From: Opitutia bacterium ISCC 52
GTDB taxonomy: Bacteria; Verrucomicrobiota; Verrucomicrobiia; Opitutales; UBA2995
Assembly (NCBI GenBank): GCA_014529675.2
Contig: CP076040.1
Coordinates: 2,375,894 to 2,439,893 of the forward strand
Length of the DNA stretch: 64,000 nt
Direction: 5' to 3'
Part shown: piece by piece, positions 1 to 64,000 of the stretch
Position numbering within the stretch: the first letter of the stretch is position 1
Layout: each line of letters starts with the position of its first letter
The notes under the pieces: generated by a model
Databases searched by the model: none
What the model saw: the letters and a program-made list of their open reading frames with translations, nothing else
What the model was told of the DNA's origin: nothing
Made by a program: the position numbers and the translations under genes

Positions 1-56
1 CATTAAGCCCCAATTCAATTTTCAATACCCTGCTTCATAAACCCTAAGAAAACCCT

Positions 57-1358
57 ATGAATACGAGACGAATCGATCGTCGGACCTTTTTAAAAGGCAC
101 CGGTGTCGCGATGGCTCTGCCATTTTTTGAAAGCATGGGCCCTATGAGCGTGGAAGCGGTTGGAGCGGCCGCCAAGACCAGTGCAGCCGGATCACCCATG
201 CGAATGGTCTGCATCGGCAATCCCCTGGGGCTGATGCCGGACAGTTTCTTCCCCAAAGGGAATGGCCGGGACTATGAGCTATCTCCCCTGCTCCAACCTA
301 TTGCCCGACATCGTGATGACTTCACCATTTTCTCCAATTTGGATCATGACATCTCGGGCGGTCACAGTGCCGTACATGCCTTCTTGAGCGGCATTAAAGA
401 TTCAGATGCCTCGGACTGGCCGGAAGGAAACATATCGGTCGATCAACGAGCAGCCGAATTCGTGGGTACTCGAACTCGCTATTCATCCTTGGTTATTTCA
501 ACGGGCTCAGGGGACGGTGATCTACGCTGCAAACTCTCCTGGACTAGAAATGGGGTCAACGTACCGCCAGTGACCCGAGCCAGAGATCTTTTTCGAGCGT
601 TGTTCGTGAGTGACGATCCAAAATCACTCGCCAAACGCCAAGCCGCCTACGACGTAAATGAAAGCATCCTCGATGCCGTGAACAGTCAGGCTAAAATCCT
701 GAGTCGCCAACTGGGGAAAACGGATCAGGAAAAGTTAGACGAATACCTGAACTCGGTTCGTGAAGTGGAAAAGAAACTGGGCATGTCTCGCGAGTGGCTG
801 CATAAGCCCAAACCCACGGTTGATATAGACGAGCCGGGTGAAGGCGATCTTACCTATACGGTGCCCGCCTTCTACGACCTGCTTGCCCTCGCCCTGGAAA
901 CTGACTCTACGCGTGTTGCAACTCTAGGTGTGCCAGGGAACATCTCTACCGCTGACCTGGGGCTCGTGGGTAGTTACCATGGTTTTTCACACCATGGTAA
1001 AGCGGAGAAACTCCGACGCGGACTCTTTGTCATAGAAAAATTCCAGGTAGAACAAATGGGACGATTCTTAGACCGCCTAAAAGCAATCAAGGAACCCGAC
1101 GGACAATCCCTCTTCGATCGAACCATGGTTCTAATGGGAAGTGGCATGGGTAATGGAAGCTCTCACTCAAACAAGAATCTACCAGTGCTACTGGCAGGAG
1201 GCGGATTCAAGCATGGGGAGCATAAGATTCTTCCTACTGAGAGTCATAAGCGAATTCCTTTGTGCAATCTCTACAGCTCTATGCTTCAACGCTTCGGATT
1301 GGAGATTGATCAATTCAACAAAGGATCCGGAACTTTGACTGGACTCGAAATCGCATGA
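57..1358 (+). CDS. DUF1552 family secreted protein (Tat signal)
   Basis: The 433-residue product matches the DUF1552 family, which is common in Verrucomicrobiota and Planctomycetota and usually encoded beside DUF1592-type cytochromes. The N-terminus has a twin-arginine motif (RRTFLKG, about residues 9-15) followed by a hydrophobic stretch, so Tat export to the periplasm is inferred. Internal family-type motifs include the segment around SGGHSAVHAFLSG and a C-terminal MGSGMGNGSSHSNKNLPVLLAGG-like block, rich in His, Ser and Asn. The molecular function of the family is unknown. The last four bases (ATGA, 1355-1358) overlap the start of the next gene, which points to translational coupling and shared work with that cytochrome-like protein. 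The ATG at 57 puts the RR motif at the right place. Confidence 0.88.
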   Translation: MNTRRIDRRTFLKGTGVAMALPFFESMGPMSVEAVGAAAKTSAAGSPMRMVCIGNPLGLMPDSFFPKGNGRDYELSPLLQPIARHRDDFTIFSNLDHDISGGHSAVHAFLSGIKDSDASDWPEGNISVDQRAAEFVGTRTRYSSLVISTGSGDGDLRCKLSWTRNGVNVPPVTRARDLFRALFVSDDPKSLAKRQAAYDVNESILDAVNSQAKILSRQLGKTDQEKLDEYLNSVREVEKKLGMSREWLHKPKPTVDIDEPGEGDLTYTVPAFYDLLALALETDSTRVATLGVPGNISTADLGLVGSYHGFSHHGKAEKLRRGLFVIEKFQVEQMGRFLDRLKAIKEPDGQSLFDRTMVLMGSGMGNGSSHSNKNLPVLLAGGGFKHGEHKILPTESHKRIPLCNLYSSMLQRFGLEIDQFNKGSGTLTGLEIA

Positions 1359-3937
1359 AGCACATCAGATATCGTTTTGTCACGACGCTGATTCTGCTTA
1401 GTGCATTCAGCTGTATCCTATCGGCAAATACCTACCAGAAGACAGTCGAACCATTTCTTGAGACGTACTGCATCCAATGCCATGGTGCCGATAAACAAAA
1501 AGGAGATCGCCGTTACGATACTTTAAACAATGATTTACTGGATCCTGATTCACTCATTCTTTGGCAGGACATTGTTGACCTCATGAACCTGGGTGACATG
1601 CCGCCCGAGGAAGAAAAACAACCAGACCCATCTGAACGCCTGGAAGTCATAGAATGGATCACGGAGAATCTGGAAGTTGCCTATGCTAACCACAAAAGCA
1701 ACGACCGCAGAACGGTCCTTCGGCGTCTGAACAAGCTTGAGTACAATCGAAGCGTCCGTGACCTTCTCAAGCTGGAACCGATCCTCATGGATCCGACGGA
1801 ATCATTTCCGCCCGACGAGGTGGAAGAGAATTTCAACAACATCGGTTCGGCACTCATAACGTCAGACTTTTTACTACAAGGCTATCTAGATGCAGCTGAG
1901 GCATACGTTGAGCAAGCCTCACGCGTGGGTCCAAAGCCAGAAACCAAGCACTACCGTTTCGAAGCTCCCTTTTATCCGGCACGTAATCGGCGGGATGGAA
2001 AAGATGTAGCCGGCAAGTATCAGCACATACGCAAGAACACTACCGACCAGGATGGTTTCATGTGGTTGAGCAAACTGGAAGAAGGCGTTCCGGAAAGCGG
2101 CTACTATAAGCTGCGTTTCAAAGCCGAGGCCATTGGGCGGGACTACCCCTACCCAGAGAGCATCGTAGGAACGAACAAGAATGAACCCTTGCGAGTGGAC
2201 GTCATTGCTGGTTCCAGAGCATACGGGGAGTTGGAGTTTCGTACCTCATCTGACCGCAAAGTGGCCGGCTTCGTCATAGCCGATAACAAGCCCGAATGGT
2301 ATGAAGCACGTATCTGGCTCGATAAAGGCTACCAACCACGCCTGACTTTTCCGAATGGTCCGAATCGGGTAAAACCGATGCGGAAAACCCTAGTCCACCG
2401 TTATTCGGAAGACTTCCAGGAGATGATTCACAACTGGACCGTTCCCGGGGATGGGCTTTACCCCTACCCAATTGAGGAGGCTGAAGCTCGCCGCATCGAA
2501 GCAGAAAAAAACCGGATAGCTACCACGGTTGGCGGAGTGCTCAACACAGAAGGAACCGGAAACCTCTTCAACAAAAGCGAAGGTTGGGCCGCTTTCTTCC
2601 GTGGGTATCATGGACCACGTATCCGAGTCCATGAAATCAAGTTGGACGGCCCCTACTATAACAGCTGGCCTACTCCGAGCTACAAGGCCCTCTTTGGTGA
2701 ATACGAACCGACCATGCAAAATGCGCGCGCGATCCTGAAACGGTTTGCATCTGCTGCATTTCGTAAACCAGCAAGCGAAGAGAAAGTAGACATCCTCTTA
2801 GACTTGGTATCTAAAAAATTCGAATCTGGAACCAGTACATTTGAAGCATTGAAGATTGGTTTCCGTGCTGTCCTTTGTTCTCCCGACTTTCTTTACCTGC
2901 AAGAAGGAGACGGCCTGCTCGATGACTACGCACTCGCAACCCGTTTGAGCTATTTCCTTTGGTCTACCACTCCAGATGCGGAATTAATCAAGCTAGCCGA
3001 GAAAGGACAGCTCTCCAATCCTAAGGTCCTGAGAAAGCAGACTCTTAGACTCCTTCGGGACGATCGATCCAAAGCCTTTACAGAGCAATTCACTTCACGC
3101 TGGCTGGAACTCTACAAGATAGGAACCATGCCACCGAGTGATAAGGAGTTTAAGACCTATTACGTGGATGGCCTGGAGCATTCCATGAGAAGAGAGACGC
3201 AAACCTTCTTCCGTTATCTGCTTGAGAAGAATCTACCCATAACCGAGTTTCTCGATTCAGATTTCACCTTCGTGGATGGTGGCTTGGCTCGTCTCTATGG
3301 AATCGAAGGAGTTAACGGTCCGGAGATGCAGAAAGTATCCCTCAAGTCCGACCCTCACCGAGGTGGTCTGCTCGGGCATGCCAGTATACTCACAGCCAGC
3401 GCCAACGGCATTGATACTTCACCGGTCATTCGCGGCATATGGGTGTTGGAAAATATTTTAGGGACTCCACCTGCACCGCCGCCACCCGATGTCGAGCCCC
3501 TCGAACCTGACATTCGTGGAGCCACCACCATTCGCGATCAGCTCGACAAACACCGTGAGGTAGAGACCTGCTACGAATGCCACCGAAAAATCGATCCACT
3601 CGGGTTCGCCCTCGAGAATTACAATCCCATCGGTGGTTGGCGTGATCATTATCCACGCGGGAGTCAGGAGGGTCCTGAAATTGACGCCTCTGGACAGATG
3701 CCAAACGGACAACAGTTCACAGGCTTTGATGACTTTAAATCGGTACTAATGGGAAGGCAGGATCAGTTTACCCGCTGCTTAACCGAAAAATTGTTGGCCT
3801 ACTCTATGGGAAGAACCCTTGAATTCACCGATCGACCCGAAGTAGACGGAATCATTGAGCTATTAGATGAAAGAGGCCAAGGCCTCCAGGACCTTGTGTT
3901 ACTCATTGTCGAGAGCGAAGCCTTTCGAACGAAATAA
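1355..3937 (+). CDS. PVC-type cytochrome c protein (DUF1587/1592/1588/1585)
   Basis: An 860-residue secreted protein with a Sec signal peptide (about residues 1-24). A planctomycete-type cytochrome c site, CIQCHG (C39, C42, H43), is followed by the long DUF1587-DUF1592-DUF1588-DUF1585 series. A second CxxCH (CYECH, C739-H743) lies in the typical DUF1588 context KIDPLGFALENY. Two covalently bound hemes are therefore likely, and a periplasmic redox role is inferred; the family's substrate is not established. Its start overlaps the stop of the DUF1552 gene by ATGA, the standard pairing of these two families. The length is normal for the family and no break was seen. Confidence 0.9.
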   Translation: MKHIRYRFVTTLILLSAFSCILSANTYQKTVEPFLETYCIQCHGADKQKGDRRYDTLNNDLLDPDSLILWQDIVDLMNLGDMPPEEEKQPDPSERLEVIEWITENLEVAYANHKSNDRRTVLRRLNKLEYNRSVRDLLKLEPILMDPTESFPPDEVEENFNNIGSALITSDFLLQGYLDAAEAYVEQASRVGPKPETKHYRFEAPFYPARNRRDGKDVAGKYQHIRKNTTDQDGFMWLSKLEEGVPESGYYKLRFKAEAIGRDYPYPESIVGTNKNEPLRVDVIAGSRAYGELEFRTSSDRKVAGFVIADNKPEWYEARIWLDKGYQPRLTFPNGPNRVKPMRKTLVHRYSEDFQEMIHNWTVPGDGLYPYPIEEAEARRIEAEKNRIATTVGGVLNTEGTGNLFNKSEGWAAFFRGYHGPRIRVHEIKLDGPYYNSWPTPSYKALFGEYEPTMQNARAILKRFASAAFRKPASEEKVDILLDLVSKKFESGTSTFEALKIGFRAVLCSPDFLYLQEGDGLLDDYALATRLSYFLWSTTPDAELIKLAEKGQLSNPKVLRKQTLRLLRDDRSKAFTEQFTSRWLELYKIGTMPPSDKEFKTYYVDGLEHSMRRETQTFFRYLLEKNLPITEFLDSDFTFVDGGLARLYGIEGVNGPEMQKVSLKSDPHRGGLLGHASILTASANGIDTSPVIRGIWVLENILGTPPAPPPPDVEPLEPDIRGATTIRDQLDKHREVETCYECHRKIDPLGFALENYNPIGGWRDHYPRGSQEGPEIDASGQMPNGQQFTGFDDFKSVLMGRQDQFTRCLTEKLLAYSMGRTLEFTDRPEVDGIIELLDERGQGLQDLVLLIVESEAFRTK

Positions 3938-4016
3938 GCACCGAACGGTCACAGAAACACTTCTTCCTTTGAATTGACTCAAGGGGCAATCCGATTGAAC
4001 TAAACGCCTTTACCCT

Positions 4017-6728
4017 ATGAAAAAATCACTCCTGATTCTATGCCTGATTTCCAGCTTTGTTGGAATTTCACTCATTGCCCAAAACGCAGTCGAGAGATTC
4101 GACCCATCCAAGGTTCAGCCTGAAAGCGTTCCTCTGGAGTTGATGAAAGTGCCAGACGGCTTGGAAGTCACCATCTGGGCTTCGTCACCGATGTTGTTTA
4201 ACCCGACCAATATGGATATCGATAAGGATGGCCGCATCTGGGTGGCAGAAGGCGTGCGTTATCGCCGTCATTGGGACCGGCAGCCCGAGGGAGATCGCAT
4301 CGTTATACTGGAAGATACAGACAAGGATGGAAAGGCCGATTCAAGTCATACCTTTGTTCAGGAAGAAGCACTGATTGCTCCCCTGGGAGTGGCAGTGATC
4401 GACAATAAGATCGTGGTATCTCAACCACCCGAGCTGATCGTCTACACGGACGTGAACCGCAACCTGGTCTTCGAACCTGGAATCGATACCCGTGAGACAC
4501 TTCTCGAAGGATTTAGCGGTATCAACCATGACCATAGTCTTCACTCAGTGACGGTGGGCCCCAATGGGAAATGGTATTTTAACCAAGGTAACTGCGGGGC
4601 GCTCTTTACCGATAAGTCTGGAAAAACATTTCGTATCGCGAGCCCCTATAATCCTGGAGTGATTGGCCCCTACGAATACCCATTCGACGTTAAAGACGTA
4701 GCAGGAAAGCCCAGTGACGATGGACACGTTTACGTGGGTGGTTTTACGGCTCGCATGAATCCAGATGGAACCGATGTGGAAATTATTGGCTACAACTACC
4801 GCAACAGTTACGAGCAGTCAGTGACCTCCATGGGAGACTTGTTTCAAAACGATAACGACGATCCCCCAGCCTGCCGCGTAACGCATATCCTCGAATACGG
4901 GAATGCCGGATTTGCGTCTGCCGATGGCCAACGAAGTTGGAGAGCAGACAAACGTCCGGGGCAAACCACAGAAATCGCTGAGTGGCGCCAAGAAGATCCA
5001 GGAACTATGCCTGCCGGAGATGTCTACGGCGGCGGTTCCCCTACCGGAAATGTCTTCTATGAGAACGGTGCTTTGGGTGACGAATGGATCGGAACCTTCC
5101 TGTCTTGTGAAGCCGGCAAAAACGTGGTTTTCGGTTACCAGCCAGAATTGAACGGAGCAGGCTTCGACCTCGAACGTTTCAACTTTATCACAACTAATGA
5201 AGAAGGTGAATTTGCCGGCTCTGATTTTATCGGAGGAAGCAACAATATATCCGACGAAGTAAAAACGTTGTTTCGCCCTTCTGATGTAGCGATTGGTCCC
5301 GATGGAGCCATTTACATAACTGACTGGTATGATGGTCGCGTGGGTGGTCACCAGGACTTGGACGAAACTTGCTCCGGCACGATTTATCGCATCGCTCCTA
5401 AAGGATTCAAACCAGAGGTTCCCCAACTCGACCTTTCGACAATCGAAGGTCAAATTGCAGCACTCAAAAGCCCAGCGCCCAATGTGCGTAATCTAGGGTT
5501 TGTTGGATTGAAGGAACAAGGCGCCAAAGCGCTTCCAGCTCTCTCTGAGGTACTAAAAGATGACAATCCCTACATTGCTGCTCGCGCCATTCACCTCTTG
5601 GGTCAATTGGGAGAAGCAGGTGAGAACGTGGTCGAAAAGCTTTTAGACTCCAAAGATGAGAATACGCGTATCGTAGCTTACCGAGCCCTACGCGAAAATA
5701 AGTACGCATTAATCAGACGGGCTCAAAAATTGGCTAAAGATCCATCACCAGCCGTACGTCGCGAAGTCGCTCTTTCTATGCGCAACGTCCCGGTCAAACA
5801 AAGCCGCCCTATCCTTCGGGAAATCGGCCAACTTTACCCAGGAAATGATCGCACTTATCTCGAAGCTTTCGGCATTGGTTCAACGGGAAAAGAGGCTCAA
5901 GTTTACCATGCTGTAAAAGCTGTTTCCGGGAATAAGGATCCACTGAAATGGACGGAAGCATTTGCGGATATCGCTTGGCGTCTTCATCCTGCGTCTTCGA
6001 TTGGAGACTTAGCCACCAGAGCCATGACTTCCAGCCTGGGCCATGAGGCTTGCAAGCAAGCTATGGATGCCTTGGCCTTTACCGATAAACGCACGGCGGC
6101 CAATGCCATGATGGATCTTGCTGAAGGAGACTCCTCGATCCAAGAAGACGCGGTTTGGTGGTTGCTCAATCGTTCGACTGGTCCCTGGAAGGATCTAAAC
6201 CTTCTTCCACAATTGGCACAACGTGATATCTACGACCCTTCAAAAATCACATTACAAGACATTGGATCCATTGATTCAGCCACGATTCCCAGCAACTACC
6301 CTCCCATGGAAGAGTTGCTGGCCATGAAAGGCGACCCAGTTCGAGGAAAGGCTGCCGCCCAACGGTGCATTATGTGCCACCTAGTAGGCGACGTCGGAGT
6401 TGAATTCGGCCCCTCTCTAAACGGCTGGGGACAAACTCAGACCCGAGACGTCATTTTCCGCTCCATTATCGATCCAAACGCAGACATTGCTCATGGATAC
6501 CGTGGAAACCAAATCGTTCTCAATGATGGACGCACCATCGACGGTATGCTTCTCAAGGAAGGCGACCCTGCAATCATCCTGTCAATGGGCGGAGTACAGC
6601 AGATCGTTCCGGGAGATCAGGTAAAGCAAGTTCGACGTCTGCGGCATAGCTTAATGATGTCTGCTGCCCAGCTGGGACTCACAGCCCAAGACGTGGCCGA
6701 TGTGGTGGCTTATTTAAAGGCGAATTAG
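4017..6728 (+). CDS. PVC-type heme-binding protein with beta-propeller, HEAT repeats and C-terminal cytochrome c
   Basis: A 903-residue secreted protein with a signal peptide at residues 1-21 (ending SLIAQ). Residues ~35-470 look like a PVC membrane-bound dehydrogenase/glucose-sorbosone-type propeller, with motifs such as DVAIGPDGAIYITDWYDGR. A stretch of HEAT-like helical repeats (~480-700) follows. A C-terminal cytochrome c domain has CIMCH (C784, C787, H788) and ends with the usual DVADVVAYLK helix. This is the common PVC propeller-HEAT-heme architecture; a periplasmic oxidoreductase role is inferred. It lies 79 bases after the DUF1592 gene on the same strand and may belong to the same transcription unit. 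Confidence 0.9.
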   Translation: MKKSLLILCLISSFVGISLIAQNAVERFDPSKVQPESVPLELMKVPDGLEVTIWASSPMLFNPTNMDIDKDGRIWVAEGVRYRRHWDRQPEGDRIVILEDTDKDGKADSSHTFVQEEALIAPLGVAVIDNKIVVSQPPELIVYTDVNRNLVFEPGIDTRETLLEGFSGINHDHSLHSVTVGPNGKWYFNQGNCGALFTDKSGKTFRIASPYNPGVIGPYEYPFDVKDVAGKPSDDGHVYVGGFTARMNPDGTDVEIIGYNYRNSYEQSVTSMGDLFQNDNDDPPACRVTHILEYGNAGFASADGQRSWRADKRPGQTTEIAEWRQEDPGTMPAGDVYGGGSPTGNVFYENGALGDEWIGTFLSCEAGKNVVFGYQPELNGAGFDLERFNFITTNEEGEFAGSDFIGGSNNISDEVKTLFRPSDVAIGPDGAIYITDWYDGRVGGHQDLDETCSGTIYRIAPKGFKPEVPQLDLSTIEGQIAALKSPAPNVRNLGFVGLKEQGAKALPALSEVLKDDNPYIAARAIHLLGQLGEAGENVVEKLLDSKDENTRIVAYRALRENKYALIRRAQKLAKDPSPAVRREVALSMRNVPVKQSRPILREIGQLYPGNDRTYLEAFGIGSTGKEAQVYHAVKAVSGNKDPLKWTEAFADIAWRLHPASSIGDLATRAMTSSLGHEACKQAMDALAFTDKRTAANAMMDLAEGDSSIQEDAVWWLLNRSTGPWKDLNLLPQLAQRDIYDPSKITLQDIGSIDSATIPSNYPPMEELLAMKGDPVRGKAAAQRCIMCHLVGDVGVEFGPSLNGWGQTQTRDVIFRSIIDPNADIAHGYRGNQIVLNDGRTIDGMLLKEGDPAIILSMGGVQQIVPGDQVKQVRRLRHSLMMSAAQLGLTAQDVADVVAYLKAN

Positions 6729-6745
6729 ACTCGAGCATGAGAAAT

Positions 6746-6765
6746 CTGCAGTGTCACCACTGCAG
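6746..6765. repeat. Short perfect hairpin (8-bp stem, 4-nt loop)
   Basis: CTGCAGTG - TCAC - CACTGCAG sits 17 bases after the stop of the heme/HEAT gene. The stem is perfect, but no T-tract follows, so it is not a canonical intrinsic terminator. It may be a REP-like unit or part of a 3' end signal. Confidence 0.5.
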
Positions 6766-6903
6766 CTACAATAGAGTCGAACGGGATACTAGCCTGTTCA
6801 GCTTACGTGACTGTATTTCTATGTAGGATGCTTGAGCCTTATGCACATCTCTTTCTATAAAAAAGCGATACACATGGGGCTATAAACTTTAAATGTCAGA
6901 AGA

Positions 6904-6976
6904 ATGGTAGGGACGGATCGCCGAGCCGTCCGATACTCTATGACAAGCGGCTCGCTCGACGATCGAGCCCTACCAT
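6904..6976. repeat. REP-like inverted doublet
   Basis: The outer ends are inverted copies of ATGGTAGGG (6904-6912 and 6968-6976). Each arm contains its own hairpin: GGACGG/CCGTCC in the left arm and GGCTCG/CGAGCC in the right. Two mirrored small hairpins with conserved TAGGG ends are the typical layout of bacterial REP/BIME elements. Related layouts recur near 8.3, 27.1 and 44.0 kb. Confidence 0.6.
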
Positions 6977-7101
6977 CTAAGGAAATATGAGTCTCCTAGA
7001 TTAGGCTTATCTATATTAATTTTCCTAGAACGAATTAAACCTTCCATGATGAGGATCCCAAGCTCATACTGAGTGTTGAATTTCTATCCTTCTCAATACC
7101 C

Positions 7102-8259
7102 ATGAAACCACTGATTGTCGTTCTATCTCTTTCAATTGTTTCTTTATCCGTATACGCTGCTTCCCCTATCCCCTCAGGTGACTGGGAAGACCATGACCTG
7201 ACGAAACATCAGAGAGAACAAATCCGAGCCGCATTCCAAAAAGGAATCGATGACAAATTTATTCCGGGAGGTTCACTGACCATCATTCACAAGGGTGAGA
7301 TCATTCTGAAAGAGGGATTTGGTGTGGCTGATTTGGACAGCAAAGAGCCGTTCGATGCCAATGCACCCTGCCGAATTGCTTCGCTCACAAAACCTCACAC
7401 CACGACAACGCTCGCGCTACTGGCTGAAAAAGGGAATTTGTCGTTCTCAGATCCGCTCGACAAATATATACCTGCTTTCAAGAAGCTGAAGGTACGTGGC
7501 AAAGATGGATATGCCAAACCCATCACCTTGGCTATGTGTCTTTCTCATACAGCAGGATTTGCGAGCAACAACCAACTGAAAGCGGGTAAGCTTAACCTCG
7601 ATTGGAACGGAACTCTGGAAGAGGTAGTAAACGAACTGGCTACTCATGACTTGTTTTATGAACCGGCAACAGCCTACGGGTATGGTCGCCTTGGATACAT
7701 GGCTGCGGCTCGAGTTGCTGAGATAGTCACTGGTAAGCCGTTTGAAGAAGTTATGGCAGATGAATTATTTTCCACCGTAGGTTCAACCGAATCCACTTTT
7801 GATTATGAGTCCAAGATTGACCAAATTCCGACTCCCTACATGAGGACTAAATCGGGGTTTACAGAACGCACCGGAGACCCCATGGGCACGGTGATAAATC
7901 CCGGCGGTAGTCTGATCGCTACTTCAGACAATGTAGCACGGATGCTCTTGCTTCATCGAAACCGCGGACACGTGGATGGAAAACAAGTCGTGTCCGAATC
8001 GATACTAAAACAGATGTATCAGTCACAACCCGGCCGAGGTAAGGCCAAATACGGTTTTGGTTTCAATATCCTGGCTCAACGTCCCGACGGCAGCACAAGC
8101 CGTATCCAACATACGGGTGCAGCGGGAACCATCGGCATCATCGACTTTGATCTCGACCTGGTAGTGATTGCCCTCACTCAACTTCCTCAGGCTCAAACCA
8201 ACAAATGGCGAGGTCCTATGCTGAAGACTATTTTTGATACGTTTCAGGGTCTGGAGTAA
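7102..8259 (+). CDS. Secreted serine hydrolase, class C beta-lactamase/esterase fold
   Basis: A 385-residue protein with a Sec signal peptide (residues 1-19). The serine beta-lactamase-like fold shows the SxxK motif SLTK (S94, K97) as nucleophile/base pair. The second-motif tyrosine is in YGYGRLGY (Y194, with YGR in place of the usual YSN), and the third motif is HTG at H337. Such proteins are usually esterases or D-aminopeptidase-like hydrolases; true beta-lactamase activity cannot be assumed. It is preceded by the REP-like gap and followed, 133 bases later, by a symporter gene. That suggests, but does not prove, uptake of a hydrolysed product. Confidence 0.85.
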   Translation: MKPLIVVLSLSIVSLSVYAASPIPSGDWEDHDLTKHQREQIRAAFQKGIDDKFIPGGSLTIIHKGEIILKEGFGVADLDSKEPFDANAPCRIASLTKPHTTTTLALLAEKGNLSFSDPLDKYIPAFKKLKVRGKDGYAKPITLAMCLSHTAGFASNNQLKAGKLNLDWNGTLEEVVNELATHDLFYEPATAYGYGRLGYMAAARVAEIVTGKPFEEVMADELFSTVGSTESTFDYESKIDQIPTPYMRTKSGFTERTGDPMGTVINPGGSLIATSDNVARMLLLHRNRGHVDGKQVVSESILKQMYQSQPGRGKAKYGFGFNILAQRPDGSTSRIQHTGAAGTIGIIDFDLDLVVIALTQLPQAQTNKWRGPMLKTIFDTFQGLE

Positions 8260-8305
8260 TGAGCGCTTTGAGTTAAAATCGGCGATGCCTTAGAATCTTT
8301 CGCGA

Positions 8306-8370
8306 TCGGCAGCAAGCTGCCTTCCTACATTTCTTAAAAATTGGATTGTAGGAGAGGAGCTTGCTCCCGA
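8306..8370. repeat. REP-like inverted doublet
   Basis: The left arm 8306-8329 and the reverse complement of the right arm 8347-8370 agree at 20 of 24 positions. Each arm carries a short perfect palindrome (GGCAGC-AA-GCTGCC and GGAGC-TT-GCTCC), and the inner ends are TCCTACA and TGTAGGA. It lies between the serine hydrolase and symporter genes. Confidence 0.65.
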
Positions 8371-8392
8371 ATGATATGTTCCTAGCACTCCC

Positions 8393-9871
8393 ATGGCTTC
8401 TCTAACACTTCCCGACATCCTTATAGTTCTGGCCTACTTTGCAGCCGTGCTGTTTGTGGGCATCCGCTTCGGTCGAAAAGACGAGAGCATGGAAGGCTAT
8501 GTAGCCGGAGATAGAAATGTTCCTTGGCTGGCAGTATTAGGATCGCTGGTGGCAACCGAAATAAGCGCTGCTACCTTTCTAGGAACACCAGGCGTGGGTT
8601 ACTCAAGCAATCTTGGTTATTTACAAATTACCATCGGCTCCCTCCTCGCTCGCTTCGCTATTGCATTCGTTTTCCTGAGCGCGTTTTACAAGGCTCGCTA
8701 CCTTTCCATCTATCAATACCTGAAAAACCGTTTTGGTGGGAGAAGCCATTACTCCTCCGCTGTCTTTTTTCTCCTCTCCAGAGTATTGGCATCGGCCGTA
8801 CGACTCATGATCGCATCAACGGGTCTACACATCATACTGGGAGTTCCCTTTGTGTGGGCAATGATTGGCTTTGCGCTGCTCTGTCTTGTCTACGCCGGCA
8901 TTGGCGGTATCCGCGCTGTCATCTGGACGGATTGCATTCAAGCTTTGGTCTTCCTCGTCGCCGGAGTCGTCATGCTTTTTGTATTACAAAACCTCGTCGG
9001 CTGGGGAACCATTCTGGAAGTAGGAGGAGATACAGGGCGACTTGAAGTCTTTCAATGGACAGCTACGGACGGCCTTCTGAAGGATAGTAACTGGTTTGTC
9101 CTGGCCCTGGCTTTTGGATTTGTAAGTACCCTTGCTTCCCTCGGAACCGACCATGACTTTACACAACGTCTCCTAACTTGTAAAAAAGTTGAAGACTCGC
9201 GGCGTAGCATCATCCTAAGTGGCTTTGTTGCCCTACCCGTTGCGAGCCTGTTCCTGATGATCGGTGTAGGCCTTTTTGTATATTACAATCAAGTAGCTAC
9301 CGGCGTAGCACTTCCGCTTGGCGAAACAGGCGAGGTTGCTTCGGACAAAGTGTTTCCCCATTTCATTTCAACAGTGCTACCTGCTGGCCTGCGAGGATTT
9401 CTGCTCTGTGGTGTCTTAGCAGCAGCCATGTCGAGTCTGGATAGCGCGATGGCAGCACTCAGCTCTTCAATCGTTGTAGATCTCTATGGTCCCTTTCTCA
9501 AAGATCCAACAGACACAAAGAAACAAGTCTGGATTGCTCGTATATTCATGGCGATTGTCGCCATAGTCCTCGTTACTTTTGCCTGGGGCATTCGGAATAG
9601 TGATGAATTCCTCTGGCTGGCTTTCAAAATTTCCGGAATTACCTACAGCGGCCTTCTCGGTATATTTTTGGTGGGGCTTCTTAGCAATCGCGGCGATGAC
9701 CGTTGGAATTTGGTGGCCATGATTTCAGGCAGCGCATGCACGGCTATACTCCTGTTATTGTCGGAGAATGGCCATCTTGAATTAGCCTGGCAGTATCCCA
9801 TGCTATTTGGCGTGGCCCTCACTTATCTGTTAGGAATTATCCCACGAGGCGAAGGAATTCAGTCCATTTAG
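8393..9871 (+). CDS. Sodium:solute symporter (SSS/SLC5 family)
   Basis: A 492-residue inner-membrane protein with about 13 hydrophobic segments. SSS-family signatures include the early block EGYVAGDRNVPWLAVLGS, followed by ATEISAATFLGTPGVGY, and the conserved helix with SSLDSAMAALSSSIVVDLY at about residues 345-363. It would import a solute with Na+; the substrate cannot be read from sequence. It may act with the upstream secreted hydrolase. The length is normal and the gene appears intact. Confidence 0.9.
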   Translation: MASLTLPDILIVLAYFAAVLFVGIRFGRKDESMEGYVAGDRNVPWLAVLGSLVATEISAATFLGTPGVGYSSNLGYLQITIGSLLARFAIAFVFLSAFYKARYLSIYQYLKNRFGGRSHYSSAVFFLLSRVLASAVRLMIASTGLHIILGVPFVWAMIGFALLCLVYAGIGGIRAVIWTDCIQALVFLVAGVVMLFVLQNLVGWGTILEVGGDTGRLEVFQWTATDGLLKDSNWFVLALAFGFVSTLASLGTDHDFTQRLLTCKKVEDSRRSIILSGFVALPVASLFLMIGVGLFVYYNQVATGVALPLGETGEVASDKVFPHFISTVLPAGLRGFLLCGVLAAAMSSLDSAMAALSSSIVVDLYGPFLKDPTDTKKQVWIARIFMAIVAIVLVTFAWGIRNSDEFLWLAFKISGITYSGLLGIFLVGLLSNRGDDRWNLVAMISGSACTAILLLLSENGHLELAWQYPMLFGVALTYLLGIIPRGEGIQSI

Positions 9872-9936
9872 CATTCGTACTTCTGTAGTCTCTTTCATCT
9901 CTAGCGGTTACGTAGCTCAGTTCAAACCCACTAAGA

Positions 9937-11300
9937 CTATCTCCGATTACTTAGGTCGTCTTTCTCCATGTCTTCCCGCATGCGCTCACACATGAGGTCT
10001 AGATTTTCATCATCCAAAATGCGAAGATGATTATCCGTCTTTACCAGAACATAATCTACTTGATTCTCAACAAACTTATCCCACCGCATTAATTCACTCT
10101 GACCTTTGCGCGTGAAAAGAAACTGTCGGACGGTAAACACCGTCAACCTGAGAGGCACAGATTTCGGCTTATAATTATAGTGGTAGGGATCGCTAAACAG
10201 GAAAGCAAGGCCACTGTCTAACATGGCTGCGAAATCCCCGCCTTTTTGGTTATACCCATCCCAGAGTCCCAGGCGCCACAAAATATGATGTTGGCAAAAA
10301 CTCTTTATGAAAAAGCGTAAGAAGTTAAACTTGTAGGACGTAAACATTTCCCCAAACCATTCTAAGCGACCAGAAAAAGGTGGAGGTTCTTTTGACTCCT
10401 CAATCCGATTCCTTGAATCAAACATGAATACCCGGTGGACCTGACCATCTAAGCTGTGGAGTTGGGCAGCAACTTCATAGGCCAAGACTCCAGCGAACGA
10501 AAATCCGCCCAAGGTGTAAGAACCTACTGGTTGGACTTTCTTGATCTCCTGAACGCAATGATTCGCCAGCTCTTCCATAGTCTTCAAGGGTTCGACGCCG
10601 TTCTCTGGAACCGGAAGCTCAAGGCCATAACAAGGCCTGGCTACATCTAAGCGTTTACTCATTTCAGCGTGAACCATGGCTGTCCTGGAAATACCCGGAA
10701 TAAAGAATATGGGATCTCCATCCTCTTCGCTATTTAAACGCATTAAATAGTTCTTTTCCGATACAGAGTCGCACAAGTGTTTTGCGAGCAAAGCCACAGT
10801 CGGATACTTAAATACGGAAGCAACCTGCAGCTTCTCATTTAGGACCTTAAAAACACTGTAGCATAAACGCACTACCAATAAAGAGTTGCCTCCCAAGTGA
10901 AAAAATTGTCGTAAATACTCACTCTTTTTACTTTGAGCAGCTCTTCAAATATCTGTGCCAAACGTTCTTCAATAGGCGACCTAGGAGCCACATAATTTTG
11001 CTGAGTATCCTCTTCAATTAGTTCAAGTTTGGGAAGCTTTGCCCGATCCAACTTCCCATTCACTGTAAGTGGAATCTCATCTAGAAAAACGAAGGATCTT
11101 GGAACCATTGCTTGCGGTAGATTTTCGGAAAGAAATGCACTAAGTTGACTGCGAGTAAGATCACCTTCCTTAACGATGTAAGCGATCAACCATTTTCCTT
11201 CGACTGGATCATCCATGCCGAGAACGCGACAGTTCATCTCCTATGGATGATTCTCGATACTACTTTCAACTTCTTTGGGCTCTATTCTGATTCCTCGAAT
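9937..11300 (-). pseudogene. Decayed C-terminal remnant of a nonribosomal peptide synthetase (A-tail, PCP, thioesterase)
   Basis: Read on the minus strand from 11300, it starts inside an adenylation domain at the A8 motif (IRGIRIEPKEVE), preceded by an in-frame TAA at 11301-11303 where homology stops. The frame then meets a TAG at 11241-11243 and continues through the A10 motif (LTVNGKLDRAKLPK) into the carrier domain. At the A6 run 10900-10905 one base is missing: NFF then shifts frame, and adding a base restores NFFHLGGNSLLVVRL with the phosphopantetheine serine. A type I thioesterase follows with GGFSFAG (Ser nucleophile), an Asp in FMFDS and a His in TDNHL. No condensation domain or adenylation core is present. 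The thioesterase half (9937-10896) is still a long open frame. Known in these families: this is the release end of an assembly line. Inferred: it is a dead relic. Confidence 0.85.
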
Positions 11301-11331
11301 TTAAGCCCTCCATTCGTTCTTTTCGAATCCT

Positions 11332-12267
11332 ATGGATTTAAAACGACCCCTAATCAGAATCTTCTCCCTTCTAATTTTGTGCATCGCCAGCAGCCAGGCA
11401 CAGCAGCCTCACATCGAACGAACTTACCCTTTGGGACCTGATTCACATCGAAAAACCGACGTTCCAAGGGGAAAAGTCACTGAATACATCTGGAATAGCT
11501 CAGACGTTTTCCCAGGAACTATTCGTCGCTATTATATTTACGTCCCCACTCAGTACCAGCCTGGGATACCGGCTGCTCTGATGGTATTTCAGGACGGACA
11601 TACCTACATCAGGGAAGACGGAGACTTTCGTGTACCTACCGTCTTCGACAATTTAATTCACCAAGGAGACATGCCGGTAACCATTGGTGTGTTTGTAGAC
11701 CCTGGTCATTTGACTCCAGAATTGCCTCCTCAACCAGGCTGGAGACCGAGGCCCGACAACCGAAGCTTTGAGTATGATTCCCTCAGTGATAACTACGCTC
11801 GGTTTCTGTTGGAAGAAATCCTGCCAGAAGTAAGGAAGAAATATAATATTACCTACGATCCAGAAGGTCGGGCCATATGCGGCATCAGTAGTGGAGGTAT
11901 TTGTGCCTGGACCGTAGCCTGGGAAAGACCGAATCAGTTCAGAAAGGTGCTCAGTCATATTGGCAGCTTCACCAACATTCGTGGAGGTCACAACTACCCT
12001 GCCCTCATTCGCAAAGGCTCGGATAAAAAACCCATTCGGATATTCATGCAGGACGGCAGCAATGACCTGGATAATTCACATGGCAATTGGCCACTTGGAA
12101 ACCAGCAACTTTACGCTGCGCTCAAGTTCCGGGACTACGATGTGAAATTCGTCTACGGAGAAGGAGCTCACAACGGCAACCACGGCGGCGCTATCTTGCC
12201 AGAATCATTGCGATGGCTCTGGCGCGATTACAAACCCAACCCACAGCCTCAGGCAGAATCGCCTTAG
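11332..12267 (+). CDS. Secreted alpha/beta-hydrolase, enterochelin-esterase-like
   Basis: A 311-residue protein with a signal peptide (residues ~1-23, ending SQA). The esterase D/Fes-like fold shows the nucleophile elbow GISSGG (S186), an acidic segment QDGSNDLDN, and a late His region GAHNGNHGG before SLRWLWRDY. Members hydrolyse ester bonds of siderophores, feruloylated xylans or other carbohydrate esters; which applies here is unknown. A closely similar but broken paralog lies on the opposite strand at 15.6-16.4 kb. The gene starts only 31 bases from the end of the NRPS relic on the other strand. Confidence 0.85.
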   Translation: MDLKRPLIRIFSLLILCIASSQAQQPHIERTYPLGPDSHRKTDVPRGKVTEYIWNSSDVFPGTIRRYYIYVPTQYQPGIPAALMVFQDGHTYIREDGDFRVPTVFDNLIHQGDMPVTIGVFVDPGHLTPELPPQPGWRPRPDNRSFEYDSLSDNYARFLLEEILPEVRKKYNITYDPEGRAICGISSGGICAWTVAWERPNQFRKVLSHIGSFTNIRGGHNYPALIRKGSDKKPIRIFMQDGSNDLDNSHGNWPLGNQQLYAALKFRDYDVKFVYGEGAHNGNHGGAILPESLRWLWRDYKPNPQPQAESP

Positions 12268-12371
12268 CCTCAGATTTGGCACTCACTCAAGTATTGACGG
12301 AGCTAAGGAAGCCTTTAGGTCTTAACGACTTCGCATTCCTTAAGAATAGGAAATCGACCGATTATTGATAA

Positions 12372-14612
<2,241 letters not shown>

Positions 14613-14627
14613 ATAGCTTCTTGAGGA

Positions 14628-14867
14628 CTAACCCTTGTAACTGGCTTTCTTAACACGCTCCTTCGCATCCTCACCGGTGATGAATGTGGATTCACCTGTG
14701 AGCATAGAAGTGGACTTAAAAACAGGATCACTTTTACGCGGACCGCTGCTTCTTGTTTTAGGCTGAGCCTGCACATGCTTGTAGCGTGCTTCGCGAGCCT
14801 CACGCTTTGCTTTCCGTTCTTGAACCTTTTTGATAAACTCGGGATCTAAAGCCATAATTAAGAGCAT
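14628..14867 (-). CDS. Small basic hypothetical protein
   Basis: A 79-residue, highly charged reading frame (or 75 residues from the ATG at 14855). The N-terminal half is an amphipathic Lys/Arg/Glu-rich helix (DPEFIKKVQERKAKREAREARY), probably a coiled-coil or nucleic-acid-binding helix. It is followed by a Ser/Thr-rich tail ending in KERVKKASYKG. There is no signal or membrane segment, and I do not recognise the family. It ends 15 bases from the icd stop, convergent with it. No good ribosome site is visible before either start, so the start is uncertain. Confidence 0.5.
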   Translation of the reverse strand: MLLIMALDPEFIKKVQERKAKREAREARYKHVQAQPKTRSSGPRKSDPVFKSTSMLTGESTFITGEDAKERVKKASYKG

Positions 14868-14904
14868 GTGAAATTAATTTCAGGAAGCAATCCTTAGAAA
14901 CGAT

Positions 14905-15549
14905 TTATTGTACTTCGTACTGAACAATGGAGTTGTAATCCCACAAAACAATACGCGCTGGATTCGCTTCGTAAAGTTCCGCAGATAAAGCATGCGGAAA
15001 GAAATTTTTATTCACCGCAAGTATGTCGGTGGCATGCTCACTGAGAAAGGAAGATATCGCAGTGGAGCAATAGAGCGGCTTGGCTTCCGTTTTATAGGGA
15101 GCACGCCTTTCTCCCATCTGAGGCCTAAGCAAATTGATGAGCCGTTTCGATTGCTCGGGTTGAATATCGAATTCGAATATCTCCACCTTGGAAGTTGGGA
15201 GATGATCACGAAAGGCCAGGTAATCAGGAATCGAAGGAATAGGATCTATCACCAGGTCATTTCGACGCATAGCAACAACCGGATACTCTGGCTTCCCATA
15301 GCCGCCGGCAGGATCCCAAAAAACAGTGCCATGCTGCGGTGAATTAACTCTCAACACTGTGTGCGCACACATGGTTTTATCATACATGATAAACACATAG
15401 AGTTTATCCAAAGGAGCATCCTGCAATGAGGATAGTGGAATAGCTTTTCCTTGCCAGTCACTTGGCAAGTTTGGCGCAGGCTTATGCATGCAGCCAGAGA
15501 GTAACAAAACCAAGCTGAAGCTCAGAAAGAAGAAAAGAGAGTATCTCAT
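14905..15549 (-). CDS. Lipoprotein, possibly a permuted papain-like cysteine hydrolase
   Basis: A 214-residue protein with a type II signal: a hydrophobic stretch and the lipobox LLSGC (lipidated Cys near residue 20). Two spaced conserved-looking sites suggest a catalytic pair: CAHTVLRV in the first half and YCSTAISSFL in the second. A His early and a Cys late is the arrangement of YiiX/YaeF-type permuted NlpC/P60-like enzymes. This assignment is a hypothesis from motif order only. It lies 9 bases downstream of the restored stop of the broken esterase, on the same strand, so co-transcription is likely. Confidence 0.55.
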   Translation of the reverse strand: MRYSLFFFLSFSLVLLLSGCMHKPAPNLPSDWQGKAIPLSSLQDAPLDKLYVFIMYDKTMCAHTVLRVNSPQHGTVFWDPAGGYGKPEYPVVAMRRNDLVIDPIPSIPDYLAFRDHLPTSKVEIFEFDIQPEQSKRLINLLRPQMGERRAPYKTEAKPLYCSTAISSFLSEHATDILAVNKNFFPHALSAELYEANPARIVLWDYNSIVQYEVQ

Positions 15550-15558
15550 GTTTATTTG

Positions 15559-16437
15559 TTAAGGACTGCCTTCAGCATGATCGCGCCACAACCAACGGAG
15601 CGAGTGCGGCAAGTAAGGGCCAAACTCCATAGGATTATGCCCCTCAACCCCCAGACAGCTTTGACGTCATAGTTCTTATTTTTGAGCGCCGACACCATCT
15701 GCTGATTCGCTAAAAACCAATCCCCATACTGGTTATTCAAATCATTCGCACCATCTTGAATAAAAACCCGGATCGGCTTATCAGGAGTAGATCGTATCAG
15801 AGCAGGATACTGATGCCCCCAGAATATTAAAAAAGGTGCCATGCCCACTCAGAACTTTTAGAAAATAATCGGGACGCATCCAAGCCGCCGTAAATGCACA
15901 AATAGCTCCAGAGCTGGTGCCACAAATGGCGCGGTATTCCGGATTTTCAGTCAGATTATAATCCTTAGCTACTTCCGGAATAATTTCTTCAATTAAGAAA
16001 CGGGAATAAGCATCTGTAACCGCATCGTATTCTCTGCTTCGATTTGCACGATCCGGCTTCTCACCTGCTCCAGTCACCTTAGACCCAGGATCTATCAAGA
16101 TCGCGATGGTAACCGGTATATTTCCCTTATGGATTAGATTATCGAAAACTACAGGAATACGAAACCAGTTCTTTTCGTCTGCGTACTTCGTACCGTCTTG
16201 AAACATCATCAAGGCAGCAGGCTTAGTTGCATCGTATTGTTCCGGCACATACACAAGGTATTCACGAAATGTTCCGCGAAAAACCTTACTTTCATCCCAT
16301 GTATATTTTGTAACAGTCCCCTGAGGAACTCCAGGCTGACGCTGGGAATCCGGGCACAACAAATCTTCAGGACTTGGCGCAGCAAATAGTTTGGAAATGA
16401 ATAAAGAAAGAAAAACGAGACCTGAGAGAGCGCGCAT
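15559..16437 (-). pseudogene. Frameshifted secreted esterase, paralog of the 11.3-kb esterase
   Basis: The N-terminal ~70% reads from ATG 16437 (signal peptide RALSGLVFLSLFISKLFA) through the nucleophile elbow GTSSG and closely resembles the product of 11332-12267. The frame breaks at the C5 run 15816-15820 (plus strand): homology continues as GHQYPALIRS...IRVFIQDGANDL in another frame. It breaks again at the C5 run 15648-15652; restoring one base gives VWGVEGHNPMEFGPYLPHS and then LRWLWRDH, ending at TAA 15559-15561. Both breaks are in homopolymers, so either true decay or consensus error is possible. A GTG at 16458 is also in frame, but the ATG at 16437 directly precedes the signal peptide. 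Confidence 0.85.
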
Positions 16438-16458
16438 AAGTTGACTAAAAGAATCCAC

Positions 16459-17388
16459 TTAGTTTCCTAATGACACTTCATAAACTTTCCCAGCCAACAT
16501 ATCTGGGAGCAATAGCCGATTATTTTCTTCTTCCAAATAAAAGTCGGCAGCAGATTGAAACCCATCCTGCAACACCTCTACAGAACTTCCGTCCTCTGAA
16601 ATTTTCCATACTTTAGCCTGGGACCAGCTGGAAGCATAGTAATTTCCATGACTATCTTGCTCAACGGCATCTGCTCCCCGCAAATCACTAGTTAGGATAT
16701 TCAAATTATCACCGTCTTTCACAAGAAAATGTCCCTGAAAAAATGCACCGACCAACAGCTGTCCGTCCTTACCAACACCTACTCCATTAGGGTTAGTCAT
16801 TTTTGAATTCGGTTTGATAACTTCGGTGACATCACCCTCCAAAGTTATGTGATACACTCGCCCTATCATTGGCATCGCCTTCCCCTCTGCACTATCTAAT
16901 GGCCAAAGCCCATCTGGACCACGCATCTTAGTATTTGCCCCCATATCTGTTACATAGACGCCTTTTCCATCCCCGTCTACGGCAACATCATTGAGATAGC
17001 TGGGTGGATGCGGAAAATCTTCAGGGCCTGCCAAGACAGATACCTGACCTTCTGCATCTACCTTCACCACTCGTTGCAAATCGGAAGCAACAAGAAAACC
17101 ATCTACATAGGCTATTCCCTTAGGCTCACTAAGACCTTTTGCAAAGACCGATACGCCCTCACCTTGAATTACCTTAATGACACCGTCGCCATCCTCTCGG
17201 CCATTCATAACTGTAACAAAGTAGTTGTCGCCAAAGCCTTTGGTGATGCTCTCAGGCCGCTCACCTACGTCTACTGGGAATTTCACACTGGGTCCTTCAG
17301 ACTCAGAGGAGCAGCCAATATAGAAGGCTAAGACTGTAGCTGATAATAGAAGGGTTAAACTGCGAACAAACATTGAAGGTATAGTCAT
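16459..17388 (-). CDS. SMP-30/NHL-like beta-propeller lipoprotein
   Basis: A 309-residue protein with an N-terminal hydrophobic segment ending in the lipobox-like FYIGCSS, so probably a lipoprotein. The body is a six-bladed propeller of SMP-30/gluconolactonase/NHL type. Repeated blade motifs include PKGIAYVDGFLVASDLQRVVKVD, NDVAVDGDGKGVYVTDMG and NPNGVGVGKDGQLLVGA. Such proteins are lactonases or binding proteins; the catalytic metal ligands were not verified. The stop lies 21 bases before the esterase start on the same strand, suggesting an operon of propeller, esterase and papain-like lipoprotein. Confidence 0.75.
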   Translation of the reverse strand: MTIPSMFVRSLTLLLSATVLAFYIGCSSESEGPSVKFPVDVGERPESITKGFGDNYFVTVMNGREDGDGVIKVIQGEGVSVFAKGLSEPKGIAYVDGFLVASDLQRVVKVDAEGQVSVLAGPEDFPHPPSYLNDVAVDGDGKGVYVTDMGANTKMRGPDGLWPLDSAEGKAMPMIGRVYHITLEGDVTEVIKPNSKMTNPNGVGVGKDGQLLVGAFFQGHFLVKDGDNLNILTSDLRGADAVEQDSHGNYYASSWSQAKVWKISEDGSSVEVLQDGFQSAADFYLEEENNRLLLPDMLAGKVYEVSLGN

Positions 17389-17505
17389 AATATCAGAGGT
17401 GTTTAATCACTCTCAATTAAGGAGTGAAGAGCTCGCCTGTCGAGGAAAAATCTTAAGAAGAGAAAAATCGCACAAGATAACCAGTCAGTAAACGGGAGGA
17501 CTGAT

Positions 17506-18435
17506 TCAACTTCCTTCTTTCAACTTTTTAAGTACCGCTTGATCAATCTCCTTCTCATCTAGCATGACAGGTATATGAGCCTCTTTCTGCAAAGGCATTA
17601 TAACGCCCAAATGATGAGAGGTAAGTCGACCATAGCGAATTCGTTTCTCCTGATCATAATAACGTAGCAGAAAAAATAAAGATGTCTTAACTGCGTAAAC
17701 GAACCCTTTTATACGGGAATCAGGTTGGGTATGCCCATAAGGCGTATAACGTTTCGCCAACGTCCTCTCGTACCGTCCCCACTGAAAACGTTGCTTGCAT
17801 ATTTCTTTCAGGTTGGGCCGCAGCCTGACAAAAATGGACGTGTCTGGTTGGTAATGAAGAGTGTGTCCTAATAATTGCAGACGATAACAAAAGTCTGCAT
17901 CTTCGCAGACTCGAAAAGCGGTATCAAATCCACCTGCTTTTTCAAACAAGTGCTTCCGGATGGCCATCACTCCCGTTCCGGTGAATGGTAGGTAGCCGGC
18001 AAAAAGAAGATCCATCACTCCAAACTCTAGTGCCTTTACGATATGGGAAGAGTTAAGTTTTTTGTCGTCGATACCACAGCCAACCCAACCGTGCCTTTCA
18101 ACTCCCTCTGCCATTTTCGAAATATGATGGTCGGGTATTTCATCGTCTGCATCGCAAAAGACGATGATCTCAGAAGAGCAGCCCTTCACCCCCATATTCC
18201 TTGCATAACCTGCACCAGGCATTTCTTCAGCTTTCAAGATTTTGTATGGTGGCAGCTCACCTGCAAAATCATGAATCATCTGACATGAATTATCGCTACT
18301 ACGATTATCCACAAAGATAACTTCCCACGACAACTGAATGTCCTGCTTAGAGTAGCAGAGCAAAAGTTGTTTTAAAGTGTCTTCTGCGTTATAAAACGGC
18401 GTAACAACACTTACAGCAGGTTTCTCCTCCGGCAT
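17506..18435 (-). CDS. Glycosyltransferase family 2
   Basis: A 309-residue GT-A glycosyltransferase. It starts with the family 2 strand/loop VSVVTPFYNAEDTLKQLL, has VDNRSSDNS, and carries the metal/UDP-binding DxD as CDADDE. The acceptor-side motif CEDADFCYRLQLLG (ED acid pair) is at about residues 175-190. No transmembrane segments are evident, so the enzyme is probably cytoplasmic and builds a surface glycan. It lies downstream of the ABC importer genes on the same strand, with only 72 bases to the extended end of the fused permease gene. Confidence 0.88.
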   Translation of the reverse strand: MPEEKPAVSVVTPFYNAEDTLKQLLLCYSKQDIQLSWEVIFVDNRSSDNSCQMIHDFAGELPPYKILKAEEMPGAGYARNMGVKGCSSEIIVFCDADDEIPDHHISKMAEGVERHGWVGCGIDDKKLNSSHIVKALEFGVMDLLFAGYLPFTGTGVMAIRKHLFEKAGGFDTAFRVCEDADFCYRLQLLGHTLHYQPDTSIFVRLRPNLKEICKQRFQWGRYERTLAKRYTPYGHTQPDSRIKGFVYAVKTSLFFLLRYYDQEKRIRYGRLTSHHLGVIMPLQKEAHIPVMLDEKEIDQAVLKKLKEGS

Positions 18436-18507
18436 TATTAGATTTGTAGGTTAATAGAGAGATATAAGAACTAGTCAGCGCAGACTATGCTAAATGGCCG
18501 TGATAGC

Positions 18508-20802
18508 TCACCATTGCTCATTAATTCGACTCTCATCATTTACAGAATGTTCATAAAAATAGTGCTCACAAGGGATAAAAATGTCTTTCGGAAGCACCTC
18601 ACCAGCCAGGTATTTCATAAAAGCATCTACAGTGCCAGTTGCCATGCGCGCAGGAAATTGCTGAGGGGTGTCCAGTAGTTTCTTTTCAAATACGGCCTAC
18701 TTACCTGCAGGAGATCCATCAAAACCAACCACCGTAATCTGCTCCAACTTATTCGCTTTTTCAATGGCCGCATACGCACCTAAGGCAGACGGATCATTTA
18801 TAGCAAACAAACCCACGATATCGGGATGCGCTTGCAACACATCAGTAGCGACAGAATAACCGTCACTACGATTCCCCTTTGCATTTAGTTCAGTCACAAT
18901 GCGCAAACGACTGTTGTTCTCTTTCAGGTAGTCACGAAAGCCTTGTACCCGATAGATGCACGATGAAGCTTCGGGAAAACTAAGAATGGCGATATCGCCG
19001 CGATCACCTGTCGCCTTCATCATGCTTTCACCTGCGAGTAAGCCTCCCTGATAATTATCGCTTCCGATGTGAGATATCAGTTTCGAGTTAGCCTCTGGCT
19101 CGGTCACCTGAACATCAAAGGTAAAAACCGGAATCCCAACATCCCAGGCACTCTTCACCCCTTCCGATACCGCCATTGAGTCGGTGGGATTAATAAAGAT
19201 GGCGTCAAATCCCTGTGCAGCAAAATCGGCTAATTGATTGTTCTGCTTTGCAGGATCCAATTCACCACTCAATGCAACAAAGTCATACCCCTGCTCAGCA
19301 GCCGCCGCTTCCATCTTGTCAGCGATGAGTTTAAAAAACGGATTCGTCAGATCCATACAGGTCATACCGATTTTGCCTTTACCACCAGAGCCACGGTTCT
19401 GAGCCGAGACAAATAAGGCGCCCATAAAGACTGTAACTACAATCGTCGCCCATCCCCAAACTGGAACCCGCTGCATTAAAGACTTCTGCCCGACCTTCGG
19501 TTCCGAAGCTCGCAACTTATCAATAAGGACAGCAGCCAGAATGACTCCACCCAGCACAACCTGTTGCGTATAGCTTTCGACGCCCAACAGGTTCATTCCA
19601 TTCTGAAGAACTGAAATAATAAATGCACCAATGAGCGTTCCAAATATCCTGCCCTTGCCACCTGAGAGGCTGGTCCCTCCGACCACGACTGCAGCAATCA
19701 CATACAGCTCATACATGACACCTAGGTTGGGAGTGCCTGTGTTAAGTTGGGAAGCTTGAATACAACCACCAAGACCAGCAACCATTCCACTGGCAACATA
19801 CACAAGAATAAGTATCAATCGGATGGGTACTCCCGATAGTCTGGCAGATTCTTCATTACCTCCCACAGCATATATATACCGACCATACCGGGTTTTACTC
19901 ATAAAGATATGAGCGCTAATATAGAGTACCAGTAAAAGAATTACCGTATTCGGAATCCCCAGCATCGTCCCCCTGCCCAGCCAGGTTAAACCTTCGGGCA
20001 CTTGATAGACAGAAAAGCCACCGGTTATCATAAACGCCAACCCTCTTGCCATCATCATCACTCCCAAGGTCGTGATAAAAGGCGCGACCTTAAAACGATG
20101 TACAAGATAGCCGCCAAATCCTCCTACCAACCCACAGCAAAGAATACCAATTAAGAAACCAAATGGAATGGTCCACGCCGCCGCCTCAAGCCCGCCCAAG
20201 CCTTGCATAATCACAGTAGCCACCACGGCGGAGAGAGCGATTAAACTGCCAACCGACAAGTCGATACCACCCGTTATAATCACCATGGTCATCCCAATGG
20301 CTATCACGGCTATGACCACGATTCGATCCACAATCGCCAATAGGTTGGAGCGTTTTAGAAAATCAGGCCACCAATAGGATTCAGGGGTTATGACGCGCGC
20401 ATCAGCAAATTCCGGATAGTAATCTCCAAGAGAACTCACAATGGTCCACTTAAGTAAATCCCCAGTAGTGGCCACTGCCTCGATCCGACGACCTGAAGAT
20501 TTCTGCGTTTCCACCCACTCCCTAAAATCTTTTGGCAATCCCACAATACTTTCCACTTGAGTATAGCCCGCCTCTATTAGTTGCGAGGATAGACGTGCGG
20601 CAAAATCTGAAGATCCTTGGTTCTGAGCTCCCACCACCACGATGCCCGCATCTTTTTCCAGGTCAGTTAGAATGGTGTCAAAGGCTTCCGTGACTGCAGC
20701 CGCACCCGCAGGTGTTTGCTTCTTCAGAGTTAAGACACTGAAAAAAGCACAAAGCCCTATGAGCACCCAAAAAATCCCGTAATTGTCCAACAGTTTTTTC
20801 AT
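18508..20802 (-). pseudogene. Sugar ABC permease fused to periplasmic binding protein, interrupted by in-frame TAG
   Basis: Domain order: TM1 (~residues 8-26), an inserted ~110-residue periplasmic segment containing a Rossmann-like start (GIVVVGAQNQGSS), the BPD_transp_2 permease core (~150-450, motif GGIDLSVGSL), one more TM, and a ribose/galactose-type binding protein (~475 on). The open part is 701 residues and ends at TAG 18697-18699 just after VVGFDGSPAGK. The same frame runs on for 63 codons (AVFEKKLLDTPQQFPARM..., to TGA 18508-18510) and encodes the expected last strands and helices of the binding protein. The TAG therefore replaces one codon, most simply CAG. The gene follows the ATPase gene by 5 bases. 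The truncated protein would lose its last ~64 residues; function is uncertain. Confidence 0.82.
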
Positions 20803-20807
20803 ACGCT

Positions 20808-22313
20808 TTAGTTTATAGCATGCTTCATTATCTCTTCCTGGCTAGCTTCGCCCACATCTGTAATCTCTCCTTGAATACGTCCGTTTCGCATCACGATGAC
20901 CCGATCACTCATCCCGAGAATTTCGAGAAGCTCACTACTGATCATGATAATCGCCTTTCCTGCAAACGCCAAGCGATTTATCAACTGATAGATCTCGTAT
21001 TTCGCTCCCACATCAATCCCTCGAGTCGGTTCATCAAAGATAAGAATATCCGCGTTTCGCTCTAACCATTTGGCCAAAACCACTTTCTGTTGATTTCCGC
21101 CTGACAAGTGGCCCGCATCCTGGTCAGGACTTGATACTTTGATCTGAATATCATCCTTAAAAACCTGAAATTGTTTTCTCTCTGTTTCTTCATCGAGAAA
21201 CCATTTCCCGGAATAGCCCTTCAAGTTTGGCAGTCCAAAGTTCTCAACGACTGAGTGAATCAAAACCAGGCCTTGGTTTTTGCGATCCTCCGTTAACAAG
21301 CAAATGCCTTTGGCAATCGCTTCTCGCGGTGATTGAATTTCCACTTCCTCTCCGTGAAGCATGATCTTCCCACCGTCCTTTTCATCCGCCCCAAAAATCA
21401 GCCGCATCGTTTCTGTCCGTCCCGCACCCACCAATCCTGCAAATCCTAAAATCTCTCCTTTGCGAAGATGGAAGCTAACATCTTGCACGATAGAACCCCG
21501 ACTGAGCCCTTCCACTCGAAGACATTCTTCACCAGGCTGACTTTGCCTCGGCGGGAATTCCGATTCCAGAGATCGCCCTACCATAGATTCAATCAAACCT
21601 TGTCGATCCACTTCGGCCACCTGTTTGGTACTCACATTTTGACCATCCCGTAACACCATCACTCGGTCACCGATCTCAAAAACTTCCTCCAGTCGATGAC
21701 TGATATAAATAATCCCTATCCCCTGCTTCTTCAGGTCCTTGATAATTTCAAACAGCCGATCCACCTCCTGCCGAGTAAGCGTGGCCGAAGGTTCATCCAT
21801 CACCAGGATTTTGGCTTCCACGGAAAGCGCTTTGGCAATCTCCACCAATTGTTGCTCCGCAATAGAAAGATCTCCGCAAGGAATGTCGGGATCGATAGGA
21901 AGACCTAAACGCTCAAATAGCTGCGTGACCCCTTCCATCTCGGATCTCTCATCGATAAAGAAGCCATTCATCTTTTCACGGCCCAGAAATATGTTTTCAC
22001 GCACACTCAGGTCCGGAATCAAATTGAATTCCTGATAGATGATGGAGATGCCCAATGCTTGAGATTCGACCGGTGACTGAATGGTGACCCGTGAATCGTT
22101 CATAGTGAGCGTTCCATCATCAGCCTCATGGGCTCCTCCCAGAATTTTAATCAAGGTGCTTTTTCCGGCACCGTTCTCCCCTACCAAAGCCAGCACCTCG
22201 CCCTCCTGAAGCTCCAAAGAGACATTATCCAATGCTCGTACACCGGGAAACGACTTAGAAACACCATCCACAGACAATAATTGGGGACGAACTGGAGTAG
22301 AGAGATCAGCCAT
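20808..22313 (-). CDS. Sugar ABC importer ATPase, RbsA/MglA type
   Basis: About 501 residues with two fused nucleotide-binding domains. The first has Walker A GENGAGKST, signature LSIAEQQLVEIAKAL and Walker B ILVMDEPSATLT. The second has a degenerate Walker A (GLVGAGRTE), signature LSGGNQQKVVLAKWL and ILIFDEPTRGIDVGAKYEIY. This asymmetric pair is typical of the CUT2 family that imports ribose, galactose, xylose or similar sugars. The ATG at 22313 is preferred; an upstream in-frame start would add a non-family 22-residue extension. It is the first gene of the two-gene importer. Confidence 0.93.
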   Translation of the reverse strand: MADLSTPVRPQLLSVDGVSKSFPGVRALDNVSLELQEGEVLALVGENGAGKSTLIKILGGAHEADDGTLTMNDSRVTIQSPVESQALGISIIYQEFNLIPDLSVRENIFLGREKMNGFFIDERSEMEGVTQLFERLGLPIDPDIPCGDLSIAEQQLVEIAKALSVEAKILVMDEPSATLTRQEVDRLFEIIKDLKKQGIGIIYISHRLEEVFEIGDRVMVLRDGQNVSTKQVAEVDRQGLIESMVGRSLESEFPPRQSQPGEECLRVEGLSRGSIVQDVSFHLRKGEILGFAGLVGAGRTETMRLIFGADEKDGGKIMLHGEEVEIQSPREAIAKGICLLTEDRKNQGLVLIHSVVENFGLPNLKGYSGKWFLDEETERKQFQVFKDDIQIKVSSPDQDAGHLSGGNQQKVVLAKWLERNADILIFDEPTRGIDVGAKYEIYQLINRLAFAGKAIIMISSELLEILGMSDRVIVMRNGRIQGEITDVGEASQEEIMKHAIN

Positions 22314-22459
22314 AGAAGAATCTGTTACTAAAGCGATTAGGCAGGACTTGGGACAAGCCCATAAATGACCGAACTCCAATATATCTCTTTAAAATCGCAA
22401 AAGAGTTGGCAGAACAATCGATTGCTACTAGCTCCTTTAACCTGTCTCCACACCACACT

Positions 22460-22831
22460 ATGTCTAACGCCGAACAATCCAATCCCTCTCTCCCATGTAC
22501 TGCCGTTTTAGCCTGCGCAGGAACAGGCAATAATGGAGAGCTAGGAGATAAGCTGGCACGTCGCCTCCAGAAAGAGGGGTTGGCCGAAATTTACAGTATC
22601 GCACAAATCCGCGCCAAAATCTCGGCGTCTTAACGACTCGCGATGACCCCTAAAGTATTAGTCATCGATGGTTGTCACTCAGGTTGCGCCAGCGAATGCC
22701 TAAAAGACATGGGTTATTCGGGCTTTGATGTCTGGGATATTCGAGAACACATCGATCTGGATGATCGAGATTACACTGAGGAAGATCTCGAAGAAGCCCT
22801 GGAGCAGGTTAAGAAACGCTTGGGGGTCTAA
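22460..22831 (+). pseudogene. DGC-domain zinc-binding protein interrupted by in-frame TAA
   Basis: The first half (from ATG 22460) has LACAGTGNNGELGDKLARRL, like the Cys-containing N-terminus of DGC proteins. The second half has VLVIDGCHSGCASECLKDMG, the defining DGC motif. Both halves lie in the same frame and are separated by TAA 22631-22633 and three codons. The family is a ~110-130-residue putative zinc-binding protein, so the two halves make one normal-length gene. Re-initiation at ATG 22643 could make the second half alone. It is divergent from the ABC ATPase gene. Confidence 0.75.
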
Positions 22832-22851
22832 ATTATTAATTAGATTTTGTA

Positions 22852-23086
22852 GGAACCACAAAAGACACAAGAATCACAAAAAGGTAATTAAGATAATCTC
22901 GGGTTCACGAGGGTAATCTTTCTAAAATAACTGCCTTACAAATATAGCAGCTTAAAAAAAACAGACTTTGCTGTTACCGACAATCCAGGCTTTTAAATGA
23001 CATGCCTTTAAGAGGCCAAAGATATTAATTTGCTCGAAAGTTAATTCCGCCAAATCTTTACGCCTTTTGTGCTTTATGTGGTTCCC
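22852..23086. repeat. Segment bounded by imperfect inverted repeats
   Basis: The left end (22852-22884) begins GGAACCACAAAAGACACAAG and the right end (23061-23086) is its imperfect reverse complement, beginning GGGAACCACATAAAGCACAA on the minus strand. The ~175 bases between are AT-rich with no gene. It lies between two convergent genes. It could be a small non-autonomous element, or two copies of the dispersed ACCACAAA-type intergenic repeat. Confidence 0.45.
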
Positions 23087-23097
23087 AATAATCGATC

Positions 23098-24450
23098 TCA
23101 GTTCGGCAGGTATTTGCCCAGGCGCTGTTTTACAGGATGAAGCGACTTATCCCCGACTATGTTATTCCACTCATTCGGATCAGCTTTCCGATCATAGAGC
23201 TCTTCACTGCCATCTTCGTACCGGATATATCGGTACTCTTGGGTAGTCACGGAATGATTGTAGCGGAACAAAGTTGTTAAAGCTGGGTGATTCCAGAATC
23301 CCTCGGGACGCTTCAGAAGAGGAACCAAACTACTACCTTCATTCTTTGGATTAGCAGGGAGTCCGCAGAGATCCAGCAAGGTAGGATACATATCGATCAG
23401 GCTAACCACACGATCGCTTACCTGCCCCTGAGGAAGCCCGGGTCCGGCGACCATCATTGGTACACGCGTAGACCGATCCCACAGGGTTACTTTCTTAAAG
23501 AGACCCTTTTCACCCAAGTGATAGCCATGATCCGTCCACAAATATACAATGGTATTATCGGCGTACTCGGAATCTTCCAAAGCGTCGAGGACACGACCCA
23601 CCTGAGCGTCAACAAAAGTGACACAGGCAAGATATGCCTGAACGATGTTCTCCCACTCTTTGTTTTCGATCGCCCACTCAGTCGTCGGATATTGAGGTTC
23701 TTGAGCCACACTTGGAGCAAAGGGAGGAATGTCTTCCCAGTCGTCGGCCTTATAAGGCGGGAGAATCAGCGACTTGGTATCCACTTGTTTATCAAACCAC
23801 TTTTGCGGCACAAACCAGGGAACGTGAGGCCGCAGAAATCCAGTCATCAGGAGAAAGGGTTTGTCGTGCTCTTCCTCTAAACGATCGATAGCCCAAGTGG
23901 CCGACCGATAATCAGCGGTTTCTTCATCTGTTTCCGGATGGGCTGCCCAGTCTGTGCTCGTCTTGTCGCTTTTCCATTTAAAGCCAGGTTTGGGTCGAGG
24001 TCCAAATGGCTCTCGACCACCACTCATATCGACGCTGCCTTCCGGAACGTGGTTATGACAGATCTTTCCCACCGCCATGGTTTTGTAGCCATGCTCAGCG
24101 AAATATTCGTGTAGAAGAAGCGTGCCTTTCTCATGAGCCCGTTGCTGCAGCTCCTCATCCTTCATGTGGGTATAGAATTCCAGAGAAGTGGAATGCATGC
24201 CCGACATCAGACTTGCTCGCGATGGGCCACAGAGCGGGAACTGGCAATGGGCATCTGTAAATAAGGTTCCACGTGCAGCCAGGCGATCGATGTTAGGAGT
24301 TTTGGCTTGGGGATGGCCTTTGAGTACCGCCGGCCAGTTGTTTAAATCATCAATGGAGATGAAGATTACGTTCGGCGGCGTGGCAGCCGAGCAAAGAGCG
24401 GAGAGAAGAGAGCAAAGAGCAATGTAGAATGGGAGGAGAGACTTGTTCAT
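23098..24450 (-). CDS. Secreted type I sulfatase, iduronate-2-sulfatase-like
   Basis: About 450 residues from ATG 24450, which begins a clear Sec signal peptide; longer in-frame starts are not family-like. The alkaline-phosphatase-superfamily sulfatase fold shows NVIFISIDDLNNW (metal Asp pair), the formylglycine motif CGPSR (C74), GLPQGQ and the late WTDHGYHLGEKG with metal-binding D-H. Subfamily resemblance is to iduronate-2-sulfatase-like enzymes. It would remove sulfate esters from polysaccharides and needs a formylglycine-generating or anaerobic sulfatase-maturing enzyme encoded elsewhere. The gene appears intact. Confidence 0.9.
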   Translation of the reverse strand: MNKSLLPFYIALCSLLSALCSAATPPNVIFISIDDLNNWPAVLKGHPQAKTPNIDRLAARGTLFTDAHCQFPLCGPSRASLMSGMHSTSLEFYTHMKDEELQQRAHEKGTLLLHEYFAEHGYKTMAVGKICHNHVPEGSVDMSGGREPFGPRPKPGFKWKSDKTSTDWAAHPETDEETADYRSATWAIDRLEEEHDKPFLLMTGFLRPHVPWFVPQKWFDKQVDTKSLILPPYKADDWEDIPPFAPSVAQEPQYPTTEWAIENKEWENIVQAYLACVTFVDAQVGRVLDALEDSEYADNTIVYLWTDHGYHLGEKGLFKKVTLWDRSTRVPMMVAGPGLPQGQVSDRVVSLIDMYPTLLDLCGLPANPKNEGSSLVPLLKRPEGFWNHPALTTLFRYNHSVTTQEYRYIRYEDGSEELYDRKADPNEWNNIVGDKSLHPVKQRLGKYLPN

Positions 24451-24469
24451 AAAATTAATACGACAGGAT

Positions 24470-25801
24470 TTAGCGGATCCGTGAGGATAGAAGCGATAGT
24501 TTTTCTGATAGCTCAGCTGTATAGACACTTGGATTTTGGTTTTGGACTAAAGCGATCCATTCCGGCCTCAAATCATCCATACCACGATAAGCCCCAACCA
24601 GGGTAGCCACAAAGGAAGCCACCGTGTCGTTGTCCCGACCGTAGTTGACTCCGTTTTCTACGGCAGTCTGGAGGCCCAGCTTCATGGAATAATCCGCTAT
24701 GGCTAGTGGCACGCTCAGCATTTCTTCACAAGTACACATCTCATAACCGGTTCCCACCGCAAAAGTTTCATGAAGGGCTTTAACAAAATCGATGTAATTG
24801 GTCCGAGATGGATAGTCATCACGTCGCTGAAAGCGATCCGGCAACTGAAGCGCTTCCACTACCTGAGGCTTCAGAATCTCGACAGTGTAAGCTCCTTGGT
24901 CATATAAATAGTCCACCAAACCACCACTCAATAGATTCTTTCGCACGCTATCTCACTCACGACCTCCTAGTCCATCAGCCAGCAGTGCAGATATAAAGGC
25001 CGGGTAAACCGGAGCGTTGCCAATATCTAAAAAGTTCATGCCCAGAAGGTACCGAAATGCTTTATCGGGTTCTCCTGGAAAGTAGGTCGCCAAGGGCAGC
25101 AATGTAATCTGCCCAATCGGCCACTCTTTCCCTTCCTGATAGGATCCATCATGCCACTCCGCTTTAAGATTTTTGTCTAACGGTTGAGCTTCCCGATCAA
25201 CCAACTTCCAGTAGCCAGTTGGCTCTTCGTTTTCATCCAGCAATTCCTCTCTCCGCGCAGGTGGACTTAAGAGTTCAGTTTCGGGAATCCGCACGGAAGT
25301 AGACAGCTTGGTTAGCTCCCACCAAAACCACATATCTAAAAAGCATTCTTTGAGCACATCTTTATCAGCATCCACAAAACGGGTACGCGATTGACGGTAC
25401 TTATGAAATATTTGTTCTGCCAGGAACAACTGGTCCATCACTCCTTCTCCCCTGAAGTCCAACATGCTCTCGGCAACAAAAAGGCGCAGCCTTGAATCAT
25501 CGGTATAGGTACCAGAACTAGCCCCTTGTTCGTAGACATTCCAATGCGACTGATACCAACGACTGTACGGCGTATCAAACGCATCAACCCATCCTCCCTC
25601 CTCAAGAAAAGTCTGCGATGCTTCAGTACTACGACCCTCATGAGGCCCCGCAAGTGCATCAGCCACGGCCGATCCCATGAGCATACCGAAGATGCGATCT
25701 GCCCGATGCGGACGGTCATCTTCACGGATAAGAGCACAGCCCATTAGAAATGCTAACGAGATGCCTCCTACCCAAAATCGCAAAAACAACCTATATTTCA
25801 C
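24470..25801 (-). pseudogene. Lipoprotein ADP-ribosylglycohydrolase split by in-frame TGA
   Basis: The N-terminal half (24956-25801) has a lipobox (FLMGC) and the first family motifs GMLMGSAVADALAGPHEGR and TDDSRL (metal-binding TDD). The C-terminal half has the second metal motif GRDNDTVASFVATLVGAYRG. Both are in the same frame, separated only by TGA 24953-24955 (GGRE-stop-DSVRKN). Neither half alone can bind the two metals of the ADP-ribosylglycohydrolase fold. The restored product would be about 443 residues, like secreted homologs in PVC bacteria. CGA to TGA is the simplest change. Confidence 0.85.
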
Positions 25802-25899
25802 CCAAACAAGCTAGGGTTATCCCCCAGATTCCTCCAGACTTTATAAACTTAGTCTGATAATTCTTGGACAAGCGCACCGACATCGTTTCAATTTCGAGT

Positions 25900-27009
25900 A
25901 TGAATAAACTTCTCCCTTTAATCTCTCTTCTCATTTCTCCTCTCCTTATGGCCGATTCGATTGACGTATTTTTTGGAACTGCCGGAAACCAAACCAAAGG
26001 CATCTACCATTCCACCTTTGACACTGAAACCGGAAAACTAGGACAGCCCTCTCTGGCAGCAGAAATCGGTTCGCCCGGTTTCCTCGCGTTTGGTCCAGAT
26101 AAGGAGTTTCTCTACACCGTAGGTAACGATGGTGAACCCTGCGTCGCTGCTTATAAGGTTGGCGAAGGCGGAAAACTCACTGCGCTGAACACAGAACCTA
26201 TTGGCGATGGCGGCGGTGCCCATATTTCCGTCTATCCTTCCAAAAAGTTTCTTTTGACCGCTCAATATGGTGGAGGCTCAGTTGCTGTCTTTCCCATCAA
26301 CAAGGATGGCTCGGTGGGCAAACGTTCTCAGTTGATTGAACACGAAGGCGGCTCAGGCGTGGTCGAAAGCCGACAAAAATCTCCCCACCCTCACTGGACC
26401 GGTTACTCGCCCGATGGGAAGTTTGCTTTTGTGCCGGACCTCGGTCTCGACCAAATCGTCATTTACAAAGTGGATGAGCGCAAAGGATCCATCAGTCATC
26501 ACGGGCACGCCCAATCTGTTCCAGGTGGTGGTCCACGTCACATGAAGTTTTCTACCGATGGAAAATACATCTACCTCCTCAACGAGCTCACCCTATCCGT
26601 AACCACCTTTGCCTACAATGCCAAGGCCGGCACCACAGAACGACGCACCACGACTCCCGCACTCAGCGAAGACGCCAAGGCTCGTCAGGAATTCAATTCA
26701 TCGGCTCAGATCCTGGTGCACCCGAATGGCAAATTTGTTTACTCCTCCAACCGCGGGGACGATTCCGTCACTCTTTATTGGGCCAATCAAAAATCAGGGC
26801 ACCTGGCTGCCAAAGATGTCGAGAACGTCCGTGGAGCATTTCCTCGGAACATCAATCTGGACCCCGAGGGCAACTGGCTTCTCACCGCCGGACAGCATTC
26901 GAACACCGTTACCGTTTTCGCCATTGATCAAAAGACTGGTCAGATGAGCCATCAGGTAAATAATACGATCAACGTACCTGGACCCATTTGTATTTTGTTT
27001 AAGGAATAG
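25900..27009 (+). CDS. Secreted lactonase, 6-phosphogluconolactonase-type seven-bladed propeller
   Basis: About 369 residues from ATG 25900, which precedes a signal peptide (NKLLPLISLLISPLLMA). It matches the YbhE/PF10282 lactonase family: VFFGTAGNQTKGIYHSTFDTETGKL at the start, repeated blades such as GPDKEFLYTVGN, HPHWTGYSPDGKFAFVPDLGLDQI, GGGPRHMKFSTDGKYIYLLNE and HPNGKFVYSSNRGDDSV. The signal peptide places it outside the cytoplasm, so a role in sugar-lactone hydrolysis after periplasmic oxidation is more likely than in the pentose phosphate pathway (inference). Confidence 0.88.
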   Translation: MNKLLPLISLLISPLLMADSIDVFFGTAGNQTKGIYHSTFDTETGKLGQPSLAAEIGSPGFLAFGPDKEFLYTVGNDGEPCVAAYKVGEGGKLTALNTEPIGDGGGAHISVYPSKKFLLTAQYGGGSVAVFPINKDGSVGKRSQLIEHEGGSGVVESRQKSPHPHWTGYSPDGKFAFVPDLGLDQIVIYKVDERKGSISHHGHAQSVPGGGPRHMKFSTDGKYIYLLNELTLSVTTFAYNAKAGTTERRTTTPALSEDAKARQEFNSSAQILVHPNGKFVYSSNRGDDSVTLYWANQKSGHLAAKDVENVRGAFPRNINLDPEGNWLLTAGQHSNTVTVFAIDQKTGQMSHQVNNTINVPGPICILFKE

Positions 27010-27418
27010 GCGAACAGATGTTGTTGCTAAAGCCATATGCACAACTATTGGGTCGAAAAAAACGATAGGAGATCAGTATAGCCTATAAGTTTAATATGCC
27101 TTTTGGTGCTAGGGCTCGATGCCGTGTCGAGGCAAAGCCGACATCAACCACGAGTCGCTCGTCAAAAAATCCCGGACGGTTTTGGTGTTGTCTCTACCTT
27201 CCTTGAACCGGCGTTCCATCCCTACCTATTTTCTGATATCTCACACTAGCTTTTTTTCCTGAGCTACCTTTTCGCCTGATCGAAGCTGGATAAGGCTCAA
27301 TTGAGGTTATTCTACGGAGACTCATTAAGGGATTCCCTGAAGTAAGTTCTATCCTCTCGAAATTCCAGGCTATCCACGACACAGTTTTCGGTGTACCAGC
27401 CAGTTATTTCTTCATATC
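27010..27418. other. Intergenic region with REP-like palindromes
   Basis: A 409-base gap without a supportable gene. At 27110-27162 it holds a TAGGGCTCGA...TCGAGG hairpin and an ACGAG-TCG-CTCGT hairpin. The remainder is unremarkable leader sequence to a GTG-start gene. Confidence 0.55.
27110..27162. repeat. REP-like palindromic pair (degenerate)
   Basis: TAGGG followed by CTCGA/TCGAG, then a second hairpin ACGAG/CTCGT. The TAGGGCTCGA end matches the right arm (read in reverse) of the element at 6904-6976, so it is probably a diverged member of the same family. Confidence 0.45.
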
Positions 27419-28900
27419 GTGAAACGCAGTCTCTTTTTCTCTTTTGCCTTATTAGTTTGCCTCGGCTTTCAGTCCATTTGGTCGCAGAGCTTTGAAAATT
27501 TACCACTCGTGATTGCCAAGCGCGGTGACGAAGCACCCGGCAGTCAATTGCCCAACGGCACCTCCGACCTGATATTCAATGCGCTATCCGCACCCGCCGT
27601 GACAGCCAATGGGCGACGGGCTGCCTTTGTCGCCAGCCTGACCAGCGGCATCAACAACACAGAGAACCGCAAAACCATCTGGTTTGCCGACCTGCAGGAG
27701 GACGGCTACCACGACCTCAAGCAAGCAGCCGCCACCGGCATGCCAGTGCAAGGCTTGAGCGCCGAGGACGAAGGCAAGGTGCTGAACCTGGGTACTATCA
27801 GCCCTTTCGACCTCGACAACACCCGCAACCTTCCGCCCATCGCCCTGGATCCCGAAGGACGCAACGTAGCATTTATAGCCCGCCTAAACACCCAGGAAAC
27901 GGTGGGAAAAGGTTCCTCAGGCGACCCGGCTGTATTTATAGCCAGCGATTCGGGCATTCGATTGGTGGCCAAAGAAAACGAAGAGTTCACCGTAACGATC
28001 AGCTCCGACTTCGGTTCATCCGATGAGTCTTTTGTGCTAAGAAGGTTTTTTGCCCTTCAGTACATCAATAGCCGCATGGTATTTCTAGCTGGTTCCCAGT
28101 TCACCGGAATCGGCGTCTTCGAATATGCCGGAGGCAGCTTGAACCCGCTCTTCCTCTCCCCGGGATTCAACCCCAATGCTTATATGGATCCCACTCAAGG
28201 TGAGATCAGGGTTAGCAGTATTGGATCCCTTGGCCTGAACAGCAACGGAGCACTTGCTTATTTAATCAGTGGCACCACCAAAATAAATGCCGAGATTAAC
28301 GGCAGCCGATTTGTCGATGCCCTTCGGTATCGCCCCTCAGTTGGACAAAATTTTGTTTCCGTGGCCAAATCATGGGACTCACTCCCCGGAGATCCTACCC
28401 ATTTTATCAGCGGATTTTCCGATTATAGTTTAAACGAAGGAAAGGACATTCTCGTAAGTGCCAGGCTTGGCGTCTTCGATGGCGACACACCCATCTACCC
28501 TACGGATCAGTTTGCGATTCTCCACTACGATGCGGATGCCCTGGAGTTGGAACCCAACCTCATCGCCGTCACCGGTGATGTAGCCGAGGGCCTACCGTTC
28601 GATGGAGACCGAGGCATTATTAACCGCCTCGAAGCCGTAGAAACTGCGAGCGACTACACTACTTACTCTGCCTATTATCCAGGAACAGAAGGCAGCTTTT
28701 TGCCGCAATACGCTCTCTATCGTACTAACTTAAGAGAAGCCAGTCCCAGTGAACCAGTCTTCTACGTGGATGGACTGGCCAATGTAAATGGAGTCGGCAC
28801 GGTAACAGGCATCCTAAACTACCTTCTGGGCCCGCGGGGCGACCAGTTAAAATTACAGGATCTGACGAGACTCATGTTGAAATTCCAAGAGATCTATTAG
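27419..28900 (+). CDS. Secreted NxxGxxAF-repeat protein (DUF7453-like)
   Basis: A 493-residue protein starting at GTG 27419, with a Sec signal peptide (KRSLFFSFALLVCLGFQSIWSQ). The body contains repeated NxxGxxAF-type units, for example TANGRRAAFVASL, DPEGRNVAFIARL and NSNGALAYLIS, as in choice-of-anchor tandem-repeat proteins; a propeller-like fold is inferred. Function is unknown. The C-terminus (after about residue 460) may be affected by a frame change, because the -1 frame there reads as RHS-like sequence joining the next gene. Confidence 0.6.
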   Translation: MKRSLFFSFALLVCLGFQSIWSQSFENLPLVIAKRGDEAPGSQLPNGTSDLIFNALSAPAVTANGRRAAFVASLTSGINNTENRKTIWFADLQEDGYHDLKQAAATGMPVQGLSAEDEGKVLNLGTISPFDLDNTRNLPPIALDPEGRNVAFIARLNTQETVGKGSSGDPAVFIASDSGIRLVAKENEEFTVTISSDFGSSDESFVLRRFFALQYINSRMVFLAGSQFTGIGVFEYAGGSLNPLFLSPGFNPNAYMDPTQGEIRVSSIGSLGLNSNGALAYLISGTTKINAEINGSRFVDALRYRPSVGQNFVSVAKSWDSLPGDPTHFISGFSDYSLNEGKDILVSARLGVFDGDTPIYPTDQFAILHYDADALELEPNLIAVTGDVAEGLPFDGDRGIINRLEAVETASDYTTYSAYYPGTEGSFLPQYALYRTNLREASPSEPVFYVDGLANVNGVGTVTGILNYLLGPRGDQLKLQDLTRLMLKFQEIY

Positions 28901-28944
28901 GGAGAGCCATTCAACTGAGTGTAAACCCAAACATTGGCGAGGCA

Positions 28945-30564
28945 GTGGATCTGATTACCGACATAGCCTACCAGGGGTATCTCCCCATCGAGGCCCGGTA
29001 TGGCAATGGATTAAGTTCCTCCAGCAACCGAAATCAGCTGGGCCGAGTCGATCAATGGAGAGTCTCGGACACAGGGAATGACGATCTGCTCAACCGACAG
29101 ATTACCTATACCCCAATCGGCTATCATAGTACCGTAACCAATGAGAATGAAGATGTAACCAACTACTTCTATGACTCCGCTTATCGTGTAATTGAGGAAG
29201 AAACCGTGAATTCCGACGGAAGCACTAAGGAGAAAATCACTTACGATTACGACGATGCGAATAATCGAACCGCAGTAACTTTTCAGCTAGGAGAAAGCCC
29301 TCCTGAAACCAAAGACTACTCCGTCGACGAACTAAACAGCTGCACAAAGATCGGCTCGCAGGTATTGACCCTGGATGCTAATCGTAATCTCACAGACGAT
29401 GGAACTTTCCGTTACAGCTACGATGCATTCAACCGTTTGGTCGAAGTGCGTGACCAGGAAGGCAACTTGTTGATTCAGTATACTTACGATGCATACGACC
29501 GTCGCATTCAGCGTATTAAAACCGAGGCAGATGGCACGCCGGTTTCCAATCACCGCTATATCTACGATGGAGGTAATCTCATCGAGGTATGGGACGCGGA
29601 TTCAGATGAGTTAGTAACCAGGTATACATACCTAGATGGACAACTTATTTCCAAAACAGACTCAACAGGAACTTACTACATTCACACCGATCCTCAAGGA
29701 CATGTCGTAGCGGTCACCAACGAAACGAGCGAAGTTACCACCAAACAAAGCATTGATGCTTTTGGCAATCGCACGGTCGAGCAAGGAGAACCCTTCGAAT
29801 TCGGTTACCAAAGCTGGTGTGTGGATCCAACAACCGGATTCAGTTTTGTGAATGGCCGTGACTATAATCCAAAAACCAGACGAACCATTCAAAACTCGAT
29901 GGTCAACCCGGTGATCGGTTCACAGCCACAGTTACATTTCTTGTATTCCGCTGGAGGCTTGTTCTCATTGACAGCTCCCGTGCCGATTCCGATCGAAGTC
30001 AATCCACTGGATCCACGAGCACGACTGGATAATTTCATGAGCAGCCGAACCACAGATGCCATCAATCCGCCTGGGTTAAGTCTACCTCGACGAACTTATA
30101 CAGCCCCGCGCCCGCATCCACGCTTCGATGATGACGATGATTTTGACGACGATGACCGTCCCGCCCGTCCGACCTACTTTCGACCACCCGGTTACAGTGA
30201 TCGACCAGTTGTAAGCTCTATCCTTAAGGAGGTGGGATCAGCACTGGTTATTGATTTCAATTTTTATAATCCGATAGAACCGGAAATCCCACGCCTGCCT
30301 ATCCGAAACAACCTGGCGTTTTCGGCAGATCTAATCACCGAAAGGTTTCCAATCGAGAACAACTTTGCATTCTCAGCGGATTTAATCTCTAATGATCCGC
30401 TACTGTCTTTGGCTGAACTGGCGTTTATCTCAATCACCGAATACAATTTTGAGAATCCGCCAGAACTGGTCCTCAGACCGGTTGTTTACAGGCCGGTAGT
30501 TAGGAAACCGAAATACGTCAAAAGTATACTGGGCGATGTTAGAAGCTCATTGGTAATCCCTTAG
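28945..30564 (+). CDS. RHS/YD-repeat protein, short or N-terminally truncated
   Basis: At least 539 residues with several YD repeats (YDYDDANNRTAV, YSYDAFNRLVEVRDQEGN, YTYDAYDRRIQRI, YIYDGGNLIEVWD, YTYLDGQLISK). A degenerate RHS core follows (FGYQSWCVDPTTGFSFVNGRDYNPKTRR), without the usual DP-x-G boundary. The C-terminal ~210 residues hold an Asp-rich stretch (DDDDDFDDDDR) and paired repeats (two copies of NNxAFSADLI; two of SILxxVxSxLVI). No signal peptide is present. The frame is open upstream to at least 28800, overlapping the previous gene, so the GTG at 28945 is probably not the original start. This could be a broken fusion or a truncated RHS/wall-associated protein. Confidence 0.65.
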   Translation: MDLITDIAYQGYLPIEARYGNGLSSSSNRNQLGRVDQWRVSDTGNDDLLNRQITYTPIGYHSTVTNENEDVTNYFYDSAYRVIEEETVNSDGSTKEKITYDYDDANNRTAVTFQLGESPPETKDYSVDELNSCTKIGSQVLTLDANRNLTDDGTFRYSYDAFNRLVEVRDQEGNLLIQYTYDAYDRRIQRIKTEADGTPVSNHRYIYDGGNLIEVWDADSDELVTRYTYLDGQLISKTDSTGTYYIHTDPQGHVVAVTNETSEVTTKQSIDAFGNRTVEQGEPFEFGYQSWCVDPTTGFSFVNGRDYNPKTRRTIQNSMVNPVIGSQPQLHFLYSAGGLFSLTAPVPIPIEVNPLDPRARLDNFMSSRTTDAINPPGLSLPRRTYTAPRPHPRFDDDDDFDDDDRPARPTYFRPPGYSDRPVVSSILKEVGSALVIDFNFYNPIEPEIPRLPIRNNLAFSADLITERFPIENNFAFSADLISNDPLLSLAELAFISITEYNFENPPELVLRPVVYRPVVRKPKYVKSILGDVRSSLVIP

Positions 30565-30567
30565 AGC

Positions 30568-31809
30568 CTAAAGATGATCTCGATAATTTACAGGATCGTT
30601 TAGGCGGGCCAAGCGGACCTGATTTGCAAGTGGCACAAACCAATCCGGTAACGGGGCAGCACTACACTCAAGGGCCAACTCGTTCATTTGTGGATACAGC
30701 TCTTCCCCTTTCTTGTGGAAGTTGCGTTGCTTGGGTTTGTTGGATTTCAACCACTCCGATTTTTCTTCGCACCAGGTTTTCATGCGAGATTGGGAGGGTA
30801 GCTCAAAACCTCCCGCAAGCATTCGGGCGAACCACTTCGCCTGTATCTCAAATAAAGGAAAGGGGATCACTGCATAGGGTAGTCCGACGAATGCAATGGT
30901 GGGGTGCGTTGGAGGGATTAATTCTTTGTAGAGCGGATGTACCCAATTATCCACGACGTCAATAATTCCATCTTTAAGGAATGGAAAAGAGTAGTGATAG
31001 CCGGTACAGAAAATGAAGGCATCCAAGTGATTGATCAAATTTCCGTTCTCCAATTTCAAATTTCCATTTGTCAATTCAACTGGGGCGCCGCACCTCTGAA
31101 TACCCTCCCCCACATCTATGTCCGAATGTTCCTCCGCACACCAGTATACCTCTTTGGCTACTTTATTGATTTCCAAAGATAAATCCAGCACTGAGGCTGC
31201 AGCTCCAAAAAGGGCAACTCGTTTCCCTGCAAACGGATCAGCCACACGATAGTTGTGACTGTGCATCAGGAGCCCATTGAACTCATCCATGCCCGAGATA
31301 TCAGGAATCCGTGGTTTGGCGTAGTGACCATTACAGACGATGACTGCTTCGAAGGTTTCCTCAGGGCACTTTTCAGATGCGACCAACCATTTCCCTGCTC
31401 CGGCAGACTGAACGGAAGTGACTCCATTGCCAAAGTCGATGACGGGTCTGAGTTCAAAATGATCCGCGAAGTCTTCCAGATATTTACGCACCCGTTCATG
31501 GCTTACGAACTGGGACACGCCTTCCTCCGTTTCGAACGGAAAGTCACGATAAGCCATAAGCTTCCTAGGCAAGTTGGTTCGCAGGCTTTTATAAAGTGAG
31601 CCGTGGAGAGGTTGCTCTGGATTTTGCCCAAGGAGGTCGTCTTCAACATCGTCCGTGTATTGCCATACTCCTCCGACCTTGTCCGATTTTTCGAATACGC
31701 GGACTTCCAATCCTTGCCGCAGACACTCCCGAGCGGCTACCAGCCCAGCGGCACCGGCACCGATCACGGCGACGCGCTTTTTAGGAGGACTCTGCGTGGG
31801 TTCAGTCAA
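30568..31809 (-). CDS. Flavin-containing monooxygenase (FMO family)
   Basis: A 413-residue protein with the FAD-binding GAGAAG (G17-G22), the FMO fingerprint FNGLLMHSHNY (FxGxxxHxxxY), the NADP-binding region starting VALFGAAAS (GxAxS-like rather than GxGxSA), and the late FCTGYHYSFPF motif. It would oxygenate soft nucleophiles (N or S), for example trimethylamine-like compounds; the substrate is not predictable. It is convergent with the RHS gene (3-base gap) and divergent from the dehydrogenase pair. It is intact and cytoplasmic. Confidence 0.9.
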   Translation of the reverse strand: MTEPTQSPPKKRVAVIGAGAAGLVAARECLRQGLEVRVFEKSDKVGGVWQYTDDVEDDLLGQNPEQPLHGSLYKSLRTNLPRKLMAYRDFPFETEEGVSQFVSHERVRKYLEDFADHFELRPVIDFGNGVTSVQSAGAGKWLVASEKCPEETFEAVIVCNGHYAKPRIPDISGMDEFNGLLMHSHNYRVADPFAGKRVALFGAAASVLDLSLEINKVAKEVYWCAEEHSDIDVGEGIQRCGAPVELTNGNLKLENGNLINHLDAFIFCTGYHYSFPFLKDGIIDVVDNWVHPLYKELIPPTHPTIAFVGLPYAVIPFPLFEIQAKWFARMLAGGFELPSQSRMKTWCEEKSEWLKSNKPKQRNFHKKGEELYPQMNELALECSAAPLPDWFVPLANQVRLARLNDPVNYRDHL

Positions 31810-31864
31810 AACAGTTCGACAAGTTGGGGCATCCCGCTAATTAATCAAGCCCTTCACTATCCTA

Positions 31865-34150
31865 ATGCCCCAGTATCTACTTAGAATCATACTCTGTTTA
31901 TTTCTCCCCACTATCTTGTGCGCGCAGGAGCGTGTGCCCTGGACCAGCTCCAAAGTGACGGGATCACCAGAGCCACCCCCACCCTATGTAGCGGAAACTG
32001 TTTGGCCAAATATCACTTTTGATCGTCCCCTGGACATGACCCTGCTGGAATCGCAGGACCGACTGTTTATCACTGAGCACGATGGAAATGTCTATTCACT
32101 GCCGGCTGATCTCAGCGAACGTCCGGAAAAAGCGGAATTGGAGTTTGACGCCCGGGACACAATACAAGGTCTACTCCGTCTGCTGGGGCTCGAGTTTCAT
32201 CCGGATTTTGAGAATAACCGAAGGATGTTCCTCTACTATGCCCTGAAAACGACCACCAATAACAAGTTCGAATTAGAGCTGAGTGAGTTTCAAATGGATG
32301 CAGAGGGAGGCTTGGTCCCCAGTAGTCAGAAATCATTCCTTCGCTACACCGGGAATGGTCACACCGGAGGGGATATCCAATTTGGACCTGACGGCATGCT
32401 CTACCTTCCCATCGGTGACCTGACGCCTCCTTCCCCACCCGACGGCAATTTGTCAGGTCAGAACATGAGTCACCTGGCTGGTAAGATTTTGCGGATTGAT
32501 ATCGATAAGCAGGATCCCGGACTGCCCTACGCAGTTCCCAAGGACAATCCCTTCATAAACCTGGAAGGCGCTCGCCCTGAGATCTGGGCCTATGGATTTC
32601 GTAACCCCTGGAAGCTGTGCTTTCATCCTGAATCCGGCGAGGTCTGGACCGGTGACGTCGGCTGGGAAATTTGGGAGATGGTTTACCGCGTCGAGAAAGG
32701 CGGCAACTATGGATGGTCTATCATGGAAGGCCCGATGCCGACCAATAGCGGTCAGGACTCTGGACCTTCACCCATCAGCCCTCCCACCGCTGCCTACGAT
32801 CATATCCAAGGTGCTTCGGTGACCGGTGGATACTTTGTAACCAGTCCACGGATACCAGATCTACAAGAAAAGTATATCTACGGTGACTATGTAACGGGTA
32901 AGGTGTGGGCATTGGACTGGGATGGTGAAAAGGTTGCCAGCAATGTGGTGATCGCCGATACACGGCAGGCTATCGTTACATTCGGCCAGGACAATCAGGG
33001 GGACTTGCTTTTTGCAGAACTTCTAAACAATACCAGCCTGCAACGTCTCATTCCTAATCCCGCCAGTGACCGCTCTGATGAGTTTCCCCACCGACTGAGT
33101 GAGACCGGTATTTTCACCAACGCATCTTCACAGGATGCTGCGGACGGCGTTTACGGATTCGATATCCATGCTCCTATCTGGCATGATGGTTACGAAGCCG
33201 ACTACTGGGTGGGTATGCCCAACAAAACGGGACTGGAAATACGGCCTGACCAACGTCGAGGATCTCCCGTCATGCAATACGATAATCCGAAGGACATGGT
33301 CCTGGCGAAAACCATTCATAAGAATGGCAACAAGGTAGAAACCCAAATCCTCCATCATGATGGTTACTGGAAAGGTTACAGTTACCAGTGGAACGAGGAG
33401 CAAACAGACGCCACCCTCGTAGATAAGGGTGGTTTGGATACAATGATCGATGGCAAAGCTTATCGCTTCCCGGCGCGCGATGAATGTGTTCGCTGCCATG
33501 GCAGTAACTTCAATCGCCCCCTTGCCTTCTTTCCGGGGCAGATGAATCTGGGTAAACAACTGCAAAACTTTAATAAGCTAGGAATCATCGATGATAAATT
33601 TGTGGAGATTGCTGACAAAATACCGCTGACCAATCCCTACGACGAGTCGCAGCCGATTGATCTCCGTGCCCGTTCCTGGCTCCACTCCAATTGCTCTCAT
33701 TGCCACAAGGTATCCGGAGGCTCCGGCTTAACCGCACAGATGAACGCCGCCGTTCCAAATTCGAAATTGGAACTGATCAACTACCCACCCACCAAAGGGT
33801 ATTTTGGCTTGGAAGGCGCTCCCCAGATCGACCCGGGTAACCCATACAACTCTATACTCTACTATCGTATTGCGACCCGTGGCGCCGGACACATGCCCAT
33901 GGTGGGAGTAAGAACGATTGATAAGGAAGGCGTTAAATTGATTCATGATTGGATTCGCTCCATGGATCCAGAAAAACCGATCGCCAATGCTTCTACCGAA
34001 CCCAAGAACGTCCAGGAAGCGTTGGCGCTCTACCACGCCATACAATCGGGTGAGTTGAGCGAATCCAAAGCGAAAAAAGCCGTTGCTGAATGCATGCAAT
34101 CCAAAGATCCTTTTGTCATCAATTTGTTTGCCCTGTTTGAATACAACTAA
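31865..34150 (+). CDS. Glucose/sorbosone dehydrogenase-type propeller fused to cytochrome c-like domain (copy 1)
   Basis: A 761-residue protein with a signal peptide (residues ~1-19). The N-terminal half is a PQQ-type GSDH propeller (HPDFENNRRMFLYY, GNGHTGGDIQFGPDGMLYLPIGD, RPEIWAYGFRNPWK, GGNYGWSIMEGP). The C-terminal ~360 residues carry two heme-type sites, CVRCHG and CSHCHK. A secreted quinoprotein-cytochrome that oxidises a sugar and passes electrons onward is inferred. The next gene, 10 bases downstream, encodes a close paralog of the same architecture. Confidence 0.88.
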   Translation: MPQYLLRIILCLFLPTILCAQERVPWTSSKVTGSPEPPPPYVAETVWPNITFDRPLDMTLLESQDRLFITEHDGNVYSLPADLSERPEKAELEFDARDTIQGLLRLLGLEFHPDFENNRRMFLYYALKTTTNNKFELELSEFQMDAEGGLVPSSQKSFLRYTGNGHTGGDIQFGPDGMLYLPIGDLTPPSPPDGNLSGQNMSHLAGKILRIDIDKQDPGLPYAVPKDNPFINLEGARPEIWAYGFRNPWKLCFHPESGEVWTGDVGWEIWEMVYRVEKGGNYGWSIMEGPMPTNSGQDSGPSPISPPTAAYDHIQGASVTGGYFVTSPRIPDLQEKYIYGDYVTGKVWALDWDGEKVASNVVIADTRQAIVTFGQDNQGDLLFAELLNNTSLQRLIPNPASDRSDEFPHRLSETGIFTNASSQDAADGVYGFDIHAPIWHDGYEADYWVGMPNKTGLEIRPDQRRGSPVMQYDNPKDMVLAKTIHKNGNKVETQILHHDGYWKGYSYQWNEEQTDATLVDKGGLDTMIDGKAYRFPARDECVRCHGSNFNRPLAFFPGQMNLGKQLQNFNKLGIIDDKFVEIADKIPLTNPYDESQPIDLRARSWLHSNCSHCHKVSGGSGLTAQMNAAVPNSKLELINYPPTKGYFGLEGAPQIDPGNPYNSILYYRIATRGAGHMPMVGVRTIDKEGVKLIHDWIRSMDPEKPIANASTEPKNVQEALALYHAIQSGELSESKAKKAVAECMQSKDPFVINLFALFEYN

Positions 34151-34160
34151 TTCCCCATCT

Positions 34161-36437
34161 ATGCCTCGGATCCTTTTTCTATTATTTCCCCTACTGACCA
34201 TTCAAGCTTGGTCGAACGAACGCGAGCCATGGACGAATTCAAATATACAAGGCTCCCCCGAACCACCGCTGCCCTATCAAACCGAAGAGATATGGCCACA
34301 TATCGAATTCGAAGACGCGCTGGACATCACCCTTCTCAGATCAGAAGAGAAACTTTTTATAAGTGAACAAAAAGGTAAGCTCTGGATACTACCAGCCGAC
34401 CTGAATGCACAACCCGAGAGAGCAATTCCAGCTGGAGACCTAAGCGAGCTTGCTCCGCACCTCGCTAATCTATATGGCCTGGTCTTCCATCCTGACTTTC
34501 AAGAAAACCGGGAGCTCTATTTTTATTTCCAGATACGACGCCCGGGTGAGGAAAATAACATTCGGATCAGCCGCTTTAAAATGAATGATCAGCTCCAACT
34601 GGTCCCAGGCAGCAAAGAGAATCTCTTAGAGTTTCCAGGCAGCGGCCACAATGGCGGTGACATGCACTTTGGGCCCGATGGTATGCTTTACTTTACAGTG
34701 GGCGATTTAGACGCCCCGTCACCACCGGATAAGTACAATGTCGGCCAAGACCTGAGTAATCTCGCCTCAACGGTTGGTCGCATCGATGTAGATAGCAAAG
34801 ACCCAGACCTCCCTTACGCCATCCCCAAGGATAATCCCTTCGTTGATACTGCAGGAGCACGCCCCGAAATTTGGGCCTATGGCTTTCGTAATCCCTGGAA
34901 GATGTGTTTCCGTCCTGGAACCAATGAAATTTGGCTAGGAGATGTCGGCTGGGAAATGTGGGAAATGGTTTACCGCGTTAAAAAAGGTGGAAATTATGGT
35001 TGGTCAATCATGGAAGGGCCAGTGCCATTGAAGCCGAACCAGAAACAAGGCCCGACACCTATCATTCCGCCGGTAACTTATTACGGTCATACGGTCGGTG
35101 CATCGATAACCGGAGGTTATTTCTTAAACAGCTCACGACTTCCAGATTTGCAAGGCGCCTACATCTACGGTGACTACAATAGCGGAAAAGTGTGGGCATT
35201 GAAATGGGACGGAAAACAGGTTAGTAGCAATCGCCTTATTGCTGATACTCGAAAACGCATTGTCAGCTTCGGCCAGGATATAAATGGAGACCTCCTATTT
35301 ATTGACCATCCAGACAAAGGGCAACTGTACCGCCTCATAGCTAACGAAGGCACAAAACAAGTCAGTAACTTCCCTACACGATTAAGCAACACTGGCCTTT
35401 TCAAGGATGTTAAATCGGAATTACCCTCTACCGGAGTATATCCATTTAGCATTACATCACCCACATGGCAGGACGGAAACGATTCCAGCTACTGGGTGGG
35501 TATTCCTGGAAAAGGTCGCATGGAAGCAGCTATCGCCTACCGGGACGAGCTCCCATTACTTCGCTTAAAAAAGCCTAACAACACCGTACTTGCAAAAACC
35601 ATACACAAGAATGGCAAACGCATAGAAACCCAACTATTACACTTTGATGGTTTTTGGAACGGCTATAGTTACCAATGGAACGAGGAACAAACGGACGCAA
35701 AGCTGGTTCACAAGGAAGGCCTCGATACGGTAATCGATGGTAGCCGCTACCGCTTTCCAAGTCGCGACGAATGCCTTCGGTGTCACGGTAGTAATTTTTA
35801 CAGCCTTCAAGCATTCCTGCCCAGTCAATTAGACAAAGGAGACCAATTAAATCAGCTTCTTGAACTAGGGCTCATTGACAAGGAATTCAAAACCATGGCT
35901 CATATGGAAAACCTGGCCGACCCTTACGATGAGGATGCACCTATTGATCAAAGAGCAAGATCCTGGATTCATTCCAACTGCTCCTATTGCCACAGAACCT
36001 CAGGAGGAGCCGGTGTCACATCCATGTTCAATGCAGCGGTTCCGACAGATCGTATGCGCCTGGTAAGCACCTCCCCCGAAAAAGGAACCCTAGGCCTGGA
36101 CGAAGGCTTCCTCATTGACCCCGGCAATCCTTACAATTCGATTTTCTATTACCGCATCGCCACCAAAGGCGCAGGCCACATGCCCATGATCGGTCCAAAG
36201 ACCATGGATAAAGCAGGCATTCAGCTCGTTCACGATTGGATACGTTCCATGGATCCGGAGAAAGAGATCCCTAAACCGTCAAAAAATCCGCAATCCGTCG
36301 GCGAAGCACTTGCACTTTACAACGCCATCCAGTCAGGTGAATTGAACAAAGCTGATGCCGAGCAGGCGATTGCGAATTGCATGAAGTCGTCTCTACCGTT
36401 CGTTATAAATCTTTTTGCCGGGTTCACCTTAGATTGA
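34161..36437 (+). CDS. Glucose/sorbosone dehydrogenase-cytochrome c protein (copy 2)
   Basis: About 758 residues from ATG 34161; a longer in-frame start overlaps the previous gene and lacks a signal. The signal peptide is PRILFLLFPLLTIQAWS. Domain order is the same as in copy 1: propeller (GSGHNGGDMHFGPDGMLYFTVGD, RPEIWAYGFRNPWKM), then CLRCHG and CSYCHR sites, then the shared tail SMDPEKEIP and QSGELNKADAEQAI. It is a tandem duplicate with clear divergence, so the two may differ in substrate. Intact. Confidence 0.88.
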   Translation: MPRILFLLFPLLTIQAWSNEREPWTNSNIQGSPEPPLPYQTEEIWPHIEFEDALDITLLRSEEKLFISEQKGKLWILPADLNAQPERAIPAGDLSELAPHLANLYGLVFHPDFQENRELYFYFQIRRPGEENNIRISRFKMNDQLQLVPGSKENLLEFPGSGHNGGDMHFGPDGMLYFTVGDLDAPSPPDKYNVGQDLSNLASTVGRIDVDSKDPDLPYAIPKDNPFVDTAGARPEIWAYGFRNPWKMCFRPGTNEIWLGDVGWEMWEMVYRVKKGGNYGWSIMEGPVPLKPNQKQGPTPIIPPVTYYGHTVGASITGGYFLNSSRLPDLQGAYIYGDYNSGKVWALKWDGKQVSSNRLIADTRKRIVSFGQDINGDLLFIDHPDKGQLYRLIANEGTKQVSNFPTRLSNTGLFKDVKSELPSTGVYPFSITSPTWQDGNDSSYWVGIPGKGRMEAAIAYRDELPLLRLKKPNNTVLAKTIHKNGKRIETQLLHFDGFWNGYSYQWNEEQTDAKLVHKEGLDTVIDGSRYRFPSRDECLRCHGSNFYSLQAFLPSQLDKGDQLNQLLELGLIDKEFKTMAHMENLADPYDEDAPIDQRARSWIHSNCSYCHRTSGGAGVTSMFNAAVPTDRMRLVSTSPEKGTLGLDEGFLIDPGNPYNSIFYYRIATKGAGHMPMIGPKTMDKAGIQLVHDWIRSMDPEKEIPKPSKNPQSVGEALALYNAIQSGELNKADAEQAIANCMKSSLPFVINLFAGFTLD

Positions 36438-36517
36438 CTCCATTTAAATTTTACCGAGCGGGAGCAATAAATTATTAGCTGCATTGACTCACGCTCTGGA
36501 TTCCTAATCGTGAACCC

Positions 36518-36880
36518 ATGGCCCTCAATGTCCTAGGAGAAGAACTCATCGCCTGCAGCGAATCACCCATGACCGGATATTTCCGGAATGGGAAATGTGA
36601 TACCTGTGCGGATGATCGAGGTATGCATACCATCTGCGTTCAGGTGAACGATGAGTTTTTGGACTTCAGCCGAGAAAAAGGAAACGACCTTATCACGCCT
36701 ATGCCGGAGTACCACTTTCCTGGTCTGGTCGAAGGCGACTTCTGGTGCCTCTGCCTGCAGCGATGGATCGAAGCTTACAAGGAAGGCGTTGCGCCACGAG
36801 TCAAACTGGAGGCTACCCATATATCCGTGTCTGAGTTTGTAGATATCGAAGTGCTCAGAGAATTTGCGGCCAAGTCGTGA
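36518..36880 (+). CDS. DUF2237 family protein
   Basis: A 120-residue protein that matches DUF2237 along its length: LNVLGEELIACSESPMTGYFR at the start, the Cys-containing CDTCADDRGMHTICVQV, PEYHFPGLVEGDFWCLC and VKLEATH. Several conserved Cys residues suggest metal binding, but the function of the family is unknown. It is cytoplasmic. It stands alone between the dehydrogenase pair and a peptidase gene. Confidence 0.88.
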   Translation: MALNVLGEELIACSESPMTGYFRNGKCDTCADDRGMHTICVQVNDEFLDFSREKGNDLITPMPEYHFPGLVEGDFWCLCLQRWIEAYKEGVAPRVKLEATHISVSEFVDIEVLREFAAKS

Positions 36881-36942
36881 TTCAGGAGATCAATAATAAT
36901 CTTCGCTTTTCAAAATGGATTGGATGACTACAGTCGTACTCT

Positions 36943-39030
36943 ATGCATACCTCCCCAAGAATCAATTTTCTTCGAAATACAGCCTTGTTTCTCTGCGTTT
37001 CCCTCACTGTGACTTTTGCAGCTGAAGACGACCCTTACCTTTGGATGGAAGAGGTCGAAAGTGAAAAGGCTCTAGCCTGGGCGAAAGAGATTAGCGATCG
37101 GACCACAGCCGAGTTTGAAGCGGTTCCGGAGTTTCCAGCTATCCAGGAAAAGCTCCTTGAGATCTATAACTCGAAGGACCGCATTCCATCACCCGCTTTA
37201 CGTGGCGAGTATATTTACAATTTCTGGCAGGATCCCGATCACGTGCGAGGTATCTGGAGAAGGACGTCCTTAGAGAGTTTCAAAACAGAGGATCCTGACT
37301 GGGAGACGGTGCTGGACATCGATGCTCTCGCTGAGAGCGAAGGCGAAAATTGGGTATGGAAAGGTACCAGTTTCCTGAAGCCTGAGGGCCGACATGGAAT
37401 GATTCATCTATCGCGAGGAGGAGCGGATGCAGTCGTCAGTCGCGAATTCGATGCTGAAAAGAAAGCGTTTGTAGAAGATGGATTTTACTTAGAAGAAGCC
37501 AAATCACGCGTGTCCTGGCTCAATGAAAACACGTTGCATGTAGGCACTGATTTCGGTGAAGGCTCGTTGACGGATTCTGGCTATCCAAGAACAGCCCGCA
37601 TATGGAAACGCGGTAAGCCCATCACGAAGGCATCCACCCTCTTCGAAGGCTCCGTTGAAGATGTTGCCGTAGGCAGTTACAGCACGCATACACCTGGGGG
37701 ACGTTACGACATGGTGCAGGTTTCTCCCGAATTCTTTACAGGGCGAAGCTATATCAAATTGGGAAAAGAGCTGGTCAAACTGGATATTCCGGAAGATGCG
37801 GAGTTCGAAGGGATATTTAAGAAGAGGCTACTCGTCTATCTTCGATCCGATTGGGAAGTCGGTGGTAGTACTTATCCGCAAGATGCATTGCTGTCGATTG
37901 ACCTCTCCGCCTTCTTACAGGGAGAGCGAACATTCAGCATACTCTTTGAACCGGAAGAACGCGTGGCTTTCAATCAAGTTACCAGCACGAAGGACCATCT
38001 CATATTCTCAACCTTGGATAATGTTCGAAGCCGACTCTATAGAGCTTACCTGAGTCGCGGCCTTTGGATAAAAGAAGAGATTGCGATGCCTGGATTGGGC
38101 ACAGTGAGCCTGGGAAGCACAAGTGAAACGGATAACAGCTTCTTTTTCACCTACACGGATTTCCGGACTCCCTCGAGCCTCTACCTTGTGGAAGATGGAG
38201 GAGCTCCACAAAAGATTAAGTCTTCACCTTCTTGGTTTGATTCAAGCGGCGTGGACGTCGTCCAGAACGAAGCTACTTCCAAGGACGGAACTAAGATCCC
38301 CTATTTCCTGGTCACTCCGGAAGGCTTCGAAGCCGATGGCAACAACCCGACCCTACTCTACGCTTATGGAGGTTTTGAAATCTCTCAAAAACCTCAATAT
38401 TCAGGATCCGCAGGAACCTCCTGGTTAAACAAAGGCGGCGTCTATGTCGTTGCAAATATCCGCGGCGGCGGAGAGTTCGGACCCAAATGGCACCGGGCGG
38501 CCATGCAGGAAAAGCACCAAAACAATTTCGACGATCTTATCGCAGTAGCCGAGGATCTCATTGCTAGAAAGGTAACATCCCCAGATCACCTTGGTATTCA
38601 GGGTGGATCCCAAGGCGGATTATTGGTCAGCGGTGCTTTCACACAAAGACCGGAATTATTTAACGCAGTCGTGAGCGCCGTCCCCTTAGCCGACATGAAA
38701 CGCTTCAACAAGCTCCTGGCTGGGGCCAGCTGGATGGCCGAGTATGGAAATCCGGATACAGACGATTGGGAATACATGAAGCTCTGGTCGCCTTATCAAA
38801 ATCTCAGCCCGGACAAAGAGTATCCAAAAGTTTACTACTGGACCAACACACGCGATGACCGCGTTCATCCCGCCCACGCTCGTAAGATGGTAGCTCGTCT
38901 TCAGGAATACGGAAAACCCGTCTATTACTACGAGAACACCGAAGGCGGTCATGGAGGCGGCGCCAACCTCAACCAGCGTGCCTACACTGCAGCCTTGTCT
39001 TACGCTTACCTTTGGAAGATGCTGCGCTAA
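36943..39030 (+). CDS. Secreted prolyl oligopeptidase family serine peptidase (S9A)
   Basis: A 695-residue protein with a signal peptide (~1-27). An N-terminal DPYLWMEEVESEKALAWA helix and beta-propeller are followed by the alpha/beta-hydrolase catalytic domain. The nucleophile elbow is GGSQGG (S556), the Asp is in TRDDRVHPAH and the catalytic His in EGGHGGG. ANIRGGGEFGPKWH is typical of POP. It cleaves after proline in short peptides; export suggests use of extracellular or periplasmic peptides. Length is normal. Confidence 0.92.
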   Translation: MHTSPRINFLRNTALFLCVSLTVTFAAEDDPYLWMEEVESEKALAWAKEISDRTTAEFEAVPEFPAIQEKLLEIYNSKDRIPSPALRGEYIYNFWQDPDHVRGIWRRTSLESFKTEDPDWETVLDIDALAESEGENWVWKGTSFLKPEGRHGMIHLSRGGADAVVSREFDAEKKAFVEDGFYLEEAKSRVSWLNENTLHVGTDFGEGSLTDSGYPRTARIWKRGKPITKASTLFEGSVEDVAVGSYSTHTPGGRYDMVQVSPEFFTGRSYIKLGKELVKLDIPEDAEFEGIFKKRLLVYLRSDWEVGGSTYPQDALLSIDLSAFLQGERTFSILFEPEERVAFNQVTSTKDHLIFSTLDNVRSRLYRAYLSRGLWIKEEIAMPGLGTVSLGSTSETDNSFFFTYTDFRTPSSLYLVEDGGAPQKIKSSPSWFDSSGVDVVQNEATSKDGTKIPYFLVTPEGFEADGNNPTLLYAYGGFEISQKPQYSGSAGTSWLNKGGVYVVANIRGGGEFGPKWHRAAMQEKHQNNFDDLIAVAEDLIARKVTSPDHLGIQGGSQGGLLVSGAFTQRPELFNAVVSAVPLADMKRFNKLLAGASWMAEYGNPDTDDWEYMKLWSPYQNLSPDKEYPKVYYWTNTRDDRVHPAHARKMVARLQEYGKPVYYYENTEGGHGGGANLNQRAYTAALSYAYLWKMLR

Positions 39031-39108
39031 CAGGCCAAACTGGGGCTTGGCAAAAATCCTATCCGCAGCCTAAGCATCTCCTACAAAATTCACCTTAAGA
39101 ATATTCCC

Positions 39109-40578
39109 ATGAAACTTCTAAATCGATCCCTTCTATTCCTCCTCTTTACGGTAACATTTCTTTTTGCCGATAGTCGTCCCAACATCCTCTGGATCATCAT
39201 TGATGATATGTCGGCGAACCTTTCCTGCTATGGGGAAACGGCTATTGAGACGCCACACTTGGACAAACTGGCCCAGAATGGCGTTCTCTTTTCTCAGGCC
39301 TACGTAACGGCTCCGGTCTGTTCGACCAATCGATCAGCATTTATTACAGGCATGTATCAAACGTCGATTGGCTCGCATCATCACCGAAGTGGACGTGGTG
39401 AGATTAAGATTCATTTACCCAAGGGCGTGCGCCCCGTCCCCGAGTTATTTCAGGAAGCCGGTTACTACACCACGATTACCGGTTGGCCCAATCGTAGTAG
39501 AGACACCTTGGGTAAAACAGACTACAACTTCGAATGGGATCGCGATATATATGATGGTCCTGACTGGAGTAAACGGAAGGATGGTCAGCCCTTTTTCGCA
39601 CAGATCCATTTGCCAGGTGGCAAGCACCGCTCAAGCACTATGGAGGGTAACAAAAACTTTCGCGAACGCATCAAAAGGGACTTAGGAAGCGTTACGGACT
39701 TATCCCAGGTCAAACTCCCACCCTACTATCCAAACGATCCTGTCTTAGTTGATGACTGGGCCGCCTACCTCGACTCAGTGCGACTGACTGACAAATTTAC
39801 TGGAGACATCATTCAACGATTAAAGGATGAAGGCGACTATGAGAACACCGTGGTGCTCTTCATGACCGATCATGGCATCAGTCATGCACGGGGAAAGCAG
39901 TTTCTTTACGACGAAGGGTTACACGTACCGCTCATCATTGCAGGTCCGGGTCTAGAAGCCGGACAAAAGCGAGATGACCTGGTTGAGCATATCGACATCG
40001 CTGCCCTCTCATTGGGATTGGCCGGAATCGATATTCCCAAGAAAATGCAGGCCAAAGACATTTTGGCTGACGGCTACAAGAAACGGAATACCATCTATGC
40101 AGCTCGTGACCGCTGTGACGAGACCGTGGAACACATGCGTGGATTACGCACTCAGCGTTTCAAGTATATCCGCAACTACCTGTATGAGCGCCCTCACCTG
40201 CAGCCTAATCGCTACAAGGACAAAAAGGATATCATAATTGCGCTGCGTGCTGCGCACAAGGCAGGCTCCTTGAACGAAGCCCAGGAAATGATTTTCAACG
40301 CACCCAGACCCAAAGAAGAGCTCTACGATTTGAAAAATGATCCTTACGAAATTAACAACCTGGCAAACGATCCCAAATACAAGAAGCAACTGGATCGATT
40401 CAGTAAACGGCTCGATACATGGATCAAAAAGACTGGAGATAAAGGCCCCGAATCAGAAGCCAGATATGATAGCGACATGGCCGTTTACATGAATTCAAAA
40501 AGCTCAGACCCAGGAGCGAATGAAACGCTTACCCGAAACATCGCCCTCATGAAAAAGTGGGCGGCCGAAGAGAAGTAG
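39109..40578 (+). CDS. Secreted sulfatase with unusual CSTNR active-site motif
   Basis: A 489-residue protein with a signal peptide (~1-20). The sulfatase fold starts RPNILWIIIDDMSANLSCYG (metal Asp pair), and the late metal motif is FMTDHGISHARGKQFLYDEG. The formylglycine position is C71 in CSTNR, where the usual pattern is CxPSR: Thr replaces Pro and Asn replaces Ser. The rest of the enzyme looks complete and it resembles heparan N-sulfatase-like enzymes. Whether Cys71 is matured is uncertain. Confidence 0.87.
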   Translation: MKLLNRSLLFLLFTVTFLFADSRPNILWIIIDDMSANLSCYGETAIETPHLDKLAQNGVLFSQAYVTAPVCSTNRSAFITGMYQTSIGSHHHRSGRGEIKIHLPKGVRPVPELFQEAGYYTTITGWPNRSRDTLGKTDYNFEWDRDIYDGPDWSKRKDGQPFFAQIHLPGGKHRSSTMEGNKNFRERIKRDLGSVTDLSQVKLPPYYPNDPVLVDDWAAYLDSVRLTDKFTGDIIQRLKDEGDYENTVVLFMTDHGISHARGKQFLYDEGLHVPLIIAGPGLEAGQKRDDLVEHIDIAALSLGLAGIDIPKKMQAKDILADGYKKRNTIYAARDRCDETVEHMRGLRTQRFKYIRNYLYERPHLQPNRYKDKKDIIIALRAAHKAGSLNEAQEMIFNAPRPKEELYDLKNDPYEINNLANDPKYKKQLDRFSKRLDTWIKKTGDKGPESEARYDSDMAVYMNSKSSDPGANETLTRNIALMKKWAAEEK

Positions 40579-40898
40579 GTATATAGCCCAGCTTCTCTGC
40601 AAGAACGCTAAGAGAGCAATTGATTCTCAGAATAAGGAAGCTTTTTCGAGTCATTGAGAAATCAATGCGCCCAGAATGATAAATTACATATCCTGGCCGT
40701 TAGGACTCGAATACTGAACACAGCTAACTACTATCTGCTATATAATTGAATTATATATTGCAATATAAATCACCTTAATGAAACACTTTTGAAACATAAA
40801 AAGTGATTCTAATATTGTTTAAAGTTTGTGATTACCCTGAAATGAATCGCAGATAGAAAACATTATGAATTCAATATCAACCAAAAGAGATATCTCGT
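40579..40898. other. AT-rich intergenic region
   Basis: A 320-base gap, clearly more AT-rich than its surroundings (for example the TATAATTGAATTATATATTG stretch near 40741). No gene was found. It contains the promoter-like pair at 40789-40818 upstream of the small membrane protein genes. Confidence 0.6.
40789..40818 (+). promoter_or_regulatory. Possible sigma-70-like promoter
   Basis: TTGAAA (40789-40794) and TATTGT (40813-40818) are separated by 18 bases, in AT-rich DNA about 80 bases before the first small membrane protein gene. The match is moderate and rests on consensus alone. Confidence 0.35.
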
Positions 40899-41123
40899 AT
40901 GAACACTAACACATCACAACGGAACGGTTCGGCGCTGCGAAGCCTTTTGAAAGGCGATGGGCTGGCTAAGGCATTTTTTCTTACGGCTGCCTTTCTCTCC
41001 TTTGTCTTTTCCGTGAGCTTATGGTTTAAAGGGTATAGAGAAGAAGGACTATTCGTAGGCATCTGGGTGCCGTCCATTTGCTCTGCAGGAGCACTAATCT
41101 TAGCCGGACGAAGACATGGATGA
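40899..41123 (+). CDS. Small two-helix membrane protein
   Basis: A 74-residue protein with a polar N-terminus (NTNTSQRNGSALRSLLKGD) and two hydrophobic segments: AFFLTAAFLSFVFSVSLWF, and GIWVPSICSAGALILAG following the loop GYREEGLFV. It resembles the YiaA/YiaB-type two-helix small proteins found beside transporters, but I cannot assign it firmly. Its end overlaps the next small gene by eight bases (ATG at 41116), which suggests translational coupling. Confidence 0.65.
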   Translation: MNTNTSQRNGSALRSLLKGDGLAKAFFLTAAFLSFVFSVSLWFKGYREEGLFVGIWVPSICSAGALILAGRRHG

Positions 41124-41247
41124 TCAAGTTATTCTAGTAGCTGGCTGCGTAATCTCCTTTCTCTTTCTGGGGGGTGCTTACGGTGTGTTGATTGGATTTT
41201 TCAAAGATACCACTCAATCAGGATCCGACAAGAACTCTGACGACTAA
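41116..41247 (+). CDS. 43-residue single-helix membrane protein
   Basis: Read from ATG 41116: a short N-terminus (DDQVI), one hydrophobic helix (LVAGCVISFLFLGGAYGVLIGFF) and a polar Ser/Asp-rich tail, ending at TAA 41245-41247. It overlaps the upstream gene's end and precedes the DoxX-like gene by 18 bases. It may be a small accessory subunit; this is inferred from size and position only. Confidence 0.5.
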   Translation: MDDQVILVAGCVISFLFLGGAYGVLIGFFKDTTQSGSDKNSDD

Positions 41248-41265
41248 CATTCAACTCAAACTGAA

Positions 41266-41572
41266 ATGAATATTTTATTATCAATAACCCAAATCATTGC
41301 TGGACTGTGTGTGCTGAACGTCTGGACTCGGAGAACCAATCGTCCCACAGCATGGCGAGGCGGCGAATCAACCTCAATGCAACAAGAATTCGAAGCTTAC
41401 GGCCTACCATTCTGGTTTATGAAAGTAGTTAGGTGGACAATAATCCCCTTAGCATAACTACTCATAGCGGGTGTATGGCTACCCTATCTTACAAAACCTG
41501 CAGCAATAGGTTTAGGACTGCTCATGCTTGGGGCTATAACCATGCACATGAAAATCGAAGACCCACTCCAGA
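41266..41572 (+). pseudogene. DoxX-like membrane protein, in-frame TAA and lost 3' end
   Basis: ATG 41266 gives a first TM (NILLSITQIIAGLCVLNVW) and GLPFWFMKVVRWTIIPLA, then TAA 41455-41457. The same frame continues with LLIAGVWLPYLTKPAAIGLGLLMLGAITMHMKIEDPL, the typical third and fourth DoxX helices and the conserved DP. After about 41570 homology ends and the DNA instead reads, on the other strand, as a DUF885 N-terminus. Two separate lesions therefore affect this gene: a nonsense codon and a 3' truncation. Confidence 0.75.
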
Positions 41573-41725
41573 ACCGGTTGCCGAAAACGGATTCTCCTTC
41601 ATTTGGGCAGCCCAATAATCGTCGAACAGTTGCTGAAGGTCTTCTGCAACCGAACCGTAAGACCCGACGAAAAAAATCATAAAAGCCAACACAATAACAA
41701 ATAGTCGATGAAGAGTCATAAGCAT
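41571..41725 (-). pseudogene. N-terminal fragment of a DUF885 secreted protein
   Basis: From ATG 41725 there is a signal peptide (LHRLFVIVLAFMIFFVGSYG) followed by EDLQQLFDDYWAAQMKENPFSAT, the characteristic start of DUF885 proteins (normally ~550-600 residues). Homology ends at about 41571, where it abuts the DoxX remnant. Over 90% of the gene is missing, so this is a deletion relic. Confidence 0.7.
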
Positions 41726-41781
41726 CCAGAGAAGCTAGGGTTCCAGGTATCTTCAGTTCAAACCATAAAGACGTCCTGCGA

Positions 41782-42186
41782 CTAGATCAGCGACTGAGAA
41801 TTCCCAAACGGATTAATCCCCATGCGAATCTGAAAGGTGTGAGCAATGCTCTTGGCCGCCCCTTTCGCTTGATTCGCTTTTTCCCCAACAAACAGCTCAT
41901 CGACGTTCGCGATGAATAATCCGACCCAGCGCTCAAAATGTTCGCGATCGACAGGTAGATTTATGTGCTTCGCCATGGGATTCCCGTGATAATCTCTTTT
42001 GCCAAATAACATATTACCCCAAAAGGCATACATGGTTGGTAAGTGCTTCGACCAATCCTCCACCCTTTCATTAAAAACCGGGCCCTAGAGATCGTCCTCC
42101 CGGATGGTTTCATAGAAAGTGTCGACTAACTGCTTGATATCATCGTCGCCAGTTATGTCGGCAACAGGTGTTTGATCACTTGACAT
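41782..42186 (-). pseudogene. Group III truncated hemoglobin with in-frame TAG
   Basis: ATG 42184-42186 opens SSDQTPVADITGDDDIKQLVDTFYETIREDDL, then TAG 42085-42087, then GPVFNERVEDWSKHLPTMYAFWGNMLFG and the proximal-His segment REHFERWVGLF. In group III truncated globins this region reads L-G-P-V/I-F, so the TAG sits exactly where a Leu is expected (TTG to TAG). The rest of the globin, ending RMGINPFG, is complete. The total length (134 codons) is family-like. Confidence 0.82.
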
Positions 42187-42259
42187 AGGGAACGTAAGTT
42201 GGTTTTGGAACAGCTTGTACGCATTCCTCCATACTGCAAGAGAGGGAGGTAAATAAGCA

Positions 42260-43912
42260 CTAATCTATTTGAGGTCGCAGTTTCCGAATCGCTTGCTGAA
42301 ATAAGCCGACCGCTCTCTCTCGATCCTCATTCGACTGATAAACCCCGGAGCTTTGATAAAAGTCGGCAAGCGCCTCAAATGAGCGAACCATGATCTCAGC
42401 ATCTTCAGCCGAGTGTACTGGTTGATCCCCTACAATCACTCGAATAACTCCAGCATGAGCCATGGCATCGAAACCCTGAGCTTCAATTGCCGCCCCTTGC
42501 CCCCAGGCTGAAATCCACCCACTTTCCGTAATTTCGATATCCGTCTCAATCGACCAACGATTGACACCGTCAATCTTACGTTTCCTCACATTGGCGGCCA
42601 AGTCCTCACCATCCTTAACAATCATTAATTTGCGCAAGCGTAAGGGCGAGTGCAGGGCTGCCCGAACAGTAACCGTTCCTCCACCTTCAGGTAAGTAAAG
42701 CGTTCCTCCCATACTTTGGCCTTCAACCTGAAAGTCGATCATCGGTCCTCCCGATATGAATGATCGTCCTGCCCTCATGGCTTCTTTAAATCCGTCAAAA
42801 CTCAAGTCACCTCCCGTATTCACGTAAGTGCGAATTGCTCCGAACATAGGTTGCCAATCGTCCCTGTATGGTGAGTTCGGCAAGTCAGTCCCGGCCGCCA
42901 TGGGAAGAAAGATGCCACAGTTCATGAGTCGGTACCAGTTCTCAGTATCGTAAATAAATCCGTTGCTTACTTCCCAGAAGTCGACTGCTCCCATAATGGC
43001 ATCGGCCAATGAAACCGAATGCCGGCCCAAAGTTCCGCCATGCGCTACTCCGGCAAACCCGTTTCGATTCCGCGCTTCTTCGAGCACGTCATACAATGGA
43101 GGATAGTTTTCATTCACCGCTGGCGTTCCCAATCCTCCCGTAGAATAAGGCAGAATAACCTCATCCAGACCAAGCAGGTTGATATGACCTTGTTGGTTAT
43201 CACGGTACTCCTGCCCGGGAATCAACATGTGATCACCATCCGTCCCCTCGCCTGCTGAACCATAAGCAAACTGACTCGACCAGACACCGGGTGTCATCCC
43301 GCCCTTGAGAACCATGAAGTGCCCTGTCTCAAGCCCATCGGCTTCAAACATGGAGAACCATTTTTCGTCGTCCTCAGCAGTCAAACGATCGAAATGCAAA
43401 TGCTCATCAATGGCGATCCAACCGTCTGCTTTGAGGTTCACCCACCGCTCGAGCTCAATAGAAGCATTCGTTTCCTGACCGCTTACCGCTACCGATACGG
43501 ACTCAGCGAAGTATTCAAACCCTTTGGCAACCGACACCGTTACTTCCTTGGTTCCGGCAGGCAGACTGACCGCGACCGGACCCAGACCTTTTGAGAACTG
43601 CATGGTTGAGCGATGATTACTTCTCAGATGAATCGAAGTAAAAGAGATGCCGTTGTCGCCGACCCAGCCAGGAAAGTGGGGTTCACCATCCACTTGAATG
43701 CTGAAACGAGCTGGCGTTGGACGACCAGTGTTTCTATCCAGAATGTCGATGAAGAGTTTTAGCCCATCCGGTTCTGCAATCTCGTTAAAGCTGTGCGTTA
43801 CGGGAGAGTGCTCATGTGCCAAGGTAACTCCAGTAAGCAAAATCAGAAAAGTGGCCAAAGCTAACCCAGGTAAATAATGATTTAATTTGGTTACTGGAGC
43901 GGTGAAGCGCAT
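42260..43912 (-). CDS. Secreted CehA/McbA-type PHP metallohydrolase
   Basis: About 550 residues from ATG 43912, with a signal peptide (GLALATFLILLTGVTLA). An N-terminal beta-sandwich (~40-160) precedes a PHP-type metal-dependent hydrolase domain with DEHLHFDRL (metal His pair), PGQEYRDNQQGHINLLGL, AHGGTLGRHS, FWEVSNGF and AAGTDLPNSP. Such proteins hydrolyse esters, carbamates or phosphoesters; the substrate is unknown. The gene is divergent from the sulfatase at 44.2 kb, with a large perfect palindrome between them. Confidence 0.82.
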   Translation of the reverse strand: MRFTAPVTKLNHYLPGLALATFLILLTGVTLAHEHSPVTHSFNEIAEPDGLKLFIDILDRNTGRPTPARFSIQVDGEPHFPGWVGDNGISFTSIHLRSNHRSTMQFSKGLGPVAVSLPAGTKEVTVSVAKGFEYFAESVSVAVSGQETNASIELERWVNLKADGWIAIDEHLHFDRLTAEDDEKWFSMFEADGLETGHFMVLKGGMTPGVWSSQFAYGSAGEGTDGDHMLIPGQEYRDNQQGHINLLGLDEVILPYSTGGLGTPAVNENYPPLYDVLEEARNRNGFAGVAHGGTLGRHSVSLADAIMGAVDFWEVSNGFIYDTENWYRLMNCGIFLPMAAGTDLPNSPYRDDWQPMFGAIRTYVNTGGDLSFDGFKEAMRAGRSFISGGPMIDFQVEGQSMGGTLYLPEGGGTVTVRAALHSPLRLRKLMIVKDGEDLAANVRKRKIDGVNRWSIETDIEITESGWISAWGQGAAIEAQGFDAMAHAGVIRVIVGDQPVHSAEDAEIMVRSFEALADFYQSSGVYQSNEDRERAVGLFQQAIRKLRPQID

Positions 43913-44032
43913 ACCAGAGATTATCCATTGAGGAGATTTGGGCATCAAGCTCTATTGTGTAAATGATACAGGACCCAAGGAATCATAATATAGGTAACAG
44001 AATCTTTTACTATGGAGAATCTAACCAAGTTA

Positions 44033-44101
44033 GGGCAAGAGCGTCCTCGCTCTGCCGTTTCCCGGGGCGTACGCTGCGACAGAGCGAGGACGCTCTTGCC
44101 C
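44033..44101. repeat. Perfect 22-bp inverted repeat (REP-like doublet)
   Basis: The arms at 44033-44054 and 44080-44101 are perfect reverse complements (GGGCAAGAGCGTCCTCGCTCTG on the left), with a 25-base GC-rich loop. Each arm also folds on itself (AGAGCG/CGCTCT). Being between two divergent gene starts, it is not a terminator. The layout matches the other REP-like doublets in this window. Confidence 0.75.
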
Positions 44102-44183
44102 TCCCATTCTACAATTGTTTGCATAGCATAAAACCATTGAGATTCTATTAAGCATACTTCAGATTCATACATTCTTCTCTAGA

Positions 44184-45575
44184 ATGAACTACTCAAGATT
44201 CCTCCTTCTATCTCTCATCTTTGCCATCTGTTGCAGTACAAAGGCAGCGAAACCCAACTTCGTCTTCATTATTGCGGATGATGCCAGCCACTTTGATGTC
44301 GGCTGTTATGGTGGTCAGGCCTATACACCCCATATGGACGCCTTGGCGAATCAGGGTATGCGATTTACCCAATGCTTTCAATCGTCACCCACTTGTTCTC
44401 CTACCCGCCATAATATCTACACCGGACAATACCCGTTCAAAACGGGTGCCTACCCGAACCACACCTTTGCTGCTCCAGGAACAAACAGCATCGTTCAATA
44501 CCTGAAACCCTTAGGCTACCGAGTGGCTCTGAGTGGAAAGACGCACATCAAACCAGAATCCGTTTTCCCATTCGAATATCTCAGCAAAGGCAACAACCCG
44601 GACTTCGATGCAGTTGAAAACTTCATCAAGGAGTGTGAATCAAGTGACACACCCTTCTGCTTGTTCCTTACATCAAACGAGCCCCATGCCCCCTGGGATA
44701 AAGGAGACGCCAGTCGCTACGATGCGAAAACCATTGATCTCCCCTACACCTTTGTTGATACGCCAGAAACACGAGATGCCATGACCCGCTACCTGGCGGA
44801 GATTACTTATTTCGATGATCAAGTCGGGCAAGCACTAAGCCTCCTGGACGAATACGGCTTGTCGGATAACACGATGTTCATCGCAACCACCGAGCAAGGA
44901 TCAAGCTTACCTTTTGCAAAGTGGACCCTCTACGATGCGGGTCTTCACACAGGATTCATAGTGAGATGGCCGGGCATGGTTGATCCAGGAACCACCTGCG
45001 ATGCACTTATTGAATATTCAGATGTCGTTCCGACATTCGTAGAAGCTGCTGGCGGGAAACCTGCATCCATTCTGGACGGGAAGAGCCTGATCCCTTTGCT
45101 CAAACAGCAGACCACTGAGCACAAAGACTACGTATTTTCACAAGCAACCACCCGAGGAATCATCAATGCACCCGAGTATTTTGGTATAAGGTCCATTCGG
45201 TCACAGCAATTCAAATACATCTGGAATTTTACGCCAGAGGTTCAGTATGAGAACGTGGTCACGATTCGCGAGGACACCAAATGGGGGGAAAGCACCGTCT
45301 TTAACTCCTGGAAGCGAGCAGCCAAAACCGATCCTGATGCAGCCGAAAAAGTACACCGTTACCACTTCCGCCCCAGTGAAGAGCTTTACAATATCGATCA
45401 AGATCCTAACGAATGGCGCAATCTAGCCGAGGTCCCCGAATATGCAGCGGCAAAGAACCAGCTGCGTGCTGAGCTCCTTAAGTGGATGGAGAAAACGGGA
45501 GACAAGGGTCAGCAATCTGAACTCGAAGCTGACCTCCACAGCGCTAAAATGTTAAACGCAAATAAGAAAGGCTAG
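44184..45575 (+). CDS. Secreted sulfatase, N-sulfoglucosamine sulfohydrolase-like
   Basis: A 463-residue protein with a signal peptide (~1-21). The sulfatase fold shows NFVFIIADDASHFDVGCYGG, formylglycine motif CSPTR (C71), and the late motif TTEQGSSLPFAKWTLYDAGLHTG, where Glu-Gln stands in place of the usual Asp-His. HTGFIVRWPG and DVVPTFVEAAGG resemble sulfamidase-like enzymes. It would desulfate a glycan in the periplasm or outside. Intact. Confidence 0.88.
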   Translation: MNYSRFLLLSLIFAICCSTKAAKPNFVFIIADDASHFDVGCYGGQAYTPHMDALANQGMRFTQCFQSSPTCSPTRHNIYTGQYPFKTGAYPNHTFAAPGTNSIVQYLKPLGYRVALSGKTHIKPESVFPFEYLSKGNNPDFDAVENFIKECESSDTPFCLFLTSNEPHAPWDKGDASRYDAKTIDLPYTFVDTPETRDAMTRYLAEITYFDDQVGQALSLLDEYGLSDNTMFIATTEQGSSLPFAKWTLYDAGLHTGFIVRWPGMVDPGTTCDALIEYSDVVPTFVEAAGGKPASILDGKSLIPLLKQQTTEHKDYVFSQATTRGIINAPEYFGIRSIRSQQFKYIWNFTPEVQYENVVTIREDTKWGESTVFNSWKRAAKTDPDAAEKVHRYHFRPSEELYNIDQDPNEWRNLAEVPEYAAAKNQLRAELLKWMEKTGDKGQQSELEADLHSAKMLNANKKG

Positions 45576-45668
45576 TGGCAGATTCGGCCTGAATCGTTCG
45601 ATTAAAGCTTTCATCGGAGCTGCAATTTTGCTGTATTCACAGTTTCCTACTGAAACTCAATCAATCAT

Positions 45669-47366
45669 ATGCCTGACCCCATCATCGAAAAACAAAGGGA
45701 GATGCTTGTCTCGGCCGCCAAAGAAGGCAAAGGCGCATCAGTAAAAACTTACATGAAGCTCTCAGGCCCTGGTTGGCTGCAGAGTGCGATCACCCTGGGA
45801 GGAGGCTCTTTGGCCGGTAGTTTATACCTGGGTATCATCGGTGGCTATGAACTGATGTGGTTGCAACCCTTGATGATGATATTCGGCATCGTGATGTTGA
45901 GTGCCATCGCCTATGTATCTCTTTCGACCGGCGAACGCCCACTGGCTGCTTTAAATAACCACGTGAACCCAGTTTTGGGTTACGGATGGGCTGTGGCTAC
46001 ACTCATGGCCAATATGGTTTGGGCCATGCCACAGTTCTCTCTGGGAACGGCTGCCATGCGGCAAAATCTCGGACTTTTCTCCGGCGATGGAGGGGAATAC
46101 ATCTGCGCCATCATCTTGTTCGTGATTGGGGTATTTGTTGTGTGGCTCTACGATGCCAGCGCTAAAGGTTATAAAATCTTCGACTATGCACTGAAAATCA
46201 TGGTGGGGATTGTGGTCCTTAGTTTCTTTCTTGTTGTATTTGCTCTGACGTTCAGTGACCAAGGCCTGCCTTGGGGAAGAATCTTCGCTGGATTTATACC
46301 TAAGCCAAGCATGCTGTTTGAGCCTGCTTCATCCTTAAGCCCATTAGTAGCAGCGTCTTCGGCTCCAGAATATTGGTCCGACCTACTGGTCTCACAACAA
46401 CGTGACCGCATGGTGGCTGCTGCCGCAACCGCGGTAGGTATCAACATGACCTTCCTGCTTCCCTACTCACTGCTCAAACGAGGCTGGGACAAAGATTTCC
46501 GCGGATTGGCTCGTTTCGACCTGGCAACCGCACTATTCATACCTTTCCTGCTAGCCACCAGTTGTGTGGTCATTGCAGCAGCTTCTCAGTTTCACGCTAA
46601 TCCTGAGCCAGGATTAATTGAGGTTCACAGTGGAAGCACCGTTGAAGTATCACCCAAACTTCAAGCAGCCTATGAAGGCAATCTTTCGAGCATGCTTTCA
46701 GCCACAGGAGGTGGAGACGCAACAGCTTCCATTATGGGGGCTCTACCCGAAGCCGATCGTCTTTTGGCCGCAACACTTATTCAACGTGATGCTTTCGCCC
46801 TGGCCAACTCGTTGGAAAACCTGGCTGGTCCAGGGATCGCCCAAATCGTCTTTGGCATCGGTGTAGTTGGCATGGCTATCTCTACCATTATCATTCTGAT
46901 GCTCATCAATGGTTTTGTGATCTGCGAACTGGCAGGTAAGCCCACCAAAGGGAAACTCTACTTCATTGGTTGCCTACTGGCGGGAATCGCCGGTGCACTC
47001 GGTGCTCTCTTCCTCTGGAGTGGCAAGGCGCAGTTTTACCTGGCCGTTCCAACCAGTCGATTCGGCATGGTTCTTCTACCGATCGCTTACATCGCCTTCT
47101 TCTTCCTGATGAACAACAAGAAGCTTCTTGGAGAAGCTATGCCTCAAGGAACATCCAGGATCTGGTGGAATATCATGATGGGTATCGCAGTACTTTTGGC
47201 TCTCACAGGCGCCACCATTTCGCTCCTGAATGACAAGGCGATGATTCCGGGCACAGGTATCTCAATCAAAAGTATAGCTTTTGTGCTCCTGGCCCTACTT
47301 GCGGCCTGGGCTTTGATCATCCATTTCAAGCGAAAAGGTAGTGGAGATTCTCCATCCTCGGCATAG
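45669..47366 (+). CDS. Nramp-like divalent metal transporter family protein
   Basis: A 565-residue polytopic membrane protein. The start of the transporter core, LSGPGWLQSAITLGGGSLAGSLYLG, resembles the first Nramp helix (GPG...), though the canonical metal-binding DPGN is absent (SAITLGGGS occupies that site). About 11-12 helices follow. Residues ~320-370 form a large soluble loop (GSTVEVSPKLQAAYEGN and neighbours). It belongs to a divergent PVC-type Nramp clade whose substrate may not be Mn/Fe. A hairpin terminator candidate follows the stop. Confidence 0.75.
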   Translation: MPDPIIEKQREMLVSAAKEGKGASVKTYMKLSGPGWLQSAITLGGGSLAGSLYLGIIGGYELMWLQPLMMIFGIVMLSAIAYVSLSTGERPLAALNNHVNPVLGYGWAVATLMANMVWAMPQFSLGTAAMRQNLGLFSGDGGEYICAIILFVIGVFVVWLYDASAKGYKIFDYALKIMVGIVVLSFFLVVFALTFSDQGLPWGRIFAGFIPKPSMLFEPASSLSPLVAASSAPEYWSDLLVSQQRDRMVAAAATAVGINMTFLLPYSLLKRGWDKDFRGLARFDLATALFIPFLLATSCVVIAAASQFHANPEPGLIEVHSGSTVEVSPKLQAAYEGNLSSMLSATGGGDATASIMGALPEADRLLAATLIQRDAFALANSLENLAGPGIAQIVFGIGVVGMAISTIIILMLINGFVICELAGKPTKGKLYFIGCLLAGIAGALGALFLWSGKAQFYLAVPTSRFGMVLLPIAYIAFFFLMNNKKLLGEAMPQGTSRIWWNIMMGIAVLLALTGATISLLNDKAMIPGTGISIKSIAFVLLALLAAWALIIHFKRKGSGDSPSSA

Positions 47367-47407
47367 CCGCTCAAGAAACTTCTCCATACCCAGTTAATTG
47401 GACGTTA

Positions 47408-47446
47408 ACCAGCAAAGTCTTGGACCTTGCTGGTCCATAGCTTTTT
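47408..47446 (+). terminator. Probable intrinsic terminator of the Nramp-like gene
   Basis: The stem ACCAGCAAAGTC (47408-47419) pairs with GACCTTGCTGGT (47423-47434) with one mismatch and a 3-base loop, and a T5 run follows at 47442-47446. It starts about 40 bases after the stop. Confidence 0.55.
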
Positions 47447-47606
47447 GAAAACTGCTCAAACACTTCATACTAGTAGATACTCACAATGTAGCCTGAGGGC
47501 ATGGGATAATGGATCAAATGCGCTTGTAAATCCCGCGCCTCACCCGGTCCACCTTGTTAACTTAAAACTGCTTGGCTCACTCTACATTAAAGCAAATCGC
47601 TACACC

Positions 47607-48428
47607 ATGGACGTCTACTACGTAGGCACAAATTCCAGTACTAGAGACAATTTCACCATCTCCAAAGGAAGCTATTTTAAAACACAGACCGAGGTTGATA
47701 ATTTTTCAGTCACCCACGGGACGGGCGCTGTGAATGGAAATCTTACCATCCTGGATGACGACGACGAATCTGATCCCATCGTCGACCTGGACGGATTAAG
47801 TGCACTCAACTATGTCGGGGGAGACTTCATCATTGAAAATAACGCTGCTCTTGCCAGCTTCTGTGGACTGTATCCACTTTACGATACAGGTAGCATTGAT
47901 GGAAACAGTTTCATATCCGGTAATATTGCCAATCCAACCACAGCAGATATACTTGCCCGAGGACTCTGTGAAACCTACGAGGATTATTACGATTGGATGG
48001 CCTCTTTCTACCTGGACGCAACCAGTCAATAAGTCATTGGCTTCTCAGCGGATCCAGATGCAGACCTTATAAGCAACCTTCAGGAATGGGCTTATGGACT
48101 AAACCCAAATGACGCTAACACTAGTGGACTTGAATTGGTCGGGCTTGGACTGACCACCCCAGACCTGCCAGTCGTTTACCCCGCATCTATATCAACCGGA
48201 GTAGATTTTCGTGCGGTATTCGGAAGGCTGATCGATTGGGACAATCAAGACTTGGAGTATAAGGTTCAATTCAGCAGCGATTTGACCACTTGGTACGATA
48301 GCGCGGAAATTCCAACCTATCTGGACACCAACGGAACAATTGACCTGGTCAGTGTTCCCTAACCATTTTTTCTGCCCAATTTTACCAAAGCTAAATTCTT
48401 TAGAGTCGTTGTATCTTTTGCTCCCTAA
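47607..48428 (+). pseudogene. Broken secreted surface protein (L-domain-like, C-terminal DPD motif)
   Basis: Homology-like sequence is readable from about ATG 47607. Repeats of the type VNGNLTILDDDD...LDGLSALNYVGGDFIIENN suggest receptor-L-domain-like solenoid units. The frame then has TAA 48030-48032, continues with SADPDADLISNLQEWAYGLNPND (a C-terminal segment widespread in verrucomicrobial secreted proteins) and beta-rich sequence KVQFSSDLTTWYD, has a second TAA at 48360-48362, and ends FFRVVVSFAP-TAA at 48426-48428. No signal peptide precedes it, so the 5' end is lost too. Frame continuity through both stops supports a single former gene. Confidence 0.65.
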
Positions 48429-48453
48429 CATCAGGTTAGGTTAATACTAGCCA

Positions 48454-49395
48454 CTAGGCTTGGGAATCAATAGATGACTTCCAATACGGAAACTGAACTT
48501 GAAAGGCCTCGGGAAGATCCGTATCAAATTTCAAACGCTCTGCCGAGATGGGATGTGTAAGTTCTAACTTATGAGCGTGCAGTAAAACTCTTTCTACGGG
48601 ACCCGCCAATTTCATCCGATTTGGACGATACCCATAAACTTCATCACCGAGAATAGGAAAACCGAAATCAGAAAGATGGACACGAATTTGATGAGTGCGG
48701 CCCGTATGAAGATGGCAGCGAATAAGGGAAATGCCGTTCTCACTTGAACCCAGAAACTCCCAGTCCGTATGAGCAGGTTTTCCATCTTCTCGAATAGTCA
48801 TTTTGTGCCTATGCGTGGGATTGCGGCCAATCGGCTTTTTAATCGTACCAGACAGTCGGTCGGGGATACCTGCAACAAGAGCAAGGTATTCCTTAATGAC
48901 TTCTCTTCTTGAGAAGGCTCCTACCAGGGCCTCGTAAGCTTTATCCGTCTTTGCCACAACCATGACACCCGAAGTACCACGATCAAGACGGTGAACGATT
49001 CCTTGACGTTCAGGACCACCCAACTGACTCAGATTTCCCTTACAATGATGAAGCAAGCCATTTACTAAAGTGAGACCTTTCGTCCCTGCTCCAGGGTGCA
49101 CGACAAGGCCTGCTGGTTTGTTCATAGCTAGAAGATGTTCATCCTCAAATAGAATATTCAATGACAAGTCGACAGGCGTAAGGTCGAAGGTCTTTTCCTC
49201 CGGTAGTTCAAATTCAACAGAATCACCTTCAAGAAGCTTCGTCGATTTGCTCGCAACTACCCCGTTTACTTTCACCATTCCTTCTTCAAAAGCTCGCTGA
49301 ACATGGCTTCGAGTCGTATCAACCAATTGATTACTCAACCACTTATCAGCACGGATCTTCCCTACTCCAATTTCTACTTCCAAGACTTGAGACAT
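48454..49395 (-). CDS. rluD: 23S rRNA pseudouridine synthase, RluD family
   Basis: A 313-residue protein. An N-terminal S4 RNA-binding domain (RADKWLSNQLVDTTRSHVQRAFEEGMVKVNG) is followed by the RluA-type catalytic domain with GIVHRLDRGTSG (catalytic Asp) and HTGRTHQIRVHL. It modifies uridines in helix 69 of 23S rRNA (RluD) or related sites. It is the last gene of a tight minus-strand cluster, 11 bases after add. Confidence 0.92.
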   Translation of the reverse strand: MSQVLEVEIGVGKIRADKWLSNQLVDTTRSHVQRAFEEGMVKVNGVVASKSTKLLEGDSVEFELPEEKTFDLTPVDLSLNILFEDEHLLAMNKPAGLVVHPGAGTKGLTLVNGLLHHCKGNLSQLGGPERQGIVHRLDRGTSGVMVVAKTDKAYEALVGAFSRREVIKEYLALVAGIPDRLSGTIKKPIGRNPTHRHKMTIREDGKPAHTDWEFLGSSENGISLIRCHLHTGRTHQIRVHLSDFGFPILGDEVYGYRPNRMKLAGPVERVLLHAHKLELTHPISAERLKFDTDLPEAFQVQFPYWKSSIDSQA

Positions 49396-49406
49396 AATCG
49401 CCGATG

Positions 49407-50411
49407 CTAGAGCTGGCTTTCTATGGCAGCCAACTCATCCAACCACACTCTCCGAGTCTGGTCATCAACGAGGGCAGCATCAAAACCGTTCCGAACAACC
49501 TGCATAACTTCCTGTTTTGTGAAATCCAGATGAGTCATCAAAAGATCGAATTCGTGAACCAAGTCATTTCCAAATACAGTGGGATCGTCAGTACTAACAG
49601 TAACCTTTGCACCAGCATCAAAAAACTCGCGAATAGGATGCTTTTTTACGTCGAGAACGGATTTGAGCTTAACATTGGACACCGGACACATATCGAGGAC
49701 CACCTCTTCTTCCAGGAGGCGCTGAAACGTAGATTCATCCTGAATGGCACCAATTCCATGCTGGATACGTTGGCTTTTTGTGAGATCAAGAGCCCGATTC
49801 ACATCAGCGGGGCCTTCAAATTCACCGGCATGCGCTTTAGCGCACTTACCAGCTTCCTGAACGTTCCTCCAAATGTCTTCGGTCCAATCCCCCCAAGGGA
49901 TTGTTTCGTGCCCGTGCATATCAATCCCATCCAATCCCTCCCAGGTATGAACAGCATCCAGTAATTTCGCCATATCATCGCGGTAATGATCCCGAAGCAT
50001 CCCCAAAAATACTCTGACTTCCAATCCTTCAGGAACAGCGGATTTGATGGCATCTAAAATGTCAGGACCCGTGGCACCAAGGGCTTCAACAATACCTAAA
50101 TGAAAACTCGTTTCAACGTAACGGACGTTTTGATCCAGGTGTCTCTGAAATACGTGCTTGGCGGATTCATGATATCGTTCAGGAGAGGTGTAATAATGCC
50201 CTGCATAACTCAGGATTTCGTCCTCGAATTGAGTGAAGTTGTGGTAACGAAAATCTGCCGCCCATGCTTCAGGAGTATAATCAAATTCTCCTGGGAATGT
50301 CTTCTGAAGCAATTCCCAGGGTACCGCCCCTTCGATATGCAAGTGCGTCTCCGTTTTAGGAAGTGACTGAATAAATTCAGAAATCCAAGGCTCTACTTTT
50401 GCACGACTCAT
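49407..50411 (-). CDS. add: Adenosine deaminase family protein
   Basis: A 334-residue TIM-barrel amidohydrolase. Metal and substrate motifs are TETHLHIEGAVPWELL (HxH), HGHETIPWG, KAHAGEFEGP (His and catalytic Glu) and VTVSTDDPTVFG (Asp pair). It deaminates adenosine or, in some subgroups, adenine or a modified adenosine. It lies 6 bases after the M29 aminopeptidase gene and 11 before rluD, so co-transcription is likely. Confidence 0.9.
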   Translation of the reverse strand: MSRAKVEPWISEFIQSLPKTETHLHIEGAVPWELLQKTFPGEFDYTPEAWAADFRYHNFTQFEDEILSYAGHYYTSPERYHESAKHVFQRHLDQNVRYVETSFHLGIVEALGATGPDILDAIKSAVPEGLEVRVFLGMLRDHYRDDMAKLLDAVHTWEGLDGIDMHGHETIPWGDWTEDIWRNVQEAGKCAKAHAGEFEGPADVNRALDLTKSQRIQHGIGAIQDESTFQRLLEEEVVLDMCPVSNVKLKSVLDVKKHPIREFFDAGAKVTVSTDDPTVFGNDLVHEFDLLMTHLDFTKQEVMQVVRNGFDAALVDDQTRRVWLDELAAIESQL

Positions 50412-50417
50412 ACTCCT

Positions 50418-51533
50418 CTAGGAATTCCCCATTAGATAGTCGGGGTTGAGCTTTTGTAAGCTCTCTGAGAGGAACAATCCGTCTTTGCGAATTAACTCTC
50501 CATCAAAGTAAATTTCACCTCCACCGAACTCAGGGGTTTGAATACAGACCATATCCCAGTGCACCTGCGAACGATTCCCATTGTTTGCCTCTTGGTAAGC
50601 CTGACCAGGAGTAAAATGAAATGAACCGGCGATTTTTTCATCAAAGAGAATATCACGCATGGCGTGCGTAATGTAGGGATTAAATCCAATTGCAAATTCT
50701 CCGATAAACCGAGACCCGGCATCCGTATCGAGAATCTCATTCAATCGACGTGTATCGGAGCCTGTAGCTTCAACTACCTTCCCTTGCTCAAAGACAAGAC
50801 GGATATTATCAAAAGATGAACCTTGATAGACAGTAGGTGCATTAAACTGAATAACACCCTCCACACTATTTTTAATCGGGCACGAAAAGACTTCTCCATC
50901 AGGGATATTACGAAGCCCTCCACAAGTAACAGCCCCGATATCCTTAATTGAAAAACGAAGGTCGGTCCCCTCCCCTTTGATCTCAACTTTATCCGTGCTT
51001 TCCATGAGCTCCTTGAGAGCTTCCATACCCTCTGTCATACGACCGTAATCCATGGTACAAACGCGGAAATAGAAGTCCTCGAAGGCTTCCGTGCTCATTT
51101 GCGCTTGCTGTGCCATCGCAGAAGTTGGCCACCGAAGAACCACCCAACGCGTCTTTTGTACCCGATAATCCTGGACGGGCCGATAATTAGTCATGGCTGT
51201 CTGCATACGTTCACCAGGCACATCGGAGGTTTCGAAAATGTTATGCGCGCCTCGCAATGCGATATAGACATCAATACCCTGCATTTGCTTAAGTTTGATA
51301 TCTGAGTCATAGGCATATTGTTCGTCACTGGCTCCCATCAACAGCTCTCGGGTAACCGACGCGTGATAGTTGGAAGCGAAAGGAATACCACCTCGTTCGC
51401 GAACTGTGCGTATGAGTGCGATCACCATATTATCGGGCACATCAAAGGCTTCAATAAGCACCTTATCGCCTGCTTTTACAATCGTAGAATGACCAGTAAG
51501 GACATTCGCCAAATCAAAATACCTTGAATCCAT
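50418..51533 (-). CDS. M29-family metallo-aminopeptidase
   Basis: A 371-residue protein of the thermophilic aminopeptidase (M29, AmpS-like) family. Metal ligands are recognisable in [11 protein letters not shown] (Glu), [11 protein letters not shown] (His/Tyr) and [10 protein letters not shown] (His-Asp). It is a cytoplasmic dimeric aminopeptidase with broad specificity in known members. It lies 26 bases after the NMP-kinase-like gene and 6 before add. Confidence 0.88.
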
Positions 51534-51559
51534 AAATGAATAATCTGTGATGAAATAAT

Positions 51560-52753
51560 CTAGCCTCGACGAATCTCGCTCCCCTCGAAGCGCACCCGGA
51601 AGGAATAAATGCGTTTCTTGAGCAATTCGATTTCCCCTGTCTCAAGGTTTACTTTCGCTGGGATATTTTTCTTCTTAATATCAATTGAGGTATGATAACC
51701 CCGCTCTGAGAAAATATCTAAGAGGATTTGCAGAGCTAGTGGATCGTGAAAACGTGGATCTTCTGAATTGATCAAAGCCATACCCGAGATGGCATGGCGA
51801 ATGATGATCGGCATGAATTTCTCATTGATATGTTCACACATGCCGGCGAATAGCTCTTCATGATGCTCAGCATAGTCATCCAAGCGTTTCACCAGATCCT
51901 GACGAGCATGTCGCACGATTTCTTCAGAGATAGGGATGCTCCGTAAGCGGTCGAAGGTTCGTTCATCGAGTTCTAGTGAACTCTGGTAGCGCATTTCCCC
52001 AACTATGCGCTCCTTAACTTCTTCAATCGAACCATGCGCATTGATATAATGGTAGTGAAAGATCTGCCGTAAATCTTTGAAAGCCTCGTAGGTACCTTCT
52101 TTAAATGTCCGGTAACGTCGCCGGGCTGTGTTCTCATCAAAGTCTGTAAGACGTTCTTCCTTCAGTTTCCCTACTCCTGATGCCCTAACCTTCTCGTTGT
52201 GCTCCCGCGTTTGGCGTCCTCGACGAATTTGCCGGGCGACACTCTCGCGTTCGTCCACAAACAGAACCGTGATATGAAAAATGGACTTTGGGAAAAATTC
52301 CTGAAGATCGGTATGATAAAACTGAGCCCGTAACCCACGAAGCTTTTGGTAGAGCAATTTCAAACACTCAACTTGTACTTTGGTTCTGGGAAAGCCGTCC
52401 ACGACCGTTCCGCTTTCGTAGCGAGGTTTAAGCAACTCATTGAAGACGAGAGTTAAAACCTCTGCATCGCCAACCATATTGCCTGCATCTTTCATCTGCT
52501 GAGCCTCTGAGCTCGTCAGCAGATCACTCACCACAACCGGACCATCCGTAAGGTCTCTAAAGTTCATGATGAACTGAGTTTGAGTTCCTTTTCCAGATCC
52601 AGGTGCTCCATTTAGCCAGATCAACTCCTTGGGAAAACGGAGATTTTCGCGACCGTGCTGAAGTTCCAGTTGTTGCCAGACAGAGTTGAAGATGAGTTGA
52701 GCATCTTTAATCTCCAGATCCTGTGTTTTGGAGGGATTGGGTATGGTAGCCAT
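51560..52753 (-). CDS. Adenylate-kinase-like NMP kinase with long C-terminal extension
   Basis: A 397-residue protein. The P-loop is [15 protein letters not shown] (~residues 47-61) and the NMP-binding motif [13 protein letters not shown] (~120); an Arg-rich LID-like region ([11 protein letters not shown]) follows. Ordinary adenylate kinases have ~180-220 residues, so the last ~170 residues, ending [10 protein letters not shown], are an extra domain of unknown role. It presumably phosphorylates a nucleoside monophosphate. It lies between lpxK and the M29 gene in the minus-strand cluster. Confidence 0.82.
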
Positions 52754-52832
52754 CTAAAAGGACTCTTTTTGAATGATTGTTCGGGGATAGTGCAACCAAA
52801 AGGTTGGATTAGAGCAGTTTAACTTTTTCTTA

Positions 52833-54062
52833 CTAAGCGTTTCCATCACCATTGGCCTGAAAAGGAAGTTCAGTTTTGTTTTCTGGAAAGCAGATGCGAT
52901 CAACCGCCTTTTCGAAATCTTTGTCTCCGGACAGTATATCAATTTCTAATCGCAGATAATATAAAGGAATGGTTTTAGGAAAATCCTTGGAGATGCGAAC
53001 GGCATCTTTCTCAGTCGTCACCATGAAATCCAGTTTCTCTTTCCCAGCCTGATCAAAGAGATGCTTTAGCTCGGAGTCAGTAAACCGATGGTGATCGAGA
53101 AACCTTCTAGAATAAAGAACGTTCGCCCCAAATTCCCGAAGAAATCGCTCAAAACTAAAATGGTCAGCAATCGCGCTGAAGGCCCCAATTCGCTTTCCCT
53201 CCAAGTCACTGAGTGGCCTTTTTTCACCTGTATCCAGATGCTGCAAATACTGAGGACGGTGGGCACACTCAATAATGTCGGCCTCGGGGTTGTGCTGCCG
53301 AATGGTATCTTCCAGGACCGGATCTGATATCCCATCGGATTTGGTGATAAATACATAGGATGCCCGCTTGAGGTGCTTCACAGGCTCTCGAAGTATCCCA
53401 CGGGGAAGCATTCGGCGGTTGCCAAATGGATTGGTTTTATCGACAAGCAAGAGATTCAAGCGTCCTTTGAGAGGCAGATATTGAAATCCATCATCTAGAA
53501 TAAGGGTGTCGACTCCGTATTTGCGAATCGCATAGGAACCGGCATTCACTCGATTCTTGTCTACGAAGACCATTACTCCAGGCAGATTACTCGCCAGCAT
53601 AAAGGGCTCATCACCAGCTTCCTCTGAGTCCAGGAGGACTCTCTCTCCGTCAGAAACTACTTTCGGAGGAGGATCACCTTTGTGAGTCAGTTGCCTGAAC
53701 AACCGCTTGTAGAGAGGAACTTTCTTACTTTTATAACCTCGGCTTAAAATGGCCACTTTCCGACCTTTCGCAGCCAAAGAACGCGCGAATTTCTCGACCA
53801 CTGGAGTTTTACCGGTTCCACCCACCGTTAAATTGCCCACTACGACCACCAGACACCCCAGGTGCCGAGTTCGGAAGATGCGCTTCTCGTATAGCCAGAG
53901 CCGCAACTGCACGGCGCCAGAAAATATATAAGACCAGGCTCGAAGAAATGCTGCGAACAACGCTACGTCCCGGCCCGTGCGTCGATCCATGATCACATCT
54001 TCGGCGAACAGCGCAAAGCGTTCCAAAGATTGATTCACACGCGTGGTCAAGCGTTTCAGCAT
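52833..54062 (-). CDS. lpxK: Tetraacyldisaccharide 4'-kinase
   Basis: A 409-residue protein. The membrane-associated N-terminus is followed by [22 protein letters not shown], the LpxK Walker A/signature, then [48 protein letters not shown] and the late [11 protein letters not shown]. It phosphorylates the 4' position of the lipid A precursor, so the organism makes lipid A. First gene of the minus-strand cluster. Confidence 0.94.
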
Positions 54063-54328
54063 AAAGGTAAACCGGAAGCAGTTAAAGAATGGTTAATGGG
54101 AAAAATCAGGCTTTGCTGATGCCAGAAAATCTCAAGATCTAAATCGGATTTCCCCCAGATTGGAGTTGTAGAAGCATTCTGAGCCTCATTTCCGCAAAAA
54201 GAGAGATTTTTCAGCCAGGGCAGCAATCCGAGATTGACGAAGCATTGCCGACTACCCTTTTTAAGTAATTTTTCTGTCCCAAATTTCCTGCAGAGACAAC
54301 TGCCGGTTGAACCCAAAACCGAACCAAA

Positions 54329-55411
54329 GTGAGTTTTAGACTATATATTCCAGGACCAGTCGAGGTGTCCGAGGAAACCCTTAAAGCCATGGGCACGCCC
54401 ATGATCGGGCACCGAAGCCCAGAGTTCGTAGAGCTCTATCAGTCGATTCAACCCGACTTGCAGAAGCTATTATATACAGAAGATCCGGTATTCATCAGTA
54501 CCAGTAGCGCCTGGGGAGTCATGGAAGGTTCACTGCGAAATGTGGTCAAGAAAGGCGTTCTAAACTGCATGTCCGGCGCGTTCTCAGACAAATGGTTCGA
54601 CGTAAGCAAACGCTGCGGGAAACACGCCAAGGCACTCCAATATGACTGGGGAGTAGCCATCAAACCGGAAGATATCCGGAGAGAATTGTCCACCGGTGAG
54701 TTTGATGCCATCACTCTGATTCACAACGAAACGTCTACCGGAACCATGAATCCACTCGAGGAGATCATGGAAGTGCTCAGGGAATTTCCAGACGTCATAT
54801 CCATCGTCGACACGGTTAGCTCATTTACAGTTTTTCCCATCGAAAAGGATGAATTGGGCGTCGATGTCATCCTGACAGGTTCACAAAAAGCCCTGGCTCT
54901 CCCTCCTGGCATGGCACTTCTATCCGTAAGCGAGCGGGCACTGGATCGGGCCAAAGAGCTGGATGACCGTGGCTACTACTTTGATTTCCACGAATTTAAG
55001 AAGAATCATGATAAAGGCATGACCCCAAGTACTCCGGTAATCTCTCATATCTATGCTCTTAAACAGCAACTGGCACAAATTAACGCCGAAGGTTTGGAGA
55101 ATCGCTACCAGCGCCATAGAGACCTAAATGGTATGGTCCATAAGTGGCTGAACGAAAAAGGCCTTAAGCTGTTTGCCGAAGAAGGTTATGCGTCTGTTTC
55201 ACTTAGTTGTGTTGCCAACGACGGTTCCCTCGACATACCAGCTATGAGTACCTACCTGCGTGAAAATTGTAACGCACAGATGGATCAAGGCTACGGAAAG
55301 ATAAAAGGAAAAACATTTAGAATTAACAACATGGGCAACGAAACGGAGGACAGCATCCGAGAATATCTGGGAATGCTAGACCGAGCCATTGAAGCCACCG
55401 GTAACCTCTAA
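54329..55411 (+). CDS. Class V aminotransferase, alanine-glyoxylate/serine-pyruvate type
   Basis: A 360-residue protein starting at GTG 54329. Family motifs are YIPGPVEVSEETLKAMGTPMIGHRSPEF, STSSAWGVMEGSLRN, THNETSTG-like IHNETSTGT, and DVILTGSQKALALPPGMAL with the PLP lysine. It is a cytoplasmic PLP enzyme, in some relatives feeding serine or phosphonate metabolism. It ends 20 bases before topB on the same strand. Intact. Confidence 0.9.
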   Translation: MSFRLYIPGPVEVSEETLKAMGTPMIGHRSPEFVELYQSIQPDLQKLLYTEDPVFISTSSAWGVMEGSLRNVVKKGVLNCMSGAFSDKWFDVSKRCGKHAKALQYDWGVAIKPEDIRRELSTGEFDAITLIHNETSTGTMNPLEEIMEVLREFPDVISIVDTVSSFTVFPIEKDELGVDVILTGSQKALALPPGMALLSVSERALDRAKELDDRGYYFDFHEFKKNHDKGMTPSTPVISHIYALKQQLAQINAEGLENRYQRHRDLNGMVHKWLNEKGLKLFAEEGYASVSLSCVANDGSLDIPAMSTYLRENCNAQMDQGYGKIKGKTFRINNMGNETEDSIREYLGMLDRAIEATGNL

Positions 55412-55431
55412 TAGCTCAATAGTAAGAAGAC

Positions 55432-57933
55432 ATGAAAAGCCTGATCATCGCGGAGAAACCCAGTGTAGCCCGGGACCTGGCTACAGCTCTTGGGAAAGTG
55501 CCTAAAAAAGGCGATTGGTTTGAAAACGATGAGTATGTCATCAGTTCTGCCGTCGGTCACTTGGTGGAGTTATTCATGCCAGAAGACATCGATAAAAAGC
55601 TCAAGTTCTGGAGCCTAGGCAGTCTTCCCATTGTTCCCGACAAGTTTGACCTCAAACCCATCACTCGGACCAAGGCGAAGTTTCAAGAACTCAAGAAGCT
55701 CATAGCTCGCAAGGATGTTGATAACATCATTAATGCCTGTGATGCCGGGCGCGAAGGTGAGTTGATTTTTACTTATATAGTAGAGCTGGCCAAATCGAAA
55801 AAGCCGACTCAACGCTTGTGGCTTTCTTCCATGACGCAGGGAGCGATTAAAGATGCTTTTCAAAACCTACGTGATGGAGCCTCGATGCAACCGCTTCAAG
55901 AGGCCGCACGTTGCCGAAGTGAATCTGACTGGCTGATTGGAATCAATGGCACCCGCGCAATTACCAAGCGTATGTTTGGATCCCGTGCCGGGCAAGTGGC
56001 CACCGTAGGTCGAGTGCAGACTCCTACCTTGGCGATTGTCATGGAGCGGGAGTTGGAAATTCGGAATTTCAAGCCACGAGACTACTGGAGAATCACTGCA
56101 AACTTTGGGATCGCCGAAGGTCAGTACGAAGGTGCTTACCAAAAGCCTGAATGGAAAAAAGGTGATGACGACCAAGACAAGATCGATCGCATCTGGGACG
56201 CAGAAACGGCTGAGCAAGTTGTAGAAGCAGTCAAACAAGCCCCTAGCGCTGAAATCCAGGAAAAGAAAAAGCGCTCGAAGCAGATTGCCCCCCGGCTCTA
56301 CGACCTGACTTCACTCCAGCGGGAAGCGAATAATCGATTTGGTTTCGCAGCGGCCCGAACCCTCTCACTGGCTCAAGCTCTCTACGAAAGGCACAAGATG
56401 GTCACCTATCCGAGAACAGATTCTCGGGCATTACCAGAAGACTACTTGGGTACCTGCAATGAAACGCTAGCCAATCTCGGTGACGAATATCAGGAGCACG
56501 CCGGCAAAGTTTTGCAGAACGATTGGGTTAAGCCCAACAAACGTATCTTTAATAATAAGCAGATCAGCGATCACTTTGCGATCATCCCAACCAACGCGCC
56601 TGCGAAAAGCCTGAATGCGGAGGAAGCGAAGCTGTATGATATGATTACACGTCGCTTCATCGCCGTGTTTTTTCCATCTGCTGAATTCGACGTAACCACC
56701 CGTATGTCGATCGTAGCGGAACACACCTTCAAAACTGAAGGTAAGGTTCTGGCAGTTCCTGGATGGTTAGCCGTATACGGTAAAGGAGATGCAGCGGGAG
56801 AAACATTACCTGCCTTAAGTGATGCAGATGGCGATCCAGCGAATGGAAAAGTGGTTTCTGTAGATCTTAAAAAAGAAACGACCAAACCACCGGCGCGCTA
56901 TTCGGAAGCCACCTTGCTTTCCGCAATGGAAGGTGCCGGTAAACTGGTTGATGACGAGGAATTGGCTGAGGCCATGAAGGAAAAAGGCCTGGGCACACCC
57001 GCTACCCGAGCGCAGACGATTGAGCACCTCTACGCGCTCAAATACATGGAACGTGATCGCCGAGAGATCATACCCACCGGTAAGGCCGAGAACCTGTTGA
57101 ACTTTCTTGCCGCTCTGAAAGCTGAAGCTTTAACCAGCCCAACCCTCACAGGCGATTGGGAGCACAGGCTCCACCAAATCGAAGAAGGTGAGCTTTCCAG
57201 AGAAGAGTTCATGAAAGCCATCGCCGACCAAACCAAGGAGATCGTCGACAAGGTGAAAAACTTTGGAGAAGACGAAGAGACTTCCAAAGAAATCGACATC
57301 GTCAGCCCCACTGACAACGAGAAGATGCTCGAAAACTTCCGTGCCTACAAATCGAAGGACGGATTGGTTACGATCTACAAAGTTATCGGCAATAGAAAGC
57401 TAGCGTTGGAAGAACTGGACGTTCTTCTGAAGGAGAAAAAGATTGGCCCGCTTGAAGGCTTCCGATCAAAAGCGGGACGCCCCTTTGAAGCCACATTAAC
57501 ACTCAATGACGAGTGGAAGGTGAAATTCCAATTCGATAACAATGGAGAAGGTGGCGAGGATGCCAAACCTCTCAATTTCGATGAACTTCCAATTGTGGGC
57601 ACTTGTCCTGTAAACGATACACCTGTTTTCGAAACGGAAAATGCCTTCGGCTGCCGCGAACGATTGGAAGCTGGCAACAGCGGAAAGGGCTTTCGGATGA
57701 GTAAGGCGATTCTCGGACAGCCCATTACCGTTGATCAGGTCAAAAAGCTGCTGACAGAAGGTAAGACTGACAAAATGGATAAGTTTATTTCCAAGAGAAC
57801 CAAGAAGCCTTTTGCAGCGTTTTTAATTCTAAAAAAGAATGGTTCTGTCGGATTCGAATTTCCACCGAGACCCCCCAAGAAGAAACAAGCAGCTAAAAAG
57901 ACCGCAGAAAAGAAACCGGAAGCAAAAGAATAA
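55432..57933 (+). CDS. topB: DNA topoisomerase III (type IA)
   Basis: An 833-residue protein with an N-terminal Toprim domain (SLIIAEKPSVARDLATALG; metal site DAGREGELIF), the active-site tyrosine in MVTYPRTDSRALP, and LSAMEGAGKLVDD with KGLGTPATRA. Two C-terminal topoisomerase repeat-like segments follow, and a Lys-rich tail (KKKQAAKKTAEKKPEAKE). It relaxes and decatenates DNA through single-strand passage. An AAGAAG stretch before ATG 55432 may serve as ribosome site. Confidence 0.95.
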   Translation: MKSLIIAEKPSVARDLATALGKVPKKGDWFENDEYVISSAVGHLVELFMPEDIDKKLKFWSLGSLPIVPDKFDLKPITRTKAKFQELKKLIARKDVDNIINACDAGREGELIFTYIVELAKSKKPTQRLWLSSMTQGAIKDAFQNLRDGASMQPLQEAARCRSESDWLIGINGTRAITKRMFGSRAGQVATVGRVQTPTLAIVMERELEIRNFKPRDYWRITANFGIAEGQYEGAYQKPEWKKGDDDQDKIDRIWDAETAEQVVEAVKQAPSAEIQEKKKRSKQIAPRLYDLTSLQREANNRFGFAAARTLSLAQALYERHKMVTYPRTDSRALPEDYLGTCNETLANLGDEYQEHAGKVLQNDWVKPNKRIFNNKQISDHFAIIPTNAPAKSLNAEEAKLYDMITRRFIAVFFPSAEFDVTTRMSIVAEHTFKTEGKVLAVPGWLAVYGKGDAAGETLPALSDADGDPANGKVVSVDLKKETTKPPARYSEATLLSAMEGAGKLVDDEELAEAMKEKGLGTPATRAQTIEHLYALKYMERDRREIIPTGKAENLLNFLAALKAEALTSPTLTGDWEHRLHQIEEGELSREEFMKAIADQTKEIVDKVKNFGEDEETSKEIDIVSPTDNEKMLENFRAYKSKDGLVTIYKVIGNRKLALEELDVLLKEKKIGPLEGFRSKAGRPFEATLTLNDEWKVKFQFDNNGEGGEDAKPLNFDELPIVGTCPVNDTPVFETENAFGCRERLEAGNSGKGFRMSKAILGQPITVDQVKKLLTEGKTDKMDKFISKRTKKPFAAFLILKKNGSVGFEFPPRPPKKKQAAKKTAEKKPEAKE

Positions 57934-58055
57934 TCTTGTTTCGTTCCGCCTGAAAAAAGAGTCTCTTGTCCCTTTGAAGCTATTTCAATCAAAGCTACAT
58001 TTACAAACAACGTTCATGTTAAGAACCAATTAGAACTCAAAGAATAGGTTAACTC

Positions 58056-59090
58056 ATGCCCATAGCTACACCTAAACAATTCGCAGCCATGCTGGATGCC
58101 GCCCAAGAAGGCAGCTACGCATACCCAGCGATTAACTGTACTTCCATTATCACTTTGAACGCGGCCATGAAGGCCTTCGCCGACACAAAATCGGATGGTA
58201 TCATCCAATTCTCTACCGGCGCTGGTCAATTTGCCTCTGGTCTCAACAACAAGAATTCCGCTTACGGAACGATCGTTCTAGCCGAAGCAGCGCATGCTCT
58301 TGCTGAGCAGTACGACGTTCTCATCGCTCTGAACACCGACCACTGTCAGCCAGGCGCTGCAGCGGACTTCCTAAAACCATTGATTGAAGCGACTGCAAAG
58401 CGTCGCGCTAAGGGAGAAAACAATCTCTTCCAAAACCACATGCTCGATGCCTCCATTCTGCCGCTGGAAGAGAATATGGCAATTTCCCAAGAGTACCTGA
58501 AGCTTTGTGCTGAGAATGAAATCATTCTCGAAGTAGAAGCAGGTGTAGTCGGTGGAGAAGAAGATGGCGCTGCAGGCACGGAAGACATGCCAGATGATCT
58601 TCTTTACACGACTCCAGAAGATATGGTCGCTGTTCATGAAGCGCTGAGCGGTCTTGGTCGTTTCACCTTTGCAGCTACTTTCGGTAACGTGCATGGACAC
58701 TACAAACCAGGCGCTGTTAAACTCCGCCCACAAATCCTTAAAGACGGTCAAGCCGCTGTAACCGAGAAATACGGTTCAGATGCAGAGTTCGACCTGGTCT
58801 TTCACGGTGGTTCCGGCTCTCTCCTCTCTGAGATTCGTGAGACACTGGACTACGGCGTAGTTAAAATGAATGTCGATACCGACACTCAATATGCATTCAC
58901 TCGTCCGATCGCAGATCACATGCTGAAGAACTACGATGGTGTAGTTAAAGTAGATGGTGAGATAGGAAACAAAAAGGTATATGACCCACGTTCCTACCTC
59001 AAGGCAGGTGAACAAGCTATGGCTGATCGTATTGCTGTTGCAGTAACGGATTTGCTTTCTGACGGAAAGACTCTGTTCGGCCAAGTTTAA
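58056..59090 (+). CDS. fba: Fructose-bisphosphate aldolase, class II
   Basis: A 344-residue metal-dependent aldolase. Motifs: YAYPAINCTSIITLNAAMKA, IALNTDHCQPG (metal His), LEVEAGVVGGEEDG, TFGNVHGHYKPG and LVFHGGSGS. It resembles the FbaA-like subtype. It reversibly cleaves fructose-1,6-bisphosphate in glycolysis and gluconeogenesis. A strong intrinsic terminator follows within 25 bases, so it ends its transcription unit. Confidence 0.95.
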   Translation: MPIATPKQFAAMLDAAQEGSYAYPAINCTSIITLNAAMKAFADTKSDGIIQFSTGAGQFASGLNNKNSAYGTIVLAEAAHALAEQYDVLIALNTDHCQPGAAADFLKPLIEATAKRRAKGENNLFQNHMLDASILPLEENMAISQEYLKLCAENEIILEVEAGVVGGEEDGAAGTEDMPDDLLYTTPEDMVAVHEALSGLGRFTFAATFGNVHGHYKPGAVKLRPQILKDGQAAVTEKYGSDAEFDLVFHGGSGSLLSEIRETLDYGVVKMNVDTDTQYAFTRPIADHMLKNYDGVVKVDGEIGNKKVYDPRSYLKAGEQAMADRIAVAVTDLLSDGKTLFGQV

Positions 59091-59111
59091 GTCATACTCA
59101 ATAGTACTTTC

Positions 59112-59144
59112 AAAACCGGTCCCTGAAAAGAGATCGGTTTTTTT
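59112..59144 (+). terminator. Intrinsic terminator after fba
   Basis: AAAACCGGTC (59112-59121) pairs with GATCGGTTTT (59132-59141) with one G-T wobble; the T-run extends to 59144. This is a typical stem plus U-tract 22 bases after the stop. Confidence 0.8.
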
Positions 59145-59180
59145 CTGGTCTTTTCTCTAGAGCTCTCTGTCATTCACAGC

Positions 59181-59972
59181 ATGCCTACTCCGGAGACCAT
59201 TTTGTCTGTGACAGACTTAACCATTGAGCGCGACAAAGCGATTCTGGACCATGTAAACTGGATCATTGAACGTGGACAGAATTGGGTAATCCTAGGTCCT
59301 AATGGCTCCGGAAAAACCTCTCTTTTAAAAACCCTGGTTGGATATTTTCCTCCCACGAGTGGCAAAATTTCTGTCTTAGGCAAAACCTTCGGGCGCAGTA
59401 ATTGGAACGACCTTCGATTGAGAATTGGTCTTGTGTCGAGTTCTCTACAGCAGCGAATTGAAGAAAATGAGCCAGCTATCGACGTGGTCGTTTCGGGTAA
59501 ATACGCCCAGATCAATTACTGGGGTCGTATGTTCAAAAAGGACAAAGAACGGGCTCGCACCTATATGAAGTTACTAGGCTGCGAAAACCTGGAAGGAAAA
59601 ACCTGGATTACGTGTTCCCAAGGAGAAAAGCAGCGATTGCTCATCGCCCGATCCATGATGGCAAAACTAGAAATCCTCATTCTGGATGAACCCTGCGCTG
59701 GGTTGGACCCAGTCTCACGAGAGCACTTTCTTGAGACAGTATATGGCCTAGCTAAAAGCCGGCCCGACCTCCCTATCATTTTAGTGACTCACCATGTTGA
59801 AGAAATCACGCCAGCATTTACTCATGCGCTTCTATTAAGTCATGGCCAAGTGGTAAGCCAGGGAAGACTGAAAAAATCACTGACATCAAAGAATCTATCT
59901 ACTGCCTTCTCAGCTCCTCTGCGTCTTCGAAAATCTTCGAACCGCTACCAGCTAAAGATAGAAAAAACGTAA
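59181..59972 (+). CDS. ABC transporter ATP-binding protein (YlmA-like)
   Basis: A 263-residue single nucleotide-binding domain: Walker A LGPNGSGKTSLLKTL, signature CSQGEKQRLLIARSM (variant of LSGGQ), Walker B LEILILDEPCAGLDP and the switch His in LVTHHVEE. There is no permease gene beside it. The variant signature and lack of a partner fit YlmA/ModF-like soluble ATPases of uncertain role. It is convergent with the gspE relic (16-base gap). Confidence 0.85.
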   Translation: MPTPETILSVTDLTIERDKAILDHVNWIIERGQNWVILGPNGSGKTSLLKTLVGYFPPTSGKISVLGKTFGRSNWNDLRLRIGLVSSSLQQRIEENEPAIDVVVSGKYAQINYWGRMFKKDKERARTYMKLLGCENLEGKTWITCSQGEKQRLLIARSMMAKLEILILDEPCAGLDPVSREHFLETVYGLAKSRPDLPIILVTHHVEEITPAFTHALLLSHGQVVSQGRLKKSLTSKNLSTAFSAPLRLRKSSNRYQLKIEKT

Positions 59973-59988
59973 TCGATACCACGATCGA

Positions 59989-61823
59989 TCAAGTCCCTAG
60001 CTGCTCGAAAATCCCAATCAAGGGCAGCAACAAGGCGATGACAATAAACCCGACTACGATGGCCAAAAATACGATCATGAAAGGCTCCAGTATGGAAGTA
60101 AGTCCCGATATAGTTGTATCGAGTTCATCTTCATAATCGTCGGCCACCTGATTCAACATTTCAGGAACCGTTCCGGTTTCTTCGCCCACCTCAACCAAGC
60201 TACACAGTATGTCAGGAATTTGCTTGGCATGTATCAGCGGCTTGGAGATTGGGTCTCCATCCCTGACACGAGAGTAGATTAGGGATTCCATTTCAGGAGT
60301 TATATTCATGATTTCAAAGATTCCGATCCGACCTCGATAGCCAGTACCGTTGCAAGCTGGGCAGCCGGTTCCTGCACGCCAGTCATGTTTCTGCTCCGCA
60401 TCCAAATCACTTTTTATGACAGAAAGATCCAGGTCGCTCAGAGAAACAGGCTCACTGAATTCGGCACACACACGGCGCACCAGACGCTGCGCCATGATCG
60501 CACGGACAGAACTTGAAATTAAAAATGGCTCAACACCTAGATCACGAAGACGCGATACTGCACTGGGAGCATCATTGGTGTGAAGGGTGCTAAAAACGAG
60601 ATGCCCGGTTAAGGATGCATTGATTGCAATTTCAACCGCTTCCAGATCTCGAATCTCACCCACCATGATTATGTAGGGTGCCTGACGAAGCATAGCTCTT
60701 AGGCCAGCTGAAAATGTCATACCGATTTCGCTGCGAGCCTGAGCTTGGTTTATCCCAGAGATTTGATACTCAACAGGATCTTCGACAGTGATTATTTTGC
60801 GATCAGGCTTATTTAAATAGTTGAGACAAGAATACAAAGTGGTCGATTTGCCGGAACCGGTTGGTCCTGTGACCAAAACAATGCCATCCGGATTGGAAAT
60901 AAGTTTCTCTATCTGTTCCTGGTCGTACTCCCAGAATCCGAGTTCTCCGAGGCCCAGCTGCAGGCTTTCTTTTTCGAGCACACGCATAACGATGGTCTCG
61001 CCGTGGGCACTGGGAATAGAGGACACACGGAAGTCTAGCAGCCGGTCTTGCAAGTCCAGCTGGATGCGCCCGTCTTGGGGCAGCCTTCTTTCCGCAATGT
61101 TCATTTGGGACATCAGTTTGATTCGGGAGATAATAGCAGGTTGGAGGCGCTTCGGGGGGCTTTCAGTCTCCTGAAGCACACCATCAACCCTAAAACGAAT
61201 TCGAAAGCTTTTTTCCATTGGCTCAAGGTGAATGTCGGAGGCACCCCGTTTTAACGCTTCTTTGATAATCAAATGGACAAATTGAACGATTGCACCGTCA
61301 TCTTGGCTGTCGGAATCCCCTTTGGGTAGGTTCGGAGTCATCTCAGCCTGTTTCTCAGAAATTTCCTGATAAAGGGGTTTAAGGCCTTCCGAGTGCTCCG
61401 GAAAAAATCGAAGTACAGCATTTTGAAACCCACTATTTGCGCTCAAAACGGGTTCTAAATCCAATCCGAATTGCTGCGCCAACTCATCTACATGTTCAAA
61501 ATGCAGTGGATTGATGATGGCTGCCTTTGCGGATCCTGCTCCTAGATCATAAATCAGGGTTTGAGATTCAAGAATAGAACTACGATCCTGGTATTTATGC
61601 TCAATCTGAGCTGAATCTAAAAATGAAAGATCAACGATGGATAAACTGAACTCCTCAGCCAGGAGCTCGAGGATCTGCTGTTCGGTGGAAAACCTTCGGA
61701 GATCAATCCCTCGATCAGGGTCTGCCCCGGCTTTAAAACGTCTTTAAGCGAATCGAGCGCCTCGGGAGCAACGATCGACTTCTCGACTAATAGTTGTAGA
61801 GAAATCTCATCACAGCTCTTCAC
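59989..61823 (-). pseudogene. GspE/PilB ATPase with N-terminal frameshift, fused in frame to the C-terminus of GspF/PilC
   Basis: ATG 61823 gives the N-domain (LQLLVEKSIVAPEALDSLKDVLKPGQTLIEGLISEGF), and the frame is lost at the A4 run 61689-61692 (plus strand). One added base restores STEQQILELLAEEFSLSIVDLSFL in the downstream frame. The ATPase core is complete (VTGPTGSGKSTT, TVEDPVEYQ, MVGEIRD, STLHTND), but the Zn cluster has three of four Cys. At about 60275, after ITPEMESLI, it switches to GspF-like sequence: VRDGDPISKPL, VEVGEETGTVPEML and the last TM helix of the inner-membrane platform protein. The end of GspE and about three quarters of GspF are missing. The type II secretion/type IV pilus function of this product is probably lost. 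Confidence 0.82.
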
Positions 61824-61839
61824 GACTCTCGAGTGAAGC

Positions 61840-63702
61840 CTATCGATTCACCTGCATCAAGAACTCAATATTGGTAGAGGTCTTTTTCATCCGAGTGATA
61901 AGCATCTCCATAGCTTCGGTGCCGGGGACACCCTTCATAGCTCTCCTTAGAGCATAGATGCGAGGTAGCTCATCCTTATGATATAAGAGCTCCTCTTTCC
62001 TCGTTCCACTCTTTTCCAAATTAATGGCTGGGAATATGCGTTTGTCGGAGAGAGATCGGTCCAGATCGAGCTCCATATTACCCGTTCCCTTAAACTCTTC
62101 AAAAACAACTTCGTCCATCTTACTACCGGTCTCGACCAGAGCAGTACCCATAATCGTAAGACTTCCGCCTCCTTCAATATTTCGAGCTGATCCGAAGAAC
62201 CGTTTGGGCTTCTGCAAAGCACCCGCTTCCACACCACCCGATAAGATCTTACCACTATTGGGCATCATGGTATTGTAGGCACGAGCAAGACGAGTAATTG
62301 AGTCGAGTAGAATAATGACATTCCTACCCATTTCCACCATACGACGGGCTTTCTCGATAACCATCTCAGATACGTGCACGTGATTATCAGCGGCTTCGTC
62401 AAACGTTGAAGCAATGACCTCACCTTTTACCATACGACGAAAATCAGTTACTTCTTCGGGGCGCTCATCAATGAGCAGAACGATTAAGTCCGCATCTGGA
62501 TTATTGGCTGCCAACGAATTGGCCAGCCCTTGAAGAATGATCGTCTTACCCGTTCTAGGTGGAGCCACAATCAATCCACGTTGACCAAATCCGATAGGGG
62601 TCAATGCATCCACAACCCGCATTGAGACATCCTGATTCTTAATATCCTCAACAGGAGTCTCCAAAATGATGCGCTCTGTTGGGTAATAAGGAATCAAATC
62701 TTCAAAAGGTGTAATGTGTTGAATCTCTTCAGGCGCCACACCAGAAGCAGAAATCAAATCCACAACATAGCCGCAGCCATTCCCTACCTGGGGCAATACC
62801 TGCACATCTATCATATGCCCTGATTTCAATCCGTGTTGCTTGATAAAAAGATCTGGAACGTAGAAATCCTGGGCATGAGGAACATAATTATTATGCTCGT
62901 GAACGATGAAAGCACCTTCATCTTCTGTTACCCATAAAAGACCTGTATCCAAGATGGGGCGTTTGTGCTCCACTCCATACTTGATCAGAAGATCCAGGAG
63001 CATCCGCTTGTTGGGCGCGGTTTCAAAAGTTACGCCAACTTCCTCAACAGCAGTTACAAATTCCAATAGCGGTAGTTTATAAAAATCATTGAGCTTAATG
63101 GGATCTCCACCACCTGATCCTTCGTCAGCTAAGAACTTAAGATCCTTTATGCTTTTGATGGTCTCATCTTCCAAAAGATTGCCGAGAGGTGGCAGTACGA
63201 TCGAATCAACGGCTTTTCTTCTACCCTTCTGTGGTTGATGCCTCTTCTTTGCCTGCTTCTTGGGCTGGTTCTGGTGGTTGTGCTTCCCGTGCTTTTTCTT
63301 AAAATTTCCCTTCTGGTACTTTTGCCTACGGTTCTGGTGCCTGCCGCCCTGTTGATTATTGTTATTATTATTGGTATTGTCCTGAGGCTTTTGGTTCTGC
63401 TCTTTGACAGGTGCTTGCTCCTTCGAAGGCTTTTCATCAGCCGGTTGTCCCGGTTCGCTTACATCGTTGGGGTCAAATGAGAAGGAGACTTCATTTCCAG
63501 GATCAAAGGAATCATCCTTAGCTGGCTTCTCAGATTTTTCCGCCTTCGAAGATTCATTAGAATTTGAGGAGGACTCAGCCTTGGGGCTGCGTTTCCGGGC
63601 CGTTTTCCTGGCGGCACGTTTGCGAGCCGGTTTTGCAGCTTTCTCAGTATTATCTGAGCTCACCTGGCTACTGTCTTGGATGGGAGATTCGTCTTCGGAC
63701 AT
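61840..63702 (-). CDS. rho: Transcription termination factor Rho with long low-complexity N-terminal extension
   Basis: A 620-residue protein. Residues ~1-180 are low-complexity: Lys/Arg/Ala-rich ([15 protein letters not shown]), acidic, then Asn/Gln- and Lys/Gly-rich. The conserved Rho core follows: RNA-binding OSB fold ([15 protein letters not shown]), Walker A APPRTGKT, Walker B-type [16 protein letters not shown], the Q-loop [22 protein letters not shown] and [12 protein letters not shown]. It is a hexameric RNA helicase that ends transcription. Such extensions occur in several phyla and may aid RNA binding or phase behaviour. It sits 16 bases from gspE, on the same strand. Confidence 0.95.
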
Positions 63703-63831
63703 AATAAAAGGTCAAACTCTGTTGGGCTAACGAATAAATAGATTAAGGGCTTATTATATTGGATAAAAATGAATTCTGAGGCGCCTCGGGCCTACAAATT
63801 TCTATAACCAGAACGGGAGAAACGTAAGTAA

Positions 63832-64000
63832 TTAAGAATGAAGCTGTTCAAACAGGCGCTTCACTTGCCTTTTGAGGAACTCAATAGAACCGTCATTTAG
63901 AATCACAAAATCCGCCCGGGAGATTTTTTGGGTTTGAGGAAGTTGTTTCTGCCTTCGAGCTTCAACTTCTTCGGGACTGAATCCACGATTCTTCAGTCGG
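63832..64000 (-). CDS. coaE: Dephospho-CoA kinase, C-terminal part (runs off the window)
   Basis: The last 55 codons read RLKNRGFSPEEVEARRQKQ, then QKISRADFVILNDGS and FLKRQVKRLFEQL, ending at TAA 63832-63834. The pattern R-x-x-R-G...EA-x-x-R...Q, then ADFVI-N-GS and a terminal helix, is that of CoaE, which phosphorylates dephospho-CoA in the last step of CoA synthesis. The start lies beyond 64000. Confidence 0.8.
   Translation of the reverse strand, partial: RLKNRGFSPEEVEARRQKQLPQTQKISRADFVILNDGSIEFLKRQVKRLFEQLHS

Follow-up and report, generated by a model that had tools for sequence, protein, structure and literature searches.

The coding region on the minus strand at positions 59989–61823 of the window (the whole stretch of 64,000 nucleotides that was analysed) joins most of an ATPase to the end of a membrane platform protein, and with a probability of about 0.92 it reflects the recent decay into a pseudogene, specific to this lineage, of a rho-linked motor cluster for a type IV pilus. 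A single in-frame deletion of ~3.9 kb across the genes for an ATPase (E1), PilT, a second ATPase (E2) and a platform protein (F) would have produced this chimera, and a separate change in E1 would have cost that gene its frame. At the hisG locus, the PilM-to-PilQ stretch would have disappeared, probably no later than about the time of divergence from the closest relative found (genome G005), with the motor cluster then breaking separately in the two lineages; it would have decayed because its pilus was gone, and no working product would be expected from the chimera. We infer this order of events, as well as the lack of function and the recency of the chimera. Decay by deletion and frameshift of this kind is common in bacteria.

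Anatomy of the fused frame

The fused frame is open on the minus strand from 61740 to 59989, where it comprises 583 residues followed by a stop codon. Its earliest ATG, GTG or TTG codon, a TTG at 61482, gives a protein of 497 amino acids. In this protein the Pfam domain T2SSE (PF00437) extends over residues 59–405, matching positions 2–333 of the 370 profile positions (435.7 bits), and T2SSF (PF00482) extends over residues 401–487, matching positions 37–125 of 125 (66.1 bits); these profile ends indicate an ATPase without its C-terminal end and a platform domain without its start. The NCBIfam model scoring best on the truncated ATPase is GspE (518.3 bits, cut-off 630.25), followed by PilB (494.3 bits, cut-off 675.65).

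The larger part of the ATPase (60271–61689, minus strand) corresponds to residues ~46–518 of the 561 residues of E1 in G001, a genome of the same genus, and is missing the last 43 residues; the chimera ATPase is 72% identical to the intact G001 protein over their common part and contains the motif GPTGSGKST, which we take to be Walker A. Alignments place the junction at ~60270/60271 on the minus strand, in frame, after the equivalent of G001 E1 residue 518. What follows (59989–60270, minus strand) is the end of a PilC/GspF-type platform protein, consisting of its last 93 residues and the stop codon, equivalent to residues 280–372 of G001 F; as read from the sequence, this piece covers the final part of the second T2SSF repeat, including the last transmembrane segment. 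The N-terminal start of E1 (61690–61823, minus strand) lies in another frame: from a GTG at 61823, ~45 codons are in frame and show 62% identity to G001 E1 residues 1–45, while residues 46–518 match the second frame, the shift being located near 61690. A first-pass annotation of this DNA had described an ATPase running in frame into the last ~95 residues of a platform protein at about 60275 and a frameshift near the N terminus, and both features are real.

Since the E1 side of the chimera, together with the end of rho, shows ~90% DNA identity to G005 in a single aligned piece from the junction, and since the platform tail shows 68–70% identity to F from G001, G004 and G002, a chance match can be dismissed. 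The rho gene (61840–63702, minus strand; Rho_RNA_bind and ATP-synt_ab domains) is situated upstream of E1, and a similar gene occupies the matching position in G001, G002 and G005, where the end of the contig cuts it. Downstream, a convergent gene for an ABC transporter ATP-binding protein (59181–59972, plus strand) is separated from the chimera by 16 bp between the two stops; it is the neighbour in G001, G004 and G005 as well.

The intact cluster and the extent of the deletion

In G001, the interval from rho to the ABC gene contains, after rho, E1 (561 aa), PilT (360 aa), E2 (560 aa) and F (372 aa). The DNA of the window's genome (G000, a single contig of 4.8 Mb) aligns to residues 1–518 of G001 E1 and then straight to F from residue 280. 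The G001 interval corresponding to the junction at 60270/60271 measures about 3.9 kb (3891 bp when calculated from rounded residues, ~3905 bp from residues 518 and 280) and holds the end of E1, the whole of PilT and E2, and residues 1–279, or three quarters, of F. An intact homologue with the missing part is thus present at the rho/ABC locus of G001, as would be looked for in a deletion pseudogene. The internal deletion proposed by the first-pass annotation is therefore borne out, but not as an event within an adjacent gspE–gspF pair, as it spanned four genes and removed PilT and a second PilB/GspE-type ATPase.

Searches of the G000 genome with F, PilT and E2 of G001 and with the Pfam profiles T2SSE and T2SSF returned only paralogues of the missing PilT, E2 and remainder of F, and relocation of these genes within the genome was rejected on this ground. 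Of the eight matches to PF00437, one is the chimera, three are other E-type ATPases, one is a broken PilT-like gene, two are weak and one is just above the cut-off solely together with its neighbours; of the five matches to PF00482, one is the chimera, and two further F-type proteins account for a pair each. An assembly error at the junction, hiding an intact cluster, is very improbable. Although a single genome of the species was compared, its assembly is one 4.8 Mb contig with nothing but paralogues of the lost genes, and the independent frame loss in E1, a gap at the hisG locus and a different deletion in G005 (both described below) point to true loss.

As judged from the sequences, the cluster appears to be a slightly better fit to the motor of a type IV pilus than to a type II secretion system (T2SS), because intact E1 scores higher as PilB, because PilT is part of the cluster, and because E1 co-occurs with PilM. 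With NCBIfam models, G001 E1 reached 597.7 bits for PilB versus 583.4 bits for GspE, each below its cut-off, and G001 PilT reached 446.9 bits, above the cut-off. Counter to this assignment, the best model of G001 F is GspF (361.3 bits, versus 341.0 bits for PilC, below the cut-offs), and E2 is a tie (PilB 604.5 bits, GspE 604.3 bits, both below the cut-offs). G001 E1 carries an MshEN domain (36.8 bits), and G001 F has two T2SSF stretches.

Across 53 genomes (G000 and 52 relatives), 27 have both E1 and PilM and 20 have neither; four have E1 without PilM (G000, G005, G007 and G027) and two PilM without E1 (G014 and G029), corresponding to a Fisher p of 1.3e-8 when related genomes are counted as independent. 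The thresholds, at least 435 bits for E1 and at least 50 bits for PilM, were chosen after viewing the lists; the E1 set takes in both broken copies, and G004 was scored as neither. The PilM matches of G007 and G027 are weak and fall below the threshold, that of G027 being near the cut-off.

Different lesions in the closest relative

In G005, E1 is interrupted by a premature TGA and by another loss of frame, and has neither the deletion nor the frame loss of G000. The PilT frame of G005 is open, its product being 88% identical to G001 PilT. Further downstream, G005 has an in-frame deletion of its own, which joins the first 28 residues of E2 to the last residues of F (L044:11608-11739) and which is smaller, ~2.8 kb in G001 coordinates. 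Because the lesions of the two genomes differ, those of the motor cluster most likely arose separately after the lineages had split. An ancestral lesion, in E1 or by deletion, common to both genomes was considered and rejected, as the alignment shows no lesion common to them and the two deletions are not the same. Given that E1 is broken in G005 too, recent loss is the simpler reading. Both joins preserve the frame; two independent deletions would do so by chance about once in nine cases, and we gave it no weight.

A platform tail joined in frame to the ATPase was found at none of the 29 E1 loci of relatives, G005 included (L015-L043, with flanks of up to 1.5 kb), and the idea that the fusion is a conserved architecture was rejected for this reason. 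G002 has kept E1, E2, F and a PilT that is divided between two contigs. In G004, an assembly of 88% completeness in ~900 contigs, F and part of E2 are present at a contig edge, and the searches found nothing close to E1 or PilT. The search for the motor cluster in G003 gave no close match, the best identities being 25% for F, 37% for PilT and 44% for E2. G006 and G007, which belong to another genus of the same family, have kept E1 and E2, with F located elsewhere and no close match to PilT.

Loss of pilus genes at other loci

No protein of G000, G003 or G005 matches the PilM profile (PF11104), of which G001 has one match; in a wider search G002 gave one match and G004 none, the hisG contig of G004 starting at PilN. 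As a control of the profile, 9 of 14 control genomes match PF11104.

Near hisG, G001 encodes PilM, two proteins at the PilN and PilO positions (named by position, with no family match) and PilQ. G001 PilM matches Amuc_1101_fam (NF045709) with 214.3 bits, below the cut-off of 650, and G001 PilQ matches Amuc_1098_fam (NF042912) with 375.8 bits, below the cut-off of 750. Matches to PilN, PilO and PilQ are kept at the hisG locus of G004. The locus in G005 has kept an ExeA-like gene of the AAA type and a GspB-like gene (as we provisionally label them) and a response regulator gene, with no match to any gene from PilM to PilQ. In G000 (L212:9639-10262), residues 1–134 of the 259 of the ExeA-like protein are butted directly to residues 1–98 of the 243 of the response regulator, and the PilM-to-PilQ stretch which G001 has between these two genes is missing. 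Relative to G005, about 5 kb are missing from this locus of G000, the BLAST pieces overlapping by 10 columns at the junction. The loss of the PilM-to-PilQ stretch may be common to G000 and G005. The hisG locus of G003 (L211:2226-4279) has a piece of PilQ flanked by pieces of the ExeA-like and response regulator genes, together with a piece of a carbon-nitrogen hydrolase gene; judging by their sequences, these fragments suggest a third separate loss of the pilus within the genus.

The genome of G000 contains one secretin gene, at 4109419, inside a T2SS-like cluster; its best model is GspD (312.9 bits, cut-off 351.35), and the secretin search of this genome found no pilus secretin besides this GspD-type one. 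Three secretins were found in G001 and two in G005; G003 gave three secretin matches, two of them being adjacent pieces, one with a stop. The second secretin of G005, whose counterpart is absent from G000, is 84% identical to another secretin of G001 and only ~26% identical to G001 PilQ, and is therefore not the PilQ of G001. The genes of this secretin pair are located at G001:C1:15564-16061 and G005:C30:2739-3236 (L181, L182), in frames of 637 and 638 aa.

The single PilT-like gene found in G000, 2099265 (L054:5263-6365, equivalent to C1:2099262-2100364), has lost its frame in the last third, and no intact PilT was detected in this genome. The frame is kept in G001 and in G005, the contig of the latter spanning only the later part of the gene. 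Two PilT-like genes in tandem, with open frames in G001 (L195), have a G005 match in pieces and in more than one frame (L194:2145-5081, C16). Overall, the pilus served by the motor cluster appears to be gone or dead in G000.

Surviving secretion-type genes

The T2SS-like cluster of G000 is situated at 4.10–4.12 Mb. Its E, F, D, K, I and G frames are all open; GspG alone scores above the NCBI cut-off, the other five being below, and the protein at the J position has no Gsp match. The first-pass annotation had suggested that either the system is dead or another copy exists, and had called for a genome search for further gspE, gspF and gspD genes. That search did bring to light a separate cluster with E, F and D of its own, and the pilus does appear dead, so that the either/or does not hold. 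The possibility that the chimera is the only T2SS motor of the genome, with type II secretion dead as a result, is negligible: while GspE is indeed the best-scoring model of the truncated ATPase, its intact homologue gives PilB a slight edge over GspE and stands in a cluster with PilT, and the frames of the T2SS-like cluster are open.

An ATPase gene in G005 matching the third E-type ATPase (G005:C30:57530-59098) contains a TAA; the G000 copy, at 4102012, is open. G000 moreover has an orphan gene for a PilB-like ATPase (G000:C1:2886314-2887933, L052), open and preceded by a frame of 168 aa, and an orphan gene for a PilC-like protein (G000:C1:4609152-4610165, L053), likewise open. From these two genes, a second pilus-like system may be present in G000.

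Selection on the ATPase and possible function of the chimera

Between G000 and G005, the dN/dS ratio of E1 over 513 codons is 0.107 (95% bootstrap interval 0.073–0.147). The corresponding ratios of neighbouring genes are 0.060 (0.032–0.109) for the ABC gene, 0.041 for a topoisomerase, 0.036 for an aminotransferase and 0.029 for an aldolase, and that of intact E1 between G001 and G002 is 0.075, at near-saturated dS. The ratio of E1 is thus raised, yet far under 1, with an interval overlapping that of the ABC gene, so that a direct signature of long relaxed selection is absent; the lesions may have arisen recently, or else constraint on the ATPase part lasted through most of the time since the lineages diverged. 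We rejected dN/dS as a proof of decay, the rise over the four neighbours (0.029–0.060) being suggestive only. Among 385 sites that are identical in G001 and G002, 13 are replaced in G000 and five in G005, and at five more G000 and G005 differ from one another as well as from G001 and G002; the excess of 13 over five is not significant (p = 0.096). One replacement in G000 E1 changes a cysteine to phenylalanine. This cysteine is present in all four intact E1 proteins aligned and is the second of four cysteines seen in the alignment, presumably those of the four-cysteine zinc site of PilB/GspE ATPases.

These data also bear on whether the chimera could be retained by selection, as a membrane-tethered ATPase made from TTG 61482 without the N-terminal domain and perhaps assisting the surviving T2SS. 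The 497 codons that are open, the intact Walker A motif, the preservation of the frame by the deletion and a dN/dS well below 1 all fit such a protein, which we nevertheless consider quite unlikely. The MshEN domain of intact E1 is not in the 497-aa frame, having been lost or left out of frame by the change near 61690; the ATPase has lost its last 43 residues, the profile match ending at position 333 of 370, and its conserved cysteine has become phenylalanine. The last transmembrane segment is the only one left, whereas the channel of the PulF trimer is described as being built jointly by TMS1 and TMS3 (PMC10790770). The fusion is, besides, absent from G005, whose E1 is broken, and from all 29 loci of relatives. 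A scan of the minus strand between 59900 and 62000 gave no sigma-70-like site, which is weak evidence, as scans of this sort carry little force and read-through from upstream into the gene is possible. Structure prediction of the 497-aa frame from an alignment of eight rows was uninformative (mean pLDDT 39.6). A membrane-anchored ATPase, suggested earlier as a product that could in principle be made, is thus allowed by the open frame, but a working one is unlikely.

Comparison with known systems

When compared with the PilB/GspE family (PF00437; TIGR02538/TIGR02533), the chimera has a catalytic region that is recognizable, with Walker A, over profile positions 2–333 of 370, but differs from its members in the N-terminal domain being out of frame, in the absence of the last 43 residues and in the replaced cysteine. 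Its tail of 93 residues is that of a PilC/GspF protein (PF00482; TIGR02120), but only one partial T2SSF repeat out of two and the last of three transmembrane segments are left. Among open-licence PMC articles returned by searches, titles and the starts of abstracts described no GspE–GspF or PilB–PilC fusion; for a scar, such an absence is what one would expect, and it does not point to novelty.

The Amuc_1098 PilQ is located in the outer membrane of Akkermansia muciniphila (PMC4960237). G001 resembles this verrucomicrobial kind of type IV pilus (Amuc_1101/Amuc_1098) in having PilM and PilQ near hisG, albeit with scores below the cut-offs, whereas in G000 nothing matches PilM and the sole secretin is of the GspD type. 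The data suggest that the pilus has been lost, by different lesions, in three of six genomes of one genus (G000, G003 and G005, the latter two being drafts). In two of these genomes some motor genes have outlasted PilM and PilQ, which makes the order of decay testable.

Loss of a type IV pilus followed by decay of its genes, through pseudogenes arising by deletion and frameshift, is a process of a general kind. G000 and its relatives conform to it in that their lesions differ and the loss extends over several loci; they depart from it in that both sister lineages were left with in-frame joins of ATPase and platform protein that differ in genes and size. The open frame is a scar of the deletion, and a warning against annotating such frames as new fusion proteins: the chimera is an ordinary decaying gene, not a new kind of protein.
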